From the NCBI GenBank assembly GCA_002718995.2, contig PBGL02000010.1, positions 16,475 through 80,474 on the forward strand: a DNA stretch of 64,000 bases. Direction: 5' to 3'. Source of the stretch: Methanobacteriota archaeon (lineage in GTDB: Archaea > Thermoplasmatota > Poseidoniia > Poseidoniales > Thalassarchaeaceae). Of this stretch, positions 1 through 64,000 are shown one piece after another (positions within the stretch are counted from its first letter, which is position 1; each line of letters starts with the position of its first letter). The position numbers and the translations under genes are program-made. The notes below the pieces were generated by a model. The model was not told where the DNA came from. It did no database searches and saw nothing but the letters and a program-made list of their open reading frames with translations.

Positions 1-156
1 GCTGGAGGGGATCTAGACAAAGTTGAGGAGGAGGACCAAGAAATTGTTGAGGCAACATTCAGAGGGGTATCTTCCGGCTCCTATGACAGGGGGAGGTACT
101 CACCAAAAAGGGAGGCTGGCGTACATCATTTCCATTCAATTATGTTTAACGATTGA
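1..156 (+). CDS. C-terminal end of an unidentified protein (partial)
   Basis: The first frame is open from base 1 to a TGA at 154-156 and encodes 51 residues, first acidic (a KVEEEDQE stretch), then basic and His-containing (SPKREAGVHHFH). The charge pattern looks like the tail of a real cytoplasmic protein rather than random translation. The stop lies 35 bases before the next gene on the same strand. I do not recognise the family, and the body of the gene is outside the window. Confidence 0.4.
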   Translation, partial: AGGDLDKVEEEDQEIVEATFRGVSSGSYDRGRYSPKREAGVHHFHSIMFND

Positions 157-191
157 ACATAGTTTATATCCAAACCTCCATCATACGTGTC

Positions 192-1487
192 ATGGCCAAA
201 GCAAACAATGTACCCACAATCGTGCTAATCGTCCTATCCGTCCTACTTTCAGGGTGCGCTGGCACTTCTAGCGAAGAAATTCAGGGGTGCATGGACGAGG
301 TTGCTCAGAACTACGATGAGGCGGCGACCCTTGACGACGATTCCTGTTCATACCTTGATACCGACGGGGATGGCGTCTTCGATCATCTTGAGGTTCCGGG
401 GTGCGTGGACGAGGGGGCAACAAATTATGATTCAAGCGCCACGGACGACGATGGTTCGTGCGCCTATCCCCCCGCATCACAGTACTCCACGGCATGGTCG
501 GAAGTAGGGATGGACATGCCATGCCAATGCTCTGATGGTTCTAACTACTCGGTTTGGCACCGGGATGCGTCGCAGACTCATGTCGTACTCTACTTCCAAG
601 GAGGAGGGGCGTGCTGGAATGATTTCACTTGCGTGGTCCCCGGCGGGACGTACAAGACAAACACTGGAGAATGGGATGACCCAACTCCGAGCACCCAAGA
701 GAACTCTAACGCGGGCGGAATCTTCAACTTCGCTAACCACGATAATCCATTGGTGGATTACTCATTCATATTTGTCCCATACTGCAGCGGGGACATCCAT
801 GTTGGTAACAACAACGTGACCTATGAGCATGGAGAGGTCCAGCACCGCGGACATCTGAATGCTATGTCGGGTTTCGAATTGATGAAAAGCATGTACCCCA
901 ATGCTGAGGAAATCTTCGTAACTGGATCGAGTGCCGGATCCATTCCTGCGACACTGTATGCCATGAAATCAGCAATGGATTATCCTGATGCTAGTGTCTC
1001 GGCATTCAATGATGCTACGGGCGGACTAGTTTCATTGGAGACTATAGATTTGGATACACTATGGTCGATTAATGAGACCATGTCTGACTTCTCCCTAGAT
1101 GGGGTTGTCAGCTTCAATAATTTATCTAGTGCAGATTTGGTAATTGTCCCAGCAATGCAAAATCTAGGAATTAAATTCGCCAGGTATGACAATGCCTACG
1201 ACAACACAATGAGGTACTTCAACGGACTTCTAGACAACCCTCCCTTCGACTACAATGAACAAATTAGAATTTCTGAGAATGAAATAGAAGAGGCTGGGGT
1301 GGATATCTCTGGTTTTATCGCACCTGGTGATGGGCATACCATCCTGGGGAATAGCGGCTTCTACGAACTGGAGGTGGAAGGTCACTCTTTCCTTGAGTGG
1401 TTCACTTCTTTCGTGGAAGGGGGACAGCCGGAAGACGTGCACTGTACTGATGACTGCAACCTTAATCCCGATGGATCTACAGTATGA
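192..1487 (+). CDS. Secreted lipoprotein, pectinacetylesterase/Notum-like hydrolase
   Basis: Predicted exported lipoprotein of 431 residues. The ATG at 192 gives a signal peptide ending in a lipobox (LLSGC, Cys22). Two copies of a Cys/Asp/Asn repeat of the form GCxDExAxNYDxxATxDDxSCxY follow (bases 285-353 and 399-467). The rest resembles the pectinacetylesterase (PAE/Notum) alpha/beta-hydrolase family: a YFQGGGACW segment, a nucleophile elbow GSSAG with Ser247, and a GDGH near the end as likely source of the catalytic His. The family removes acyl groups from polysaccharides or other substrates; the true substrate cannot be read from sequence. It precedes another secreted hydrolase by 43 bases on the same strand. 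Confidence 0.72.
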   Translation: MAKANNVPTIVLIVLSVLLSGCAGTSSEEIQGCMDEVAQNYDEAATLDDDSCSYLDTDGDGVFDHLEVPGCVDEGATNYDSSATDDDGSCAYPPASQYSTAWSEVGMDMPCQCSDGSNYSVWHRDASQTHVVLYFQGGGACWNDFTCVVPGGTYKTNTGEWDDPTPSTQENSNAGGIFNFANHDNPLVDYSFIFVPYCSGDIHVGNNNVTYEHGEVQHRGHLNAMSGFELMKSMYPNAEEIFVTGSSAGSIPATLYAMKSAMDYPDASVSAFNDATGGLVSLETIDLDTLWSINETMSDFSLDGVVSFNNLSSADLVIVPAMQNLGIKFARYDNAYDNTMRYFNGLLDNPPFDYNEQIRISENEIEEAGVDISGFIAPGDGHTILGNSGFYELEVEGHSFLEWFTSFVEGGQPEDVHCTDDCNLNPDGSTV

Positions 1488-1530
1488 TGATGAATTAGGA
1501 ATGAAAAAGTGGGTTGATGAAATGATCGAA

Positions 1531-3573
1531 ATGAGAAACGAAAAAATTGCCATTCTAATGATTGTACTGATGCTCCTGTCCGGATGTACTGGAAGCGATT
1601 CTGGTGGAGGCTCGGATGTTCAGGACGAGGTAGACGGCTCCATGGACCCCGTGGAGGGGGAAAATGAAACCGATTCGGGTGACATTGTGCCTCTTGTGAT
1701 TTCAGTCCCGCACTCAGTGGGTTGCGACAGCCTCGACCCTGGGCATTGCATGATGCCGTTCCCATCTAGCAAATATCTTGCAGATGACTCGAGCACGAAT
1801 ACAGGTTTTCGATTGAACGTGCCTGCAGCGGCGATACCCGTTTCCGGATCGGCAGGGCCGAGCGAAATCCCCATGCTAGGGCTTTTCGACGGTCACAGTC
1901 CGTCGACTCAAATATTCACTACATTCACAGATACTCCTGACATTTCCTCGCTTGCAGACCAATTGAGTATTGGCTCGTCTATTTCGGAAGACCATGGTTC
2001 AGTACTTCTAAACATGGATAATGGCGAGATTCTCCCTCACTGGGTTGAGATTGACGAGAGGAGTCAGGATGACGAGCCTACGATCGTCTTCCTAAGGACC
2101 ATCGGAGGGCTCGAGCATGATGCTCAGTATGCTGTTGCCTTCAGGGGACTAGTCGATAATTCGGGTGAAGCCGTAGAGTCGCATTCCTCATTTGCTGCTC
2201 TGAGAGACGGTCATGCGACAGATGATCCCGACTTGGAGGCTAGGAGGGATAGCTATGAGCCCATGTTCTCAGCACTTTCGGATGTTGGCTTCGAAAGATC
2301 TGAAATCCAATCCGCCTGGTGGTTCCATACCGCTTCCACGGAATCCATAATCGGGGATGTAATTACGATGCGTGACGACGCCCTTGAAAGACTGGGTGAC
2401 GATGGAATTGGTTGCAATGTTACTGAAGTAAACGACAATTGGGGTGACGATGGGATGACATTCAGGAGGATCAAGGGCACATTCACTGCTCCACAGTATG
2501 TGGAAGCTGATTTTCCACCGACCCTACTCCGAAGGGATCAGTCGGGTACTCCATTATTTGTCGAAAACAGAGAGGTTGTATTCACCATAACAATACCGCA
2601 ATCTCTAGCTAATTCTAGTACTTCTGGACCGCTCACAGTTATGGGACATGGATTCCTAGGCAATGGGGATGGAATGGTCAGTGGTGGATTGCGTGAGTGG
2701 GGCGAGTTATTCGGAACTCCGATGATAGGAACCGACTTCAAGGGGTGGAGTTCAGATGGGGATTATGATGCAGTGACCTTTGCACTGATGAACGTAGAAT
2801 ACTTCCAGCACCAAGCTGAGAGGCTGATGCAGTCAATGATGAATAATGTTGCAATGGTCAGAACTTTCTCAGGAGTATGCTCTGATCTTGCAGAGTTCCA
2901 CCACAATGGGACCAACCTGATTGATGTATCGGACATTGGGTACATGGGATACTCCCTGGGGGGCCTCAGAGGTCCATCGATGCTTGCTACGACCCCAGGC
3001 ATGGATCGAGGGGTCCTTTGGGTAGGTGGCTCTTCATTCACTCATCAGGTTGAGAGGTCGACCCAGTACACACAGTTTGAGGAATTGTTCGCGAACGAAA
3101 TAGCATACCCCTCTAGAAACGATCGCGCGGTTCTGATTGCACAGATGCAATCTATGTGGGACACAACCGATGCGGAATCATACTTGCCCTTTATCGAGGA
3201 AGGTTTTGAGGGGAAGACTCAGCCATTTGAAGTCCTATACATCAGTTCAGTGAATGACGCCCAAGTAACGATTTTGAGCACCGATAGAGCCGTACGAACT
3301 GCTGGCTTGAGCAATCTGAACTCATCTGCATGGCATCCCTGGGGGATAGATGTCTCGTCAACTGCCATAGAAGGCTCTGGAGTCGCGTACTTCGATGGAG
3401 GATTCCCCGACGTCCCTAGTGGAAACATCCAGGGTCCGATGGAATATCACTCACTGGCACACAATCAGATAGCTGCATTTGAGCCCGCCTACACAATGGC
3501 CTTCGACTACCTTTTCACGGGAACTGTCTCGAATACCTGCGGAGTTTCTTGCACTTTCGAAGGAGTCTGGTGA
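1531..3573 (+). CDS. Secreted lipoprotein with alpha/beta-hydrolase fold
   Basis: Predicted lipoprotein of 680 residues. The open frame extends upstream, but the ATG at 1531 places a hydrophobic signal and lipobox (LLSGC) at the N terminus; 1501 is a second possible start. After an acidic linker comes a two-Cys motif (VGCDSLDPGHCMMPFPS) seen at the start of large secreted esterase/lipase-like proteins, then a long beta-rich region. A nucleophile elbow GYSLGG lies at Ser475 in a C-terminal alpha/beta-hydrolase domain. Substrate unknown. It directly follows the PAE-like lipoprotein and abuts the convergent NMNAT-like gene with no gap. Confidence 0.6.
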   Translation: MRNEKIAILMIVLMLLSGCTGSDSGGGSDVQDEVDGSMDPVEGENETDSGDIVPLVISVPHSVGCDSLDPGHCMMPFPSSKYLADDSSTNTGFRLNVPAAAIPVSGSAGPSEIPMLGLFDGHSPSTQIFTTFTDTPDISSLADQLSIGSSISEDHGSVLLNMDNGEILPHWVEIDERSQDDEPTIVFLRTIGGLEHDAQYAVAFRGLVDNSGEAVESHSSFAALRDGHATDDPDLEARRDSYEPMFSALSDVGFERSEIQSAWWFHTASTESIIGDVITMRDDALERLGDDGIGCNVTEVNDNWGDDGMTFRRIKGTFTAPQYVEADFPPTLLRRDQSGTPLFVENREVVFTITIPQSLANSSTSGPLTVMGHGFLGNGDGMVSGGLREWGELFGTPMIGTDFKGWSSDGDYDAVTFALMNVEYFQHQAERLMQSMMNNVAMVRTFSGVCSDLAEFHHNGTNLIDVSDIGYMGYSLGGLRGPSMLATTPGMDRGVLWVGGSSFTHQVERSTQYTQFEELFANEIAYPSRNDRAVLIAQMQSMWDTTDAESYLPFIEEGFEGKTQPFEVLYISSVNDAQVTILSTDRAVRTAGLSNLNSSAWHPWGIDVSSTAIEGSGVAYFDGGFPDVPSGNIQGPMEYHSLAHNQIAAFEPAYTMAFDYLFTGTVSNTCGVSCTFEGVW

Positions 3574-4191
3574 TTAGCCGACTGGTTCCCCTCCCTCGCC
3601 GAGGAAGGCCAGCCTCCTTAGTGCGCCTTTGCTGATCAAATAGTCAATTACAGACATGGGCACGGTTGCCCCAAGTACCTCGATTACGGCTTCGTCATCC
3701 ATTATAGTAGACATCATCCTAGCTGTCTCCCTTACCCTCCAGCCTTCATATCTCTCTCTGTGTTCGAGCTGGGCAATGACGGTTTCCCAGCCGCCCTTAC
3801 TGTAGAGTTCGGCGGTTTCTTGGTCACTTGTGAAGAGTGTGCCTGGGCCACCATGGTATCTCTCGGCATGAGAAACCCAATTAGGAGGGTCATCGATATC
3901 TGGAATGGCCACTATTTGGAAATCGCCTAGTTTCTCATCCGAACCGGCCCAAGCCTCGATCATCTCCTTCCTCTCATCGGCTGACCAGGGATTCCTCAGA
4001 GTCTCTGGTCGATTTGAGGAACCTATGGCTATTACTATCATTGATTCTGGGCTGTTTTCATCTCTCCATTCGACTGCTGATGTGATGAGTATCTCATGAC
4101 CCCTGTGAAATGGCTGGAATCTTCCTAAAACCACTATACTGGGTTCCGGTGGCATTTCGGGAGGCTGAGGGGATATTTGTAATTCCGTCAT
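3574..4191 (-). CDS. Nicotinamide-nucleotide adenylyltransferase-like protein (NadM family)
   Basis: 205-residue nucleotidyltransferase. The N-terminal GRFQPFHRGHE motif is the HxGH-type ATP-binding signature, followed by AIGSSNRP and NPWSADERKEMI, all typical of archaeal NMN adenylyltransferases that make NAD from NMN and ATP. The C-terminal signature is altered: a VRETARMM stretch stands where ISxTxxR is expected, so the exact substrate is less certain. The ATG at 4191 overlaps the stop of the upstream gene (ATGA), indicating translational coupling. NadE is encoded 25 kb away. Confidence 0.72.
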   Translation of the reverse strand: MTELQISPQPPEMPPEPSIVVLGRFQPFHRGHEILITSAVEWRDENSPESMIVIAIGSSNRPETLRNPWSADERKEMIEAWAGSDEKLGDFQIVAIPDIDDPPNWVSHAERYHGGPGTLFTSDQETAELYSKGGWETVIAQLEHRERYEGWRVRETARMMSTIMDDEAVIEVLGATVPMSVIDYLISKGALRRLAFLGEGGEPVG

Positions 4192-4901
4192 GATGAGGCC
4201 TCGATGAAATCTGATAAATTCTGGTCTCCCAAGTACCATGAGAATGGGTCCAAGTACTCCCTGCCAATCAGCAGAGGTAGGCTTTCCCTTCTTGACTTGT
4301 CTATGATGTCAAATAGGCTACCGGATGAATCCTGATGAGACTCCATAGTAGGTAAAATTCGAGGGTCCATGGATGGATCCATGGTCTCACCGAGCTCCTC
4401 CCTTCGGGACATCCAGTCGATTACAACGGATTCTACGAATGAGGTTCTGTCGGTATTTGCAATAGTTTCTGAGAAATTTCTCCAGACCCCTGGTTTCAGG
4501 AAAGATCCTGTTCCAGGCACCTTGGCTCCAGAGTTTGGTTCGACATACAAGAATAATCTAGCATCCCAGCACCTCCACTCCCCCTTGGATGACCAGTGAG
4601 AAAGGAGAAGGAGGAGGTCTAGCTTGTCCTCTAGCTTGAGGTCTTGATTAGCCAGTGTTAAACTCTGATCGATCTCCATGACCCTATCTGCCCATTCTAG
4701 GACTTCTCCCTCCAAGTCTATATCGAATTGCCGATGAAGTGAATCCACTTGACTAGGCCTGATTCCCCTCATTGACATCCCCTCCATTCCTGAAATCAGT
4801 TCTCCCAATGGCATCGATAGCAAATCGGCCAATGATTCTCGGTCGACTAGCGAGATGATTACATCGACCATGGCAACCTCGAACCGACCAAACGGTGGCA
4901 T
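4188..4901 (-). CDS. Unknown protein, coupled to NadM-like gene
   Basis: A protein of up to 237 residues that I do not recognise. It is mostly alpha-helical and acidic, with no signal peptide or membrane segment. The ATG at 4871 is an alternative start that removes ten residues. The middle holds a Trp-rich stretch (SHWSSKGEWRCWDARLFLY). Its stop overlaps the NadM-like start by four bases, so the two are likely made together. It diverges from the DRG GTPase, with about 100 bases between them. Confidence 0.6.
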   Translation of the reverse strand: MPPFGRFEVAMVDVIISLVDRESLADLLSMPLGELISGMEGMSMRGIRPSQVDSLHRQFDIDLEGEVLEWADRVMEIDQSLTLANQDLKLEDKLDLLLLLSHWSSKGEWRCWDARLFLYVEPNSGAKVPGTGSFLKPGVWRNFSETIANTDRTSFVESVVIDWMSRREELGETMDPSMDPRILPTMESHQDSSGSLFDIIDKSRRESLPLLIGREYLDPFSWYLGDQNLSDFIEASS

Positions 4902-5004
4902 GAAATGAACCCTCGCTTGGGTGGTCCTTGCCCATTGGGGCCACCGAATTCAAGAACTTGGGTGGTTGCGCTGAACACAACAACGAAGCGGGAAGTGTGC
5001 GAAC

Positions 5005-6123
5005 TTGGCGACTATTGAGGAGCAAATCAAGTCCCTCGAAGAGGAGATTGGGAAAACTCAGAAAAATAAGGCCACAAACGCCCATATTGGAAAACTGAAG
5101 GCTAAAATTGCAGCTTTGAAGGCTCGGAAGGAAAAGGCTCAGGCACACGCGAAGGCTAGCGGAGGGGGGCAGGGTTTCGAAGTAAAGAAGTCCGGGGATG
5201 CTTCGGTGTCTTTGGTTGGATTCCCAAGTGTTGGGAAGTCTAGTCTGATATCGCAATTGACCGGAGCTGATTCAGAAGCCGGGGAGTTTGCCTTCACCAC
5301 TCTGACGTGTATACCGGGGGTCCTGGACCACAGAGGTGCAAAAATCCAGATTCTTGATCTTCCGGGATTAATCAAGGGGGCTTCGGAAGGTAAAGGCAGA
5401 GGCAGGGAAATCCTGAATGTAATCAGGGGCTCTGATATGGTACTATACGTGGTCGATCCATTCCAAGATTCGCACTTTGACATTCTGGATAAGGAGCTCT
5501 GGATGTCAGGGATGAGGCTGAATCAGGAAAAGCCACAAGTGTACATCACAAGAACCGATAGAGGCGGGATAGTTGTCAGATCCACGGTACAGCAGACAAA
5601 TCTGACTGATGAAGAGATTCAAGAGATAATCAGAAGTTTCGGCATAGTTTCTGCAACAGTGACACTACGGACCGATGTGACTGATGATCACATCGTGGAT
5701 ACCCTCGCGGGTAATAGGATCTACAACAGAGCCGTAGTTGTCGTGAATAAGATCGACTTGGCGACAAAGAGTGACATTTCTAAGACTAGAGGGATGCTGC
5801 CCGAAGGGTGGCCAGTTCTGGAGGTTTCTGCCAAGACTGGAGAGGGCGTGGAGGAGATGAAGGACTTCATATTCGATAATCTCCACTTCATGTCGATTTA
5901 CCTGAAGCCTCAGGGCCAGGATGCGGATATGATAGAGCCGTTGATTGTGAAGGATACCTCGACTGTCAGGGATGTGTGCGTCAAGCTACACCGGGACTTC
6001 GTCAGAAAGTTCAGGTATGCCAGGGTAAAGGGCCCGAGTGCTAAATTTGATTGGCAGAGGGTAGGGTTGGACCACCAGCTCAAAGATGAGGACTTACTAA
6101 CTGTAATTCTGAGAAAGTCGTGA
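5005..6123 (+). CDS. DRG-family GTP-binding protein with TGS domain
   Basis: 372-residue GTPase of the Obg/DRG family, conserved in archaea and eukaryotes and linked to ribosomes and translation. Seen: an N-terminal basic coiled coil (1-50), P-loop GFPSVGKS (72-79), DLPG switch II (118-121), NKID (248-251), SAK (275-277) and a C-terminal TGS domain (about 297-371). The chosen start is TTG at 5005 because the MATIEEQI N terminus matches the family and no in-frame ATG lies nearby. tatC follows 15 bases later on the same strand. Confidence 0.92.
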   Translation: MATIEEQIKSLEEEIGKTQKNKATNAHIGKLKAKIAALKARKEKAQAHAKASGGGQGFEVKKSGDASVSLVGFPSVGKSSLISQLTGADSEAGEFAFTTLTCIPGVLDHRGAKIQILDLPGLIKGASEGKGRGREILNVIRGSDMVLYVVDPFQDSHFDILDKELWMSGMRLNQEKPQVYITRTDRGGIVVRSTVQQTNLTDEEIQEIIRSFGIVSATVTLRTDVTDDHIVDTLAGNRIYNRAVVVVNKIDLATKSDISKTRGMLPEGWPVLEVSAKTGEGVEEMKDFIFDNLHFMSIYLKPQGQDADMIEPLIVKDTSTVRDVCVKLHRDFVRKFRYARVKGPSAKFDWQRVGLDHQLKDEDLLTVILRKS

Positions 6124-6138
6124 GCGATGAATTGACCA

Positions 6139-6921
6139 ATGGTAGCCTCTCGGGAGACCATGGGCGGCGACTCAGGGGACCTTCTCCCACGTGCAGAATT
6201 GCGTGGACTGGTTAGTCATCTGCGGAAAAGAGCCTTGATCCTGTCAGGGGCCCTATTAATCGGTTTTCTAGCAGGTTTTCCCGCAGCTGGAGAGGCGATA
6301 GAGCTGCTTCTTGGCTCTAGTTCTTACAGGCCAGACGGAGTTGAGATTGTGATTCTTCACCCTATGGAAGCAATACTCCTTAAACTCAGAATTGGGATTA
6401 ATTTCGGAATATTGCTCTCTGCACTAGTTCTGATGTGCGACTTGACTTGGAACGGCAGGAGGATTGTTGCAGAATCTAGGAGGTCAGGGGATTACGGCAA
6501 AGGGAACTTTGGCGGTACCTTGGTAGTTGTTTTTCTGGCGTTCCTCCTGGGATTGATGGGCGCGGCGTACTCCCACGGGGTTCTTGTGCCGCTCCTTCTT
6601 GACTACCTGTCCAATGATGCTGCATCTGCTGGACTAGCCACAACATGGCAACTGCAGTCATGGGTTGGCTTCATCACTGGCCTGTACTTTGCATCGATCC
6701 TAGGATTCCAAGTACCTCTGATCGCTTCCATACTCCTGAGGAGCGAGCTGATAGAGAGAAGTTCAATCTCCGATAACAGAGGAAATCTCTGGTTCGCTGG
6801 ACTAATCTTGGGGGCTTTGATATCCCCTCCTGACCCAGTTTCGATGTTCCTAGTGGCTGGACCTATGCTGCTTCTTCTAGAAGTGGCACTGGTGGTCGAT
6901 AGGATAACTAGGAATCGATAG
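6139..6921 (+). CDS. tatC: Twin-arginine translocase subunit TatC
   Basis: 260-residue polytopic membrane protein, the TatC subunit that recognises twin-arginine signal peptides and exports folded proteins. Support: an N-terminal HLRKR segment matching the family HLxELRxR, several hydrophobic spans, a GFQVPLI segment, and the family-typical end SPPDPVSMFLVAGPM. A second ATG at 6160 could also be used. The last 14 bases overlap convergently with the end of the permease gene on the other strand. No TatA gene is in the window. Confidence 0.82.
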   Translation: MVASRETMGGDSGDLLPRAELRGLVSHLRKRALILSGALLIGFLAGFPAAGEAIELLLGSSSYRPDGVEIVILHPMEAILLKLRIGINFGILLSALVLMCDLTWNGRRIVAESRRSGDYGKGNFGGTLVVVFLAFLLGLMGAAYSHGVLVPLLLDYLSNDAASAGLATTWQLQSWVGFITGLYFASILGFQVPLIASILLRSELIERSSISDNRGNLWFAGLILGALISPPDPVSMFLVAGPMLLLLEVALVVDRITRNR

Positions 6922-8890
6922 CGATTCCTCGGTTTCTGGCATCCTCGGCCCTAGCTGCAGCCCTGCCGTCCTCTACGTCAACTAACCTCATCATGTAAGC
7001 ACCAATGAGAATTAGCAGGGAGATGCAGAAAACGCCGACCCTGCTGCCGTACATCACGGTGAGAGTGGCATACAAGAGAGGGCCGATGAAAGCGGCTACC
7101 TTTCCGAAGAAGCCGAAGAAGCCGAAGAACTCGGCACTCCTAGTCTCGGGCACCATCTGCCCGAATATACTCCTAGCCAGACCCTGGGAGCCGCCAAGGA
7201 GAGTCCCCATTCCACAACCAAGGAGCAAGAACTGGAGGCCTACAGTCAGGCCAAGAGGCTCCCATACGATGTCCCTGACGGTTTCTGGAATTACGTCTAT
7301 CGGGCCATCTCCGAGATTGGTCGGATGGTCTATGCCGACCGAGCTGGATTCGTCCAGTGGGCCACCGGAGACACTGGCACTGAATCTTGTATCTCCTATC
7401 GAGACCAGGAAGTCCTGAAGATGGCTCTGATTGTTTACCTTGACCATATGAGGGAAGTCTTCTGAGCTTCCCCACTTCCAATCGTAAATGCCACTCCTCT
7501 CGCCGATTTCAACAGGCAGAATTCCAGAGTATGTCTCTGCCCATTCCTGCTCGTTAAACTCTTCATCGGAGAAATCTGCCTTCTGGGCTATGCTGTGATC
7601 GAAATTCCAATTCATGTATGCCACATAAGAGCCGGAAGTGGCGAGTCTTTCTTGTAGCCAGGTCTGAGGGAGGGGGGACGGGCTATCCGTGTAGTCCAAA
7701 GGATCGGTCCCCATCTCAATCTCGTATGCATTATCGAACCAGTCTCCATCCACATCATCATCATACGAGTCTGCAATTCCATCACCATCGGAGTCCCACT
7801 CGAAAAGAACGTCATGTTGGTCATGTGAGTCCAGTGCTAGAGGGGCGAAAGCGCAGGCGGCGAAACAAAGCACGACCCAACCTGCAAGGGACACTGAAAG
7901 TGCCTTCTTAGTCCCAATTCCATCAATTGTAATCAGTCGGAAAACTCTACCCCCATTGGAAAGTGTAGTGAAAAATAGAGCACTGGGCCACGCTACGAAC
8001 TGTATCGCGAGTATGGTCACCATTAGCTCAGTAGTTGTTACACCCAGGACAGCGGTGCCGAACACGCCGCCCAATGCAGTTACGGTGTTTATCCCGTCTA
8101 TGAAGAAGAAATACGCGAGCATGTAGATGAAGAGGGTTCGGAACTTGCTGACTTCCTTCAGAGTCTGAATAACCTGGCGATAAGCCGACATGAGGTCGAC
8201 TGATTCCTCTTCTCCCTCCATGGGGGGCTCGGGGACGTACTTGAAAGTAAGAAGGGCGAAGCCATACCACCAGACTCCTGCGGAAGCTAGACACAGCCTG
8301 ATGACGAAGTCACCTCCAATCCCGAGAACCAGTATGAAGTGAATCAGGAGTAGTATCCCTCCTCCCAGATAACCGTAAGCGAATGCGCGGTTCGAGATGT
8401 CATCCATCTCGTCATCTGTCCCCATGTGAGGTAGCATTGCGTTGTAGAAGACGCCGGCCCCGTTCAGCCCTATGTTGGCTAGGAGGAAGAAAACCATCAG
8501 CCAGACCCATTCCGAGCCGGAATACAGGAAGTCGAATCCTATCAGGAATGTAGATCCCGCGCCGATATATGTCAAATACTTCAGCCACGTCATCTTGATT
8601 GGCTTTCTGTCCGCTATGACGCCGAAGGCGGGAGCGAGGATGGCTACCATCAATGTGGCTGCAGCCACTGCATAGGCCCAAACAGCGTCACCAGTCATGT
8701 CGATGTTTGCGATAGTGGTAGTGAGGCCATTTGCTTCCAAGAAAAGGTAAGCATACCATGCAGGCAGTATAGCTACGGTCGTACTTGTCTCGAATGCTGA
8801 CTTGCCCCAGTCATAGAATGCGTACCCCCTTACTGCCTTTGGATCCGAAGCCCGGTCTAGTTCTACTGCATCTGACATGGTAATACCCAT
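6908..8890 (-). CDS. UMF1/Atg22-like MFS permease with Asp-rich surface insert
   Basis: 660-residue membrane transporter. The N-terminal YAFYDWGKSAFET and following helices match the UMF1 (Atg22-like) branch of the major facilitator superfamily; the substrate is unknown. Between two hydrophobic spans, residues about 352-545 form a soluble insertion (bases 7256-7837) beginning with Asp-rich repeats of the thrombospondin type 3/calcium-binding kind (DSDGDGIADSYDDDVDGD), then a Trp-rich region. Such inserts are not usual in the family. The start is ATG 8890; an ATG at 8878 is equally possible. It diverges from the GDPD gene. Confidence 0.75.
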   Translation of the reverse strand: MGITMSDAVELDRASDPKAVRGYAFYDWGKSAFETSTTVAILPAWYAYLFLEANGLTTTIANIDMTGDAVWAYAVAAATLMVAILAPAFGVIADRKPIKMTWLKYLTYIGAGSTFLIGFDFLYSGSEWVWLMVFFLLANIGLNGAGVFYNAMLPHMGTDDEMDDISNRAFAYGYLGGGILLLIHFILVLGIGGDFVIRLCLASAGVWWYGFALLTFKYVPEPPMEGEEESVDLMSAYRQVIQTLKEVSKFRTLFIYMLAYFFFIDGINTVTALGGVFGTAVLGVTTTELMVTILAIQFVAWPSALFFTTLSNGGRVFRLITIDGIGTKKALSVSLAGWVVLCFAACAFAPLALDSHDQHDVLFEWDSDGDGIADSYDDDVDGDWFDNAYEIEMGTDPLDYTDSPSPLPQTWLQERLATSGSYVAYMNWNFDHSIAQKADFSDEEFNEQEWAETYSGILPVEIGERSGIYDWKWGSSEDFPHMVKVNNQSHLQDFLVSIGDTRFSASVSGGPLDESSSVGIDHPTNLGDGPIDVIPETVRDIVWEPLGLTVGLQFLLLGCGMGTLLGGSQGLARSIFGQMVPETRSAEFFGFFGFFGKVAAFIGPLLYATLTVMYGSRVGVFCISLLILIGAYMMRLVDVEDGRAAARAEDARNRGIAIDS

Positions 8891-8978
8891 CCGTCGTACG
8901 TGCAGAGAGGTAATTATCCTTGCCGCGGACAGAAGTTGCCTGTAAATCCCTTATGAGCGTGTATTATGTCGGACAATC

Positions 8979-10100
8979 GTGGTTGGCAGCGGGAGTTGGA
9001 GGCAACCGGCGGAGAACTCAATAGAGGCCCTAGTTCATGGGATCAATTTCTCGGATGGAGTTGAGTTCGATCTAAGAATGGATGGTGATGGTGAACTAGT
9101 GATTTTCCATGATGAGTTCGTCCCAGGAGAAGGGGGGATTGCGAGTCGTTGCATCGAGAATATGTCGACTAGTGAGTTGAAATCAAGGGGAATTGTGGTT
9201 TTTGATGAAATACTCTCGGAACCTAAGTTTACCGAAACTTGGAATGATGCAGGTAAGACGGTCGATATCGAAATCAAGATCCCCCATCCGATCACTAAAA
9301 TCGAAACCGATCATTACCTTGGTTCGATGATGGAAAGAATAGAGGATGCAATTGAGCCGCTTTGCCTCCCCGAAAGAACGACAATAGTTTCTAGTTTCTC
9401 ACCCAGGATCTCCCGCGTTGCCAAGACATCAGAATTTTCAATTCCGGTTACGCGACTGATGCCTCACATACGTTCTTGGGGGAGGTTCTGGAGGCTGAAG
9501 AGGATAATTGCCATGCCTCATTTCGCCACTACATCGGTCCCTTCCATTGCCAATAGTTTCAGAGAAGAAGGGATGGAAACAATAGGAATGGCATTGGATT
9601 ATATGGTCGGATGGACTCGATTTGTTTCGCCTGGTTCAGTAGTAGGAATTAGGGGCAACGGCCTTCGAAAATTGCATAAATCTCTGAAGGGGATGGGGAT
9701 GTTTGTCTGGCCTGCGCCACTCGGGATGGAAGACGAACTTATCCAAGCCGGAATTTCTCTAGTTTCGGACAATATGAATCCAGATACTCTAGCGAAGCCC
9801 GATGGAAGTATCAGATGGCCGAGGCCTGGAAGTCAGCCCCTCGATGAGGAATGGAGGGATATTTTCGATTCTGCATCTAAGGATGAGTTTCGGGATCTCT
9901 TCATGGAGGCGAGTGATTCTCTACCAACTTGGAGTGAACTAAGTTCCGAGGAGAGGGGCGATATTGTTGCTAAGAGAGGGAAGGAATCCTATTGGGAAGG
10001 AACAGAGGAAAAATGGAGGAGAGATGCCGAAGGTGGGCTCCCTTGGGGGTGCCCCAGGATTATTGGCCACAGGGGTGCCGGTAAGACTCATGGAATCTAA
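8979..10100 (+). CDS. Glycerophosphodiester phosphodiesterase-like protein, altered active site
   Basis: 373-residue GDPD-family TIM-barrel protein. The N terminus (WRQPAENS, EFDLRMDGDGELVIFHDE) matches the family, but where the catalytic HRG of strand 1 is expected the sequence reads SGS. An intact IIGHRGAG motif instead sits at the extreme C terminus (His364). The other catalytic His (FHD) and acidic residues are present. The GTG at 8979 is the only start that keeps strand 1; an out-of-frame ATG lies at 8966. Its stop codon abuts the citrate synthase stop with no gap. Activity on glycerophosphodiesters is uncertain. Confidence 0.7.
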   Translation: MVGSGSWRQPAENSIEALVHGINFSDGVEFDLRMDGDGELVIFHDEFVPGEGGIASRCIENMSTSELKSRGIVVFDEILSEPKFTETWNDAGKTVDIEIKIPHPITKIETDHYLGSMMERIEDAIEPLCLPERTTIVSSFSPRISRVAKTSEFSIPVTRLMPHIRSWGRFWRLKRIIAMPHFATTSVPSIANSFREEGMETIGMALDYMVGWTRFVSPGSVVGIRGNGLRKLHKSLKGMGMFVWPAPLGMEDELIQAGISLVSDNMNPDTLAKPDGSIRWPRPGSQPLDEEWRDIFDSASKDEFRDLFMEASDSLPTWSELSSEERGDIVAKRGKESYWEGTEEKWRRDAEGGLPWGCPRIIGHRGAGKTHGI

Positions 10101-11270
10101 TCACAGTCTTCTGTGAGGTTGATTCTTTGGGATGTACTTGGGTCTGTATATCGGAGTTCCCCTTCCCTCTCTGGCTTCCCTCTCATCCAGAATCTGGGCG
10201 CATATCCCAGCAACCCTTGCCCAGCCGAAAAACGTAGTATAGTAATCTGGCTTCCTAAATCCTACCGAATGCAGGAGAGTGCCACTGCCCAAATCCACAT
10301 TCGGATAGGGGTTGCTAATTTTCGGAATTCTCTCTTTCAGTATCGCGGGTGTTATCTCCCTGAGGGCCTTTACTGTCTTGTACAGGTCGTCATCCGGGCA
10401 TATCTCCTCGCCAAGTCCAATCAGCAAAGATGCCCTGGGGTCTTCTGCCCTTAACACACCATGCCCGAATCCATATATTGGCCTGCGTGAGTCTATCTCC
10501 GCATTTACGAAATTGGCGACCTCTTTTGGATCCGAAGTACCTATTCTCTGAACGAATTCCAACACAGACTGGTTGGCCCTGCCATGAAGTGGCCCTGAAA
10601 GTGCATTCATTGCACTGGAGAGAGCAGAATATACTGATGCCCTGCCGGATGCTACAGCCTTTCCTGTAAATGTCGAGAGGTTTCCCCCTCCGTGATCCAT
10701 ATGTAGGATGAAGAAGAACCTCAGCACCCTCTCCATCCTCTTGGCCTCATCGCCTTCAATTCCGAGCATATGGACGAAGTTCTCTACGAGTCCTAGTTCC
10801 GGGTTTCGTGGCTTCAGCTGTTCGCTCTTACCCCCGCGTAGCAGGAAAACTCTGGCCATGAGCTCTGGCATCCTGGCAATTAGGTTCATGGAATCGGCCC
10901 TAACGTCCCCCGTAGGTTCTGCTGTGCCCAATGCCATGATGCCAATGGCTAGCCAATCCATTGGGTGCCCGCTTCCAGGGGTAAGAGACTCAAGGACCCT
11001 TAGGGCGCCGGTTGGCAGGGACTCTGCCCTGTGAACCAACTCAGCCCTGAACTTCTCTGATTGCTCTGGAGTGGGCAATTCTTTGTGCAGAAGGAGGTAA
11101 ATTACATCCTCCTCTTCTAAATCCACGAGATCGGCAACCGGGTAACCAACGTAGTGAACCCCTTCCAGAGGATCGACGTAGGAAGTCTGACAGGTGCCAA
11201 CTGGAATTCCCCTAAGTCCCGTGTCCAAGTGGGACTCTGTTACATTGAATATGGTACCATCATCTGACAA
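10101..11270 (-). CDS. gltA: Citrate synthase
   Basis: 389 residues. Condenses acetyl-CoA and oxaloacetate to citrate. Family motifs seen: LHMDHGGGN (His193), GPLHGRAN with catalytic His229, GFGHGVLR (His270) and a late VDLGSGTLL segment carrying the catalytic Asp. Length is normal for the short archaeal/Gram-positive type. The start is TTG at 11270, supported by GGTGA five bases upstream. The gene stands alone between convergent (GDPD) and divergent neighbours. Confidence 0.93.
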   Translation of the reverse strand: MSDDGTIFNVTESHLDTGLRGIPVGTCQTSYVDPLEGVHYVGYPVADLVDLEEEDVIYLLLHKELPTPEQSEKFRAELVHRAESLPTGALRVLESLTPGSGHPMDWLAIGIMALGTAEPTGDVRADSMNLIARMPELMARVFLLRGGKSEQLKPRNPELGLVENFVHMLGIEGDEAKRMERVLRFFFILHMDHGGGNLSTFTGKAVASGRASVYSALSSAMNALSGPLHGRANQSVLEFVQRIGTSDPKEVANFVNAEIDSRRPIYGFGHGVLRAEDPRASLLIGLGEEICPDDDLYKTVKALREITPAILKERIPKISNPYPNVDLGSGTLLHSVGFRKPDYYTTFFGWARVAGICAQILDEREAREGRGTPIYRPKYIPKNQPHRRL

Positions 11271-11275
11271 TTACA

Positions 11276-11280
11276 TCACC
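11276..11280 (-). promoter_or_regulatory. Ribosome binding site deciding a TTG start
   Basis: GGTGA on the minus strand, five bases before the TTG at 11270 of citrate synthase. The same GGTGA at 4-5 bases spacing precedes other minus-strand starts here (12521, 17527, 18734), which supports the non-ATG start. Confidence 0.65.
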
Positions 11281-11424
11281 CGGGCTCATTGGAAAGGGGA
11301 GTGTGTCATAACCCCTCCGTTTGACCGTCTTCGAATTTACAAGAAGAGGGGTATTTCGAAATGAGGTCAAAAAAATAGGCAAATTCTGCCCTATTCCAAT
11401 TTCCGTAGGACCCCAACGGTCATA

Positions 11425-12066
11425 GTGGGGCCATCGGGCGCGGATGCCGTGACTCCTTGGCGTGAGAGGGTGGAATCCCTGGATACTGAGCATAGGCATA
11501 TGCTTTCAGGAGGCACCCTCAGTAACTTCTTTCTAAGGGGTTCACTGACAAGCGGGCATCCTGTTTTTGTGAGTGGCTTCTATGGTGCGCTAATAGGATT
11601 GACGATTTTACTACCGTACGCATACGATGGACTAATGGTGGAAAATGGAACAATTTCGGATGTTATCAGAGACTGTGCATTTCAGACCCTGATACTAATC
11701 TCAATGACTTCCTTCCTCGGGGGTTTCTCTTTGATGGTTTCTACAGTCATGAAGAGGCCCCCTACTAGGCTAGAAAACAGAAGGAAGTTCATATTCCCAC
11801 TCCCCTTCATCGGTATTGTTGCAATTTCTCTCGAAATAATTTTTGATAATGTTCCTGACAACGTTAGATGGTTGGGGTGGGCTTTCCTGATACTTCCGGG
11901 TCCCCTATGGGTCCACCTCTCATATGCTCCCAGATGGAGGATTCTAGATCGCTTGGATAGGGGTGTCGACGCGTTTGAAGGGATGGGAATTACCATTTAT
12001 GGGGCTGATGAGGACGGAATAGCAGAGTCGGACTCAGAATTGGAAGAAGTACTGGACATCGTCTAG
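11425..12066 (+). CDS. Membrane protein of unknown function
   Basis: 213 residues from a GTG start; an ATG at 11500 is an alternative that still keeps all membrane spans. Hydrophobic spans are visible at about residues 47-66, 84-106, 122-140 and 148-165. The ending is acidic and soluble. I do not recognise a family. It lies alone on the plus strand, with a 154-base gap upstream in which I see only weak AT-rich promoter-like sequence. Confidence 0.55.
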   Translation: MGPSGADAVTPWRERVESLDTEHRHMLSGGTLSNFFLRGSLTSGHPVFVSGFYGALIGLTILLPYAYDGLMVENGTISDVIRDCAFQTLILISMTSFLGGFSLMVSTVMKRPPTRLENRRKFIFPLPFIGIVAISLEIIFDNVPDNVRWLGWAFLILPGPLWVHLSYAPRWRILDRLDRGVDAFEGMGITIYGADEDGIAESDSELEEVLDIV

Positions 12067-12071
12067 ACTGA

Positions 12072-12521
12072 TTAATCCATACTTCCTTCGAGATCAATAA
12101 TTGACTCCCTTAGTTCATCCGGAATTGGGATTGGTTTTCCCGTGTTATAATCGACAAGCACGCCAACAACCTTTCCCGTAGCCGCAACCTCTCCATCCCT
12201 GCTGAGGCTCGAAATCTGATATTTCATATCGAAAGAGGCGTTTCCAATTCTGGAAACTGATGTTTGAACCTTGACCTCATCAGGGAAAACCACTGGAAAT
12301 TTGTAGTCGACCTCTATCCTGGCCAAGATTGGTCCAATGTTGGAGTTCTCGTAAAGTTCCATCATGCCAACTTCATAGAAATACAGCATCCTAGCAGTCT
12401 CCATCCATGTGGCGAACTTGGAGTGGTTGACGTGGCCAAGTGCGTCCATGTCCCCCCAATTAACCGTGATTTCCGTAGAGATCGCCCATTTGTCAGATTC
12501 TGGATTATTTCCTGGAGCCAT
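12072..12521 (-). CDS. Hotdog-fold acyl-CoA thioesterase (4HBT/YbgC type)
   Basis: 149-residue hotdog protein. The N-terminal segment WGDMDALGHVNHSKFATWME is the 4-hydroxybenzoyl-CoA thioesterase signature, including the catalytic Asp and the HVN loop. Predicted to hydrolyse acyl-CoA thioesters in the cytosol; substrate unknown. The ATG at 12521 is chosen because GGTGA lies five bases upstream; this site overlaps the stop of the upstream kbl-like gene, so the two form an operon. Confidence 0.85.
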   Translation of the reverse strand: MAPGNNPESDKWAISTEITVNWGDMDALGHVNHSKFATWMETARMLYFYEVGMMELYENSNIGPILARIEVDYKFPVVFPDEVKVQTSVSRIGNASFDMKYQISSLSRDGEVAATGKVVGVLVDYNTGKPIPIPDELRESIIDLEGSMD

Positions 12522-12530
12522 AATTTTCAC

Positions 12531-13709
12531 CTAGATTAGATTCAACTTTCGGCCACTCTCTTCAAACGCCGAGAGGACTGTATCGAGGTCGTCCCTAGAT
12601 AGGCCAGCAGAAATCTGTGTCCTGACTCTGGCCTTGTCCCTAGAAACCATCGGGAAGACAATGGCTCCCACAAGGACTCCACTCTTGCTGAGGCTATTGG
12701 ACAAATCCTGAGCCAGTTTGCCCTCTCCGCACATCACGGGAATGATTGGGGTCTCTGAATTTCCAGTATCGAAGCCCATGGAATTCAGTTGCTCCCGGAA
12801 GTAATCAGTATTCTCCCAAAGCCTCCTAACGTGCTCCGGCTCTTCCATCAGCACCTCTACAGCTGCTTTTTGAGCCGCTGCGACGCCCGGTGGCTGGCTT
12901 CCAGATAGAAGCCATGAGCGGCTGTGGTTCAGGGCATGAGTTCTTACATCCTCGGAGCCGGCAAGTATTCCTCCTTGGACTCCCATGGCCTTGGAGTATG
13001 ATCCGATCTCGAAGTCGACTCTGCCTTGAAGTCCGAAGTGCGCCACTATTCCCTTTCCACCCCCAAGTACGCCCTCTCCGTGACAGTCGTCAACGAACAC
13101 CATCGCACCGTACTCTTCTGCAATATTTGTTATTTCATCTAGAGGCGCTATATCCCCATCCATGCTGAATACCCCGTCTGTGATAATCAGTTTTCTCTCT
13201 GAGTCCTTGTTTTCCTGCAAGACCCTCTCCAAGGCGCCAACATCATTGTGCTGATACACGGCTCGTGAGGCCTTTGTGAGGCGGACGCCATCGATGATGG
13301 AACCATGGTTCAGTTCATCGGATATGATTAGATCCTCCTTGCCCCTCACTAATGTCGGAATCAAACCTACATTGGCAGTATATCCGGCCGAGTAAATCAA
13401 CGCGGACTCTACTCCCTTGAAGCGAGCTGCAGCCTTCTCTGCCTGAATATGGATATCAAGGGTGCCAGCAATGGCCCTAACCGAGCCGGAGCCAGCCCCA
13501 TACTTCCTTGTGGCATCGACGGCAGCTTGGACGACCTTGGGATGTGTTGTCAGATTCAGATAGTTGTTAGCTGACAGCATTATCATCTCCTTACCATCGA
13601 CAAGACACCTAGGTTCACTAGCTGATTCCAAGGTTGGTGGATTCCAATCAAGACCCTGTGATCGTAGCTCTTCGAATCGTTGCCTCATCCACGAGAGGTC
13701 AGCGGCCAT
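12531..13709 (-). CDS. kbl: Alpha-oxoamine synthase, 2-amino-3-ketobutyrate CoA ligase type
   Basis: 392-residue PLP enzyme of aminotransferase fold I. Seen: NNYLNL near the N terminus, YGAGSGSVRAIAGT, SDELNHGSIIDG, VDDCHGEGVLG and the PLP lysine in GSYSKAMG (Lys240). The pattern fits glycine C-acetyltransferase (Kbl), which splits 2-amino-3-oxobutyrate to glycine and acetyl-CoA, though close relatives (BioF, SPT) cannot be fully excluded. No threonine dehydrogenase is adjacent; a thioesterase follows at nine bases. The ATG at 13709 is preceded by GAGGTG after a single base; an ATG at 13760 is possible. Confidence 0.82.
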   Translation of the reverse strand: MAADLSWMRQRFEELRSQGLDWNPPTLESASEPRCLVDGKEMIMLSANNYLNLTTHPKVVQAAVDATRKYGAGSGSVRAIAGTLDIHIQAEKAAARFKGVESALIYSAGYTANVGLIPTLVRGKEDLIISDELNHGSIIDGVRLTKASRAVYQHNDVGALERVLQENKDSERKLIITDGVFSMDGDIAPLDEITNIAEEYGAMVFVDDCHGEGVLGGGKGIVAHFGLQGRVDFEIGSYSKAMGVQGGILAGSEDVRTHALNHSRSWLLSGSQPPGVAAAQKAAVEVLMEEPEHVRRLWENTDYFREQLNSMGFDTGNSETPIIPVMCGEGKLAQDLSNSLSKSGVLVGAIVFPMVSRDKARVRTQISAGLSRDDLDTVLSAFEESGRKLNLI

Positions 13710-13710
13710 G

Positions 13711-13727
13711 CACCTCAAGAGGAGGTG
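13711..13727. promoter_or_regulatory. Inverted repeat abutting the kbl start
   Basis: Perfect 6-base inverted repeat CACCTC/GAGGTG with a 5-base spacer, one base before the kbl ATG, in the short divergent region with the PqqB-like gene. In the kbl mRNA the GAGGTG ribosome binding sequence would be one arm of the hairpin, which could limit translation. Alternatively it is an operator. Confidence 0.4.
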
Positions 13728-13784
13728 GGGTTCATTGCTCCATCGGAGCGAGTGCTTCATGTTCGGAGCTGTGCTCGGAGAGTC

Positions 13785-14669
13785 ATGGATGGCGCCAAAG
13801 TAAGGGCGATCGTCCTTGGAACAGCGCAAGATGGAGGATACCCTCAACCAGGTTGCATGAGCATCTGCTGCGAAAGAGCTCGGTCCGATAGAAGTCTTTC
13901 CAGGACTCCCGTATCACTCGGAATTATCGGTTCTGATGGCACGTGCCACATAATAGAAGTTGGAAGGAAGATAGGTGAGCAAATTGAGATTTGGAAAGGC
14001 TTTGGAGGATTTGAATGGCCTTTGAAGAGTGCTTCCATAACCCATGCACATCTAGGCCATACCGATGGTTTGAGATTACTTGGGAGGGAAGTCATGGGAG
14101 CCAGGGGGATAACATTGCACTGCAGTGAATCTATGCTGTCCCTTATCCATCAAACTCCAACCTGGAATATACTAGTGGAAGGGGGTGTTATTTCCCCTAG
14201 GCCTTGGGAGAGTTTCATTTCCTTCGAGCCCAGCCCTGATTGTGGATTTACAATAACGCCGATTCCCGTGAAGCATAGGGCGGAATTGTCCGACAATCAT
14301 GCACTGTTAATCAGGGGAGCGAGTGGGAGTCTCCTATTCATGCCCGATCAGGACTCATGGCAGGAGACTTTGGAGGGGTCGACGATAAGGGAGTGGCTCT
14401 CCTCCCTGGGTGCAGATAGTGCGTTGATAGATGGTACCTTCTGGAGTTCTTCTGAATTGTCAGGGAGAGATATGTCCGAAATTCCTCATCCGACAGTTAG
14501 CGAGTCTCTGGAATTACTCGGAGAAAGGGCTGATGATGATCCCGATATCTCCTTTTTTCATCTAAATCATACCAATCCCCTCCATGATGAAAGTAGCAAT
14601 GAGTTTGCTATTGTCAGGAGTATGGGATGGAAGATAAGTGAACCCGGTGACGTTTACGTCCTTGGTTAG
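13785..14669 (+). CDS. PqqB-like metallo-beta-lactamase-fold hydrolase
   Basis: 294 residues. The start LGTAQDGGYPQPGCMSICC matches the PqqB-type N terminus (LGxxxGGGxPxxxCxCxxC-like). The metal site HxHxGHxxG (THAHLGHTDG) and the late HLNHTNP motif are characteristic. The fold binds one or two metals and hydrolyses or oxidises small molecules; no other PQQ genes are present, so PQQ synthesis is unlikely. The ATG at 13785 leaves about 75 bases to the divergent kbl start; frames upstream overlap kbl. Confidence 0.8.
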   Translation: MDGAKVRAIVLGTAQDGGYPQPGCMSICCERARSDRSLSRTPVSLGIIGSDGTCHIIEVGRKIGEQIEIWKGFGGFEWPLKSASITHAHLGHTDGLRLLGREVMGARGITLHCSESMLSLIHQTPTWNILVEGGVISPRPWESFISFEPSPDCGFTITPIPVKHRAELSDNHALLIRGASGSLLFMPDQDSWQETLEGSTIREWLSSLGADSALIDGTFWSSSELSGRDMSEIPHPTVSESLELLGERADDDPDISFFHLNHTNPLHDESSNEFAIVRSMGWKISEPGDVYVLG

Positions 14670-14707
14670 ATACTGAACCTTATGAGCCGGAAGCTTGAGG
14701 AAGCGCC

Positions 14708-15151
14708 ATGCTCCTGAGCGGATTGGTCTCAAGCGGACTCGGTAGGGCGCACGTTTTCATGGCGCAAACGCATTACCAAGAGCAGTTCAAGAATATACTC
14801 GGAAGTGGGGCGTGGCCAGGTACTCTGAACGTTAATTTGGATGAGATTAGCATCCCTGATTACAAAAAGTTGAGAGTTGCTTCGGGTCTAGAAAGCGGCG
14901 AAATAGACAGTAATGTGGAATCGATAAGGGTGCTTGGTTTTGAGAGGGACGGGAGGTCTTTCGGTGGGGCCACCGCATTCCAGTCGGAAATCTCGGCGGA
15001 TGGAGAAAATTGGGTCGAGTGCGCGGTCCTGATACCCGACCTGACTCGTCATACGGAGACAGCCGAAATCATCTCTGCTTCGTTCCTCAGGGAAAGCTTG
15101 CCGTGTAATGATGGAGATACAGTGAGAATTAGAATTTCTCGTACTGTCTAA
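14708..15151 (+). CDS. ribK: CTP-dependent riboflavin kinase (archaeal)
   Basis: 147-residue protein of the DUF120/RibK family, which makes FMN from riboflavin using CTP in archaea. Family features: GLVSSGLGRAHVFM, a YQEQFKNILG helix and the PGTLNVNL motif. It lies 38 bases after the PqqB-like gene on the same strand, far from the other flavin genes (61-63 kb). The end overlaps convergently with truA by 23 bases. Confidence 0.85.
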   Translation: MLLSGLVSSGLGRAHVFMAQTHYQEQFKNILGSGAWPGTLNVNLDEISIPDYKKLRVASGLESGEIDSNVESIRVLGFERDGRSFGGATAFQSEISADGENWVECAVLIPDLTRHTETAEIISASFLRESLPCNDGDTVRIRISRTV

Positions 15152-16010
15152 TCCACTCGGAGTGAATCATCGCAGACATCTCTAGTTTACATAGGCCTGA
15201 CCAAATTGAATGTTCCCTTAGACCAACTGGTGCATTGGAAAAGTGGCTTGTCTCGGGGCTGGAGCCCAATCCTAAACCTCCCAAAGATGTGTGGTCTATC
15301 TCCCATAAAACCAGCCCCTCGGGAGGGTCCATTCCAAGGTCCACTCGCCTCTGGGGATTATCGAGTGAATCTATCAGATCGTCTTTCTCTATTTCTCCGG
15401 AAATGACGTTTGTTACAGCTGATGACATCCTCCTGACCTGGTTCCAAAGGAACGACTGTGCACTAACCGAAATACCGATAGCGCGCCCCTCGGAATTGAC
15501 CCATGGTTTGCACTCCCCGACGGTCCTCTCAGTCTCCCTCCCCCCCTCAACTCTGCAGAAATTGGAGAAATCGTGATGCCCCTCAAAAATTGAGCAGACT
15601 TCCTGTAAATGCCCCATATCGACATCAACGGGCCAGCGTCTGGAAATCTCTGATCGGTAGTAATACTTCCTAGAAATCACGGGCCTGCTGGGTGATCCCT
15701 CTGGCACTCTCATGGCGCCCCATGCCACAATGTCATCTGGAAGGTGGTCATTCAATGCTCTCAGAACCCTTCTTTCGTCAACTGAGCCTGAAACTGCATC
15801 GGGGAGATCGAGCCTTGCTAAATTCATCCTAACGCTAACTCCGGCGTCAGTCCTGCTGGACATCCCTAAGCAGCCATCCGACCACCAGCCAATTTTCTTG
15901 ATTGAATTGACGATAGTCCCCTGGACCGTCCTGACGTTTGGCTGAATCTGGGAACCGTGGAAAGTGTCGCCCCTATACCCAACGGCGACCATGAATCGGT
16001 CGCTATCCAA
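15129..16010 (-). CDS. truA: tRNA pseudouridine synthase TruA
   Basis: 293 residues. Modifies uridines 38-40 of tRNA anticodon stems. The catalytic motif SSRTDAGVS (Asp55) and the later KYYYRSE and FLWNQVRRM segments are visible. A TTG at 16010 is taken as start (GTGAGG upstream); an ATG at 15992 gives a protein beginning MVAVGYRG and is also plausible. It is the last gene of a minus-strand run beginning with the ABC transporters, nine bases after the TPR gene. Confidence 0.88.
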   Translation of the reverse strand: MDSDRFMVAVGYRGDTFHGSQIQPNVRTVQGTIVNSIKKIGWWSDGCLGMSSRTDAGVSVRMNLARLDLPDAVSGSVDERRVLRALNDHLPDDIVAWGAMRVPEGSPSRPVISRKYYYRSEISRRWPVDVDMGHLQEVCSIFEGHHDFSNFCRVEGGRETERTVGECKPWVNSEGRAIGISVSAQSFLWNQVRRMSSAVTNVISGEIEKDDLIDSLDNPQRRVDLGMDPPEGLVLWEIDHTSLGGLGLGSSPETSHFSNAPVGLREHSIWSGLCKLEMSAMIHSEWIRQYEKF

Positions 16011-16019
16011 AATATCGCC

Positions 16020-16574
16020 TCACTCCTCGGTGAGGAGGTACTCCATTGCTTCGTCTACTGACGAGAAGCCCAAGCCGAGCATTGAGAACTCTAGTGCAAT
16101 TGGTATGAATTGTCTGGCATTGGGGTCGCTCCTGTCATAATTTGTCTTCATGTCTACCAATTCAATCAACGCCTTGGCGGCCTCATACAGGTGGAAAGAG
16201 ACGTCTACGTCGTCTAACTCATCCCCTAGTGACTTCAGTTTCCTGAATTCACGAACTGCCATTGGGATTCTGTCAAACTCGAGTAGGGCATTGGCATATG
16301 AGGCGAGGTAGTCAGGGTTCTTCGGGTCCATGGATGATGCTTTTCTAAAATAGGCAGCTATCTGGCCCTCGTTAATCCTATCATTCCCTTTATCATCCAG
16401 ATTTCCATTGGCCTGAATCTCAAAAAGAGCTGCTTCTGCCCAGCCATGGAATCCTGCTGGGTCGGATGGGTTTTCATTGGAATAGCCCTCAAAAATGGCC
16501 ATTGCACCCATGAAATCTCCTTTTGTGATTAGTTGAGCTGCTTGAGTAACTGTGTCTTCGCCTGTCATTGGCAT
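16020..16574 (-). CDS. TPR-like protein
   Basis: 184 residues, soluble, with two or three tetratricopeptide-like helical pairs (TKGDFMGAMAIFEGYSNENPSD; AYFRKASSMDPKNPDYLASY; ALLEFDRIPMAVREFRKL). Such repeats usually bind other proteins; nothing shows the partner. ATG at 16574 or 16568. It lies between the PH-domain membrane protein and truA in the same direction. Confidence 0.65.
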   Translation of the reverse strand: MPMTGEDTVTQAAQLITKGDFMGAMAIFEGYSNENPSDPAGFHGWAEAALFEIQANGNLDDKGNDRINEGQIAAYFRKASSMDPKNPDYLASYANALLEFDRIPMAVREFRKLKSLGDELDDVDVSFHLYEAAKALIELVDMKTNYDRSDPNARQFIPIALEFSMLGLGFSSVDEAMEYLLTEE

Positions 16575-16627
16575 CCCCTCGGGAGGGATATCGGAAGTAT
16601 TTGGGTTATGAACGGTGCGGATGCAGG

Positions 16628-17527
16628 CTATCTTCCGTCCATTAGCTCATTGATTAGCCTGTAGACTTCCATTGGCTCACTAATTGAGTACAGGCATGAG
16701 CTTGGATCCTCGGAAAAATCCCCCCTCGACCTCTGGGCAAATATCCATCCAGAAAGTAGTCTGAAAACTCCCGAGTTTTCTCCTTGATCGTCTTGGGCAT
16801 TTCTCTGTGAGTCATCTGGCACTCCTCCATCGGTAATTATGTGCAGGGTCCCGAACCCCAGTATCTTACCAATAATCGGAGGGTCCACCTTCAAATTCTC
16901 GACCTTGTCGAACGGTATTCCGACTGCACTGGTGTCAAGATAGAGGAACTTCTTCCTGATGTGGACCCTCTTGTCGGTAATGGCGTATTGGAATGCGTTA
17001 CGGTAATGAGTCGTCATTGCTATGGCGAAAAGGGAGGAGAGGGCCCCTAACAAGGGATAATACCAATCCAACCACATAGGGGTGTCAGGTATATCCTCAA
17101 TGAGTCCACCGAGTAGCTTGCCGCTCCAATCCAGTACCACAATGGTGAAGGGGATTAGTCCATTTAGAACGAGCCAGGATGTAGTCCAACCTCCAGAAGT
17201 AGAGACGTTCAGGTAGTGATTTATTTTCGCAATCACTAACATTACAATTACGAAGCCAAAAACTCCAGAAATATCCAGAATTAACTTGGCTAGACCTACT
17301 ATCAGATTCAGATTCCCCTCTCCCTCTACACTCTCGAATTTTGCAGCCCAGAAGAACACCAAATGAGTCATTAGAACCAAAATGGCGAGAATATACATGC
17401 CCACCATGGACATTGCGGAGGGGCTGCCAGCCCATATCGGGGTCTCTGAATCAGTAATTTCACTGAATCTTGAACGTACTTCATCTGAATCTACTTTCTG
17501 TCTATATCGGTTTACAAAATCACTCAT
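16628..17527 (-). CDS. Membrane protein with bacterial-type PH domain (DUF304-like)
   Basis: 299 residues. Three or four hydrophobic spans in the N-terminal half are followed by a PH-like segment: YAITDKRVHIRKKFLYLDTS, then IPFDKVENLKVDP and ILGFGTLHI, typical of membrane-flanked bPH2/DUF304 domains. The role of this family is unknown. The ATG at 17527 has GGTGA four bases upstream. It follows the Trp-rich protein gene by ten bases and is likely in the ABC transporter operon. A second protein of this kind is encoded at 28.4-29.0 kb. Confidence 0.7.
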   Translation of the reverse strand: MSDFVNRYRQKVDSDEVRSRFSEITDSETPIWAGSPSAMSMVGMYILAILVLMTHLVFFWAAKFESVEGEGNLNLIVGLAKLILDISGVFGFVIVMLVIAKINHYLNVSTSGGWTTSWLVLNGLIPFTIVVLDWSGKLLGGLIEDIPDTPMWLDWYYPLLGALSSLFAIAMTTHYRNAFQYAITDKRVHIRKKFLYLDTSAVGIPFDKVENLKVDPPIIGKILGFGTLHIITDGGVPDDSQRNAQDDQGENSGVFRLLSGWIFAQRSRGDFSEDPSSCLYSISEPMEVYRLINELMDGR

Positions 17528-17537
17528 AATTTCACCC

Positions 17538-18734
17538 TTAATGAAGTACTCCCCAAGCATGTTCGGCATTTCCATGAATCCACTGGTAATCATCCAATGT
17601 CCTCACTTCGGAGCCCTCTTCGAAGCGTATTGACTCTACCTCTAGAGGATACTCGTTGTAGGTGAGATGGCTAACCCACGATGCCCTTGTCGGTTGATCG
17701 AAAACCCATTTGGCTCTACTGGCTGCCCTAACTTGGATATTCACGCTCACCTGATCATTCCAGACTTTGACATTGAATCTGGGAAGGACGTTCCCATCGT
17801 CATCCATTAGTGCGTCTTTCTCCGTTGGCATGGAGAGTTTGACCTCGCAATTGTCGAAACTATGAGTCTTGCCGCCCTTCCTGTCATGGAAAACTCCGGT
17901 GCCTATGTTTGGAGTTCTGAATACGTCGCGCAGCCTCCAAGGCTTTTCGTCGGTAACAGTCCACATGGGGGAGACATGTGGCATGAACCAATCCAAGTAG
18001 GATCCGTCATCGAAGTGTAACATCCCCCAGAACCACGGGAAAGACGGAGCCTGGACGGTAACCTTCTGAAAGTAACCGGTCCCCTCCATTTCCTCTCCAT
18101 CAACTATCAGCTTGCACTTAGTAGCCTGCAGCCTGAGGATGTCATAACCCATCCCTAGAAAGTATACATTGTTTCTGTAAGTGAGTTCGCTAGGCGGCCC
18201 CCACCAGGGAGTTAACTCTGCCTCGAATGTCTTGGGTGCCCCCTTTGAGCGTGCTTCCGGATCACTGGTTAGGTTGATCCAGAAAGACTCGTTTCCGGGT
18301 GACATACCCAATGACATGTCCTCTGAGGTTAGTGGCACCACTGCTCCTGCGCCTTTGCCTTCGCCCTGTCCGGGCCACAGTGGATGAGTGTCCGGAATAC
18401 TCGCCATCCTGCACTCCCTCATCACAAGAGGCTCGTGCATATCTTCGCCATCATACCACCATGCGCACACCATCCCGGGAAGCACGTGCCCGCCGTCCTC
18501 GTCAATGTGCATCCTATTCTTGGGCTTCCACCAATGGCCGCTGACCCTGATAGCTGGTGTTTCCTTAGTTGACCACAATACCATCAACTGCTTGGACCTA
18601 GAGGGGTTTTTAGGATCCGGGATTAATATTAGAGCCCACCACCACCACCATGAAAGCCTTCTAATCGGTGGCATTACATCTAGCCTCCATAGGGAAGAGA
18701 AGTCCCCTTTGAAATTAGGCTCTAGTGACTCCAT
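17538..18734 (-). CDS. Trp-rich protein, possibly lipocalin-like (CrtC/AttH type)
   Basis: 398 residues, beta-rich, rich in Trp, Pro, Gly and Asp, with no clear signal peptide. Residues about 29-35 hold five consecutive Trp in SWWWWWALIL; later WWYDGEDMHEP and FPWFWGMLHFDDGSYLDWF repeat a pattern like the strands of CrtC/AttH-type lipocalin-like proteins. This family guess is weak. The ATG at 18734 has GGTGA four bases upstream and overlaps no gene; the ABC-2 permease stop is eight bases before it, so the genes are co-transcribed. Confidence 0.45.
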   Translation of the reverse strand: MESLEPNFKGDFSSLWRLDVMPPIRRLSWWWWWALILIPDPKNPSRSKQLMVLWSTKETPAIRVSGHWWKPKNRMHIDEDGGHVLPGMVCAWWYDGEDMHEPLVMRECRMASIPDTHPLWPGQGEGKGAGAVVPLTSEDMSLGMSPGNESFWINLTSDPEARSKGAPKTFEAELTPWWGPPSELTYRNNVYFLGMGYDILRLQATKCKLIVDGEEMEGTGYFQKVTVQAPSFPWFWGMLHFDDGSYLDWFMPHVSPMWTVTDEKPWRLRDVFRTPNIGTGVFHDRKGGKTHSFDNCEVKLSMPTEKDALMDDDGNVLPRFNVKVWNDQVSVNIQVRAASRAKWVFDQPTRASWVSHLTYNEYPLEVESIRFEEGSEVRTLDDYQWIHGNAEHAWGVLH

Positions 18735-18742
18735 ATCATCAC

Positions 18743-20398
18743 CTACATTATCTCCTTCCTTCGGAATATCGAGCTTCCCATGGATATCAGAATGAGTGAG
18801 ATGAAAGACAGGAATGTAACACAAGTCGCTATTGAAAGATATGGGTTTCCAGTTCCGAGAGTGTGGACCGGAGGACTCCAAATCCACTGTAGGCCTGTAT
18901 CTAGGCCGAATGCATCTGACATCTGTGAGTACTGCAGCGTATCTGGCCAAGCAGCTAGCACGGTTGCGTCAATGATTTGGAGCCCCCAGTGGGATATTGA
19001 CAGGAACGTTACAGGGGAGTTCGGCGAGATGATGCTGGTGAATCCCATTGCAAATTCCCAGACGCCTATGATTATGCAGAGATAAACGCCATACTTTGGC
19101 ATCACGAGACCTATGGTGTTGAACAGGGAGCCATAGGCCGCGAGAACTAGTATTGTTGCTGTCGCTATGCCTACCCAGACGGGGAAGTCGCCAAATCTGA
19201 TCAAATCATCGCCCGGGCCAATGAGCGAGGTGATCAGTGCCATCAATAATGACAGTGTAATGACGTATGTCGAAACCACAGCCAGATAGCCCAGAACCCT
19301 GTAAGAAATGAATTCGCCACGGTGTATTGGCTTAGACAGGAGGTAGTGAAGAGTCCCCCTTTCAGTCTCATCCCTTACTAGGCCTAGAGCCAGGAAGAGA
19401 GGGAGGAAAAGCCCTAGGAGTAAAACGAATGCCACCTTGCCAGATGCAATTACGAACGCACGATGTGATGACTCGCCGGCGTAGTCCTCGTCCACGGGGT
19501 CCTCGTCGACTAAATTATCAGCATTGATTGATACAACCTCACCGGTGTTAGGGTCGATGACCCATACCACATCACAGGGCAATCCGTTTCTATTTGAGTC
19601 GGAGTTGTGCGGATCTTCCCACCACATTTCACCGTCTATTTGGGCGGGCCAGCCCACTCTGAGGCAATCCCCATCATCATCGACACCCTGACTGCCCCCC
19701 GAGCCGTCCCAATCGATTCCATCCTCATCGATGTACATTTCAGGAGGGTCTGGTTCAACGAAGAATTCCTGAGTGAAGAAACCCCAAGACAGGTATTGCC
19801 CTTCGGGGACGTATAGATTCCCGGAAGCCTTGAGTTTGCCACTCACGACATAGGTTCCATCCTCCTGTAGGCATGCCGAAGCATAATCAGGCCACCAATC
19901 ATCAAATGGATCCCCATCTCGGCATTGCTCTACATTGCCATCATCCCAATCTATGATATTGCTCCACCTTCCTCCTGAGTAATCGTAGTCGATCCATGTG
20001 GCTTCCAGAATTGCAGATCCCTCCCAGGTCTTATTTCCACTAATTGACCTATCTGGGGCATTCCAGTCTATTTGACCTTCAAAGATGAAATTTCCTGAGC
20101 CGGGGAATGATTCGCCGTCCCAATCGCTAGTCCCATACTTTCTTTCTTGTCCCATCGGATACCCGTCGTTGTCGTCATCGACACTGTCACCATCATTGTC
20201 TATTGACTCAAATCCATCCCTAATTGCATCGATGTAGAATACCAGGAGGAGAGTCATTAGAAGTACACCTAGAGCCATTACGACCCAAGTCGAAATTTTG
20301 TTCCTAAGCTGCCTTACAGTTAATTCGATTACTGCTCCTGCTTTCCTGTCGAGGCTGGTCCAGACGCTCTCGCTTAGCCCTCTTCCTTGGGAGTCCAT
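18743..20398 (-). CDS. ABC-2 type permease with large Asp-rich surface insert
   Basis: 551-residue membrane subunit of an ABC transporter. One N-terminal span (about 38-58), then a soluble insert (residues 60-312, bases 19463-20221), then five or six spans with an ABC-2 family segment (LGLVRDETERGTLHYLLSKPI). The insert starts with Asp-rich repeats (DNDGDSVDDDNDGYP) and holds further acidic loops with Cys and Trp, suggesting calcium binding outside the cell. It follows its ATPase gene directly (TAA then ATG). Substrate unknown. Confidence 0.8.
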   Translation of the reverse strand: MDSQGRGLSESVWTSLDRKAGAVIELTVRQLRNKISTWVVMALGVLLMTLLLVFYIDAIRDGFESIDNDGDSVDDDNDGYPMGQERKYGTSDWDGESFPGSGNFIFEGQIDWNAPDRSISGNKTWEGSAILEATWIDYDYSGGRWSNIIDWDDGNVEQCRDGDPFDDWWPDYASACLQEDGTYVVSGKLKASGNLYVPEGQYLSWGFFTQEFFVEPDPPEMYIDEDGIDWDGSGGSQGVDDDGDCLRVGWPAQIDGEMWWEDPHNSDSNRNGLPCDVVWVIDPNTGEVVSINADNLVDEDPVDEDYAGESSHRAFVIASGKVAFVLLLGLFLPLFLALGLVRDETERGTLHYLLSKPIHRGEFISYRVLGYLAVVSTYVITLSLLMALITSLIGPGDDLIRFGDFPVWVGIATATILVLAAYGSLFNTIGLVMPKYGVYLCIIIGVWEFAMGFTSIISPNSPVTFLSISHWGLQIIDATVLAAWPDTLQYSQMSDAFGLDTGLQWIWSPPVHTLGTGNPYLSIATCVTFLSFISLILISMGSSIFRRKEIM

Positions 20399-21334
20399 TT
20401 AGCCACCCCCTACCAAGTACCCAAGAAGGGACTCTAGATTATCATCAGGATTCTCAACTGACCTGACCTTGACCCCCGAGTCAACAATTACCTGAGGGAG
20501 TATTGAATGGGCGGCAGAGAGGTTACTAGTCTGGATTTCCAAGTATCCTTTGTCTGGGAACCTCACCCCATATACGGGCTCTCGGGAAATGAATGCCTTG
20601 GCCAGTTCCCTAGGCGATTCAGTCTCGATCAAAATCCTATGTGGGTGCTTGTCAAGAAGCCCCCTAATGGCATGCAAGTTCCCTAGGGCCAAGAGTCTGC
20701 CATTGTGCAGAATTACGATCTGTTCCGTAATCCTCTCGATCTCCTCCAAGATATGGCTAGAGACAATCACGGTTTTTCCCCGATTTCCAAGCTCTCTGAT
20801 GACGCTCATTATGCTAGTCCTGGCCAGAGGATCGCATCCATGCAAAGGCTCATCGAGAATTATCAAATCTGGATCGTGGACTAGCGCATGTGCTATCTTC
20901 ACCCTCTGGCGCATGCCCTTGCTGTACTTACCAACCTCCTTGTGACGTACGTCTGAGAGGCCGACGAAATCAAGAACATGCTCGGCACGGTCGGTAGCCT
21001 CCTCGCGAGTCATCCCATGTAGTCTGGCCATGGTCGATACAAAGTCGAGCCCGGTCATCCATTCGTAGAGAGGTTCAGTCTCACTAACGTAGCCAACCCT
21101 CCTGAAAGGGGCGGTGCTCTCCCATGGGTCTATTCCGAAGAGCCTCACCGATCCTTGATTCGGCTTCAGCCTCCCTAGTAAGAGCTTGAACATGGTGGAC
21201 TTGCCTGCGCCGTTAGGCCCAAGAACTCCTGTTACGCCTCCGTCAATGGCCAGAGATACATCGTTAACCCCGATGACTTCTCCGTACCATTTGGAAACAG
21301 ATTCCAGTACAACTGCTGGACTTTCAGAGCTCAT
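20399..21334 (-). CDS. ABC transporter ATPase (second of pair)
   Basis: 311 residues. Walker A GPNGAGKS, signature YSKGMRQRVKIA, Walker B LIILDEP and switch His in SSHILEE are all present, in the CcmA-like class that pairs with ABC-2 permeases. A C-terminal regulatory extension of about 90 residues follows. Its start overlaps the end of the preceding permease by four bases (ATGA), and the insert-bearing permease follows directly. Confidence 0.9.
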   Translation of the reverse strand: MSSESPAVVLESVSKWYGEVIGVNDVSLAIDGGVTGVLGPNGAGKSTMFKLLLGRLKPNQGSVRLFGIDPWESTAPFRRVGYVSETEPLYEWMTGLDFVSTMARLHGMTREEATDRAEHVLDFVGLSDVRHKEVGKYSKGMRQRVKIAHALVHDPDLIILDEPLHGCDPLARTSIMSVIRELGNRGKTVIVSSHILEEIERITEQIVILHNGRLLALGNLHAIRGLLDKHPHRILIETESPRELAKAFISREPVYGVRFPDKGYLEIQTSNLSAAHSILPQVIVDSGVKVRSVENPDDNLESLLGYLVGGG

Positions 21335-22344
21335 TCCCTAGTCACCTCCAAGGAACTGACCCTACTAGCAAGTAATGCTATCGAGATGCCATTCATCAAC
21401 AATAGTGAGACTACAGAAAATGCAAGAGAGTGGTCGTAATTAGATTCTATTCCCAGCAGCCACTGCCCGATATGGGCCAATACGTCATAGGGGCTGAAGA
21501 TGTAAAGAATTGACGAGTCGAACTGGGACTCTATTAGGAAAGCCACCATTTTTGTCCCATAGATTGTTGCCAGGAACGCAACACCTGCGAAGAATCTGCT
21601 TTGACTGATGCTAGACAGTGCTAGACCTATCGAAGTATAGGTTAATACTAGCAGTAAACCAGCTAGGAGCCCCCCTAGGAACATAGGGAATGTGTCGATC
21701 AGGAATGCCCAACCCTCTCCTCTGAAAACTATTGCACCTGTATAGTACAGGATGTAAGAGAATACGATGACGAATCCCAGAACTACGGCGGAGCTGAGGA
21801 ATTTCATAGCAGTGTAGTCAATCCGATTGACTGGTCTGGAAAAATAAATTGCACTTGTACCATTACTCCTGTCATCGGAAATCATGCCACCCACCACCAA
21901 TGCAGTCAGAAGAGGCCACATGCACATATTGCGGGGAAAGAATCCGAGGACCTGTCCCCACAGGTTGTATCTATTGATGCCCCACAACCTTGACAAGACC
22001 TCTCCAAAATCCCCATTCCCCCCCATTGACGCCAAAAATAACATCGCGACAGGAGATAGAGAGAAAAGGAAAATTCCCAGAATGGTGAGCCTGACCATTA
22101 TTGGGTAGTGCCTATGACCCTTGGAAGTGAATAGTCCGTACACGTGGTGCCTGTATATCGAGTAGTTGCGGACCCATCTCGGCCCGAGTGTCCCCCTCCA
22201 TGGCCGATAAGACTGTTCGAAAATTGCACCCTTGATTTCTGCCTTCTGGGCCACAGTTGCTTGAGCGTCTTGATCCCCGTCGCCGGAGCCGAAGGCGGAC
22301 TCCATCCTAGTGATCCCTCCAGTAATATCCAACTCATCGCTCAT
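21331..22344 (-). CDS. ABC-2 type permease
   Basis: 337 residues with about six hydrophobic spans after a cytoplasmic N-terminal region of about 90 residues (basic and Tyr-rich near residues 45-85). The SDDRSNGTSAIYFSRPV segment matches ABC-2 permeases. It sits between two ATPase genes, overlapping both by four bases, so the four genes encode two coupled half-systems or one heteromeric exporter. Substrate unknown. Confidence 0.83.
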   Translation of the reverse strand: MSDELDITGGITRMESAFGSGDGDQDAQATVAQKAEIKGAIFEQSYRPWRGTLGPRWVRNYSIYRHHVYGLFTSKGHRHYPIMVRLTILGIFLFSLSPVAMLFLASMGGNGDFGEVLSRLWGINRYNLWGQVLGFFPRNMCMWPLLTALVVGGMISDDRSNGTSAIYFSRPVNRIDYTAMKFLSSAVVLGFVIVFSYILYYTGAIVFRGEGWAFLIDTFPMFLGGLLAGLLLVLTYTSIGLALSSISQSRFFAGVAFLATIYGTKMVAFLIESQFDSSILYIFSPYDVLAHIGQWLLGIESNYDHSLAFSVVSLLLMNGISIALLASRVSSLEVTRE

Positions 22345-23333
22345 ACCGGAAGCCCCCTATGTTCGTCTGTCATTAGGTCATCGGTCCCCTTGACCTCCTC
22401 GCCGAGCCTATCCATGATGAGGAGGAAGATGTCCTCCAAGTCAGGTTCGTAATCCGACATTTTCCTTACTTGAACGCCGCATAATGATGCCGCCTCCATT
22501 ATCTTCGAATAGGTCTCTTCTGATGACTTGGAGACCCTCATATTCCTTCCTAGCCTCCTTACAGGCATGCCCATTGAGACAAGCTGAGATTCCATTTCAG
22601 AGGCACCCCCCCAAACTGAAATCTCAATTTCAGATTCAACTTGGCTGACTAATTCATCGATTTTTCCTTCGACCACAATCTTTCCCTTGTGTATCATTAC
22701 GATTCTATCACAGACTTCTTGGACGTCATCCATGACATGGCTACTCATTATGACCGACCTTCCACCATCTGTAACAGTCCTCCTCAGAGTCTGGAGCATG
22801 AAGTTCCTAGCTCTTTGATCTAGGCCATTTGTTGGTTCGTCGCAGATTAGTATCTCAGGATCGTGAATTAGGGCGCATGCAAGCTTGGTGGCTTGCTTCA
22901 TTCCCGTGCTGAACGTCTCTATCTTCCTATATCTCTGGTCCTTCAGACCAACATATTCCAAAACCTCGTGTGCCCTCTGAGTAGCTGCCGAGCTATTCAT
23001 TCCCAGAAGTTCTCCTGAATACCTAACTTGATCGATGGCATTCAGACCAGGATCTAATGAGTCGTACTCAGGCATGTAGCCAATTTTGGATCGTATAAGG
23101 TGGCCTTCAGTCCTCATATCGTGACCTAGTACATGTCCGTCTCCAGAAGTTGCTTTGATTAGGCCGAGGATGCATTTGAACAGTGTTGACTTGCCGGCCC
23201 CATTTGGCCCCAATAATCCAGTGGCCCCATGAGGTATGGCAAGATTGACGTCTTCTAGTGCCAAGTGAGGCCCATACAACTTTCTTAGGGCTCTGGCCTC
23301 TATGAGGGGCAAAGGTGTCGATTCAGGAGCCAT
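22341..23333 (-). CDS. ABC transporter ATPase (first of pair)
   Basis: 330 residues. Walker A GPNGAGKS, a signature in unusual form (FSTGMKQATKLA), Walker B ILICDEPTNGLD and switch His in SSHVMDD. The C-terminal 100 residues resemble the regulatory tail of CcmA-like ATPases. The ATG at 23333 is chosen because GGTGG lies seven bases upstream; a GTG at 23342 is possible. It is the first gene of the minus-strand operon, with a strong hairpin directly before the ribosome binding site. Confidence 0.9.
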   Translation of the reverse strand: MAPESTPLPLIEARALRKLYGPHLALEDVNLAIPHGATGLLGPNGAGKSTLFKCILGLIKATSGDGHVLGHDMRTEGHLIRSKIGYMPEYDSLDPGLNAIDQVRYSGELLGMNSSAATQRAHEVLEYVGLKDQRYRKIETFSTGMKQATKLACALIHDPEILICDEPTNGLDQRARNFMLQTLRRTVTDGGRSVIMSSHVMDDVQEVCDRIVMIHKGKIVVEGKIDELVSQVESEIEISVWGGASEMESQLVSMGMPVRRLGRNMRVSKSSEETYSKIMEAASLCGVQVRKMSDYEPDLEDIFLLIMDRLGEEVKGTDDLMTDEHRGLPV

Positions 23334-23342
23334 TATTGCCAC

Positions 23343-23362
23343 CGACTCCCTAAAGGGAGTCG
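23343..23362 (-). promoter_or_regulatory. Hairpin just upstream of ABC operon start
   Basis: Perfect 8-base inverted repeat CGACTCCC/GGGAGTCG with a 4-base loop. In the mRNA of the first ABC ATPase the 3' arm ends next to the GGTGG site, ten bases before the ATG. It could hide the ribosome binding site, stabilise the mRNA, or end transcription from tgtA 71 bases upstream; no T tract follows. Confidence 0.5.
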
Positions 23363-23432
23363 TTACCCGCTTGATGGTACGTCTCTTGAACTAATCCCCG
23401 GATAGCATACCTGATGCAGTATGAATGCGGTT

Positions 23433-25568
23433 TTATTTTTCCCTAAGGGCTCCGTCTCTGACCTTAACCGCTATGCCTTTCTTGAAGCATGCCATCTCCA
23501 TAGAGGTGGACTGTGAAACGCCATGTGCAACCAATTCCCCTGCTGATGAGACTACGATACATGGCTGTCCTGGCGTTACATGGGGATCGGCGCCGTCGAT
23601 GTACCCGTGCATGACATTCCGGCCCTGGCCAACGAATGGGATTGCGTCATCTGAAAGAAGTACCCTTGGCACACCAGGGTGGTCCTCCTCCTCGGTTTCT
23701 GCCTCGGAATCAAATCTGGCCAGAGGGGGGCGATCAAATGAATGCAGCAGGACAGCCCCGCCCAAGGCCAATGATATCCCTCCATCATTCAGCCTAGGGG
23801 AAAAGACGTGCTCCCCTCCTACGCTGACATTGACCATCCTGTCGGTCTTTGACTTCCTAGATGACATTTCATTGGTCATTTCACATAGAAGTCCGGGCTT
23901 CGTGGCGCATAGAACTGAAAGTTTGTCCACAATTGAACACCTGTCGATCCATGATCTGATTTCAGGATACTCTGCGGGCGAATTTTCTGGAGCCTCTCCA
24001 GGGTAGACAACGACGTGAGGAAGTTCGCTTAGGCCAAGAGTCTCCAAATCCTCAGCCAGCTGATCATCATCGGTTGGTTCGAGCCAAATTGATTCGGGGC
24101 CATCTATGTGACAGAAGGGAGATACGTCTTCGAAGGAGAATGGGATTACGCCTAGGGGCGTAGAAATCACCACTACGGACTTTGGATTCTCCACTAGGGC
24201 CTCAATGACTGTGTGGAGGCAGGTCATCCTCCATGGGGGCGAGGTTCCTTCTAGCACTACGACCCTCTCGGGAGGGCCCACGGAACCGTCCCACCAAGAT
24301 CCAGGTACTCTCCACCTTAGGGAGAGCAATGCCATAATGTGCAGAACATGCGGTCTTGAGTCGATATCATCTGAAATTGGCTCGCCACCACCCCTTACTG
24401 GGTTGGTGGATGCCATGATGTCTAGAAGGGCGTTTCCAACCTCACTTTCCTCAAGCTGCTCTAGCTCCTCGATTACCCAAAGAAATGCCTCACGAAGCCT
24501 AGAGGATGAGTGGCTTCTTTTTTCTGCTAGTTCCCAAATTTTCCCATTTCTGACTGCCTCCCGGCATCTGGCTAATTCTGATTGGGTGATTTCCAGATTG
24601 TGATGTGCCAAGATTGCTGCTCGGTCGTCCTTTTCCATATCCCTGACTTCTTCCGGGGATTTTCCAAATAATGCTGAAGAGCTGATTGGCCATTCTTTCA
24701 GGCCTTCCAACTTGACAGTCCCATCGGGAGTGAGTAGTCTGTCATCCCTGGCGAAAAGTGCATACGCTGCACTGTCAAAAATATCGACGCCGAGGGCTAT
24801 CGAGAGTGGGAATAGTAGCGGGTGTCCACAGCCGAACATGTGAATTGGCCGATTACGCGGAATAGTAGATCTAGAGGCAAGAATGATTCCAAATAGTTCC
24901 CTATATCGCTGTTGTTCCATTAAGGGGACTATCCCTCCTATCGGGTGAACTGCGAAGCCCCTACTTTCACCCTCTACTGATCCCATTAGGTAACCTGATT
25001 CTGCACGGAGATCATGATGCAGGCCACCCTGAATTGGCCCATTAAGGAGGAGTTTTTTTCCGGCCTCAGACAATGAAGGTAACGCCCTTGAGGCTGTCTC
25101 TGAAACAGCGCCCTCCAATTCCTCTCTGCTCATATCAGGACGGCCGAACACATCCAACATTGTGCCTATGTCAACTCCAATTTCCCTCTGGAAGGAAACA
25201 ATCTCCTCGGTACCCACCTCGACATCCCCATAAACGTATGACTGGAATGTGCCTGAGTCAGTGACAACTATTCCCGGGAAGTCCAGAAGTTCGTGTATCC
25301 CCTTAGATAGAGCTGGTGCCCTTAGTTTATCATGCTTCCAAATAACGTATGAATTGGTGATTAGGGCGTCGACACCATACCTTTCCCACATCTCTCGTGG
25401 TTCGATAGTCCTCAAATTTGGATTCACTACTGGGAGTAGCATCGGAGTCGTCAGGATTCCGTGGCCAGTGTGTATTTTTCCTATCCTAGCTGCTCCGTCT
25501 CTGCTGACGATCTCGAATAGACCTAGGTCCTGAGGCCGGCATGGCTCGGGGTCGGGACGCTTGCCCAT
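23433..25568 (-). CDS. tgtA: Archaeosine tRNA-guanine transglycosylase, zinc site lost
   Basis: 711 residues. Exchanges guanine-15 of archaeal tRNA for preQ0 on the way to archaeosine. The catalytic domain (about 15-340) shows VTDSGTFQSY (Asp104) and GVDIFDSAAY with the nucleophile Asp; a PUA domain ends the protein (FVGQGRNVMHGY onward, about 640-708). The family zinc motif PCSCPVCS is replaced by PISSSALFG (residues 294-302, bases 24663-24689), so three of the four zinc ligands are gone, while the His of AHHNL remains. The central region (400-630) is divergent. Confidence 0.9.
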   Translation of the reverse strand: MGKRPDPEPCRPQDLGLFEIVSRDGAARIGKIHTGHGILTTPMLLPVVNPNLRTIEPREMWERYGVDALITNSYVIWKHDKLRAPALSKGIHELLDFPGIVVTDSGTFQSYVYGDVEVGTEEIVSFQREIGVDIGTMLDVFGRPDMSREELEGAVSETASRALPSLSEAGKKLLLNGPIQGGLHHDLRAESGYLMGSVEGESRGFAVHPIGGIVPLMEQQRYRELFGIILASRSTIPRNRPIHMFGCGHPLLFPLSIALGVDIFDSAAYALFARDDRLLTPDGTVKLEGLKEWPISSSALFGKSPEEVRDMEKDDRAAILAHHNLEITQSELARCREAVRNGKIWELAEKRSHSSSRLREAFLWVIEELEQLEESEVGNALLDIMASTNPVRGGGEPISDDIDSRPHVLHIMALLSLRWRVPGSWWDGSVGPPERVVVLEGTSPPWRMTCLHTVIEALVENPKSVVVISTPLGVIPFSFEDVSPFCHIDGPESIWLEPTDDDQLAEDLETLGLSELPHVVVYPGEAPENSPAEYPEIRSWIDRCSIVDKLSVLCATKPGLLCEMTNEMSSRKSKTDRMVNVSVGGEHVFSPRLNDGGISLALGGAVLLHSFDRPPLARFDSEAETEEEDHPGVPRVLLSDDAIPFVGQGRNVMHGYIDGADPHVTPGQPCIVVSSAGELVAHGVSQSTSMEMACFKKGIAVKVRDGALREK

Positions 25569-25592
25569 GGGTTGCGCTGGATGTTTTCGTCA

Positions 25593-27335
25593 TCAACCCT
25601 CGCTCGCACGCGATAAGGCCCTGAGGGAGACCTGTCCGTCAATTAGGGACATCTCAACATGATCACCTGTATTGATCTCAATTGTTGGATCGATATCAAA
25701 TCCATGGGCGTATGGGACATCCAGTAAGGATGCAGCAGGCAGTGTCAAAGGGCAGACATCCCTGTTTACAATCGCCTTGGGCCCTTTGCCCGTGTATATC
25801 AGGCCCATCAGCACAAATGGTGCTACCGTTGATCCCGAGCCCTTGGGATAAATCAGAATAGTTTCTTCTATTGGAGCGCCATCTAATGGGTGACCGGGCT
25901 CCTCTATTACCCCCGTGTCCCTGTTAACATATCCCAAGTAAGTGATTGGGACATCCGTAACCAGAGCCCTGCCAGAAACCTTCCACGAGGATTGGCTAGG
26001 TATTCCAACACCTCTGGCTGCAATATCGCCTGTCTTGTGGGACTTGGAAGTGACCATTGGCTTCGCCTTTCCGGGATCTAGGACAGGCCTATCCCCTGAT
26101 ACCAATTCCGAATCAAAGGCATGAGACACGCACTCCTGAATATTTGCCACACTGGTAGGCATCCTATTCAGCCCACTGGTCAGATAGTGCTCTGCCTTTA
26201 GTGAGTTAGTAAGTAGATGATTATACCTCGATCGGTTATAGGGGGTGACTTCCGGACAGGTATCCCTGAGGACCAGGGCCCCGGCCTCCTCTAGTATGTC
26301 GAGGGTGCCATCAGCGGCGATTAAATCGTAATTATGGGAGCTCATGAAAACCCAGAGCCTTTGATCGGGTATCGCTTCACCGAGTTCCATTCTCGCCCTG
26401 ACTGCTGCTGCAGTAGAACGGGCCTCTCCGACACTTGCCTGGGGGCATCCTATCACTACGAGATCGACCGTGCCTCTCGGGGCAAGCTCCTGATATCTCC
26501 TATCCAATTCATCTTGCGTGAATGTCAGCACCCCTTGGTAGGAAGGAGTCTCTGGAGCGTCATTCGTTAGTCCGTCGGCCCACAGCATCGGGCATCCATA
26601 ATTTGCGGCGGATGCAGTTAGCGCCTTGCGCATCTCGAATGAGGCTGGAGGAAGGCCAGTAATTCTTGGCATTGGACCCCATGGAAGTTCCCATTCCGGC
26701 ATTATTTTCTTCCCTATCCAGTCACCTAATATGCTCCAATCTGTCGGATCATCCATCTCGCATTCAACATTGACTAGTATGTTTGGAACTCTGTTTTCCA
26801 CCATGTGCAGGCCCCACAATGGGGCCCACCCCGTTAGGGCAGTGGCGAGGGCGGAGAGTCCTGACTCGCGATTGGTGATTAGCGAGGTGTATGAATTTGA
26901 GAAGCACACTGCGTTGGACTCGGCCCATGACCCTATTCCATCCTCAGATTCGATACCTCTGTCATATGGCGTGCATGAGAGTGTCGCCTCTATCCCTAGC
27001 TCGGAGTAAGAGTGGATAATCTCAAACTGCTGCTCCAAGAAATTGGGATGATCGATCCCCATTTCATCCATTTTCTCGTGATCGCACCCTGCCGAATTCA
27101 GCGTTGTAGGGATCGTGACCTTGCCCCCTGGGTCGCCAGAGAGATCGGACAGGAAGCGTCTGAGTCCATGGCCCCCGGTTATGACGCTGACTCCGGAAAC
27201 ATGGGCGTGTTCGGCTCTGACGAATTGCTTGGCACCGGCGGTAACCGCTAGATCGACCACTAGGCGTGATGCCTTCTGTCTAGTCGGCCCCTGCTCTCCC
27301 GAGAGCATGGAAAGCAGTTCGGCAGGGACATCCAT
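25593..27335 (-). CDS. Fused aconitase X (probable phosphomevalonate dehydratase)
   Basis: 580 residues. The large part is AcnX/DUF521: ELLSMLSGEQGPTRQKA start, and cluster cysteines in SCTPY, IGCPQAS and DTCPEVTPYN. The last about 135 residues are the DUF126 swivel domain (KGSGSTVAPFVL). In archaea AcnX dehydrates mevalonate 5-phosphate to trans-anhydromevalonate phosphate, using the two parts as separate subunits; here they are joined. Mevalonate kinase lies at 42.6 kb. The ATG at 27335 fits the family start; a TTG at 27365 would add ten residues. The gene follows 111 bases after a divergent start. Confidence 0.85.
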   Translation of the reverse strand: MDVPAELLSMLSGEQGPTRQKASRLVVDLAVTAGAKQFVRAEHAHVSGVSVITGGHGLRRFLSDLSGDPGGKVTIPTTLNSAGCDHEKMDEMGIDHPNFLEQQFEIIHSYSELGIEATLSCTPYDRGIESEDGIGSWAESNAVCFSNSYTSLITNRESGLSALATALTGWAPLWGLHMVENRVPNILVNVECEMDDPTDWSILGDWIGKKIMPEWELPWGPMPRITGLPPASFEMRKALTASAANYGCPMLWADGLTNDAPETPSYQGVLTFTQDELDRRYQELAPRGTVDLVVIGCPQASVGEARSTAAAVRARMELGEAIPDQRLWVFMSSHNYDLIAADGTLDILEEAGALVLRDTCPEVTPYNRSRYNHLLTNSLKAEHYLTSGLNRMPTSVANIQECVSHAFDSELVSGDRPVLDPGKAKPMVTSKSHKTGDIAARGVGIPSQSSWKVSGRALVTDVPITYLGYVNRDTGVIEEPGHPLDGAPIEETILIYPKGSGSTVAPFVLMGLIYTGKGPKAIVNRDVCPLTLPAASLLDVPYAHGFDIDPTIEINTGDHVEMSLIDGQVSLRALSRASEG

Positions 27336-27477
27336 GGGGAATGCCGTGGGATGATACTCCTTCAATCCGACGTATTGGAAAACAAAAATTTCCTAATTGA
27401 GTAGGTTTGATAGTAATTCCAGAATTTGCATATTACGTGTAAAGTCAGATTATGAACTAGAATCGGTACGGGAGGTC

Positions 27478-28377
27478 ATGGGTTTTTCCGGGGATTTGCG
27501 GAGGGGGGCCGTAGTTGTGGCCATTACCCTGGCAGTAATGAGCTTAGTCGCTAATGTCACCGGAGCTAACTCAGTCCACATCAGAGGCGTCTCCGCAGTG
27601 ATGTGGTGTGCAGCGATTTCACTTGGAATTCAATGGTTGGCATGGATTCCAGCATCTCTAAAGAGAACTGAGCGATTCTATGATCTAGTAGGCGGATTGA
27701 CGTACATTGCTGTCATCATTTTCAGTCTATGGGCAGGGTCGCAATCAGAACCCCCTGGACCTAGGGAATTGATAGTCAGCGTGCTTGTAGTAATCTGGTC
27801 TTTACGTCTTTCCAGTTTCCTGTTTATGCGTATCCATCGAACAGGGAAGGACGGGCGATTTGATGATTTGAAGACCTCTCCAGCACGATTCATAATTCCA
27901 TGGAGCCTTCAAGGCCTCTGGGTCTTCGTGACTCTGATTGTGGTCGTGGTAATCAACAGTCAATCCGGCCCGTCTCCTAGCCTTTCCATATGGGACGGAA
28001 TAGGAGTGACAGTATGGCTTATTGGATTCGGGATCGAAGTTTTGGCGGACTCACAGAAGACTTCTTTCAATGAAAAACCGGAAAATAGTGGGAAGTGGAT
28101 TGACGAGGGGCTATGGTCACGGTCCCGGCACCCTAACTACCTGGGCGAAGTTCTCTTGTGGGTCGGGATCGCATGCTTTGGAATAGCCTGCTTCGAGGAA
28201 TTGGAGATGGTGGCCTGGATCTCCCCTCTGTTCGTATACCTCCTCTTGACTAAGATCAGCGGAGTCCCAATACTTGACGAGAGGGGTTTGGAAAAGTGGG
28301 GGGACGATCCGGACTACCAAAGATATCGTTCCGAAACTCCGGCCCTTATCCCCCATCTGAGGGCACGTGAAAGATGA
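27478..28377 (+). CDS. DUF1295 membrane protein (steroid 5-alpha-reductase-like)
   Basis: 299 residues with about seven spans. The DUF1295 pattern is clear: SRHPNYLGEVLLWVG, GVPILDERGLEKW and YQRYRSETPALIP near the end, shared with isoprenylcysteine methyltransferase/steroid reductase-like membrane enzymes that use NADPH or SAM. The reaction is unknown. ATG 27478 is preceded by GGAGGT at a single base; an open frame with TTG at 27397 extends upstream, so the start is uncertain. The gene ends 11 bases before a convergent PH-domain gene. Confidence 0.8.
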   Translation: MGFSGDLRRGAVVVAITLAVMSLVANVTGANSVHIRGVSAVMWCAAISLGIQWLAWIPASLKRTERFYDLVGGLTYIAVIIFSLWAGSQSEPPGPRELIVSVLVVIWSLRLSSFLFMRIHRTGKDGRFDDLKTSPARFIIPWSLQGLWVFVTLIVVVVINSQSGPSPSLSIWDGIGVTVWLIGFGIEVLADSQKTSFNEKPENSGKWIDEGLWSRSRHPNYLGEVLLWVGIACFGIACFEELEMVAWISPLFVYLLLTKISGVPILDERGLEKWGDDPDYQRYRSETPALIPHLRARER

Positions 28378-28388
28378 GTGCCCCGGAT

Positions 28389-28961
28389 TCACTCGAGCCT
28401 GGAGTCTATGCTCTTCAGCAGGTCCCTAATCTCCACGAGGACATCATTTGATCCGGACGATGGAGTGGGCGAAGGTGCTGAGACGAGCGAGTCCCTTTGC
28501 TGGAGGACGAGGTCGCGGAACTGGTTTGCGTTTTTCACACCAGTTAGTATGAAAGGTGCTGCACCAGCGGTCTCGAACTGCATCCTGACAACTCCGAATG
28601 CGTTCAGTATTGGTCCCTCGTGAATGGACACGTCCGTAAGTTTGTCCAGAGGGATATTTTGCTGCTTCTTGAATAGCCAGCCCATTCTCATATTGATGGA
28701 GCGGTCAGTAAGGGCCCCACTCATGTGCTCAAACTGCTTCTTGTGTACAAGCCAGCCAAATGGAACCCAAAATAGCATCACTACGATTCCGACTACTGAA
28801 ACCAGGAGGCCAAAATTTGCTGACATCCACCAGTAGATGATGATCTTCCTATCAAACTCTACGTCCATAATTTTGCCACTGTCGGCGTAACTGGGTTGCA
28901 CCTGGATTGCTTCATCCATGGCATAGGGGGTGAGCAGGATGTAATTTAATTCAGTGGTCAT
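28389..28961 (-). CDS. Membrane protein with PH-like domain (DUF304/YdbS type)
   Basis: 190 residues. Two adjacent hydrophobic spans (about 40-75) are followed by a PH-like domain with TDRSINMRMGWLFKKQQNIPLDKLTDVSI and FGVVRMQFETAG, the DUF304 pattern. The C terminus is a Ser/Pro linker and a short helix. Function unknown. Its start overlaps the end of nadE by 11 bases, so it is likely in the nadE operon. Confidence 0.75.
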   Translation of the reverse strand: MTTELNYILLTPYAMDEAIQVQPSYADSGKIMDVEFDRKIIIYWWMSANFGLLVSVVGIVVMLFWVPFGWLVHKKQFEHMSGALTDRSINMRMGWLFKKQQNIPLDKLTDVSIHEGPILNAFGVVRMQFETAGAAPFILTGVKNANQFRDLVLQQRDSLVSAPSPTPSSGSNDVLVEIRDLLKSIDSRLE

Positions 28962-29724
28962 CCCTGCTGAATACCGGAATTGGCTTCATTTTATGCGAAT
29001 TGGTGCTGTTTAGGTGGAGGTACCTATCCATGACCTTCCTCTGCCTATCTGTTAGTTCGGCACCCGATGGGCTCTCCGTCTCCCTCATTGCCCACTCCAA
29101 TTCTCCGTAAGTTGCACCTATCTGCTCCTCATCGGTTCTGCCATCATCCCATAGCCCGTCAGTGGGAGCTGCATCTCTTATCTCCTGGATAACCCCGAGG
29201 ACCTCGGCCAGAGAATATACTTCTGACTTGTACAGGTCAGCAATGGGAGAAATATCTACTCCCCCATCGCCATACTTGGTGAAGAAGCCGACACCGAAAT
29301 CCTCGATCTTGTTCCCGGTGCCAACCACTATTCCATTGTTAGAGCCTGCAATGGAATACAGGGCTGTCATCCTGAGCCTGGCCCTAGTATTAGCCAAGGC
29401 TAGTTTATCCACTCCCTTGTCAATTAGTTCGGAGCTTATTGAATCAAAAGTCCCGGTGAGGTCAATAATGTGGCTTTCCACATTTTCCCAATTCGAGGAT
29501 AGCCATCCTATGTGCTGATTGGAAAGATCGTACTGAGAGGAGTCCTGGTGAATAGGCATGTTGAGGGCGATGGTCCTCAGCCCAGTGTTGGCACAAAGGG
29601 CAGAAGTGACTGCAGAATCTATCCCGCCCGACACGCCCACCACCAATGTGGAGATGTCGTTTTTTCTTGCGTAATCCATTATCCAAGCAGATATCTGCCC
29701 GGAGAGCTTTTTCCAATCCTCCAT
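28951..29724 (-). CDS. nadE: NAD+ synthase, ammonia-dependent type
   Basis: 257 residues. Makes NAD from deamido-NAD, ATP and ammonia. The pyrophosphatase loop SGGIDSA (32-38), the GTGNKIEDFGVGFFTKYGDG segment and the SPIADLYKSEV segment are all present. There is no N-terminal glutaminase domain. Two adjacent ATGs exist; 29724 gives five bases to the GGTGG site. It follows the HMA-DUF4396 gene by nine bases and overlaps the PH-domain gene downstream. Confidence 0.9.
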   Translation of the reverse strand: MEDWKKLSGQISAWIMDYARKNDISTLVVGVSGGIDSAVTSALCANTGLRTIALNMPIHQDSSQYDLSNQHIGWLSSNWENVESHIIDLTGTFDSISSELIDKGVDKLALANTRARLRMTALYSIAGSNNGIVVGTGNKIEDFGVGFFTKYGDGGVDISPIADLYKSEVYSLAEVLGVIQEIRDAAPTDGLWDDGRTDEEQIGATYGELEWAMRETESPSGAELTDRQRKVMDRYLHLNSTNSHKMKPIPVFSRDDH

Positions 29725-29733
29725 CATTACCAC

Positions 29734-30381
29734 CTAATGACAAGCTACCCCGTACTTCTTCAGACGCCAGTAATTGTATGGCCATGGAGTCAAGAACCCA
29801 GCCACTAGCATTGGCACGATTACCCACAAAGTCAGCTTGGCCCCTCCTGTCAGAACAACATCAACAATATTCATCGCCGCTTCCATCGAAATCATCGAAA
29901 TCAATGACATTCCAATCGCGACTCTGAAAGCTTCCTTCAATGCCATTTGGGCTGACAGGATTACAGTCTCAAGGGCGATAGAGGTCATTATTCCATTGAA
30001 CATCGCAAGCAGCATTATGGACATTGTAGACCAGCCAAGGGCATCTAGATAAGGAATAAATTGGAATGCAGCAATGGTACCAAAATCACCAATTGAACAT
30101 CCGACCAAGCACCACTTGGTATTGTGAGCAGACTGCCTCCAGACGGGTCCATCCGTCCAATCGAAGGGAGCTTCCTCCCCATCGACTGAATACCCCGACT
30201 CGAGAATTGCCTTGACCATCGATGTCCTGTCTGCCCCATCATGCTCGATCACAGCCAATCCTGTTTCATGAGATACCTCGACTGAAGTGATGCCCTCTAC
30301 CACGGACAGTGCTGATGACACATTTCCAGAGCAACCTGTGCAAGTCATCCCACCGACTGAAATTGTGGTGGTTTGCGACAT
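29734..30381 (-). CDS. HMA-domain / DUF4396 membrane protein
   Basis: 215 residues. Residues 1-70 form a heavy-metal-associated domain with the metal-binding GGMTCTGC motif (Cys14, Cys17). The rest is a DUF4396 membrane domain of four to five spans with KWCLVGCSIGDFG and a Cys-His ending after PYNYWRLKKYG. The architecture suggests copper or other soft-metal handling at the membrane. It diverges from ileS and probably shares transcription with nadE. Confidence 0.75.
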   Translation of the reverse strand: MSQTTTISVGGMTCTGCSGNVSSALSVVEGITSVEVSHETGLAVIEHDGADRTSMVKAILESGYSVDGEEAPFDWTDGPVWRQSAHNTKWCLVGCSIGDFGTIAAFQFIPYLDALGWSTMSIMLLAMFNGIMTSIALETVILSAQMALKEAFRVAIGMSLISMISMEAAMNIVDVVLTGGAKLTLWVIVPMLVAGFLTPWPYNYWRLKKYGVACH

Positions 30382-30429
30382 GATTGCTCGTCTCGTTTGA
30401 CCTTATTGAATGCTACTAAGGAGATATAT

Positions 30430-30442
30430 CGCCCTTCGGGCG
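30430..30442. repeat. GC-rich 13-base palindrome
   Basis: CGCCC-TTC-GGGCG in the region between the divergent HMA gene and ileS, directly before an ACCGAGT element. A closely similar palindrome with 6-base arms lies at 52253-52267. Confidence 0.4.
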
Positions 30443-30460
30443 ACCGAGTCATATTCAATA
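30443..30460 (+). promoter_or_regulatory. Predicted ileS promoter (ACCGAGT plus TATA-like box)
   Basis: ACCGAGT (30443-30449) followed by an AT-rich box (30451-30460) about 27 bases before the ileS ATG, the usual archaeal distance from TATA to transcription start. This implies a leaderless or nearly leaderless mRNA. ACCGAGT also occurs twice before the mevalonate kinase gene. Confidence 0.5.
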
Positions 30461-30483
30461 CGGCATCGACGGTCGCATTACCG

Positions 30484-33400
30484 ATGGGAGTGCCTGAGCC
30501 CGCCGGAGACCTCGACCCGGTTTCCCTAGAGAACTCCCTAATTGGGCTCTGGGGGAAGGAGGGTACGTTTGCTCATTCCATAGATGCGCGAAGAGAATCC
30601 GGTAGCACTTTCACGTTCCTTGAGGGGCCGCCAACTGCCAATGGAAAGCCCGGAATACATCACGTAATCTCTAGGCTGTTCAAGGACATGGTTTGCAGAT
30701 GGAAAACGATGGAGGGACATGTGGTCGAAAGGAAGGCTGGATGGGATACTCACGGACTCCCCGTGGAAATCGAAGTACAGAAGCAGCTAGACCTTATGTC
30801 GAATGAGGCCATTGAAGAGTACGGAATGGAGGCTTTCAATAAGAAATGCAAGGAGAGTGTTTGGACCTACGAGGAAGCTTGGAGGGAGATGACAGAAAGA
30901 ATGGCATTCTGGGTCGACATGAATGACCCCTATGTCACACTCCATGACGAATACATAGAGTCAGCATGGTGGTCCCTGAAGCAGATGTTCGACAAGGGGC
31001 TTCTGTTTAGGGGGCACAAAGTTCTGCCTTACTGCCCCCAGACAGGTACCAGCTATTCCAGTCACGAGGTCTCTCTTGGATACAAAGAGGTTTCAGAACC
31101 TGCAGTATTTGTCAAATTTCAACTGGCGGGGGACGATGCTAGCGTACTGGCATGGACCACCACTCCATGGACCCTGCCTGGGAATGTGGGCCTTGCAGTA
31201 GGCCCCGATGTCACGTACTGTAGAGTCCGCATCACAGCTGAGCCTTCGGGGAGTTGGGAGGGCAGAGGTGGGGCTGAAGTCGGAGAAGAGCTGATTCTGG
31301 CCAAGGACCTAGTTGGGACTGTACTCAGGAATCAAATTGAGGTTGTTTCTGAATTCACCGGTTCTGAATTGATCGGTAGATCATACAATCCACTTTTCCC
31401 GGGAGCAATAGATGGCTCTGGCCACGAGAATGCCTGGACAATTGTTGGTGCTGATTTCGTCACCACGACCGACGGAACCGGTGTCGTTCATACTGCAGTG
31501 ATGTACGGAGAGGATGACTACAGGCTCGGAATGGAGGTTGGATTCCCCGCCCAACACACCGTTGGAATGGATGGCAAGTTTGTCTCCGGGACCCATGAGA
31601 TTCTTGATGGCAAGTACGTGAAGGACTGCGATGACTCAATCATCAATTTACTAAATGATCAGGGGCAGCTGTACAGGGAGCATGAATACACTCATGACTA
31701 TCCTCACTGCTGGAGGACCGATCACCCGTTACTGTACTATGCAATGGACAGTTGGTTCGTCAGAATGACTGCAGTCAGAGATCAGATATCGCAGTACAAC
31801 TCAGAAGTGGAATGGGCGCCAGAGTGGACTGGTAGCAAAAGAATGGGCGAGTGGCTTTCGAACATAAAGGACTGGGCAATCAGCCGAGAGAGATACTGGG
31901 GAACTCCTATCCCGGTCTGGATTTGTCCGGAATGCGGCAGTGAGCATTGTGTTGGGAGTATTGAGGAAATGGCTTCCATGAAGACCAGTTCTTCTCCGAT
32001 GCCGCCAGAGCTCCACAGGCCATATGTGGACGAAGTAAGGCTTCACTGTACTACTGAAGGATGCAATGGCGAGATGATAAGAGAGCCTTATGTTATGGAT
32101 TGCTGGTTTGACTCTGGATGCGCCACATTTGCCCAGTGGCACTACCCGTTTGAAAACCGGGATAAGTTCGATGGGGCGTTTCCCGTGGATTACATCTGCG
32201 AGGCAGTGGACCAGACAAGAGGATGGTTCTACTCCCTCCTTGCAGTTTCAACAACAGTTTTCGATAGCATCTGCTACAAGAGATGCCTCTCACTTGGCCA
32301 CATCTTGGACAAGGAGGGTAAGAAGATGAGTAAGTCCAAGGGTAACGTGGTGGATCCGTGGGACCACTTCAACAAGGAGGGAGCGGATTCTATTCGCTGG
32401 TACATGACAACTCAGAGTGCCCCCTGGTCGCCCACGAACTTCGATCCGAATGGAGTAAGGGAGTCTTATGCGAAGATGTTCCTAACTCTGTGGAATGTGT
32501 ATCGATTCCATGTAGACTATGCCGCACTAGATGGTTTCGACCCAGATGACGGGAATACATTCGTACCGGTTTCGGAGAGGAGCCCTTTGGATCGCTGGAT
32601 CTTATCCAGGGTCGCTTCAATGTCTGAGGAATACCACGATCACTTCGTGGCATGGGACTTCCATAAGGGAGGCAGGGAACTAGAGTCGTTCGTGGTTAAT
32701 GATCTATCTAATTGGTACGTGAGGAGATCAAGAAGGAGATTATGGGATGAAGGGGAGAGTTCGGATAAGAGATCTTGTCAGCATACCTTGCACGAGGTGT
32801 TGCTGATCGTATGTAGGCTTATGGCCCCAGTTTCACCCTTCATCCCAGACTCAATCCACAGGGGCCTCATGGGCTCATCCGTGCACTTGGCAGATTGGCC
32901 AGTGGGTTCCGAATTAGTCGAGAGGAGCCTGCCCCCCATCGATCAAGCCCTGGAGCGGGAGATGGATCTTGTCAGATCATTGGCAGAGACGGGGAGAAGG
33001 GTCAGAGTTGAGGCAGGGAGGAGGCAGCGACTTCCATGCAGGAACGGCTGGATTGTCGGAGGACCCGATATTTCCCAGTTCCATGATATCCTTGCAGAGG
33101 AGTTGAATGTAGAGGAATTGACTACTGAAGATGATTTAGACCGATTCCAGAAGATAGAGGTCCACCCTAACAGAAAGGCCCTGGGTGCCAAGTGCAGGGG
33201 CGATCTGCCAGCCGTTCTATCTGAGATAGAAAATGCTGACTCAGAGGCTCTGCTTCTGGAGGTTGAGGCTGGAATAGCCGCCCTTGCTGGATATGAGATT
33301 ACCTCAGAAGATATAGAGATCAGGAGAGTCGAGAAAGAGGGTTATGCCGCGTCAACGTTATCTGAATACGGAGATGTTTCCCTGGTCCTAGACATGGGCA

Positions 33401-33663
33401 TAGATGACGAGCTACTTTCGAAGGGACTGGCAAGAGACATCATTCGGAGGGTACAGGCGAAGAGGAAGGACCTGGATCTCGAAATTGAGGCTACAATATC
33501 GCTTTCCGTGTGGACTCGGGGACTGGACCTCTCCAAGGGAGATTGGGAGAGGCTAGTTACGGAAACTCGAGCCAGTAATTTCACGATTAATGAGGGCGAA
33601 TATCCGGAAGTTTCTGAGGAGTTCGAGGTTGACGGGGTTTCCGTTAGATTCGTAATCTCCTAG
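30484..33663 (+). CDS. ileS: Isoleucyl-tRNA synthetase
   Basis: 1059 residues, class I aminoacyl-tRNA synthetase charging tRNA-Ile. Seen: HIGH-type motif PGIHH (57-60), tRNA-binding and editing region with WTTTPWTLPGN, WFVRM and DWAISRERYWGTPIP, then KMSKS (614-618). The anticodon-binding domain and C-terminal extension complete the archaeal/eukaryotic-type length. ATG 30484 is chosen; upstream in-frame codons lie in the promoter. The last four bases overlap the convergent lipoprotein gene. Confidence 0.95.
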   Translation: MGVPEPAGDLDPVSLENSLIGLWGKEGTFAHSIDARRESGSTFTFLEGPPTANGKPGIHHVISRLFKDMVCRWKTMEGHVVERKAGWDTHGLPVEIEVQKQLDLMSNEAIEEYGMEAFNKKCKESVWTYEEAWREMTERMAFWVDMNDPYVTLHDEYIESAWWSLKQMFDKGLLFRGHKVLPYCPQTGTSYSSHEVSLGYKEVSEPAVFVKFQLAGDDASVLAWTTTPWTLPGNVGLAVGPDVTYCRVRITAEPSGSWEGRGGAEVGEELILAKDLVGTVLRNQIEVVSEFTGSELIGRSYNPLFPGAIDGSGHENAWTIVGADFVTTTDGTGVVHTAVMYGEDDYRLGMEVGFPAQHTVGMDGKFVSGTHEILDGKYVKDCDDSIINLLNDQGQLYREHEYTHDYPHCWRTDHPLLYYAMDSWFVRMTAVRDQISQYNSEVEWAPEWTGSKRMGEWLSNIKDWAISRERYWGTPIPVWICPECGSEHCVGSIEEMASMKTSSSPMPPELHRPYVDEVRLHCTTEGCNGEMIREPYVMDCWFDSGCATFAQWHYPFENRDKFDGAFPVDYICEAVDQTRGWFYSLLAVSTTVFDSICYKRCLSLGHILDKEGKKMSKSKGNVVDPWDHFNKEGADSIRWYMTTQSAPWSPTNFDPNGVRESYAKMFLTLWNVYRFHVDYAALDGFDPDDGNTFVPVSERSPLDRWILSRVASMSEEYHDHFVAWDFHKGGRELESFVVNDLSNWYVRRSRRRLWDEGESSDKRSCQHTLHEVLLIVCRLMAPVSPFIPDSIHRGLMGSSVHLADWPVGSELVERSLPPIDQALEREMDLVRSLAETGRRVRVEAGRRQRLPCRNGWIVGGPDISQFHDILAEELNVEELTTEDDLDRFQKIEVHPNRKALGAKCRGDLPAVLSEIENADSEALLLEVEAGIAALAGYEITSEDIEIRRVEKEGYAASTLSEYGDVSLVLDMGIDDELLSKGLARDIIRRVQAKRKDLDLEIEATISLSVWTRGLDLSKGDWERLVTETRASNFTINEGEYPEVSEEFEVDGVSVRFVIS

Positions 33664-35123
33664 AATATTGGCGTCTGAGAAATGTACTCCGCCGGTAGCA
33701 TTAGCTCCAGCCCGAATAGCGGATCAGGATCTGAAGAGTCGTGGTATGCAATGAATGCCCCTCCATCTGGCAAAATCCCCATGCTGGCAAAGTCGAATCT
33801 AATATCGTTCCCAGCGCCCGAAGTAGAGTCGAGGTCGCCCTGTCCCAAATATGTCCTAGAGTCGGGGCTCATGCTGTCTGAGAATCCCCTCACATGCCAT
33901 GCTAGATCGACATCTGGTCCAGAAGAGCTCTGGTATCGAACATTGAGGATGAACAAATCATGAGCCCCATTTGAGTGGAACTCCCATTCCTCCAACTCAG
34001 TGGCTTCGGATGAGAGGTCGTAGGATTGGTTGCTCCAGCTTTCACCGCCGTCCCATGAGATCAGGTGAGTGAGTAGGGTTCCACTCGCAAACACGCAATG
34101 TAGTGCAGTTGATGAGTCGAACGCGCAATATTGGGAAGGGAGAGAAGAGCCGTTCAGGGTCACGCCGGTCCACCAATTGAGTGATGTATCCAGGAATGCG
34201 TCCCTCCCGTCGATGAAGTAATCTGGGAAATATAGGCCGCCCGAAGGGACGGGGAAAGCCCTCATCTCCTTGTGCGGCTTAGTGAAGTCCCACTCCGGCC
34301 CTAATTCAAGGGGGTCCAGATCGACCTCCATAACATCAAGATTAGCGTCTCTATCAGGGAATCCGAAGTAGTCGTAATTCAGTCCGTCGGTTGAAATCTG
34401 GCCCCCAATGTTCTGGACTTGGTGCCAGAAGTTCGAAATCACCAGACTGGCCCATGGACCGTTGCCATACAGGCCGCCGTTAATGGGACCGATGACTTCT
34501 ACTTGCCATGACCTATCGTAGAAGGGCTCTGGCGTCCTATTGAAGCACCAGCTCCATTCTTCGTCATCGGAATCGTAGAGGAATGCATAGAACTGGTCTG
34601 CCCCACTTGAGCTTGGATAGGGGAACCATCCCATCGAAATAAGATCTCCATTTGTCGCCTGGACTATGCTACCCTCTCCGAGACCCTCTTGCCCCGGGAC
34701 AGTGGGCTTGGGCTCCATGCACCCCAGCTGTGAGAATATGGAAGGCCTGTACTCCTCCCAAGTATGTCCTCTATCCTCAGACCAAGTAGGGTATTCCCCG
34801 CCGAAGTTTAGGATCCAACCTTCCTTGGTGGCGGCAAGGTAGTGCTCGCAGCAGTTCCCGCCCTCCACATTTCCAAATACTGCCCAAGAGGAATTTCCCC
34901 ACGTGTCGTTTGAGAATGGTTCGCCTGCTATGAATGGCCTAATGCAGGGAGTGCTGGCACAGGAGTCGACGTGGCTTGAAGGGGAGTCGACGTATTCCAT
35001 CCCTGCATCCCAATCAGGGCCGCTGTCCTCAGAGCCGATTACCTCTCCGAAGCATCCCGAAAGTGAGGTGCTAGCGAGCATTAATGACACGAGAGCGATA
35101 TGCGCTGCCGAAGTGCCCCTCAT
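33660..35123 (-). CDS. Secreted lipoprotein with sialidase/BNR-like repeats
   Basis: 487 residues. The ATG at 35123 gives a signal peptide with lipobox (SLSGC). The mature part is rich in Trp, Gly, Asp and Ser, with Asp-box-like turns (WSEDRGHTWEEY, SWDGGESWSNQ, ISTDGLNYDYFG), suggesting a BNR/sialidase-type beta-propeller. Cys pairs (CASTPC, NCC) may form disulfides. No catalytic assignment is possible. It overlaps ileS by four bases and diverges from the lamin-tail/amidohydrolase gene 99 bases away. Confidence 0.6.
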   Translation of the reverse strand: MRGTSAAHIALVSLMLASTSLSGCFGEVIGSEDSGPDWDAGMEYVDSPSSHVDSCASTPCIRPFIAGEPFSNDTWGNSSWAVFGNVEGGNCCEHYLAATKEGWILNFGGEYPTWSEDRGHTWEEYRPSIFSQLGCMEPKPTVPGQEGLGEGSIVQATNGDLISMGWFPYPSSSGADQFYAFLYDSDDEEWSWCFNRTPEPFYDRSWQVEVIGPINGGLYGNGPWASLVISNFWHQVQNIGGQISTDGLNYDYFGFPDRDANLDVMEVDLDPLELGPEWDFTKPHKEMRAFPVPSGGLYFPDYFIDGRDAFLDTSLNWWTGVTLNGSSLPSQYCAFDSSTALHCVFASGTLLTHLISWDGGESWSNQSYDLSSEATELEEWEFHSNGAHDLFILNVRYQSSSGPDVDLAWHVRGFSDSMSPDSRTYLGQGDLDSTSGAGNDIRFDFASMGILPDGGAFIAYHDSSDPDPLFGLELMLPAEYISQTPIF

Positions 35124-35222
35124 GAAGACGGGTGGGCAGAGTGCTATTTCGCACTTCGCACGTGGTGGGCCATTCAACTTGGTGCGGTGAGGTTCAAAAC
35201 AAGGGGCGATGCTTGGTGGGTC

Positions 35223-37835
35223 ATGCGTACCTCCGCAGTTGCCGCAGCCTTACTGATAGCGATAACTAGTTTGGGACCAATTACGCTATCTTCTGGACAG
35301 GCTGCACCGGGTGGATCTCCATTCCCAGATCACGTTTTCATCAACGAGATTTACGCATCTCCCAATAGTGAGTCTTACGGAGGCATAGACTGGAATGGCG
35401 ATGGGGAGATTGGTCGTTTCTCTAATCAATTCGTAGAGCTTCACAATCCCACTGATGGAGCAGTAGACATTGGAGGATGGTGGCTTGACGACATAGCCGA
35501 AGGCGGCTCCCCCATGTGCAGTATCGCTTGGGGGACCGTTCTCGAACCTGGTGCCTACCTCGTATTCTACAGAGCGCAGACCAATATCGAATTGGATTAC
35601 TATGACGGTGATACTGTATCGATCTTGGATGGTTCGGGATCGGTAGTTGACTCTGTCAGCTACGGAGCGGAAGATTCTGATTACGGAATCCCCTATGGAT
35701 ATGGGTCTGATGGAAACTGGGCAAAGCTATCTGATGGCAGTCCGACTCCAGGCGGCTCTAACAGTGAGGAATGGGTAGGAGTTAACCACCTGATGGGCAA
35801 TTGCTACCCGCCTCAAGATCATGTTCACCGAGGAGAGTATGTTCTCGAGGGTCGAGTCGTTACTATGGTTTCACAGAATGACGTTATTGACGATGGGCGT
35901 GTCTTGGTGAGAGATGGCATCATTGAGGCTGTTTGGAGTGCATCGGATGAAACTCCTTCTCAGGCAGAGGGAGTAGTTCATGTGCCAACCAGTGGCACGA
36001 TATACCCAGGATTTGTTGACCCTCACAACCATGCAAAGTATAACTTGATTCCACTGTGGGATCATGGGACTGATGGTTGGGATAATAGGTACCAGTGGCA
36101 GTCTTACTCCGGATACAGTGATGCCAAGGATATTGGCTGCTCACTCTATGATTCATCTGCTATGAGATTTGCAGAGTTGAGGGCGGTCGCCGGAGGAAAT
36201 ACGGCCTTGCAGGGAAGTTCGACTACGGGTACCGATACCTTCGAGACTATGCTCGCTAGGAATATCGAGCTGTACAACTTTGGAGGGGATGGCATTTGGA
36301 CCAAGGTAACTGAATTGGAGTCGGACTACGAAGGCAACCACATCAAGAGCGGGAATTCGTCAGGAGGTCTAAATGCATGGTTTATCCATCTCGCAGAGGG
36401 TGTTGATGAGTCCAGCAGAGCAGAGTTTGACGTACTAGTGGAGAATGACTTACTTGTTGGCGAGATAGTGGTAATTCATGGGACTGGGCTTACTCAGCCG
36501 GAGTTCTCTGCTTTGGGCGACGTAGGAGGGAGCCTCGCTTGGTCGCCGACATCAAATCTGCTGCTGTATGGGGATACCACGGACATTGCTACGGCGAAAG
36601 CTGAGGGAGTCAACATCATGATTGGCCCGGACTGGTCACCTTCGGGCTCCAAAAGCTCCCTGCACGAGCTCAAAACTGCCGACTGGTGGGATGAAAATGT
36701 ACTTGGAGATATTTTCACGGATTTCGAAATGTTGCAGACGATCACAACTAACGTAGTAGATGCCATAGGGTGGTCGGGCAACACAGGGAGGATCATGGAG
36801 GGGCTGGCTGCGGACCTAGTGGTCCTAGATACCTTCGAAGCAGATCCATATCGGAATGCTATAGAGGCCATAGACCCGGATATCAGACTGGTCGTAGTAG
36901 GCGGACTCCCTGTTTTCGGAGACGTCGACATCATGCAAGCTATGGATGACGAAGTTGAGGTCATTGAGGCCGAGGGTTTCAGAAAGGCGACTGACATTAC
37001 CTATGATGGAGTTCCTGAGGCCCAGCAAACGTTCGCAGAAATGTTCGCATACCTACAGGAGTGCAATGAAGGGAAGAGCGTGCCAATTGAGTACCTATTC
37101 ACACTAGGCGATGAACGTTACTTCGACGTTCTGAATCGCTCTCTGACATTCCAGAAAGACAGGACTATTGATCTATGGTCCGACTACTACGATATCGAGC
37201 TCGACGAAAACGGTCATCGTGTTGGCGGCACTGTTGGCGGGGCTGACCCAATTGAGACGAATCTCACTGGGAATAGTGGCAATGGGGGGAATAATGCGCC
37301 AGCTACACCGCCTCCCGAACTTCCGACGACATTCTCAACCTTCGGCCCCAGAGGTGGCTACATCCCTCATCCAACAACGATATCCGATGGAATTCACATC
37401 GAGGATTGTTTGTCCGATTTCGGGAATGGGATGCCAGAAGTTTCTGAGGGGGAGATGATCCTCTGTGGATCCATACTAATCGTGATGGAAGACACCGACG
37501 AATGTATCTCATCATGGTTCATGACCCAGTTCTGTAATCTTGAGGTATCCGACTCTTTCACGGTGCCAGGAAGGGTTTGCACCGATGCCATGATTACTTC
37601 TTCTGACGAGGAATGGATAGAATGCAGGCATGACGTTGTTTTCATTGAGGCATCTTCGGATGAGGCTCCCAATGATCCGAATTATACCGACTCTTCGGAT
37701 GAATCTTGGTTAGATAGCCCCCTCTACTGGGTTGCGATAATTGCAGCTATAGCTGTGATAATTGGTTCTTTGGCCATCATCAATAGCAATCTTAGAGAAC
37801 GCATAACTGCTACCTTGGGACTCGAGGAAGAATAG
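35223..37835 (+). CDS. Secreted lamin-tail/amidohydrolase fusion with C-terminal anchor
   Basis: 870 residues. Domains in order: signal peptide (1-28), lamin-tail-like (LTD) domain (about 34-180: VFINEIYASP, FVELHNPTDGAVDIGGWWLDD), amidohydrolase domain (about 205-625) with the metal motif DPHNHA (His268, His270) and later VIHGTG, then a Cys-containing linker, and one membrane span near the C terminus (about 833-853). Amidohydrolases hydrolyse or deaminate cyclic amides and are normally cytosolic; here export is implied. The pairing with LTD is unusual. The ATG at 35223 leaves a coherent signal peptide. Confidence 0.75.
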   Translation: MRTSAVAAALLIAITSLGPITLSSGQAAPGGSPFPDHVFINEIYASPNSESYGGIDWNGDGEIGRFSNQFVELHNPTDGAVDIGGWWLDDIAEGGSPMCSIAWGTVLEPGAYLVFYRAQTNIELDYYDGDTVSILDGSGSVVDSVSYGAEDSDYGIPYGYGSDGNWAKLSDGSPTPGGSNSEEWVGVNHLMGNCYPPQDHVHRGEYVLEGRVVTMVSQNDVIDDGRVLVRDGIIEAVWSASDETPSQAEGVVHVPTSGTIYPGFVDPHNHAKYNLIPLWDHGTDGWDNRYQWQSYSGYSDAKDIGCSLYDSSAMRFAELRAVAGGNTALQGSSTTGTDTFETMLARNIELYNFGGDGIWTKVTELESDYEGNHIKSGNSSGGLNAWFIHLAEGVDESSRAEFDVLVENDLLVGEIVVIHGTGLTQPEFSALGDVGGSLAWSPTSNLLLYGDTTDIATAKAEGVNIMIGPDWSPSGSKSSLHELKTADWWDENVLGDIFTDFEMLQTITTNVVDAIGWSGNTGRIMEGLAADLVVLDTFEADPYRNAIEAIDPDIRLVVVGGLPVFGDVDIMQAMDDEVEVIEAEGFRKATDITYDGVPEAQQTFAEMFAYLQECNEGKSVPIEYLFTLGDERYFDVLNRSLTFQKDRTIDLWSDYYDIELDENGHRVGGTVGGADPIETNLTGNSGNGGNNAPATPPPELPTTFSTFGPRGGYIPHPTTISDGIHIEDCLSDFGNGMPEVSEGEMILCGSILIVMEDTDECISSWFMTQFCNLEVSDSFTVPGRVCTDAMITSSDEEWIECRHDVVFIEASSDEAPNDPNYTDSSDESWLDSPLYWVAIIAAIAVIIGSLAIINSNLRERITATLGLEEE

Positions 37836-37839
37836 GTAT

Positions 37840-39273
37840 TCACTCAATTCTCCAAGTTGGACCATCGGCTCCGTCTTCGACAATCACGCCCATGGAGATT
37901 AGCTCGTCCCTTATCTCATCGGCCCTTGACCAGTTCTTTGACTCCCTCGCGGACTCCCTCGCTTCTAGGAGAGCCTCGACTTGCGAGGATATTGCTGAGC
38001 GCGCTTCTGCCTCAGAGTTGCTCATGGATAATGCCTCTTCTTTGGATGGCAAAATTCCCAAGACTTCACCCGCGAACTCGGCAAGCCATCCAGTGGCAGC
38101 AGAAATGCTGGATTTATCCGAATTAGAATCAATCATTTGCCTCAGTAATTTGACGACGGACTGCACCTCCACCAGTGCCACACGGGTATTGAAATCGTCA
38201 TTCATTCCCAAAGAGAACCTCTCGTTGGCTTCGGATAATTCCACGTTCTGTGACCAATCGCCGATGCCTGCCATAGTAAGGCCATCGGAATAGGCCCTGA
38301 GCAGCCTTCCATGATTCAACCTGGAGTCGTCAATCATCACCGAATTGAAATCCACCGGCTGACGATATGGCGCATTTATCAGAGTATAACGTAGAACTAG
38401 TGGATCGATGCTCTCCAAAGCGTCTCTGACTGTCCAAAAATTTCCCTCTGACTTACTCATCTTCTCCCCATCAACGTTAATCATCCCATTGTGAATCCAG
38501 TACTGGACAACTGGATCGTGCCCCAAACAGCATTCTGATTGGAAAATCTCTGCTTCGTGATGAGGGAACATCAAGTCCGAGCCTCCTCCGTGGATATCGA
38601 ATCTCTCTCCGAGATGTTTTAGGGACATTGCGGAGCACTCGATGTGCCAACCGGGCCGTCCTGGGCCCCATGGACTCTCCCATATGGGCTCCCCCTCCTT
38701 GGCTGACTTCCATAGTGCGAAGTCCCTATGATCTCTCTTTCCTGATCCTGTTTCGTCGACCCTTCCGCCAGCTCCCTCCCTTACCATCTCCAAGGTCTGC
38801 CCGGTCAATTGGCCGTATTTTTCAGGTGCTGTATCGATTTCGAAGTAGACTCCATCTTTGGCGACATAGGCAAAACCCTTGTCGATCAGATTAGTTATCA
38901 TCTCTTGAATTTCGGGAATTGTCTCTGTGACTCGGGGGTAGGCATCTGCTCTGGTTACGTTCAGGGCATCCATCACCTCAAAGTAGTCGTCTATATTCCT
39001 ATTTGCGACTTCTAGGAAATCCACTCCCTCCTCTGAAGAGACTGCAATTATCTTATCATCGATATCGGTGAAGTTAGCAATATAATTGACTTTTAGGCCG
39101 CTCTTACGCAGCCACCTAACAATTATGTCGAATGCTACTGCCTGTCTAGCATGCCCTATGTGACTGGGGGAGTAGGGGGTTATCCCACAAGCATAGATTC
39201 CAATTTGCCCTTCCACTAGGGGGATAAGCTCACGCTTGGTACGTGAACGAGTGTCGTATACCCTTAGCGCCAT
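37840..39273 (-). CDS. cysS: Cysteinyl-tRNA synthetase
   Basis: 477 residues, class I synthetase charging tRNA-Cys. HIGH (38-41) and KMSKS (271-275) motifs, and zinc ligands Cys29, Cys213, His238 and Glu242 are all present. Full length for the family. Convergent with the amidohydrolase fusion gene, four bases apart; it follows the glutamine-amidotransferase gene by 27 bases on the minus strand. Confidence 0.95.
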   Translation of the reverse strand: MALRVYDTRSRTKRELIPLVEGQIGIYACGITPYSPSHIGHARQAVAFDIIVRWLRKSGLKVNYIANFTDIDDKIIAVSSEEGVDFLEVANRNIDDYFEVMDALNVTRADAYPRVTETIPEIQEMITNLIDKGFAYVAKDGVYFEIDTAPEKYGQLTGQTLEMVREGAGGRVDETGSGKRDHRDFALWKSAKEGEPIWESPWGPGRPGWHIECSAMSLKHLGERFDIHGGGSDLMFPHHEAEIFQSECCLGHDPVVQYWIHNGMINVDGEKMSKSEGNFWTVRDALESIDPLVLRYTLINAPYRQPVDFNSVMIDDSRLNHGRLLRAYSDGLTMAGIGDWSQNVELSEANERFSLGMNDDFNTRVALVEVQSVVKLLRQMIDSNSDKSSISAATGWLAEFAGEVLGILPSKEEALSMSNSEAEARSAISSQVEALLEARESARESKNWSRADEIRDELISMGVIVEDGADGPTWRIE

Positions 39274-39300
39274 CGACCTCTCTGCTAGGCTTATCCGTCA

Positions 39301-39990
39301 TCAACCTCTCGCTGCTTTAACCAATGCAGCGAACAGTAAGTCATGTCCCTTGCGTTCAGGGTGCCACTGAACTCCTAAGCAGAATTTCTTATCCTTCCTC
39401 TCAACTGCTTCGATTAATCCGTCATGTTCAGCAATAGCGGAAACGTTGAGAGAACCTGGATCAGCGACGCCCTGATGGTGCGTCGAGTTCACAAAGAATG
39501 AAGTTCCCATTAGTTCGGCTAGAATCGAATCTTTCTCAACAATAACTCCGTGATCCGTAGATTCGCCGTCATACCCGCCATGGCCCTCATGGCCGGGGGT
39601 GTCGTCGAGATGCTGGTGTAGTGAGCCGCCGTGAGCTATGCTAAGTATCTGCATGCCCCTGCATACCCCTAAAAGTGGCATGTCCATTTCCAAGGCAGAA
39701 GAAATTAGTCCGATCTCAGTTTCATCCTGATCGGGATAGAACTCCTTGGTCATTGGCCCGGGAGTCTGCCCATACAGAGTAGGGGAAACATCCGGACCTC
39801 CGGAAATGATTAGTCCGTCGATGCTTTTCAGAAGGTTTGTCATGTCCCCTGCAGGGGGGATGATCAGTGGGATTCCCCCTGCCTCGTCTATCATTGAAAC
39901 GTATGCCGAGGGCAAAATTGCCGCGTGCCTCTGCCAGTTCCCATACTGGGTGTCGCGCATGAAGCATGTGATGCCTATTACTGGACGCAC
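39301..39990 (-). CDS. Class I glutamine amidotransferase-like hydrolase (PuuD type)
   Basis: 229 residues. Catalytic Cys110 in GVCRGMQ and His-Glu in VQWHPE match the peptidase C26 family, which includes gamma-glutamyl-GABA hydrolase. The SGGPDVSPTLYGQ segment is family-typical. Substrate here unknown. The start is GTG, directly after the stop of the upstream membrane protein gene (TGA-GTG), so the two are coupled. Confidence 0.85.
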   Translation of the reverse strand: MRPVIGITCFMRDTQYGNWQRHAAILPSAYVSMIDEAGGIPLIIPPAGDMTNLLKSIDGLIISGGPDVSPTLYGQTPGPMTKEFYPDQDETEIGLISSALEMDMPLLGVCRGMQILSIAHGGSLHQHLDDTPGHEGHGGYDGESTDHGVIVEKDSILAELMGTSFFVNSTHHQGVADPGSLNVSAIAEHDGLIEAVERKDKKFCLGVQWHPERKGHDLLFAALVKAARG

Positions 39991-40392
39991 TCAAACACCT
40001 GATGATTCTCTGAGTTTCCTAGCATGTCTGAATGACATGATTCCTGCAGTCATGAAGATGGACCCCAATACCACTAGGATCAGATGGGACCCTATTGCCA
40101 GGTTGGACTTGCCTCCAACATCGATGAGACCTTGTGCGCCACCGGCAACCATGAGCAGCGCGAAACACATCGCCGCGTGCATGTAATGATGCCTGTTAGC
40201 CTCATTTCTCTCGGATAAAATTCCGAGAAGGAGAAGGGGGGCGCCCATAAATGCGGGTATCATTGCGGTTACGGAAGGTGGATCAGCGCTCTGCATGAAG
40301 TAAGCGACTAAGCCCCAGATAACCAGGATTCCGCCAGCAACCTTTGCCAGATTAGGTATTGTCAAGCCAGAGAAAGTAAACGTGTCTTCCAT
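39991..40392 (-). CDS. Small four-span membrane protein
   Basis: 133 residues with four hydrophobic spans (about 17-34, 42-59, 71-88, 99-118) and a basic end (SFRHARKLRESS). I do not recognise a family. It is directly upstream of the PuuD-like gene with no gap, 39 bases after the iron-sulfur membrane protein gene. Confidence 0.6.
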   Translation of the reverse strand: MEDTFTFSGLTIPNLAKVAGGILVIWGLVAYFMQSADPPSVTAMIPAFMGAPLLLLGILSERNEANRHHYMHAAMCFALLMVAGGAQGLIDVGGKSNLAIGSHLILVVLGSIFMTAGIMSFRHARKLRESSGV

Positions 40393-40431
40393 GTCCTTGG
40401 CTGGATGTTACTGCTTATGACACTCACTATT

Positions 40432-42438
40432 CTATGCTGTCGAATCGGCACTGGCATTCTCGTGAATTTCCTGATCCCTAGCAACTATTTGCTCCCATAG
40501 TAATTCTGCAACGTCAAGGACCTCCATCTCAGCACCAACTGCGTCCAGCCCATCCTTCACCATAACAGAGCAGAAGGGGCATCCGACGGCAACGGTATCG
40601 CAACCGGTCTCTGCCAACTCTGCGGCCCTGATCTCATTGACCCTCTTGTCAGCGTCTTCCTCCATCCACATCTGAGCGCCTCCTGCACCGCAGCAAAACG
40701 AGGACTTGCCGTGCCTCTCGGGCTCAGCGTCGACCCCCCCTATTACCGATCTGGGCTCTTCGACAACGCCTCCCATCCTACCCAAATAGCAAGGATCGTG
40801 GAAGGTTACGCTTCGACCATTCTTCTTGGCATCTGGGAGTTTTCCCTCTTCCTGGAGCTTGGCGAGGATTTCAGAATGGTGGAATACCTCCAGTTCGTCT
40901 CCTCCGAAGTCCCCATACTCCTTTCCTAGGGTGTGGAAGCAATGCGGGCATGAAGCGACTATCCTCTTGACACCTAGCTCTTGGAATGTCATCATGTTAG
41001 TCTCGGCAAGCATTTGGAACAGATATTCGTTGCCGGCTCTGCGGGCAGGGTCACCGGAGCACCCTTCTTGCATACCGAGGATGCCGACATCCAAGCCTGC
41101 CTCCTTCAGAAGTGAAATTGTAGATCTTGCGACTTTCTGGTTCCTTTCATCAAAGCTTCCTGCGCAACCCACGAAGTAGATGTACTCAGCAGGCTCGCCG
41201 ACCTTGACATCCAGATCCGCAGCCCAGTCAGCCCTCTCGTGAGCCCCGAATCCATATGGATTGGATGCAGATTCTATATTCCCCATTGCAGTGTTCAAGA
41301 CCTCTGGATATTCCATGGTCTCCATCATAGCGTTTCTTCTCAGATCTGTTAGTTTGGGGACGTGCTCAATGTATAGCGGGCAAACATCGACACATGCATT
41401 GCAAGTCGTGCATGCCCATACAGCATCCTCGGAAATCCTAGTCATCATCGTCTCGGAAGGCTCCCCTCCGGAGAGGAGTATTGGAGCGTGCTCGTTAGCA
41501 TAGTCCCTGACATCGTGAATAACTTGCATGGGGTTCAGGGACTTTCCTGAGGCATATGCTGGACATACATCCTGACACCTAGCACAGGAAGTGCATGACC
41601 AGCCGTCTATGAGCTGCCTCCATGTGTACTGAGTGTAGGAGCTAACACCGAATGAGTCTATATCCAAATCTTCCAAGGGGACTGCCTTTCCATCCTCTCC
41701 AACTGCCAGAGGCCTCATCTTTCCGGGAGGCTCGATATCGTGGAAGAAGACGTTTGGGACTGCCATAACCAAGTGCATGTGTTTGGAGACGGGAATTAGG
41801 AAGAGGAACACGGAAATGGCAACCATATGAGCCCAATAGGCGGCGATTACAGTTCCCTCGGAAAGATCCATCTCGGCAAACATGTGACCGAACGGCTCCC
41901 AGAATGGGGAAGGACCCTCATAAGACTCGACCACGAATGAGGTAGTAGTAATTGTCAATATTAGTAGTAGGATTACATTCCCTTCAAGTTGGGACTTTCC
42001 CTTCAACTTCTCTGGAGTGAAGACTACCCTCCGAATAAGGGCGGCGGAACAACCGATTAGGGCCATAGTATAGCCGAGTTCCACCATTCCATTCCATGGC
42101 CCATTTAGGACGCTTGGCAAGACATGCTCTGAGAATGCATTTGCCGTTGCCAGGTCGAACATATCGGAAGCCAGCATCAAGAAGCCCCAGAACATCAGAA
42201 CGTGCATAGTTCCGGCTACTCTGTCCCTCAGGACTTTCTTCTGGCCTAGCCAACCCGAGAGGAAGACCCCTATTCTTGTACCCCATGAGTCGAATCTATC
42301 ATCCGAGGAGCCTATCATAACTAGTCGTACTGCCTTCTGAACTTGGTATGTGAAGAAGCCAATGGAAATAGTGCCGAGAATAGCAAGAAGTTGCCAACCC
42401 TCGAAGGGGCCGTATGATTGTAGAAGAGGATGTTCCAT
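40432..42438 (-). CDS. Membrane iron-sulfur oxidoreductase, HdrD/EMO-like
   Basis: 668 residues. An N-terminal NarI-like membrane part with about six spans is followed by two ferredoxin-type cluster motifs (CTSCARCQDVCP, CTTCNACVDVCP) and two CCG (heterodisulfide reductase subunit) domains (FVGCAGS, and SFCCGAGGAQMW). The layout matches the ETF:quinone oxidoreductase (EMO) family that feeds electrons from ETF to menaquinone in beta-oxidation. This is inferred; no ETF genes are in the window. The ATG at 42438 has GAGGT seven bases upstream. Confidence 0.82.
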   Translation of the reverse strand: MEHPLLQSYGPFEGWQLLAILGTISIGFFTYQVQKAVRLVMIGSSDDRFDSWGTRIGVFLSGWLGQKKVLRDRVAGTMHVLMFWGFLMLASDMFDLATANAFSEHVLPSVLNGPWNGMVELGYTMALIGCSAALIRRVVFTPEKLKGKSQLEGNVILLLILTITTTSFVVESYEGPSPFWEPFGHMFAEMDLSEGTVIAAYWAHMVAISVFLFLIPVSKHMHLVMAVPNVFFHDIEPPGKMRPLAVGEDGKAVPLEDLDIDSFGVSSYTQYTWRQLIDGWSCTSCARCQDVCPAYASGKSLNPMQVIHDVRDYANEHAPILLSGGEPSETMMTRISEDAVWACTTCNACVDVCPLYIEHVPKLTDLRRNAMMETMEYPEVLNTAMGNIESASNPYGFGAHERADWAADLDVKVGEPAEYIYFVGCAGSFDERNQKVARSTISLLKEAGLDVGILGMQEGCSGDPARRAGNEYLFQMLAETNMMTFQELGVKRIVASCPHCFHTLGKEYGDFGGDELEVFHHSEILAKLQEEGKLPDAKKNGRSVTFHDPCYLGRMGGVVEEPRSVIGGVDAEPERHGKSSFCCGAGGAQMWMEEDADKRVNEIRAAELAETGCDTVAVGCPFCSVMVKDGLDAVGAEMEVLDVAELLWEQIVARDQEIHENASADSTA

Positions 42439-42495
42439 CTGAAAACCTCGCACCGTTCTATCTCTAGCCTAAGGAGTGTCGGCATGTTGTTGAAG

Positions 42496-42555
42496 CAGGT
42501 GCAATAATTAAAGCAACAGGTAATAATTACTACACCGAGTTAATTGTAACCGAGT
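42496..42555. promoter_or_regulatory. Repeat-rich control region between divergent genes
   Basis: Two imperfect 13-15 base repeats CAGGT(GC)AATAATTA (42496-42510, 42517-42529) start 21 bases apart, about two helical turns. Two ACCGAGT copies (42534-42540, 42549-42555) flank TAATTGTA. The region lies between the divergent iron-sulfur protein and mevalonate kinase genes and likely holds TATA boxes and a regulator site. Confidence 0.45.
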
Positions 42556-42601
42556 GTTTTCAGAACCCAACCCTAATTTCCCGAAGTCCGTAGCAGGGGG
42601 C

Positions 42602-43573
42602 ATGGCGCGTGCGTTCGCTCCGGGAAAATGTATTCTCTTCGGGGAGCATGCTGTAGTCTATGGGCACCCCGCTGTTGCAGTGGCTATAGACGCTGGAGTG
42701 GAGGTTTCGATCAAGGATTCGACCAAGTGGATGATCGAAGGTATGGATTTTGACCCCAGCCGTCACCCTCACATCACGCATATCCTAAGGGACGTTCTCA
42801 ATTACAATGGAGCGCCACTGGAAATTGACGTCAAGAGTGGTTTGTTCTCTGCTGCAGGACTTGGTTCATCTGCAGCGATTTCGAATGCAATGGGGGCGGC
42901 GTTGCAATTCCATATTGAACCTGGGAAAGACCTCGACAAGATAGGTCTTGCTAGGATGGGGCACTCTGCTGAAGCAAATGCGCAGAAAGGTAGGGCAAGT
43001 CCGACTGATACAGCTACCAGCGCCCTGGGGGGGTGCGTGGTAGTTTCGGGAGAATTGGTCGATGGGACTACGCACATTTTTGATGCTACACTTGACACCC
43101 CCGAGGGAGAGAGGTCTTGGTCAATTAGCAGAACTACAATTCCGGATGGATTAGACGCCTGGATCGTTCTAGGGTTCACTGGCATAGGATCTCCCACCGG
43201 AAGGATGGTGGCGGGTGTTGCGAGCCTTCTTGAGGAGGACCCATCAAAGGAGATGGAGATGGAGGCTATTGGAAAAATTACTCATGCCGGATTGGCGGCA
43301 CTTTCTGCTGGAAACCTTGAGGGGGTCGGTATTGCAATGAACGCATGCCATGAGAGGCTTAGGTCACTACAGGTCAGTAGCCCTGAACTGGAGCATCTAA
43401 TCAATGCGGCCAGGCCACATTCCCTTGGAGTCAAGCTAACTGGTGCAGGAGGCGGAGGATGTATGGTTGCTCTGACTAGGGATCCACGTAGAGTCGCTGA
43501 GGAAATCGAGATTGCTGGTGGCAAACCCCTGATTTCCAAACTAGGTGCAGAAGGCGCAAGAGTTCTCTCTTGA
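42602..43573 (+). CDS. mvk: Mevalonate kinase
   Basis: 323 residues, GHMP kinase. Phosphorylates mevalonate, the committing step of archaeal isoprenoid lipid synthesis. Seen: PGKCILFGEHAVVYGHPAVA at the N terminus, ATP loop GLGSSAA (86-92) and GAGGGG late in the protein, all specific for mevalonate kinases. A GTG at 42554 would add 16 residues; the ATG at 42602 begins in the family-typical place and follows a G-rich AGGGGG. Confidence 0.9.
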   Translation: MARAFAPGKCILFGEHAVVYGHPAVAVAIDAGVEVSIKDSTKWMIEGMDFDPSRHPHITHILRDVLNYNGAPLEIDVKSGLFSAAGLGSSAAISNAMGAALQFHIEPGKDLDKIGLARMGHSAEANAQKGRASPTDTATSALGGCVVVSGELVDGTTHIFDATLDTPEGERSWSISRTTIPDGLDAWIVLGFTGIGSPTGRMVAGVASLLEEDPSKEMEMEAIGKITHAGLAALSAGNLEGVGIAMNACHERLRSLQVSSPELEHLINAARPHSLGVKLTGAGGGGCMVALTRDPRRVAEEIEIAGGKPLISKLGAEGARVLS

Positions 43574-43615
43574 AGTCATATAACGGAACAAATGGTAGTT
43601 CGATGGCACAACTAT

Positions 43616-43625
43616 CTTTTATAAG
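43616..43625 (+). promoter_or_regulatory. TATA box of the TBP gene
   Basis: CTTTTATAAG ends about 20 bases before the TBP ATG at 43646, and its centre is about 25-26 bases before it, so transcription should start at or next to the ATG (leaderless). Confidence 0.6.
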
Positions 43626-43645
43626 TAGAATATAGTGCGCGGCCT

Positions 43646-44377
43646 ATGCTTAGTGACGAAGAGCGTCTTACAGTTGTGAATGTCGTAGCATCGACAAGAG
43701 TTGCCGAGGAGTTGGACCTGCCAGATATTGCAATCCAGCTCAATTGCGAGTATGAGCCAGAACAGTTTCCTGGTGTGGTCTACAGAGTGGTCGACCCAAA
43801 ACTCGCAATACTCATGTTTAGATCTGGCCGTGCGGTCTGTACCGGTGGCAAGAATCAAGCAAACATTGAGACAGGGATAGAGAGGATGATAGGTGACCTT
43901 AGGGCTGCTGGAATAACTACTTGGGATCTCAAAGATGTGGAAATAGAGGTTCAGAACATGGTCGCCACATACTCACTATTCTTCCCCGAGGACTACGATG
44001 GTGTCGCTAAGATGGACGATATCAATACAAAGGTCATCGATGCAGAAGGAGGGGGAATCAGGGCCGCTACTGATGAAGAGGTAGAGGAAGAGGACGAGAG
44101 GATCAGGGGCATAAAGCAGGGAGAGCCACTAGCAGCCCTGCCCAGAAGGCTGAATCTGAACAATCTGACCTTCCACCTTCCCTTTGACAAGGTTGAGTAT
44201 GAGCCAGAGCAGTTTCCCGGTCTGATATACAGACTTGATTACCCCAAGGTTGTCTGTCTGATTTTCGGAAGTGGGAAGATGGTCATCACAGGCGCTAGGC
44301 ATAAGGATGAGATTCTTGAGGCGGTCCAATTTATTCAGGACGAGCTTGCAGACTTACCAGACTACAGGGCCATGTGA
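43646..44377 (+). CDS. tbp: TATA-box binding protein with internal acidic insertion
   Basis: 243 residues; archaeal TBPs are about 180-190. The two stirrup repeats are clear: EYEPEQFPGVVYR (36-48) and EYEPEQFPGLIYR (184-196). Residues about 113-167 (bases 43982-44146), within the second repeat between the VQNMVA strand and the LNLNNL helix, form an acidic insertion with a run of Glu and Asp (EEVEEEDER). TBP nucleates archaeal transcription with TFB. Co-transcription with the surface protein gene after it (41 bases) is possible. Confidence 0.92.
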   Translation: MLSDEERLTVVNVVASTRVAEELDLPDIAIQLNCEYEPEQFPGVVYRVVDPKLAILMFRSGRAVCTGGKNQANIETGIERMIGDLRAAGITTWDLKDVEIEVQNMVATYSLFFPEDYDGVAKMDDINTKVIDAEGGGIRAATDEEVEEEDERIRGIKQGEPLAALPRRLNLNNLTFHLPFDKVEYEPEQFPGLIYRLDYPKVVCLIFGSGKMVITGARHKDEILEAVQFIQDELADLPDYRAM

Positions 44378-44418
44378 GCTTAGACACATTGATTTGGGCG
44401 TGTCACCCAGAGACCGTT

Positions 44419-47400
44419 ATGCGCGACGCACGGGCGATAGCAATTGGACTGGCCATTCTCCTATCTTCGCAGTACTGCGTACTGCTGATAGATAGCGATG
44501 GAGAGGCCCTGAAGGAAGATGAAGACCCATACTTCACATCCAAGAATACGGGAATTGTTGACCTGCCTACCTGGAGGATAAATGACAGGTGGACATACAA
44601 CGGCGAGTTGGACGTCAGGGACTTTATCGCGACCTCCGGAGTCAGCACTACGGTTGACTTCCTGGAGGGATCCCTAGTCAGAAACATAGATGACATCTAC
44701 GTTATGACAGTGGATAACAGATCCACCCTGGTGTATGAGGCACGATCGGAGGGGACATACGAGGCCGAGGATATTGATCTTGATGGGAATAATGGGGACC
44801 TGGTTGTTGAAATTGATACGATGGAGATAACTAGGGCGTCGGACCTTGCCACCATCAGTCAAGAAGCGACCATAGACATAGACTTCCAGTACCAGATCCT
44901 TTGGTGGACGATTAACATAGATGTCGCTGATCTGGTAATATCGCAGACCTTCTCCCCTCCCACGGAGGGCTATGACTTCCCCCTAAACGTAGGAGACGAA
45001 TGGCATACGGACTACTATCAGGAAACGGATTACTCGGGCCAGAGCGATTACGTGGACATCCCTGCTGATGAGTCGTCCCACGAGTCGTCTAGCTGGGAAG
45101 TTGTGAGCAGGGGCGCACCTGGTGTCAGCTATGCTTCTTGTCAGCAATCATACAACATCACAAACTACGATGCCAACGGTGATCCAGTAGGATACAGATG
45201 GTTCTGCCCCTCAGTGAGGGGCGATGTTTACTCATCATTCACCCAAAGTGTCGGCTTCCTCGCAAATCACGAATTAGTGATGTATCAAGCGGCACCTAGG
45301 GCCAAGCAAGTCTCTGTAGAGCTGGAGTTCGCCCTCTCACCACTAGACATGGAACAATCAGTATTCGCAAATGTGACTCAGAACAATCAAGACGTTTCAG
45401 GGCAATCCGTTGAGTTCAGATATGGGATAGAGGAAGACGTAAGGGCATTCACGACTGGTTCGGATGGCTCGGCAGAAATCACATTCAACTCGGGAAGCGA
45501 GTCTGATGATTCCATCGGCGGCCCCGATACTGGGAGCCATGGAGTGATCGTTTGGATACCAAATCAGAAGATTGTAGGTGCGTCTACAATAACGATAGAC
45601 CCAAACACATACCCCGTTGACCTAATTGCCAGGTCAGAAGGAGTAACAGTAGAGAGGGTTAGGGACAATCAAACTACCACTCTGGATAGCGTAGTAGGGT
45701 TCAACGCGATTCCGGGGGATATGCTGACATTCAGCATTCCTGTGCAGAATAGGGGGATAGTAAGTTCGCCCGCCACCACATTGTCGGTTTATGCCCCCGA
45801 TGGGACATCGGAGGATGCCCCTGTACCCTCCCTCTCCAGCCTCGGTCAATCGAGAGTCGAGGTCGACTGGATCGTACCTCAGTCCCAAGCCATAGGTGAT
45901 GTCTCACTATCATTTACTGTGGATCCGAACGAAGAGGTTTCCAATGATGGCAACAGGAGCAACAACCAGGGTTCATTCTCACTATTCATCGGCAGAGCCC
46001 CAATAGCTGGACTGAGCATGCTATCCGAGTCTCTGACTCTTGATCAGGTCAGCTTCAATGGACTTTCTTCGTATGATCCGGATGGGGGCGATCTGTCTTG
46101 TGAATTTATTGTGCAGACCTTGGAGGGCGCCTTTGTGTCAGTGACCGAAGATGATTGCATCCATGAACACACGTGGGACGATGATGGCGTCTTCATCGTC
46201 AGACTGGTTATTACGGATGATGAAAGTGACCAGAGTTCTGACGAGTCAGTGGTGACCATCCTGAATCGTGACCCATATGTGACTGTCAAATCTGAGTATG
46301 AGTGGACACCTGTGCTTTCTCCTATTGAGTTCAATGTCGAGGACGTAGGTGACATGGATACGCAAAACCCCTCGGCGCCCGTGGATATACTCTGGAAGCA
46401 GCCTTGCGAGGAGGGGCAGGTGGGATTCTATTGTACCGTGACGCCAACTTCCGAGGGAGAATACACCGCCGAGGTCGAAGTAATGGATGACGATGGGGCC
46501 ATCGTTTCTGAGACTAAGACCATAGAAGTCAGAAACATAGCCCCCTCAAATCCTAGGTCAGAAATTTGGCTTGGCGATAATCGAATGATCCCTGATAGCA
46601 GAGGAGTTTTCATCGTAAATGAGGGGGACTCGCTGAGATTTGAAGGCTGGGCTGACGATTCTGAAAATGACATGGACACACTAGTGCACATTTGGTCACC
46701 TGATGCTGAGAATAATCCGGACATCGTAATGGAGACAACGGGCAGGAAGAGTACTATGGAGTACACCTACCACACCTCCGGGATGCACCTCGCGACACTA
46801 CAAGTTGTCGACGATGATGGAGAAAGCACAGAGGCACTTATTGTTCCAATAGAAGTAATGAACATTGAACCGTATATTTCGCCAATCTCTCCACCCCTTC
46901 CAGCCGCAGAAGACTCGTTGGTCGACATGCTCATTCAGGTTACCGATACAAGTGGTGACATGCTCACACTTACCAGGTGCTTCGACCTTGATCCGCTTTC
47001 GAACAGTGACGGAGAGGGGACTTCGACGGATGACTGTGACATAGAGACTGACCACCTATCCAGATCTTGGCCCGATGCCACCACTGCGCCAGGGATGATA
47101 ATTTTCCACGTCACTGATGACGATGGCGCAACTGCATCCGTGGAAATTCCGCTGGACATTAGAAATGTCAAGCCAGTTCCCAAGGCTGATTCCAGTGCAT
47201 TTTTAGACGTGCAAGAGGGAGATGTGTTATTCTTCACCGCTAATGGAACAACGGACTCAGAGCACGATATGGCAAATATGCTGTACAACTGGGACATGGA
47301 CACGACTGTAGACAGCGATGGTGACGGTGATCCGGAAAACGACATCGACATTCAGGGTCAGTGGATCGAGGGGACATTCAACGGTTATGGCTCTAGAACA

Positions 47401-47904
47401 GTAAAAATGACTGCGCTGGATGAGGGCGAGGGGGCTTCAGTGACGCTTACTGTAGTAATCCTAGAGGCTCCCTTCAGTTTGGGAGAGTTTGTGTCCGACT
47501 ATGGAATAATTCTAGCCTTCGTCCTAATCGTTGTAATTGGCGCTGCTGTGGTTCTGCAAAAGAGAGGAGGGTCTGGCCGTAGGGCGGGACCTGATTCGGC
47601 ACCAGGCAGGAAGAGAATATCAATGGATGATGCATTCGACAATCCGCAATATGACCCCTTCAGCAAAGAGGAGGAGGGTTTTGATTCCCCGTCCCAAGAA
47701 GACGAAGAGATGTCCGAGGGAGTCGATGAAAGCATCGAGTCCGAGGTTGACAGGTTCTCTGGAGAAGGGGTGGCAGAGGCTTTCGAGGAGCTAACTGGCG
47801 AGGCGGTCGAGGGGGAAGTTGACGAAGCTATCCCGGATGACGTGGCGGTGTCTGTAGAAGAGGCTCTAGACGACGAGGACATAGAAGCACTCTTTGAGGA
47901 TTAG
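44419..47904 (+). CDS. Giant surface protein with PKD-like domains and cytoplasmic acidic tail
   Basis: 1161 residues. ATG 44419 gives an N-terminal hydrophobic signal (AIAIGLAILLSSQYCVLLI). A long Asp-rich extracellular part includes at least four PKD/Ig-like modules (WDDDGVFIVRLVITDD; VEVMDDDGAIVSETKTIEVRN; LQVVDDDGESTEALIVPIEV). One span near 1030-1048 (YGIILAFVLIVVIGAAVVL) is followed by a basic patch and a highly acidic cytoplasmic tail of about 110 residues. Similar to archaeal cell-surface glycoproteins; ligand unknown. A GTG at 44374 overlapping the TBP stop would lengthen the N terminus. Confidence 0.7.
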   Translation: MRDARAIAIGLAILLSSQYCVLLIDSDGEALKEDEDPYFTSKNTGIVDLPTWRINDRWTYNGELDVRDFIATSGVSTTVDFLEGSLVRNIDDIYVMTVDNRSTLVYEARSEGTYEAEDIDLDGNNGDLVVEIDTMEITRASDLATISQEATIDIDFQYQILWWTINIDVADLVISQTFSPPTEGYDFPLNVGDEWHTDYYQETDYSGQSDYVDIPADESSHESSSWEVVSRGAPGVSYASCQQSYNITNYDANGDPVGYRWFCPSVRGDVYSSFTQSVGFLANHELVMYQAAPRAKQVSVELEFALSPLDMEQSVFANVTQNNQDVSGQSVEFRYGIEEDVRAFTTGSDGSAEITFNSGSESDDSIGGPDTGSHGVIVWIPNQKIVGASTITIDPNTYPVDLIARSEGVTVERVRDNQTTTLDSVVGFNAIPGDMLTFSIPVQNRGIVSSPATTLSVYAPDGTSEDAPVPSLSSLGQSRVEVDWIVPQSQAIGDVSLSFTVDPNEEVSNDGNRSNNQGSFSLFIGRAPIAGLSMLSESLTLDQVSFNGLSSYDPDGGDLSCEFIVQTLEGAFVSVTEDDCIHEHTWDDDGVFIVRLVITDDESDQSSDESVVTILNRDPYVTVKSEYEWTPVLSPIEFNVEDVGDMDTQNPSAPVDILWKQPCEEGQVGFYCTVTPTSEGEYTAEVEVMDDDGAIVSETKTIEVRNIAPSNPRSEIWLGDNRMIPDSRGVFIVNEGDSLRFEGWADDSENDMDTLVHIWSPDAENNPDIVMETTGRKSTMEYTYHTSGMHLATLQVVDDDGESTEALIVPIEVMNIEPYISPISPPLPAAEDSLVDMLIQVTDTSGDMLTLTRCFDLDPLSNSDGEGTSTDDCDIETDHLSRSWPDATTAPGMIIFHVTDDDGATASVEIPLDIRNVKPVPKADSSAFLDVQEGDVLFFTANGTTDSEHDMANMLYNWDMDTTVDSDGDGDPENDIDIQGQWIEGTFNGYGSRTVKMTALDEGEGASVTLTVVILEAPFSLGEFVSDYGIILAFVLIVVIGAAVVLQKRGGSGRRAGPDSAPGRKRISMDDAFDNPQYDPFSKEEEGFDSPSQEDEEMSEGVDESIESEVDRFSGEGVAEAFEELTGEAVEGEVDEAIPDDVAVSVEEALDDEDIEALFED

Positions 47905-47918
47905 TCGTCGGCGCCACC

Positions 47919-48389
47919 ATGGCCAACCTATTCCGGCTACTTGGATTGCCCGATCCGACAAAGGTTAGTGGGTCAGGAATCTCGAAGAGAGGAGTCACTG
48001 TTGATCCGGAACCTCAAGCAGAGGATATTTTCCACTACCTAGATGAGCAGGGGTGGTCGGATAGGACAAGGAGGATGACTCCGGAGGCCCGGAGGCAAGT
48101 GGTATACCTCAAGCCGGATACCCTCCATAGGCTTCATACTGAAGGCATGTCAGATGTTCTCTCGGGTGGCAATATGATTCTCGTCGACTTGAGTTCACTG
48201 GTCCATATGCCCAGTCAAAGAGATGTTTGCAGAAGGAGGGTTCAGGAGATGGCAGCACGCCTTGGCCTTCCAGTATTTGCCATCAATGATGATGATACGC
48301 TTCTAATGGTTGCAGGGGCAGGCATGAGGGTGGACACAAACAAGCATGAGTTGGGCATAGGGCAAAATGACCATCTCGCCGAGCCTTAG
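47919..48389 (+). CDS. SepF-like cell division protein (archaeal type)
   Basis: 156 residues. The C-terminal two thirds follow the archaeal SepF pattern: VVYLKPDTL, a GGNMILVDLSSL strand, then a helix (RDVCRRRVQEMAARLG), and AINDDDTLLMVAG. In archaea SepF anchors FtsZ to the membrane. Here the N-terminal amphipathic helix (MANLFRLLGLPDP) is short but present. No ftsZ is in the window. It follows the giant surface protein gene by 14 bases, and ends in a four-base overlap with a minus-strand small gene. Confidence 0.62.
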   Translation: MANLFRLLGLPDPTKVSGSGISKRGVTVDPEPQAEDIFHYLDEQGWSDRTRRMTPEARRQVVYLKPDTLHRLHTEGMSDVLSGGNMILVDLSSLVHMPSQRDVCRRRVQEMAARLGLPVFAINDDDTLLMVAGAGMRVDTNKHELGIGQNDHLAEP

Positions 48390-48613
48390 GTTTCTGGTTC
48401 GTAAGAAACTGGGCCGTCTTCAAGCCATGAGTCTAGGTCGCCTGAGGCAACTTCCTCGATCGCGTGCTCTGTGAAGTCCCGATAGGCCACCCACTTGGAA
48501 ATCTCTTCCTCACTAGCCCCTCTCTTTCTCTTCCTACGAATTGACTCGTCCGCATACTTCACGCAGCGCCTGAGAAATCTCTCAACAATTTCACGTCTCG
48601 AGCCCTGATCCAT
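48386..48613 (-). CDS. Small conserved-looking protein, unknown
   Basis: 75 residues, soluble, highly charged (KYADESIRRKRKRGASEEE), likely helical. It follows the peroxiredoxin stop by four bases in the same direction, so it is probably in its operon. I do not recognise a family. Confidence 0.5.
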   Translation of the reverse strand: MDQGSRREIVERFLRRCVKYADESIRRKRKRGASEEEISKWVAYRDFTEHAIEEVASGDLDSWLEDGPVSYEPET

Positions 48614-48617
48614 TTTG

Positions 48618-49100
48618 TCACACCATCTCCAATTCTTCGATTAGCTTGTCGACATGCCCCTTGGTTCCAACTTTGTAGCCGACCCACTCGAGAACCCCAT
48701 CGACACCAATAGCAAATGTCGATCTAAGGGTCCCCATGTACGTTTTTCCATACATATTCTTCTCCCTCCATGTCCCATAGGCAAGATGGAGTTCAGCCTC
48801 TTCATCGACGACTAATTCGAATGGTAGTTCATGTTTTGAGATAAATTTCTCATGTGACTTCGCAGAGTCAGTTGAGACTCCTAGTACGGCCCACATATTA
48901 CTTTCCAATCTCCCAATATTATCCCTGAAGTCACATGCCTGAACAGTGCAACCTGGGGTGTTGTCGCGAGGATAGAAATACAGAATCACGCCTCTTCCGG
49001 TAGCTAGCATGTCTGATAGCGTAATCGTCGAGCCGTCAGTGAGGACTGCCTTGAAGTCGGGAGCTTTGTCTCCGATAGAGAGCGTCACATGTTCTGCCAT
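48618..49100 (-). CDS. bcp: Peroxiredoxin, Bcp/PrxQ type
   Basis: 160 residues. Reduces peroxides using thioredoxin. The active motif NTPGCTVQAC gives peroxidatic Cys51 and resolving Cys56, the PrxQ arrangement. Normal length. A thioredoxin reductase is at the end of the window and a glutaredoxin at 56 kb. Confidence 0.92.
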   Translation of the reverse strand: MAEHVTLSIGDKAPDFKAVLTDGSTITLSDMLATGRGVILYFYPRDNTPGCTVQACDFRDNIGRLESNMWAVLGVSTDSAKSHEKFISKHELPFELVVDEEAELHLAYGTWREKNMYGKTYMGTLRSTFAIGVDGVLEWVGYKVGTKGHVDKLIEELEMV

Positions 49101-49131
49101 GTACGTCCGAGAGGGGGCATGATGATGACCT

Positions 49132-49704
49132 TTACTTCTCGATTATCGAGGTCAAAGAAACGGCTGCCGGCCTTATTGGCGGCTCACTGAATCCGAAACA
49201 CGATGATTCTGTGCGACTAGACATTGCTCCCAGATTATTACCTGATACCATAGCAGAAGCATCCTTGAGCCACGAAATAGAACGTATGGAGTACCACTCC
49301 TCACTTCCGTTATTGGCTATTCCATGGGTCCTTGTCCCGAACAGCATCTTAGCAAAGAAGTTCTCTACCGATGAAATGAACCATAGCGGTCGAGGGAGAG
49401 GAAGGGGGAATCTAAAGCCCCATGACATCGAGACGGCGAAGTCATCGGCCTTCACTGAAATCGATTTACCGTCAATCTTTACGTCAAAAGGTACGATCCT
49501 TATCTCTTCGAAAGAATAGAGAGACGAGACATAATCAGCGTGTTTCTCGGAAGGGGAAAGTAGTGTCCTATTTCCATTGGGGTCCGCCCACATGATGTTC
49601 GTGAATCCTCCCAATGGCGAAACATCCCAGGCTCCGATTACAACTCTATCGCCCCTTTCAAAGGACGAGGAGAATATTCTACCCCTGAATTTCTCCTTCA
49701 CCAT
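49132..49704 (-). CDS. Unknown soluble protein downstream of nth
   Basis: 190 residues, no signal peptide and no membrane span. Conserved-looking core VIGAWDVSPLGGFTNIMWADPNG, similar to hypothetical proteins seen in actinobacteria and marine archaea by memory only. Its start overlaps the end of nth by seven bases (ATGGTGA), so it is translated with it. Function unknown. Confidence 0.6.
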   Translation of the reverse strand: MVKEKFRGRIFSSSFERGDRVVIGAWDVSPLGGFTNIMWADPNGNRTLLSPSEKHADYVSSLYSFEEIRIVPFDVKIDGKSISVKADDFAVSMSWGFRFPLPLPRPLWFISSVENFFAKMLFGTRTHGIANNGSEEWYSIRSISWLKDASAMVSGNNLGAMSSRTESSCFGFSEPPIRPAAVSLTSIIEK

Positions 49705-50348
49705 TTCTTCCTCTCCTCGATCTTCCTTTTCTTTGTTGACGCCCACGAGCAAATTGGGCATAGCTCCATGTCGTGCCTCCTAGCTGGACAGTGCTCCCTA
49801 CCGAAGTAGATAATCTGGAGATGTCTACGGTTCCATGTATTCTCTGGGAATACCTTCTTCAGATCCCTTTCCGTCTTTTCCACGCTCCTTCCATCCGAAA
49901 GTCCCCACCTAGATGCAAGTCTGTGTATGTGTGTATCAACTGGGAATGCAGGTACTCCAAAAGCCTGAGACATTACTACACTGGCAGTTTTGTGACCAAC
50001 TCCTGCCAGAGATTCTAGGAATTCCCAATCCGGTCCGATCTCGCCGCCTGCCTCGTCTATCTGTTGGGCCATTCTTTTCAGATTCCTCGCCTTCGTGGGG
50101 GCGAGTCCTATCTGCCGAATTAGATGCTGTATCTCCTCGACTTCCAGCTTCATCATTTGTGTTGGCGTACTTGCAGCGGAGAAAAGATGTGGAGTTACCT
50201 CATTCACCTTCTTGTCTGTGGTCTGAGCGGAAAGCATCACGGCTACAAGGAGAGTGTAAGGGTCGGAGTGATCTAGTGGTATCGGGGTTTCTGGATACAT
50301 TTCATCGAGAAGTTCACCGATTTTAGTGGCCTTTTCGGACCGTTTCAT
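49698..50348 (-). CDS. nth: Endonuclease III, unusual cluster cysteines
   Basis: 216 residues, HhH-GPD DNA glycosylase removing oxidised pyrimidines. Catalytic Lys (GVGHKTA) and Asp (PVDTHIHR) are present. The C-terminal iron-sulfur loop reads CPARRHDMELCPIC: the usual C-x6-C-x2-C-x5-C is not met; the second ligand position is Met and the fourth Ala, with one Cys displaced. Start: ATG at 50348 overlapping the TGA of the upstream gene by one base. Confidence 0.9.
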   Translation of the reverse strand: MKRSEKATKIGELLDEMYPETPIPLDHSDPYTLLVAVMLSAQTTDKKVNEVTPHLFSAASTPTQMMKLEVEEIQHLIRQIGLAPTKARNLKRMAQQIDEAGGEIGPDWEFLESLAGVGHKTASVVMSQAFGVPAFPVDTHIHRLASRWGLSDGRSVEKTERDLKKVFPENTWNRRHLQIIYFGREHCPARRHDMELCPICSWASTKKRKIEERKKW

Positions 50349-50554
50349 CACTCAACCTCCGGATCGTCCCTCATTCCCAGAATAAAAGCTGCCCCAGTGA
50401 AAAGCAACGGAACACCGTAGCATGGTAAGAACATAAAATCGGACGACTCCGTGGAGTTTGTATTGCCTCCCATAATGATGTATGCTAGCAGGCCAAGGAA
50501 TACACCTGGAAGAAGCGCGATGGCCGCCAGGATGAGTCCGCGCATCAATCCCAT
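50348..50554 (-). CDS. Small two-span membrane protein
   Basis: 68 residues with two hydrophobic spans (about 7-29, 41-60) and an acidic C terminus. It is translated in overlap with nth. Unknown family. Confidence 0.5.
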   Translation of the reverse strand: MGLMRGLILAAIALLPGVFLGLLAYIIMGGNTNSTESSDFMFLPCYGVPLLFTGAAFILGMRDDPEVE

Positions 50555-50660
50555 GATGCTCGCTGATTGAACTAACAGATGAAGGTTCGTCGGAAGATGG
50601 TAGAACAGAAATAAGGAAATCTAACCCAATCCTCTCAAGTGAGCGCCCCTTGGGACATGT

Positions 50661-50999
50661 ATGACCACTGAACTCGTGGACACCCTAGAGACTCTGTCCA
50701 TTAGCTTCTGTGGAGTTGCGACCCTCCTCTGGATGTCTATAGGGACATTCGCAAGAACGGGGAAAGGAGAAGTTTTGGCACAACGGACCATAGCGTCCCT
50801 ATGCGTGACTTCCGCAATAATGCTGATTGTTCTCAATTCCATGGGAGGGGAGCTCTGGGGATCGGGATCAATGGCACTGCCGATGGCACTGGTAGCAGTC
50901 ATAGTTGCGATTTCAGCGACACTCAACCTGAAGGGCAAGGATGTGCAGGGAGAGGCAAACCCCCACCAAATTAGAATGATGCGACGTGAAGAGGAGTGA
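50661..50999 (+). CDS. Small membrane protein, three spans
   Basis: 112 residues with spans at about 15-30, 45-62 and 70-90 and a charged C terminus (HQIRMMRREEE). Unknown family. It is convergent with the NifU-like gene, with no gap. The preceding 106 bases hold no other gene. Confidence 0.5.
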   Translation: MTTELVDTLETLSISFCGVATLLWMSIGTFARTGKGEVLAQRTIASLCVTSAIMLIVLNSMGGELWGSGSMALPMALVAVIVAISATLNLKGKDVQGEANPHQIRMMRREEE

Positions 51000-51284
51000 C
51001 TACTGAGAGGCTTCTCCACCGATTTTGTCATCTATGAAGGCCCTCATGTAAGCAGGTAGTTCACCATTGACGAATAAAACATCATTCACCACATCCAGTT
51101 TCATCAGAGAGTAGTAAATTTGCATGGCGGTCATGGGCGTTGCACTGCAGCCAGTGCACCCGCCCTCAAGGGAGATAGAAATGACGCCATCTGTAGTGTC
51201 AATCACATTGACAACTCCGTCGTGGGCATCCAATACTGCTTGCACCGGCCCAACAGAATCGAGGATGAGTTGCTTGTCCACCAT
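51000..51284 (-). CDS. NifU C-terminal-like iron-sulfur scaffold
   Basis: 94 residues of the NifU C-terminal (Nfu) kind: LEGGCTGCSATPMTAMQI carries Cys43 and Cys46. Family members bind and transfer a [4Fe-4S] cluster between subunits. It diverges from an amidotransferase gene. Confidence 0.75.
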   Translation of the reverse strand: MVDKQLILDSVGPVQAVLDAHDGVVNVIDTTDGVISISLEGGCTGCSATPMTAMQIYYSLMKLDVVNDVLFVNGELPAYMRAFIDDKIGGEASQ

Positions 51285-51347
51285 GATGCCGCCTCAGAGC
51301 CCCTGTGCATGCGGGGGGCTTTCAAACAATCGCCCCTTCCGGCATAC

Positions 51348-52250
51348 ATGGATGGCGCATTGAGGGTCCTCGTCCTTGACCTTCTTGTAGAAAGATCTGA
51401 GTTCGGACATGGTGGAAATCAGGAGGTTGTCAGCCCCATGGCCAAGGACTGCGATGTGGAAGTCCTACTGGTTACGCCGCAGATGCAGTCAATAGGTTCC
51501 GGCAGGGAGGCAGCCAGGGACGGGTTAGTACTACTTTCTGAGAAGGACGTGCCTCACTGGGACTATGACTATGATTTCTGGAGTACTTGTGAGATCGAAA
51601 TGAGTGGCAATTCAGTAAGATTCACTAGAATAGCACTTCCCATGGAGATTGATGATCAAGAAATGAAGGATTGGATTGGACTGGTCGATGTGGATGCTGT
51701 GGTTTGCTCGGGCTCTCGCAGAAATGTGACGATGTGGGAGGATTGGATGGATAGTGCAGCATCATTGATGAGAGTTGCTTCCACCTCTGGCATGCCGACA
51801 CTAGGAATTTGCTTTGGGCACCAGCTTCTGTGCAAGTCCCTGGGCTCCAAGGTAATTAGAGCGGAAAGCATGTCAAGCGGTGTTTGGGACTTGTCGCTCA
51901 ACGAGGCTGGCATTAGAGATGAGTTGTTTGAACTCAGAGAAGAAAGGGAGGGAGGGCCTGTAGTCCTATACTCCCACCAGGACCATGTCACCACCGTTCC
52001 AGAATGCTGCGAATTACTAGGGTCTGCCGAGCATAACTTCGTAACCGCAGTGAGGGTTATTGGATCCGATGGCAAGAAAATGCCGGCATGGGGGCTGCAG
52101 TTTCACCCCGAGGCTGCCAAGCATAGGATAGAGAGATCCTTCGGTTGGGGGCACATTACTGAGGATGAAATGATGTCCTTTCAGAGAGAGCATGATGGTG
52201 CTGGAGTCCTCGAGGCTTTTGCTAATGTGGTTTTGAATCATCGGAGATAG
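51348..52250 (+). CDS. Class I glutamine amidotransferase (GMP synthase-like)
   Basis: 300 residues; a class I GATase with GICFGHQLL (Cys155), SHQDHV and LQFHPE. Free-standing GATases of this kind hydrolyse glutamine or gamma-glutamyl substrates; no synthetase domain is present. The ATG at 51348 is chosen; the longer open frame upstream overlaps the divergent NifU-like gene. Confidence 0.82.
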   Translation: MDGALRVLVLDLLVERSEFGHGGNQEVVSPMAKDCDVEVLLVTPQMQSIGSGREAARDGLVLLSEKDVPHWDYDYDFWSTCEIEMSGNSVRFTRIALPMEIDDQEMKDWIGLVDVDAVVCSGSRRNVTMWEDWMDSAASLMRVASTSGMPTLGICFGHQLLCKSLGSKVIRAESMSSGVWDLSLNEAGIRDELFELREEREGGPVVLYSHQDHVTTVPECCELLGSAEHNFVTAVRVIGSDGKKMPAWGLQFHPEAAKHRIERSFGWGHITEDEMMSFQREHDGAGVLEAFANVVLNHRR

Positions 52251-52252
52251 GT

Positions 52253-52267
52253 CGCCCCTTCGGGGCG
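52253..52267. terminator. GC hairpin downstream of the amidotransferase gene
   Basis: CGCCCC-TTC-GGGGCG starting three bases after the GATase stop. No T tract follows, so termination is only inferred. Similar to the palindrome at 30430-30442, which lies in a promoter region. Confidence 0.35.
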
Positions 52268-52283
52268 GTATCTATGACTTGAG

Positions 52284-52323
52284 TTATAAGTAGGACTTTT
52301 GTCCGCGGGCCGAAACAGGTTGA
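52284..52323 (+). promoter_or_regulatory. Pyrophosphatase promoter and ribosome binding site
   Basis: TTATAAG (52284-52290) preceded by GAG, then AGGTTGA (52317-52323) four bases before the ATG at 52328. The TATA-like box to ATG distance implies a leader of about 15 bases. Confidence 0.55.
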
Positions 52324-52327
52324 TATT

Positions 52328-54379
52328 ATGGACGGAGAACAACTAGGAATGTATGGAATGATAGCGGGCCTTTTGGGCCTTGTAGTCGCATTCATGCTCT
52401 ATAGAAAGGTGGATTCGATTGAGATTGAGAACAAAACAGTGGCAAAAATCACTGAACGAATACAAGACGGTGCTATGGCATTCATGGTGGCCGAGTACAG
52501 AATGCTTGCCGTATTCATAGCCGTCGTTGCAGCACTTCTGTTCATCGGTGGGAACTACAACGATGATCTCGGTATGGAGACCACTGTTGCATTCATCATT
52601 GGTGCACTTTGCAGTGGCGCAGCTGGGTTCAGCGGTATGCGCGCGGCAACGAGCGCGAACGGTCGGACTGCACAGGCTGCGGCTAGCGGCGGGCAGGCAG
52701 CTGCACTCACCACGTCATACAACGGAGGGGCCGTTATGGGCCTCGCAGTCGGTGGACTGGGTCTTTTCGGGATCTCAATGATGTACTACTTCACAGAAAC
52801 TGAGTTCCTTTCCGTAGGCAACATCGCAGGATTCGGCATGGGTGCATCGTCCATCGCACTCTTCGCCCGTGTTGGCGGTGGAATCTACACGAAGGCTGCT
52901 GACGTGGGAGCCGACCTTGTAGGAAAGGTCGAAGCTGGAATTCCAGAGGACGATCCTCGAAATCCTGGTGTTATCGCAGATAACGTCGGTGACAACGTCG
53001 GCGATGTAGCTGGCATGGGCGCTGATATCTTCGAGTCTTTCGTTGGCTCAATAATTGCAGCCATGGTAATCGCCGCGGCGAGCAGTGAATTGGGGGCGGA
53101 CTACCTGAAGATTCCAATCGCACTAGCCATTGTCGGATACTTGGCATCTATTATCGGCGTATTCTCGATTTCAGCGATGAAGAACATGGATGCTGGTGCA
53201 GCTCTCAGGAACACTACGTTCATCGGGGCAGGACTTTTCATCGGAGGAGGATATCTCGCCTTGGGCGAGTTAGGACTAGATCAGACAGTAGTTTGGGCGG
53301 TTGCCATTGGCAGCGTTGTAGGCATTCTAATCGGCCTAGTTACCGAATATTACACTGGCATAGAGCCTGTATTTGGGTTCCAAGTCAAGGCCATCCCCTA
53401 CATCGGCGAAGCCTCAAAGACCGGAAGTGCGACCAATGCCATCGCCGGCCTTGCAGTTGGAATGGAGTCTGTATTGATCCCAGTTCTTCTGATGGCTGCT
53501 GGAATTTATGGTGCCAATGATGTGATGGGTGGTGGCGACGCTGGCCTATACGGGATCGCAATGGCTGCGATGGGAATGCTAGGTACTGTTGGTGTTACCA
53601 TGACTGTGGACGCCTACGGGCCAGTGGCTGATAACGCAGGAGGAATCGCGGAGATGTCAGGACTGGGCAAAGAAGTACGCGATATCACTGACGGGCTAGA
53701 TTCGATTGGGAACACCACTGCTGCGATCGGAAAGGGGTTCGCTATCGGAAGCGCGGCCCTAACAGCTCTGGCCCTGTTTGCGGCCTACAAGACGAGCGCC
53801 GGCTTGGATGCTGCTGCTCTCTCCCTAACTAACCCAGAGGTAGTGATTGGGCTCCTTATCGGTGGCGCTCTTCCATTCGTAGTGGCTGCAATGACGATGA
53901 AGTCTGTCGGCCGTGCTGCTGAAGCAATGATTGTGGAGATTCGCAGGCAATTCAGGGAGATAGATGGCCTTCTTGAGGGCAGAGAGGGCGTCGAGCCGGA
54001 CAGCGCCACATGCGTAGACATCTCGACACAGGCCGCTCTGCGTGAGATGGTGATGCCCGGACTAGTGGCAATCTCAAGCCCGGTCATAATCGGCCTGGCA
54101 CTAGGGCCAGCTGCACTCGGAGGAACTCTAGCAGGGGCCACTGCTACTGGCGTCCTCATGGCCCTCTTCATGGCCAACGCTGGCGGTGCTTGGGACAATG
54201 CAAAGAAGGCTATCGAGCAGGGCGAGATATCCGGCGCGGAAAAGGGCGATGATGCCCACTCGGCAGCGGTTGTTGGAGATACCATTGGCGATCCCTTCAA
54301 GGACACCAGCGGACCATCGCTGAACATTCTGATCAAGCTCATGTCGATTGTTTCAGTCGTTATTGCTGGCCTTCTTTGA
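52328..54379 (+). CDS. hppA: Membrane ion-pumping pyrophosphatase, K+-dependent type
   Basis: 683 residues, about 15-16 membrane spans. Couples pyrophosphate hydrolysis to export of H+ or Na+. The substrate-binding region [35 protein letters not shown] is clear when read in segments (bases 52895-53000). The [10 protein letters not shown] motif (from about 53711) carries Ala and Gly where K+-independent enzymes have Lys and Thr, so it should need K+. The transported ion cannot be told. Confidence 0.95.
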
Positions 54380-54410
54380 GCACATACGTATTGCGTCAGT
54401 CTCTTGACTG

Positions 54411-54430
54411 TGTGCCTCGACGGAGGCACA
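54411..54430 (+). promoter_or_regulatory. Hairpin overlapping the lipoprotein start codon
   Basis: Perfect 8-base inverted repeat TGTGCCTC/GAGGCACA with a 4-base loop; its last base is the A of the ATG at 54430. It may end transcription from hppA (stop 31 bases upstream), or block translation of the lipoprotein gene. Confidence 0.5.
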
Positions 54431-55389
54431 TGCGGAGTACCACTGCCATGGGCATGGCGTTCTTGCTTCTTGCTTGTATGATGCCTGGTTGCATAGAGAC
54501 GGGCAACTCCAGCAGTAGCGCAGATGCGGCCCCGGTGGAGGCTCCGATATGGAATGTGGGTGACTGGTGGCTGTACACTTTCTCTACGCCCGAGTACAGT
54601 GACGACACTGCGAGGTTGGTCGTAGCTTCGGACTCTGAGGAGGGGGGGACAGCTTACATGTTAGCAATTTCCAGCATAGGGGAGGCCCGAAGGCACGCAG
54701 TGCTGAACCACAACCCATTCCTTGGAAGAATAACCCATGAAGACCTCTCTGCGTTCGAGAACGGAGTGCCTCAGCCAGTTCTAGACTTCCCGCTCGTCGA
54801 GGGTGCTGGATGGGGATTCACGCTATTCTCAACAGAGTGGTATGCCAGCGTCCGCACTGTTACAGGAGGCGTAGCTGTGATGGAAGCTGAGGCCTCGGAT
54901 GGATCTACCCTGGAGTATGTCTATGACTCGTCTTCGAAGTTCTTCTCATCATTCATATGGACTGATTCGTCTGGAGTTGTTCAACTGAGGATGATGCTTG
55001 CTGATGATGGGGAATCTCACTCAGGTGACGTCTACTTCGTAAGAGGTGGCGACCTATACTCCAACACTTGGGACGAGTCTGGCCCAGATATTGAGTTTGA
55101 AGACTCCTTCTTCGTTAGCGACCATCCAAATGATGGTGAGTGGAATGAAATGATCTACTTCCTAGATGCTGCATGCGGGGGAGGCGGGTCGAGCATCACT
55201 CTGACCCTTAGGGATCATGGCTCAATCTCCGCTCTGGAGAGAGTATGGGGCCCCGGAGCGAGCGAGAGTGGGACATTGGGGACCATTCCCTATCCCTCAG
55301 AGGAATACACCCTGACTGCCACCTTCACGGGTGATAGTTACCTCCGTCTGATATTCGCGGGCGGAATAACTCAGTCATGGAGCCTGTGA
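54430..55389 (+). CDS. Lipoprotein of unknown function
   Basis: 319 residues. Signal peptide with lipobox MMPGC. The mature part starts with a Ser/Ala linker, then APIWNVGDWWLYTFSTPEY, a Trp-rich opening also seen in the giant surface protein at 44.4 kb (WRINDRWTYNGEL), suggesting a related beta-rich domain. No enzyme motif. It is followed by an esterase at nine bases. Confidence 0.65.
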   Translation: MRSTTAMGMAFLLLACMMPGCIETGNSSSSADAAPVEAPIWNVGDWWLYTFSTPEYSDDTARLVVASDSEEGGTAYMLAISSIGEARRHAVLNHNPFLGRITHEDLSAFENGVPQPVLDFPLVEGAGWGFTLFSTEWYASVRTVTGGVAVMEAEASDGSTLEYVYDSSSKFFSSFIWTDSSGVVQLRMMLADDGESHSGDVYFVRGGDLYSNTWDESGPDIEFEDSFFVSDHPNDGEWNEMIYFLDAACGGGGSSITLTLRDHGSISALERVWGPGASESGTLGTIPYPSEEYTLTATFTGDSYLRLIFAGGITQSWSL

Positions 55390-55398
55390 GGTGACCGT

Positions 55399-56010
55399 AT
55401 GAGTCAGGGGACTCTGGTGATGATGCATGGCATGACCGGGACGTCCGAAATGATGAGGCCGCTAGCGGAGAGCCTTGCTCCCGATGGGTGGTCTGTGATG
55501 TGCCCCCAAGCGGAAATAGAGCATCCCACCAGAGGTGGCTTTGCATGGTGGCTGAGGGCCGATGACCCAACGCTCCCCCTAGATGAAGAATCACAGGGGC
55601 AGGTGGGCGATTCAATCAAACGAATTCTGGAGGGGCTTCCCGAGGGACCGGTGATTGTTGGGGGATTTTCACAAGGAGGGGCCATAGCATCAGCCCTTCT
55701 GGAGACAGGCTCCCAAGACAGGATATGCGGATTGGTCCTAATCGGGACTAAAACCGTGCGTGCAGAATCACTGAGGGACTCTCTGCCGTTCCTCAAGCCC
55801 CGTCCCATAGCATGGATGCACGGCTCAAGAGATCACCTTGTTCCAATAGAGCATGCCCGTGAACACGCCGATATCTTCGAAGATGCAGGATGGCCGGTAA
55901 CTAGGCTGGAGCATGAGAAAGGCCACATGGTCAACCTAAACCAAATTGAAGAACTCAAGATTGCCGTAAGGGGGATGGCAGAAAATTCTCAGAGATATTC
56001 CAGCAGGTGA
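55399..56010 (+). CDS. Serine esterase (alpha/beta hydrolase)
   Basis: 203 residues, cytosolic. Nucleophile elbow GFSQGG (Ser91), acid in GSRDHLVP and His in HEKGHMVN complete the triad of the phospholipase/carboxylesterase family. GGTGA lies four bases before the ATG. Its end overlaps convergently with the glutaredoxin gene by 22 bases. Confidence 0.85.
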   Translation: MSQGTLVMMHGMTGTSEMMRPLAESLAPDGWSVMCPQAEIEHPTRGGFAWWLRADDPTLPLDEESQGQVGDSIKRILEGLPEGPVIVGGFSQGGAIASALLETGSQDRICGLVLIGTKTVRAESLRDSLPFLKPRPIAWMHGSRDHLVPIEHAREHADIFEDAGWPVTRLEHEKGHMVNLNQIEELKIAVRGMAENSQRYSSR

Positions 56011-56255
56011 TCCGAACCACCTACGAAGATTGGCTTATCTCCTCTTATATCGAAAACGACTGGGACGGTACGATGTCCAGTTACCCTAACCACCTCCTGC
56101 CTGAGGCCGTCGTAATTGTCCAAATTCACCTCTGTGAATGATAAGCCGTTGGCCTCCAAGGTCCTTGCTGCCCTAACGCAGTAGGGACATATCGTCTGGC
56201 TGAAGTACAGGAAGTCCGTTTTAGCGGACTTAAGATGCTCATGAAGAGGGGGCAT
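55989..56255 (-). CDS. Glutaredoxin-like protein
   Basis: 88 residues; thioredoxin fold with CPYC active site (Cys23, Cys26), TVPVVF cis-Pro loop and GGSDHL. Redox partner for small disulfides. The ATG at 56255 has GGTGG five bases upstream and overlaps the end of the protease-permease gene by 17 bases. Confidence 0.85.
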   Translation of the reverse strand: MPPLHEHLKSAKTDFLYFSQTICPYCVRAARTLEANGLSFTEVNLDNYDGLRQEVVRVTGHRTVPVVFDIRGDKPIFVGGSDHLLEYL

Positions 56256-59200
56256 TTTCTCCACCTTCTTCCCACCAGCCATCTGGCGTCTCGCCAATAT
56301 CGCCATCAATCTCTTGGTCATCACTCAGACGGCCTTCAAGAACGCGGTCACATTCATCTGGATCTATGAAGACCAAGAACCAGACCGTGAATAGGGTCAA
56401 TCCCGCCCCAAGATAAAGCGCCGAGATGTAATCAATTATCTCGACCATCGTCCCTGTAAATTGGTATGCGATGACAGCAGATAGGTTGAACATCGACATG
56501 TAAGCTGTGAACTGTGTTCCACCGGCCTTGCTGTATGTCAGCCTCATGGATACGGAGATGATGCATATCCAAGCAATTCCTGTGACAATAGCCCTGAGGC
56601 AAAGATAGACAGTCATTATCGTAGTATTCCCCCAATATGGATTAAGCATGGCGAGTCCGGCATTGCCTAGGGCCAGGAGGGTGAAGCCAACCATGGCGAC
56701 CTCCCGAACACCGAACTTATCCCCTAGGAAACCCCCTAGGATCTGCCCCCCCATCAAGAACAAGATGACTATACCTCCCATGATTCCATTGTACTTCGTC
56801 TGCGTCCAACCTGCCTCGTTGATGAAGATATCAACCACAATTGGGTCCACGAAGACGTACATCTCTGAGAGGAGGCACAGGAAGATGAGTAGGAAGGAGG
56901 ATTTCAGGGAGAAACCCTTGACTATGTTGTAGGCTGGAACTGCAAGCCCGGCCCTAGCAGATTCGCTGAATGGGTTGGAGATTTGGAATTGGGAAATCGC
57001 TGGTAACAGGAACCTGCCTGCCAGAATTCCTGCCAAAGAAAGGAGGAATGCGTACCATCCAATACTCTTGAGTGGCGAACCGATGGTACTGAACACTTCC
57101 TCATTCGAGACGAGGTGAATAATCCCCAGTGCGCCCCCGACTAACAACACGACTATGCTGGCCCAAAGAAGAGCAGCGATGCCTTGTATCCTCTCCCCAT
57201 AAAGATTCTGAGAAACCCAACTAGCGACTCTGAAATCATCCTCGAAATCCCCCTCCCATGGCAGTTCATCGTCCATCTCCACTGATTCTGAATCCCCCGA
57301 TTCAGACCCCTCCCAGAGGCTGTTTCTAGTAGAGGAACTCTGCCATGGGAAAAGGCGATCTCCGGGTCTCTCCCTCAGGAAGAGTGGCAAACACATTATC
57401 AGAGCTAGGAGAGGAAGTTGGACCATTATTGCAGCCTTGATTCCGAAGTCCACTACCAGCATTCCGACCACTGCTCCACCAATGATGATACCTCCTCTCT
57501 TGGCAGCGAACATGAAGCCGTTCGCCTTAGCGACCTCGTCGGGCTGTAGAACATCAACCGCTAATGCGTCAACGCTCACGTCTTGTAGTGAGGAGAACAG
57601 GTTGTGGACGAACAGAATCAGAGTCACTAGTTCTATGGATTCATTGAGGTCCGATACGAACAACAATGCGCCCAGAGTTACTATCATACCAGTTTGAGCA
57701 AAGAGGATCCAAGGCCTCCTGAGGCCATAAGAGGGCATTTGCACTGCATCAACCACTGGACCCCAGATGAATTTGAATGTCCAAGGGAGGGCTATGGTTG
57801 CGAACAGGGCTGCAATCTGATCAGGCGCTGCACCGTTGGAAACTAAGAAAGCAACGAATGTGACCATGGCAAATCCGGCAGGAAGTCCTTGAGCAGTGTA
57901 TAGTATTGAAAGTGAAACATACCGTCTGAATTGGTTCTCAACCAATGTCTCTCCGTCCTTCCAAGACTCTCTAGCGGAGTTCCACCTGCCTGGGATCAGA
58001 CGGGGATCGATTGCTGAGCCGACTTTACTAGTGATCGTGTAGATGCCTCGATTCTCCGATACGACAAGTCGATCTTCGTCCCTGATCTTCGTAATCCATC
58101 GCTCCCTTACCGAAACAATCCCGATAATTGCAATTGAAACTATGAATGGAATCCAGAATACGGACGAAGGGAGGTTCTTGAGATCTCCCGAGGGACCGCT
58201 GGATACGACGCCGTCAACTAGAATGACTCGTCTCGAATCGATTGGCGAAATGCTATCCTCTGACACAAGTAGTCGGGCGTAGATAGTGGAATTGCCTGAC
58301 TGGTCATGGGGATCTAGCTTTACCCTCCACTGACTCCAATCGCCCGACAGGTCCGCTGCGCCCTTCCAAATGCCACCTCCAACGCGAACCTCCACGAGCC
58401 CCATTCCCGGAGCCACTCCCGATGCGGTGCCTGAGATGTATGACTCGTTTCCTATTTGCTGCAGGGTTTCTACGTCCATACTGACATTCAGTGACCTGTC
58501 AATGCTCCCTGCTGCCTCTACGAACGCGACTGGGTCTGCCTGACCGAACCCGAACTCGTTATCCGGACGAGTCTCGAGAATGCTACAATCATTGAAGCCT
58601 GGGTCGCCCAGAAGCTGGAGGTCCCTCTCTATGGAGTGGGCTGAGATAATGTCCTTGAACTCGGTTGGAGTGATATCCGGGTTGGCCTCAACCATCAGAG
58701 CAGCAATTCCTGCCATCAGGGGAGTGGCCATACTAGTCCCAGACTTGCTTGTGTAGCCATCGCTGGTAGCTGCGTCGGGAGCCATGATGCTTGAGCCGAT
58801 TGTCGCTACGTCTGGCTTCACCCTGCCATCTGAAGTGTATCCGCGACTACTGTATATCGCAAGCCCTAGGTCCTTGTCCAAGCTTGCTACGGTAACAGGT
58901 AGATTTGCGTCTCCTGGACTGTCTATGGTGTTGCACCCAGCGAAAGTCGCCCCTCCGAATTCGTTACCGGCAGATAGTGTGGTGATTATTCCGGCCTCGA
59001 CCACGGAGTCCATCTGTCGGCTCCATGCTGAGCTTCCATCGTTGTCGAAGTGTATCTCAAGCTGCTGCTCCCCCAGAGATGAAGTTACTATGTCGATTCC
59101 GTACTTATCCTTGTTTTCAATCGCCCACTGAGCTCCTTGGATTACATCCTCAATGTCACCATCACAGCATGCGAGGAGGTTGATCAAGAATGCTCCCGGA

Positions 59201-60057
59201 GCAGCTCCAATGTACTTCAGACCAGAAGTCGGATCTACTTGGCCGCCCCCAGTTCCAGCGGCTATTCCAGCGACGTGGCTACCGTGCGTTCCAGAGTCGT
59301 AAGAGGTAGATGGGTCTTGCTCCGAGTCTGTGAAAACTGAGTCGTAGAATGCAATTATCTTTGGATCACAATCAATTGGTATGGGATTAGGATTAGTTGG
59401 ATCGGGGTCTGGCTGTTCACAGCCCATTGTGAATGGTTCGTCATCCATATCGTTGAGTCCCTCGTGATCCCCCCTTACACCCGTGTCGAGGATGGCGACA
59501 ACTGATCCCGTACCGTCGAATCCGAAGTCGTTCCAAACTTGGTCGACGCCCATATTTGGGGCCGCCTCGTGCATATTTGGCTCGGCGAGTCCCAAATCCT
59601 CGATCATGACAACACCTGGCAGAGAAAGGATTCCATTCTCAGAAAGTATTGAGTTGAAGGGCGCGGTTGCAGTCACGGTGTCAAGGTATTTCGGACGAAA
59701 TGTGACTTGGACCCCTAATTCCTCGAGTGCTGAGACGTCTGCATCAGTCGGATGGTGATTGTAGTCTACGAAAATCCTCGCACTGCCCTCGGGAGCCCTC
59801 CTCCACCAGTCCTGCTGCACCTCCACTGGTTGGCCCAATAGCCACTCAAGGCGATCATCCAGAGAGTCTGAGTCCTTGTCCCTGCTCCAGTGAGTCCACC
59901 ATTCGGAATGCAGTTCGGACTCCACGCTGAGAATCCATTTTCCATCAGCATCTAGTCCGCCCTTACCCTGCTCAAGAGGGGTAATCGAGGAAGCGGCTAG
60001 TGGGAGGATGAAGAGTAGAACCAACGCAGATGCGATAGCCGAAGAACGCCCCACCAT
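56239..60057 (-). CDS. Fusion of secreted subtilisin-like protease and MFS permease
   Basis: 1272 residues. Signal peptide (1-22); an Asp-rich linker (DKDSDSLDD) and propeptide-like region; S8 peptidase domain with Asp191 (ILDTGV), His258 (THGSHVAG), oxyanion Asn365 (SAGN) and Ser442 (GTSMATP); a beta domain (about 525-615); one span (634-650); a cytosolic linker; and an AmpG/PAT-like MFS permease (about 710-1230: YTAQGLPAGF, FKFIWGPVVD, SLQDVSVDALAVDVL). Topology is coherent: protease outside, permease in the membrane. No stop or second start interrupts the joint. Likely degrades peptides or cell-wall-like polymers and imports a product (inference). Confidence 0.85.
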   Translation of the reverse strand: MVGRSSAIASALVLLFILPLAASSITPLEQGKGGLDADGKWILSVESELHSEWWTHWSRDKDSDSLDDRLEWLLGQPVEVQQDWWRRAPEGSARIFVDYNHHPTDADVSALEELGVQVTFRPKYLDTVTATAPFNSILSENGILSLPGVVMIEDLGLAEPNMHEAAPNMGVDQVWNDFGFDGTGSVVAILDTGVRGDHEGLNDMDDEPFTMGCEQPDPDPTNPNPIPIDCDPKIIAFYDSVFTDSEQDPSTSYDSGTHGSHVAGIAAGTGGGQVDPTSGLKYIGAAPGAFLINLLACCDGDIEDVIQGAQWAIENKDKYGIDIVTSSLGEQQLEIHFDNDGSSAWSRQMDSVVEAGIITTLSAGNEFGGATFAGCNTIDSPGDANLPVTVASLDKDLGLAIYSSRGYTSDGRVKPDVATIGSSIMAPDAATSDGYTSKSGTSMATPLMAGIAALMVEANPDITPTEFKDIISAHSIERDLQLLGDPGFNDCSILETRPDNEFGFGQADPVAFVEAAGSIDRSLNVSMDVETLQQIGNESYISGTASGVAPGMGLVEVRVGGGIWKGAADLSGDWSQWRVKLDPHDQSGNSTIYARLLVSEDSISPIDSRRVILVDGVVSSGPSGDLKNLPSSVFWIPFIVSIAIIGIVSVRERWITKIRDEDRLVVSENRGIYTITSKVGSAIDPRLIPGRWNSARESWKDGETLVENQFRRYVSLSILYTAQGLPAGFAMVTFVAFLVSNGAAPDQIAALFATIALPWTFKFIWGPVVDAVQMPSYGLRRPWILFAQTGMIVTLGALLFVSDLNESIELVTLILFVHNLFSSLQDVSVDALAVDVLQPDEVAKANGFMFAAKRGGIIIGGAVVGMLVVDFGIKAAIMVQLPLLALIMCLPLFLRERPGDRLFPWQSSSTRNSLWEGSESGDSESVEMDDELPWEGDFEDDFRVASWVSQNLYGERIQGIAALLWASIVVLLVGGALGIIHLVSNEEVFSTIGSPLKSIGWYAFLLSLAGILAGRFLLPAISQFQISNPFSESARAGLAVPAYNIVKGFSLKSSFLLIFLCLLSEMYVFVDPIVVDIFINEAGWTQTKYNGIMGGIVILFLMGGQILGGFLGDKFGVREVAMVGFTLLALGNAGLAMLNPYWGNTTIMTVYLCLRAIVTGIAWICIISVSMRLTYSKAGGTQFTAYMSMFNLSAVIAYQFTGTMVEIIDYISALYLGAGLTLFTVWFLVFIDPDECDRVLEGRLSDDQEIDGDIGETPDGWWEEGGENAPSS

Positions 60058-60094
60058 GGGCGGGGCGATGAATGGCCACGTTTATGGGTTCGGA

Positions 60095-60946
60095 CTAGAG
60101 TATCCTAACTCCTTCATCCTCATAATCCCAATCCAGTACCTCCCAATCGGATAATTTCAGTATATTTCGTACATCTTGAGTACTTGATGGATGACATATC
60201 AAGGCAGCAAATCCTCCACCTCCGGCACCTACTGCCTTCCAAGAGGAAACCATACCTGAGTCAATGAGTGGGGACACTTCCTCCCTGAAGGGCTCATGGA
60301 TTTCAGGATCGATAATGTCAACTCCTTCCGAGGTTTCTCTCATCGATTTGACTATCAAGTCTCTTCTATCCTGCTGGAGTCCAGTAGCCATGCCCCTGAC
60401 AGCTGAACGTACGATATTCAGCCCCTCAATTACGTCCTTATCCCCCTCTGCATATCTGGACCAGACCGACTCATGCAGATCTCCTGACTTCCTAGTGATT
60501 CCTGAATTTACCAGCAATAGGTGCTTACGCAGCCAAACTCTGGATGACTTCATTGGCTCAAAGGGCATACGCTCAACTCTTTCACCGAAGAAAATTAGAT
60601 GGTTGAATCCGCCTAAGGCGGATGCCCACTGATCTTGCCTGCCCCCCAGGTTGCCTGCTTCTGCTTCTGCTTGGTAGGCGGCCTCTGCTATGCTTTCTGG
60701 AGAGTCGTCTGGAGATGAGAGGGCTGCCATGGCAACATTCATTGCACCACTTGAACCAAGTCCTGAACCGGCAGGAACTCCAAAGGAGAAGCTTACTGAT
60801 GGCCCATTGGATGTTGCTCTTACGTACCCATCAATGGCGAAGTTTACCACCTCCCCTCCGAAATCCCGGGTATAGGGGGGAACATCGGTCCAACCTCCAG
60901 CTAAGTCAACTCTGACGGGGGCAATGGCCTCTCTTTTACCCACCAT
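60095..60946 (-). CDS. GHMP-family sugar kinase
   Basis: 283 residues. RVDLAGGWTDVPPY at the N terminus is typical of the heptose-7-phosphate/fucose kinase branch; the ATP loop PAGSGLGSSGA (58-68) and GAGGGGFAAL are present. Substrate unknown. The ATG at 60946 gives the family-typical start. It diverges from the ribB operon. Confidence 0.8.
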   Translation of the reverse strand: MVGKREAIAPVRVDLAGGWTDVPPYTRDFGGEVVNFAIDGYVRATSNGPSVSFSFGVPAGSGLGSSGAMNVAMAALSSPDDSPESIAEAAYQAEAEAGNLGGRQDQWASALGGFNHLIFFGERVERMPFEPMKSSRVWLRKHLLLVNSGITRKSGDLHESVWSRYAEGDKDVIEGLNIVRSAVRGMATGLQQDRRDLIVKSMRETSEGVDIIDPEIHEPFREEVSPLIDSGMVSSWKAVGAGGGGFAALICHPSSTQDVRNILKLSDWEVLDWDYEDEGVRIL

Positions 60947-61021
60947 GATGTGCTGCCGCCAGCGTATGCAGATGAGAATGATTCGGTTCGCAGATGCCAT
61001 GACCGAAAATAAGGGGTATGA

Positions 61022-61741
61022 ATGGCCCCTCCGGGGAGCATGCGATCTGACGTGGGAGCGGCAATCGAGGCATTCGCATCAGGTAAACCTGTGATGATTT
61101 TCGACTCTGATTTCAGGGAGAGGGAGACTGATCTGCTGTGGCCTGCGACAGCCGCAACCCCTGAAGTCATGAGGAGGCTGAGGAATGATTGTGGTGGCCT
61201 ACTTTTCTTGGCTATCGGGAACGAAGTGGGGGAATTGTTCGGCCTGCCCTGGCTTCAAGACATCCATACGCAAGAGTCTCTAGTGAAGGAGAATCCCGTT
61301 CTATCGAGGCTTGTTACAAACGATCTACAGTATGACAGCAAGTCAGCATTCACGCTGTCTCTGAATCACCGTGAGACATACACCGGCATTACCGATAGAG
61401 ATAGGTCACTAACTACTCGTAGATTCGGGGAGCTTGCGGGGGAGCTATTGGGGTCAGATAGTGATTCAGCAATGGATGCCCTTGGTCTTGAGTTCAGGAC
61501 TCCGGGGCACATCCCCCTATGTCGCGAGTCGCCTGGAGGCCTCTCCACCAGACAGGGGCACACCGAACTGGCTGTAGCGATGGCTAGGCTGTCCGGGCAA
61601 GTCCCTTGCACTATCGGGGCAGAGATGCTCGAACCGGAAGGGGATGGCGCGCTATCCCTGGATGGCGCTCGAGAATATGCAGAAAGACATGGAATTCCAA
61701 TGATTACGGGTGATGACATCCTATCTTCAATGAGAATTTGA
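61022..61741 (+). CDS. ribB: 3,4-dihydroxy-2-butanone 4-phosphate synthase
   Basis: 239 residues. Makes the four-carbon unit of riboflavin from ribulose 5-phosphate. Seen: GKPVMIFDSDFRERETDLLW, RNDCGGLLFLAI, TPGHIPLC and RQGHTELAVAMARLSG. Archaeal type, with no fused GTP cyclohydrolase II. ATG 61022 or 61040. First gene of the flavin operon. Confidence 0.9.
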   Translation: MAPPGSMRSDVGAAIEAFASGKPVMIFDSDFRERETDLLWPATAATPEVMRRLRNDCGGLLFLAIGNEVGELFGLPWLQDIHTQESLVKENPVLSRLVTNDLQYDSKSAFTLSLNHRETYTGITDRDRSLTTRRFGELAGELLGSDSDSAMDALGLEFRTPGHIPLCRESPGGLSTRQGHTELAVAMARLSGQVPCTIGAEMLEPEGDGALSLDGAREYAERHGIPMITGDDILSSMRI

Positions 61742-61780
61742 AATGACAACAACTAGACGTCGGGACAGGAGGGGGGATGC

Positions 61781-62239
61781 ATGGCACGAGTAATGGCGGT
61801 GGGTGTTTTCGACCTTCTGCATGCTGGTCATCTTCACTATTTGGAGCAGGCTAAATCTCTAGGAGATGAATTAGTCGTCGTTGTAGCTCACGATGACACC
61901 GTAAGGACCCAGAAGCACGAGCCTGTGACCAGTCAAGATCTCAGATGCAGGATGGTCAGGGGTTTGAAGCCGGTCGACGATGCGATTGTTGGGAATCCTC
62001 CTGGAACTCCTATCTTCGAAATTCTGAAGATTGTGAATCCGGATATTATCGCATTGGGATACGATCAGAAACACTCTATGGAGTCAGTACGTAATGGATT
62101 GGACAGCCATGGATATTCAGATGTAATGCTCAAGAGAGTCGAGGGACTATCGGATGACTTGGACGGAACAAGGAAGATCATCGCTAGGATACTGGATCTT
62201 TGGCCAAACAAAGAGGGAGACCCTTACGAGGAGGACTAG
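61781..62239 (+). CDS. ribL: FAD synthase (archaeal RibL)
   Basis: 152 residues. Nucleotidyltransferase that makes FAD from FMN with CTP/ATP; archaeal RibL. GVFDLLHAGHLHYLEQAKSLGDE and IIALGYDQKHS match. GGAGGGG lies a few bases before the ATG. Second gene of the operon; ribE begins one base after its stop. Confidence 0.88.
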   Translation: MARVMAVGVFDLLHAGHLHYLEQAKSLGDELVVVVAHDDTVRTQKHEPVTSQDLRCRMVRGLKPVDDAIVGNPPGTPIFEILKIVNPDIIALGYDQKHSMESVRNGLDSHGYSDVMLKRVEGLSDDLDGTRKIIARILDLWPNKEGDPYEED

Positions 62240-62240
62240 T

Positions 62241-62837
62241 ATGTTCACGGGCATAGTAGCAGGAGTTGTTCCTGTTTCCAGTATTGAACAAGGCGATGGT
62301 GTACTGAAGATAACAGTTGATCTCAGAGGATTTGATGAGGAGATTAAAATCGGCGCTAGCGTATCTCTGGATGGTGTTTGCATGACTGTTGTGAGCATAG
62401 AGGGGAGCGATATTTGCTTTGACGCGATTGAAGAAACCCTTCAAAGAACCACCATGGGAAGCATATCCGAGGGAGATTTGGTGAATGTCGAGAGATCTCT
62501 GAAGGTTGGCGACGAATTAGGAGGTCACATCTTGTCCGGCCACGTGATGAGTAAGGCGCGCATAATCGAGAAAATAGACAAGGGAGAGGGGATTGATCTG
62601 ACCATAGAGAGTCCGATCGGAACTTCGCCTTACATCCTAGAAAAGGGATTCATTGCAGTCGACGGAATGTCCCTAACTGTTGGAGAGGTCATGCCGGATT
62701 CATTCAGCCTGCATATCATACCTGAAACAATAAGGGCCACGACCATTGGAGGAAAGGTCGCGGGAGATATGGTGAACATTGAGATTGACTCTAGGACCCA
62801 AGCCGTTGTAGATACTATTCGGAGAATGGAGGTTTAA
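62241..62837 (+). CDS. ribE: Riboflavin synthase, bacterial type (alpha chain)
   Basis: 198 residues with two lumazine-binding repeats: MFTGIVAG/LDGVCMTV and LGGHILSGHV/VDGMSLTVGEV. Converts two lumazines to riboflavin. The bacterial/eukaryotic type; many archaea use an unrelated RibC. GGAGG precedes the ATG. Between ribL and ribH with one- and two-base gaps, so co-translated. Confidence 0.92.
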   Translation: MFTGIVAGVVPVSSIEQGDGVLKITVDLRGFDEEIKIGASVSLDGVCMTVVSIEGSDICFDAIEETLQRTTMGSISEGDLVNVERSLKVGDELGGHILSGHVMSKARIIEKIDKGEGIDLTIESPIGTSPYILEKGFIAVDGMSLTVGEVMPDSFSLHIIPETIRATTIGGKVAGDMVNIEIDSRTQAVVDTIRRMEV

Positions 62838-62839
62838 GG

Positions 62840-63235
62840 ATGAGGATGGGAGTAGTTTGTGGTTCGTTCCATAAGGACGAGGTCAATAGAATGCTTGACT
62901 ACGCTACCGATGAAGCAGAGTCAAAGAAATGGGAGATCGCTGAAACAGTATGGGTCCCTGGCTCGATGGAGTCACCCTTGGCTTTGGACAGATTATTACA
63001 ACGAGAAGACATTCACGGGGCAATCGTTCTTGGCATCATTGAGAAGGGTGAAACCGATCACGGAATGGTGATGGGGCAATCGGTAACAAAGGCAGTGATC
63101 GAGCTTCAAATAAAGCACGGAAAGCCGATAGGCCTCGGCATTATTGGTCCCGGGGCTGAGCCTAAACACATCGAGCCGCGGCTAGAGCCGCATGCTAGAG
63201 CCGCGGTTGGAGCGGTCGCCTCAATGGTAGAGTGA
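62840..63235 (+). CDS. ribH: Lumazine synthase (archaeal type)
   Basis: 131 residues. The archaeal RibH pattern is visible: GSFHKDEVNRML, WVPGSMESPLAL, GETDHGMV (catalytic His) and LGIIGPGAEP. Makes 6,7-dimethyl-8-ribityllumazine. GGAGGT six bases before the ATG overlaps the end of ribE. Last flavin synthesis gene of the operon. Confidence 0.82.
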   Translation: MRMGVVCGSFHKDEVNRMLDYATDEAESKKWEIAETVWVPGSMESPLALDRLLQREDIHGAIVLGIIEKGETDHGMVMGQSVTKAVIELQIKHGKPIGLGIIGPGAEPKHIEPRLEPHARAAVGAVASMVE

Positions 63236-63275
63236 CAGAGGTAGGGTTGAAGGACGTCCCCACATTGGGAGACTC

Positions 63276-64000
63276 GTGGCTGAGGGAGTACGCAACGTCA
63301 TCATCATTGGCTCAGGGCCTGCTGGATACACAGCCGGACTATATGCGGCTAGGGCACTTTTGGAACCATTGATGTTCGCTGGATACATGTCTGGAGGACA
63401 ATTGATGCTGACTTCCGATGTAGAGAACTTTCCCGGATACCCTACAGGGGTGGGGGGCCCTGAGATGATGGTTCAGATGAGGGAGCAGGCAGAGAGATTC
63501 GGGCTCGAAGTCCATGACAAGAACGTTGAGAGAGTCGATTTTTCCAGTCGGCCTCACAAAGTTTGGGTAGAGGGGGAAGAATTCCAAGCTGAATCTGTAA
63601 TCATCTGCACTGGTGCTGAGGCGATTTGGCTAGGTGCGGAAGGCGAGGAGGCTCAGAAGGGCAGGGGTATCTCAACATGTGCGACTTGTGATGGCGCGTT
63701 TTTCCGAGATGAGGAGGTTGTCGTTGTAGGGGGCGGCGACTCTGCCATGGAAGAGGCGACTTTCCTTACTAGATTCGCAAGCAAAGTCACGATAATCCAC
63801 AGAAGGGATGTTTTCCGAGCTTCCAAGGTGATGTACGAGCGCGCCGAAGCCCATCCAAAAATAGAAATTAGGCCTTTCAGGCAGGTTAAATCCTGGACTT
63901 CTGACGAGAATGGACTAACTGGTGCGATACTCGAGGACCCTCGCCATGGGGACGAGGAAGAGATTTCATGCACCGGGGCATTTATTGCAATTGGTCACAA
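63276..64000 (+). CDS. trxB: Thioredoxin reductase (5' part, cut by window end)
   Basis: Open to the window end from a GTG at 63276. FAD-binding VIIIGSGPAGYTAG, YMSGGQL, redox-active CATCDG (about 63678-63695) and the NADPH-binding GGGDSAMEEA are present. Reduces thioredoxin for the peroxiredoxin system. It needs FAD and lies 40 bases after ribH, perhaps in the flavin operon. The GTG start is tentative, as no ATG lies nearby. Confidence 0.9.
   Translation, partial: MAEGVRNVIIIGSGPAGYTAGLYAARALLEPLMFAGYMSGGQLMLTSDVENFPGYPTGVGGPEMMVQMREQAERFGLEVHDKNVERVDFSSRPHKVWVEGEEFQAESVIICTGAEAIWLGAEGEEAQKGRGISTCATCDGAFFRDEEVVVVGGGDSAMEEATFLTRFASKVTIIHRRDVFRASKVMYERAEAHPKIEIRPFRQVKSWTSDENGLTGAILEDPRHGDEEEISCTGAFIAIGH

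Follow-up and report, generated by a model that had tools for sequence, protein, structure and literature searches.

An ABC-2 permease of Poseidoniales with an acidic outside domain and, in one branch of Thalassarchaeaceae, an inserted segment that appears remotely related to a giant AglB

The window, that is, the whole stretch of 64,000 nucleotides analysed, contains on its minus strand a cassette of two ABC ATPase genes and two ABC-2 permease genes, followed by a gene encoding a W-rich protein. The second permease, PERM2, shows a domain between its first and second membrane spans, which is divided here in three parts (A-C). The cassette and the parts of PERM2 are as follows:

22341-23342, minus strand: ATP1, ABC ATPase, 333 aa (PF00005, 9.9e-31)
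21331-22344, minus strand: PERM1, second ABC-2 permease of the locus, 337 aa (PF12679, 3e-8)
20399-21334, minus strand: ATP2, ABC ATPase, 311 aa (PF00005, 3.9e-28)
18743-20398, minus strand: PERM2, ABC-2 permease with outside domain, 551 aa (stop codon 18743-18745; PF12679, 2.1e-11)
20219-20296, minus strand: span 1 of PERM2, residues 35-60, a helix in the full-length model
20102-20218, minus strand: part A, residues 61-99, with a TSP3-type motif, order-wide in the alignment
19754-20101, minus strand: part B, residues 100-215, predicted beta domain with Cys159 and Cys176, candidate relative of a segment of AglB
19493-19753, minus strand: part C, residues 216-302, order-wide, with invariant Asp and Cys
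18746-19492, minus strand: spans 2 to 6 of PERM2, residues 303-551, helices in the full-length model
17538-18734, minus strand: W-rich protein, 398 aa, next gene after PERM2, gene order kept in 100 of 100 loci

PERM2 matches the Pfam family ABC2_membrane_2 (PF12679) with 44 bits, above the curated cut-off of 27.2, and this family also matches all 33 PERM2 homologues scanned (E up to 5; best 4e-16). In the genome of the window, which is 85.7% complete, PF12679 finds two loci, PERM1 and PERM2, both inside the cassette. The full-length AlphaFold2 model of PERM2, built from a 61-sequence alignment (mean pLDDT 82.9, pTM 0.74), shows helices at residues 9-33, 35-60 (span 1), 303-347, 360-393, 404-432, 437-457, 468-483 and 519-548, with short ones between them, and the residues between span 1 and the helix at 303-347 are mostly strand or irregular. 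In a VIA-align search this model finds NosY first (7znq_Y, Z 22.6, rmsd 2.9 over 250 residues, target length 269), ABCG at Z about 18-21 and ABCA4 at Z 18.2; in Foldseek the best E is 8.3e-3 and the NosY rows are at probability 0.99-1.00. The core of PERM2, as modelled, is thus predicted to be a NosY-like type V ABC-2 permease with the six-span fold. Since the NosY chain of the structure library has 269 residues and PERM2 has 551, NosY lacks a domain as large as that of PERM2 at the corresponding position; in NosDFY, according to the titles of the structure entries, NosD is a separate protein. As general background, NosDFY has a link with the assembly of the metal centre of nitrous oxide reductase.

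The permease is present in 186 of the 193 Poseidoniales genomes, so PERM2 is not a chance open frame. The seven misses, all incomplete genomes, are four in the family of the window, Thalassarchaeaceae, and three in its sister family, which is taken to be Poseidoniaceae because the available text of PMC6461757 gives the order two families. A profile of the short form of the permease matches 61 of 64 genomes of the order and 12 of 174 other genomes of the phylum, the latter with at most 50.5 bits: 11 of these 12 matches start at about span 2, and only the one in G258 covers span 1 and part A. The same profile matches none of the five genomes of a third family (f3), which belongs to the same class outside the order. 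Among the matches listed in open-licence papers nothing was found on this permease, which does not imply its absence from print.

The gene order ATP2, PERM2, W-rich protein is kept in 100 of 100 loci, with ATP2 directly upstream of PERM2, and ATP1 and PERM1 precede this group in 94 of them, where any of the other six may lie at the end of a contig or of the stretch analysed. These loci were chosen for holding PERM2: 80 are from related records, nine are from Thalassarchaeaceae without part B and 11 are from the sister family. Upstream of the cassette there is a gene encoding a TGT with a PUA domain, and downstream there are genes encoding a PH-domain protein, a protein with a weak TPR match and a tRNA pseudouridine synthase. 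The W-rich protein shows a WWWWW motif and a mean column identity of 63% over 30 rows, against 38-39% in the permease alignments, which contain different sets of rows. For the window copy no Pfam family exceeds the cut-off, and searches of the PDB sequences (E up to 10) and of NCBIfam (E up to 1) give no match; a resemblance to CrtC/AttH-like lipocalins, considered for it, is at most a possibility. Relatives of the W-rich protein are found in 62 of 64 genomes of the order, in 11 of 174 other genomes of the phylum and in none of the five genomes of f3. Seven neighbourhoods of distant relatives, some of them in stretches that end near a contig end, show no recognised relative of the four ABC genes, and one distant relative (L309) has a TGT-like frame about 4 kb away. 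The four ABC proteins, ATP1, PERM1, ATP2 and PERM2, most likely form one heteromeric transporter in which the two permeases would pair.

A reading of the window from its sequence alone had placed an acidic surface domain, with Asp-rich repeats, Trp and paired Cys, at residues 60-312 of the ABC-2 permease, and this description holds: these residues correspond exactly to positions 19463-20221 of the minus strand and the domain lies between spans 1 and 2. Residues 61-302 contain 16.5% Asp, 5.8% Trp and four Cys, against 7.2% Asp and 2.3% Trp across all window ORFs of more than 300 residues, a reference that includes PERM2 itself and spurious frames. The net charge of these 242 residues is -47. 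This charge, and the nearest fold being that of NosDFY with its metal-centre link, favour a reading in which the domain is an uptake or binding device that collects a divalent metal or a cationic substrate from seawater; we regard it as very unlikely, since, besides the Asp motifs, the residues of the domain that are invariant over the order hold one pair of Cys and no cluster of His.

Part A contains the motif DNDGDSxDxDxDGYPxGQExxxGT, and part C contains IDEDGxDWD, DDDGDC245, DxNxNGxxC275DV and, directly before span 2, VDEDP. Both parts are kept in the two families of the order; in four aligned rows of one Thalassarchaeaceae genus (g3) and in L059 most of part A is absent, with its first Asp motif and part C retained. 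In 61 aligned homologues, including forms without part B, the invariant residues are D67, D69, D71, E225, D226, D240, G243, D244, C245, N269 and C275. Two pairs of Cys may form disulfides: Cys159 and Cys176 in part B (the second invariant and the first in at least 90% of 34 rows), and the invariant Cys245 and Cys275 in part C. The bacterial TSP3 repeat family (TSP3_bac, PF18884) matches 12 of 33 homologues (scan at E up to 5, best 6.1e-6). These do not include the window copy, whose match in the search of its own genome is below the cut-off (E 0.039); part A shows only one repeat-like stretch. The part C motif DxNxNGxxCD resembles, as we take it, the Excalibur calcium domain (PF05901), and neither this family nor any other is found for part C of the window copy among the Pfam families listed at E up to 5. 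Calcium binding by the outside domain, read from these motifs, is probable. Modelled alone, the outside domain has a weak overall confidence (mean pLDDT 67.7), with part B as its best part; Foldseek of this model gives a best E of 0.34 and none below 0.001, and VIA-align gives a best Z of 3.4, with cupin-like and jelly-roll rows and no structure close enough to assign a role.

Among nine members of the genus, the median nonsynonymous difference (pN) is 0.095 in part A, 0.284 in part B, 0.167 in part C and 0.155 in spans 2-6. The medians of dN/dS are 0.043, 0.098, 0.063 and 0.029, respectively, and rest on 4 to 14 usable pairs out of 36, since synonymous sites are almost saturated. By its median pN, part A is conserved no less than the membrane part, and part B is the most variable part, yet still constrained. 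The main rival of the reading preferred below is that the outside domain is a mere spacer, an acidic, hydrated, calcium-stiffened stalk clearing a crowded surface layer, with part B as a near-neutral insertion at a tolerant site. Part B changing fastest, indels being common in it and near part C, and its absence from three genera of Thalassarchaeaceae agree with this. The Asp and Cys of parts A and C being invariant over the order, the constraint on part B (median dN/dS 0.098 in 12 usable pairs) and its presence wherever the permease was found in the searched genomes of its clade (39 of 39) speak against it, and we consider a spacer unlikely, though the least so of the rivals.

The sequence-only reading had also seen in this domain, in the loop of a UMF1 transporter and in a fusion of a protease with a permease a possible habit of the lineage to graft surface domains onto transporters. 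The two other transporters are as follows:

6908-8890, minus strand: UMF1/Atg22-like transporter with an outside loop
56239-60057, minus strand: subtilase (residues 182-505) fused to an MFS transporter (residues 717-1022), 1272 aa

Grafting fits part B alone; parts A and C are old and order-wide and are not a recent graft. The loop of UMF1 was tried as a relative of the PERM2 domain and dropped: the hhalign probability against the permease domain is 1.1% for TSP3-bearing loops and 0.1% for all loops, and only the TSP3-type motif is common to both. In an alignment of 27 UMF1 sequences, which comprise the window copy, the locus identical to it and 25 further homologues (two from f3), the loop spans 136-235 residues, and it is seen in f3 as well as in the two families of the order. 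A long TSP3 stretch is found in it only in five Thalassarchaeaceae genomes (G000, which is that of the window, G012, G018, G023 and G060); the crude pattern D-x-D/N-x-D/N-G also fired in three copies (L253, L267 and L269) without such a stretch. The fusion of a subtilase and an MFS transporter in one protein is real, and it shows no match to the PERM2 domain profiles, which compare sequence and not fold. The PKD protein at 44.4 kb, which had been suggested for comparison, does not match the domain profiles either, nor does any other window ORF of at least 150 residues at E up to 10. Nothing was found to be common to PERM2, the UMF1 transporter and the PKD protein beyond a TSP3-type motif, which two of them show. 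In the genome of the window TSP3_bac gives 44 matches, mostly in large open frames, with that of PERM2 as the weakest; these archaea often put TSP3-type motifs on large proteins, and in the available text of PMC6461757 thrombospondin genes are widespread in the order. Two further proteins of the window may be recorded here: a pectinacetylesterase-like protein (153-1484, plus strand) shows a DTDGDG motif at residue 69, and a frame of 911 aa (35100-37832, plus strand) shows a Lamin Tail Domain before an amidohydrolase match.

The distribution of part B is narrower than that of the permease. With the profile of part B, it is found in the permease of 39 of 49 Thalassarchaeaceae genomes searched, and all 39 are among the 40 genomes searched of eight genera, the only miss (G066) having given no permease. 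None of the nine genomes of the three other genera (g2, g3 and g5), of which G042 gave no permease, and none of the 47 genomes of the sister family, of which G053 and G091 gave no permease, shows it, which makes zero of 56 genomes outside the eight genera, three of these without any permease found. In the aligned rows of the sister family and of g2, g3 and g5, part A joins part C directly. In a tree of the membrane part, with the outside domain left out (43 rows), the presence of part B is one change on a branch with support 100/97; this tree gave long-branch warnings and does not keep the sister family together. Since the sister family lacks part B, the simplest reading of this distribution is one gain inside Thalassarchaeaceae.

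The profile of part B also matches long open frames of 1509-3324 aa in 22 of the 47 genomes of the sister family (best 2.7e-9), eight of them below 1e-3 and fourteen between 1e-3 and 9e-3. Nine of these frames were fetched: all match part B at corresponding positions, about 1630-1750, and all show STT3 over the Pfam cut-off, as does a frame in the genome of the window (L155); AglB_core-like is below the cut-off in some of these AglB frames. The other thirteen frames are assigned to AglB by frame length only. In the 49 Thalassarchaeaceae genomes searched the profile of part B found no AglB. The frame in the genome of the window is:

G000, contig C4, 26046-33440: AglB/STT3, frame L155, STT3 over the cut-off

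The giant AglB frames (L155, L135-L140 and L142-L144) are of about 3200 aa, where the usual size of AglB/STT3 is a third to a quarter of this, and show a very long outside C-terminal part with CarboxypepD_reg-like domains. Of 20 genomes searched for a relative of this AglB, 19 gave one, which in the two f3 genomes was recovered only in parts, and among the matches listed in open-licence papers a giant AglB of Poseidoniales was not found, from which its absence from print does not follow.

Compared by hhalign, part B and the AglB segment match over 63 columns with a probability of 97.1% (E 7e-11). In the opposite direction, a profile of the AglB segment searched in 40 genomes finds long AglB frames in 38 and the permease in all 16 genomes of the genus of the window (E 9.8e-7 to 7.2e-4). 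Of the other genera bearing part B six genomes were searched, and in none of them did it find the permease; at E up to 0.01 it finds in these 40 genomes no third protein besides AglB and the permease. The AglB segment aligns across both families with both Cys kept; it is like part B in its conserved Cys pair and its Y-x-x-x-G end, and several AglB copies of the sister family share with part B of the permease an R-x-x-x-x-N start. Unlike part B, it is part of a longer Gly-rich region. The profile match in both directions points to part B and the AglB segment being related, remotely. In a tree of 46 rows and 104 columns, with long-branch warnings, the permease copies and the AglB copies are separate clades (100/96), and the AglB copies of Thalassarchaeaceae are one clade (100/98); a recent origin of part B from the AglB of this family is thus not supported, and the tree gives neither the donor nor the direction of transfer.

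With AglB and this permease as the only proteins found by the AglB profile in the 40 genomes (E up to 0.01), the pump may be thought to serve surface glycosylation, moving a glycan-lipid or glycoprotein precursor, with part B giving it the binding partner of AglB. The conserved neighbours of the cassette (TGT, tRNA pseudouridine synthase, PH-domain protein and the protein with a weak TPR match) are not glycan genes, however, and the pump is far older than part B, and this reading is improbable.

Outside domains at this place are known from other transporters. The statement of the earlier reading that ABC-2 permeases normally have short loops at this place goes too far: in the available text of PMC8501128, large exocytoplasmic domains separate the first two membrane segments of ABCA4. 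PERM2 is like the ABCA transporters in showing, in the predicted model, its outside domain between spans 1 and 2, with the core matching at the Z given above. According to the same text, the domains of ABCA4 are made of intertwined helices and short sheets in one chain of 2273 residues. PERM2, unlike ABCA4, shows an acidic, partly beta domain on a separate subunit of 551 aa, and its halves and ATPases are not fused as in ABCA, ATP1, ATP2 and PERM1 being separate genes; no ABCA exocytoplasmic domain is among the matches listed for the outside-domain model (mean pLDDT 67.7). Type V pumps with an outside domain between spans 1 and 2 are a known kind; the composition of this domain and the link to AglB are new.

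The reading preferred here, to which we give about an even chance, is that PERM2 works, paired with PERM1 and joined by ATP1 and ATP2, in a heteromeric NosY-like type V ABC exporter whose outer mouth is covered by a Ca2+-stabilised cap, with part B as a surface docking module. Parts A and C would form the acidic, probably Ca2+-binding and disulfide-tied frame of this cap, between which one branch of Thalassarchaeaceae would have inserted the beta domain B. The cap would most likely lie over the outer mouth of the transporter, and in ABCA4 the exocytoplasmic domain helps to hold the substrate at this mouth. From the fold class, the transporter would most likely export; against this stands ABCA4, a member of that class which the title of PMC8501128 gives as an importer. 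The only relatives detected for part B being in the outer portion of AglB, this part would most likely bring the transporter into docking contact with the surface layer of the cell or with its glycans.

In the available literature the Poseidoniales are described as uncultured and as more abundant in the surface ocean than any other archaea. Since the permease is found in nearly all genomes of the order and the cassette is conserved, the pump is likely part of the core surface biology of this order. The domain common to PERM2 and AglB gives a concrete, testable hint on the place where the pump works. A bolder reading, with a slim chance of being right, is that a type V exporter and the N-glycosylation enzyme of Poseidoniales share a private surface domain, recruited once, in Thalassarchaeaceae, for work on or at the same surface structure; if true, the pump would take part in building or crossing the glycosylated cell surface of this family.

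Follow-up and report, generated by a model that had tools for sequence, protein, structure and literature searches.

The nearest known analogue of a protease fused to a major facilitator superfamily (MFS) permease is found in Dictyostelium, where the Tag proteins (TagA/B/C) combine a serine protease and an ABC transporter in one chain, with a linked function proposed for the two parts (PMC3743828). Like the fusion described here, they present the protease outside on a transporter chain; they are, however, ABC exporters of eukaryotic developmental signalling, whereas the present chain contains an MFS permease. We know of no head exchange among Tag proteins. Other transporters bear attached extracellular capture domains, namely ABC importers with fused binding domains and 4F2hc/LAT1. 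There, as would be the case here, a surface domain feeds or assists the transporter; no MFS permease with a protease head is among these systems, and we know of no similar swapping of unrelated heads at a single locus in them.

Marine Group II archaea rank with the most abundant archaea of the ocean and are thought to live on proteins. Passages of two studies describe them as users of extracellular protein and report their protease genes, subtilase included, to be highly transcribed (PMC9723583, PMC6336850); S8-MFS fusions are not mentioned in those passages. One study of fusion proteins in archaea includes transporters among its lineage-specific families of fusions, Poseidoniales being among the contributors (PMC11237513); the terms searched in it returned no protease-permease architecture. 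Our literature search, with most subscription papers outside its scope, returned no description of a protease-MFS fusion in these archaea. The remark in the initial annotation that no described system of this kind was known needs narrowing with respect to S8-ABC fusions, which are known from Dictyostelium (PMC3743828).

In the window (the whole 64,000-nucleotide stretch of DNA that was analysed), a single uninterrupted ATG frame on the minus strand (56239..60057) encodes a complete S8 protease-MFS permease fusion of 1272 aa; all parts named below lie on the same strand. The chain starts with a signal sequence (residues 1-25; 59983..60057) that has its hydrophobic peak at residue 7 and an acidic ectodomain after it, hydropathy and AlphaFold2 both placing a signal helix at 7-25. 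There follow a propeptide-like alpha/beta region (residues ~26-160; 59578..59982), in which predicted strands and helices alternate at ~92-154, a Peptidase S8 catalytic domain recognised by Pfam (residues 182-505; 58543..59514), and a small beta domain seen as AlphaFold2 strands (residues ~520-615; 58213..58500). A single membrane span (residues 632-651; 58105..58164; hydropathy and an AlphaFold2 helix) and a variable cytosolic linker of ~57 aa, the least conserved stretch of the protein (residues 652-708; 57934..58104), connect the protease to an AmpG/SLC33-type MFS permease with 14 predicted spans (residues ~709-1231; 56365..57933; Pfam, fold and AlphaFold2). The ectodomain is strongly acidic (33 K/R versus 96 D/E). 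The initial annotation had read the frame as an exported S8 protease joined to a permease, with the protease outside, one span and a cytosolic linker; the ATG frame and Pfam confirm the former, and the topology holds by hydropathy and AlphaFold2. The AlphaFold2 model of the full fusion has a mean pLDDT of 75.7 and an overall pTM of 0.51, a value too low for the model to fix where the protease sits relative to the permease.

Peptidase_S8 (PF00082) scores 143.8 bits against a cut-off of 21.8. The catalytic residues D191 (59485-59487), H258 (59284-59286) and S442 (58732-58734) and the oxyanion N365 (58963-58965), listed as a complete set in the initial annotation, are identical in 46 of 46 aligned sequences (42 fused and 4 free-standing). 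Foldseek returned the pro-form subtilase ProN-Tk-SP (3afg) as best match of the protease part, in agreement with the sequence search; this likeness to a Tk-SP-type archaeal subtilase includes the N-terminal propeptide, suggesting that the alpha/beta region of the fusion may act as one. Unlike the fusion, the solved Tk-SP entry is without a fused permease. A second S8 protease, without permease and 34-38% identical (L032:3114-5117; G000:C15:27500-28894), is present in most relatives searched; in three genomes where protease and permease are split it adjoins the free S8 gene described below.

From residue ~711 onwards, the Pfam models MFS_1 (79.1 bits), BT1 (48.4 bits) and Acatn (35.9 bits) all exceed their cut-offs; the Pfam families in the chain are S8 and MFS only, with no ABC transporter module. 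The best NCBIfam match is an AmpG subfamily model, far under its cut-off. As the scores stay below the curated AmpG cut-offs (TIGR00901, 114 versus 350 bits; NF008238, 46.7 versus 756; NF008867, 52.3 versus 656), the cargo is not readable from the family name. Foldseek matched the permease to AmpG (9j9z, 8zbb and 8zgz; probability 1.00), with a TM-score of 0.68 by target length for 8zgz, and to SLC33A1 (9m0s, with acetyl-CoA, and 9mun, with oxidised glutathione), and sequence searches agree on both, so that the earlier AmpG/PAT-type assignment is upheld by Pfam and fold. AmpG and SLC33A1 (PAT-type MFS) have the fold and conserved N-half motifs in common with the permease but, unlike it, have no exported head. 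Counted from AlphaFold2 helices, the 14 permease spans are arranged as 6+2+6, and helices of the same model form an extra hairpin inside the permease (residues 959-1016; 57010-57183). The number of spans matches the 14 of E. coli AmpG. Characterised AmpG, RhtX/FptX and SLC33A1 relatives carry cargo toward the cytosol. Archaea have no bacterial peptidoglycan, and the cargo here thus differs from that of AmpG or is foreign. Plain headless permeases, 48-50% identical over the N-half, occur in marine Verrucomicrobia, and headless paralogues exist in the sister family, implying that the head was added to a permease able to stand alone.

The permease gene is single copy in the source genome (1.48 Mb, incomplete). 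A frame across the joint is present in every one of the 16 genomes that represent the genus and in most of the family's other genera, and ~40 fused ORFs stand in public genome records under Ca. Thalassarchaeum, Thalassarchaeaceae and other Marine Group II. Among these records is isolate AG-422-I18 (locus L153), which we take, by its name, to be a single-cell genome; the genomes compared are mostly incomplete MAGs. Besides Ca. Thalassarchaeaceae (Marine Group IIb), a second family of the class (f3) has the fusion: five of its genomes have the permease in frames of 1168-1206 aa, with an S8 head in all four ORFs read. A search of viral contigs for the fusion gave no match.

Permeases of other genera that are not fused to S8 carry their own exported domain and span, and every clade permease readable to its N-terminus has a surface head and membrane span in the same span-plus-linker layout. 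BLAST clustering of the N-terminal parts resolved five kinds of head, S8, M28, cupredoxin, YFWG and LIPO, in counts that rest on an uneven genome sample; YFWG and LIPO are our working names for two unnamed beta domains, the latter bearing a lipobox. The M28 peptidase head (PF04389) is joined to the permease at the same position in three genomes, each from a different genus, and has the signature metal-ligand motifs, except for unread bases in one sequence. Cupredoxin heads (PF00127 in the example scanned) retain type-1 copper ligand motifs. Cupredoxin-permease fusions were seen at L104, L075 and L094, the L104 permease being closest to a LIPO-headed one. Profile comparison gave no support for a shared ancestry of YFWG and LIPO heads (2.6% probability), and neither had a solved-structure relative at E up to 10; in an AlphaFold2 prediction of a YFWG-headed permease, built with only two relatives, the head was poorly modelled. 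The N-terminal extension of a Gemmatimonadales ORF, considered as a bacterial head, was judged by eye not to be a real one.

With head labels fixed ahead of any tree building, permease-only trees under LG+G4 and under a mixture model both need at least nine head changes, compared with a minimum of four; long deep branches in places make the exact count of changes less secure than the exchange itself. In AU tests, monophyly was rejected for permeases with S8 heads (p 9e-135), YFWG heads (p 9e-6) and LIPO heads (p 7e-5), but not for those with M28 heads (p 0.13). They show that same-head permeases do not form one clade, gain and loss being indistinguishable by these tests. The exchange is visible at a fixed place: the family keeps the gene order PPase, lipoprotein, (hydrolase), glutaredoxin, permease, GHMP kinase, ribB, ribL, and most genomes have an S8 head at this syntenic locus, with YFWG in its stead in parts of genera g4, g7 and g11. 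Beside the M28-headed permease of L077 (genus g3) lie PPase, lipoprotein, hydrolase and glutaredoxin, and beside that of L044 (a sister-family genome, g17) lie PPase, lipoprotein and glutaredoxin. Across relatives, one conserved permease exchanges unrelated surface domains. The lipoprotein-like protein, encoded in the window at 54376-55389 on the plus strand, has no Pfam or NCBIfam match and is conserved beside the permease and a membrane pyrophosphatase across the family.

A free S8 gene (71-76% identity) lies elsewhere in eight of the 13 YFWG-headed genomes, in four of these eight ~14 kb off on the same contig; the five genomes without a match may be incomplete assemblies. In the S8 tree, the free genes nest among fused S8s at two separate places, suggesting that they split off twice from fused ancestors. 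Free YFWG proteins of 270-300 aa are encoded in the same genomes, the source genome included, implying that a donor cassette is at hand. The C-terminal tail of such proteins (L211:4040-4867 (G000:C23); L212-L215) resembles a PGF-CTERM sorting signal, and their genes adjoin FtsZ-like and HisRS-like genes in several genomes (N-termini read by eye).

From the single frame, catalytic residues, architecture, conservation and syntenic head exchange established by computation, we infer that the fusion is a single-chain surface protease-importer within an exchangeable-head family, at a probability of roughly 0.55; protease activity, the direction and cargo of transport, and the coupling of cutting to uptake are the conjectural parts of this reading. 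The signal sequence would export the subtilase, which probably matures by removal of its propeptide and would remain anchored by one span, the short cytosolic linker then running into the 14-span AmpG/SLC33-type permease. At the cell surface, the protease would cut proteins or glycopeptides, and the permease would import the small product before it is lost by diffusion. A chain of this design would suggest a testable way in which an uncultured cell might retain what its surface proteases release, by 'selfish' uptake with little diffusion loss.

The presence of peptidases of two unrelated folds, S8 and M28, on an importer-type permease favours cutting coupled to uptake. Counting against it, no proteolytic role is known for the cupredoxin, YFWG or LIPO heads; as non-peptidase heads exist, cutting is not the head's general role. 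The eight genomes with a free S8 and a YFWG-headed permease further imply that covalent coupling is dispensable. Cut-and-import in one chain, suggested in the initial annotation, is plausible and gains strength from the M28 head on the same permease, yet without the S8 link being obligatory. We see cut-and-import as one form of a broader architecture based on head exchange, in which the head, exchangeable on one permease, would determine what is captured or released; its general role may be capture or release at the permease mouth. Going further, we consider it possible, at rather less than even odds, that marine archaea of this class evolved a family of MFS importers by fitting one permease, often at a fixed locus, in turn with an endoprotease, an M28 enzyme of aminopeptidase type, a copper protein or unnamed beta domains, the protease-headed forms cutting and importing in one chain. 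Head exchange would then suggest a family of feeding machines with swappable heads in uncultured marine archaea. It also amounts to a natural domain-swap experiment, and comparing S8, M28, copper and unnamed-head lineages could reveal the permease's shared cargo and the contribution of each head.

Head and permease might instead work independently, the permease giving the head no more than a membrane anchor and shared expression. That the heads are of unrelated kinds, non-enzymes among them, would fit such an arrangement, as would the free anchored YFWG proteins in the same genomes and the two lineages in which S8 became a separate membrane-anchored protein and persisted, the other-headed permease being a gene of its own; these lineages indicate that the covalent S8 link is not essential. 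Mere anchoring, however, does not predict the recruitment of peptidases of two unrelated folds, nor does it sit well with the retention of a head, in unchanged layout, by all clade permeases whose N-termini could be read. We regard independent action as rather unlikely.

The neighbouring genes raise a different alternative to the protease-importer. A GHMP sugar kinase gene (heptose/fucokinase-like; 60095..61000, minus strand) lies in the same direction 37 bp upstream of the fusion and is found in that position next to the permease in most of the family's loci examined, and a glutaredoxin gene (55989..56255, minus strand), likewise in the same direction, overlaps the permease 3' end. The kinase would suit a glycopeptide or sugar product and the glutaredoxin a disulfide cargo, both as neighbourhood hints and not as evidence of cargo. 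The head could serve the gating or scavenging of a small non-digestion cargo, for example a disulfide peptide or metal-binding compound, with glutaredoxin reducing the imported disulfide. Consistent with this, the glutaredoxin gene adjoins the permease under S8, YFWG and M28 heads, the cupredoxin heads keep their copper ligand motifs, and SLC33A1, of the same broad family and matched here by sequence and fold, is reported to move oxidised glutathione (PMC12889552). Both neighbourhood hints, the kinase and the glutaredoxin, are nevertheless largely confined to the source family, glutaredoxin was not seen beside most sister-family or third-family permeases among the loci examined, and gene neighbourhood alone is a weak guide; we consider a gating or scavenging role improbable.

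A still fainter prospect is that the permease exports a precursor which the protease cuts outside, as in the Dictyostelium Tag proteins. Single-chain S8-transporter fusions tied to signal processing and export have been described (PMC3743828), but the characterised relatives of the permease work toward the cytosol, as set out above, and no precursor gene was recognised adjoining the fusion.

The joint itself was compared as the stretch between conserved anchors (residues 611-716) among 42 fused ORFs. It spans 64-124 aa in 16 different lengths and never contains a stop; an untranslated joint would be expected to collect stops and frameshifts. With fused ORFs in two families and the joint open throughout, homologues are not always two separate genes and no stop was lost at the joint, the two findings by which the initial annotation would have been overturned; a lost stop or chimeric assembly is ruled out. 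That assembly or annotation misread two genes as one is a negligible prospect given at least 42 non-identical fused ORFs from two families, with 16 joint lengths and assemblies by several groups, even though a frame broken inside the S8 part of one related genome shows that such errors happen. In that genome, a Red Sea MAG (L188:6001-7619), the S8 frame is in two pieces of 301 and 241 aa, probably through an assembly frameshift. A record titled Candidatus Neomarinimicrobiota (L163) carries an archaeal S8-permease fusion with 68% identity to that of the window, and its contig is likely mis-binned.
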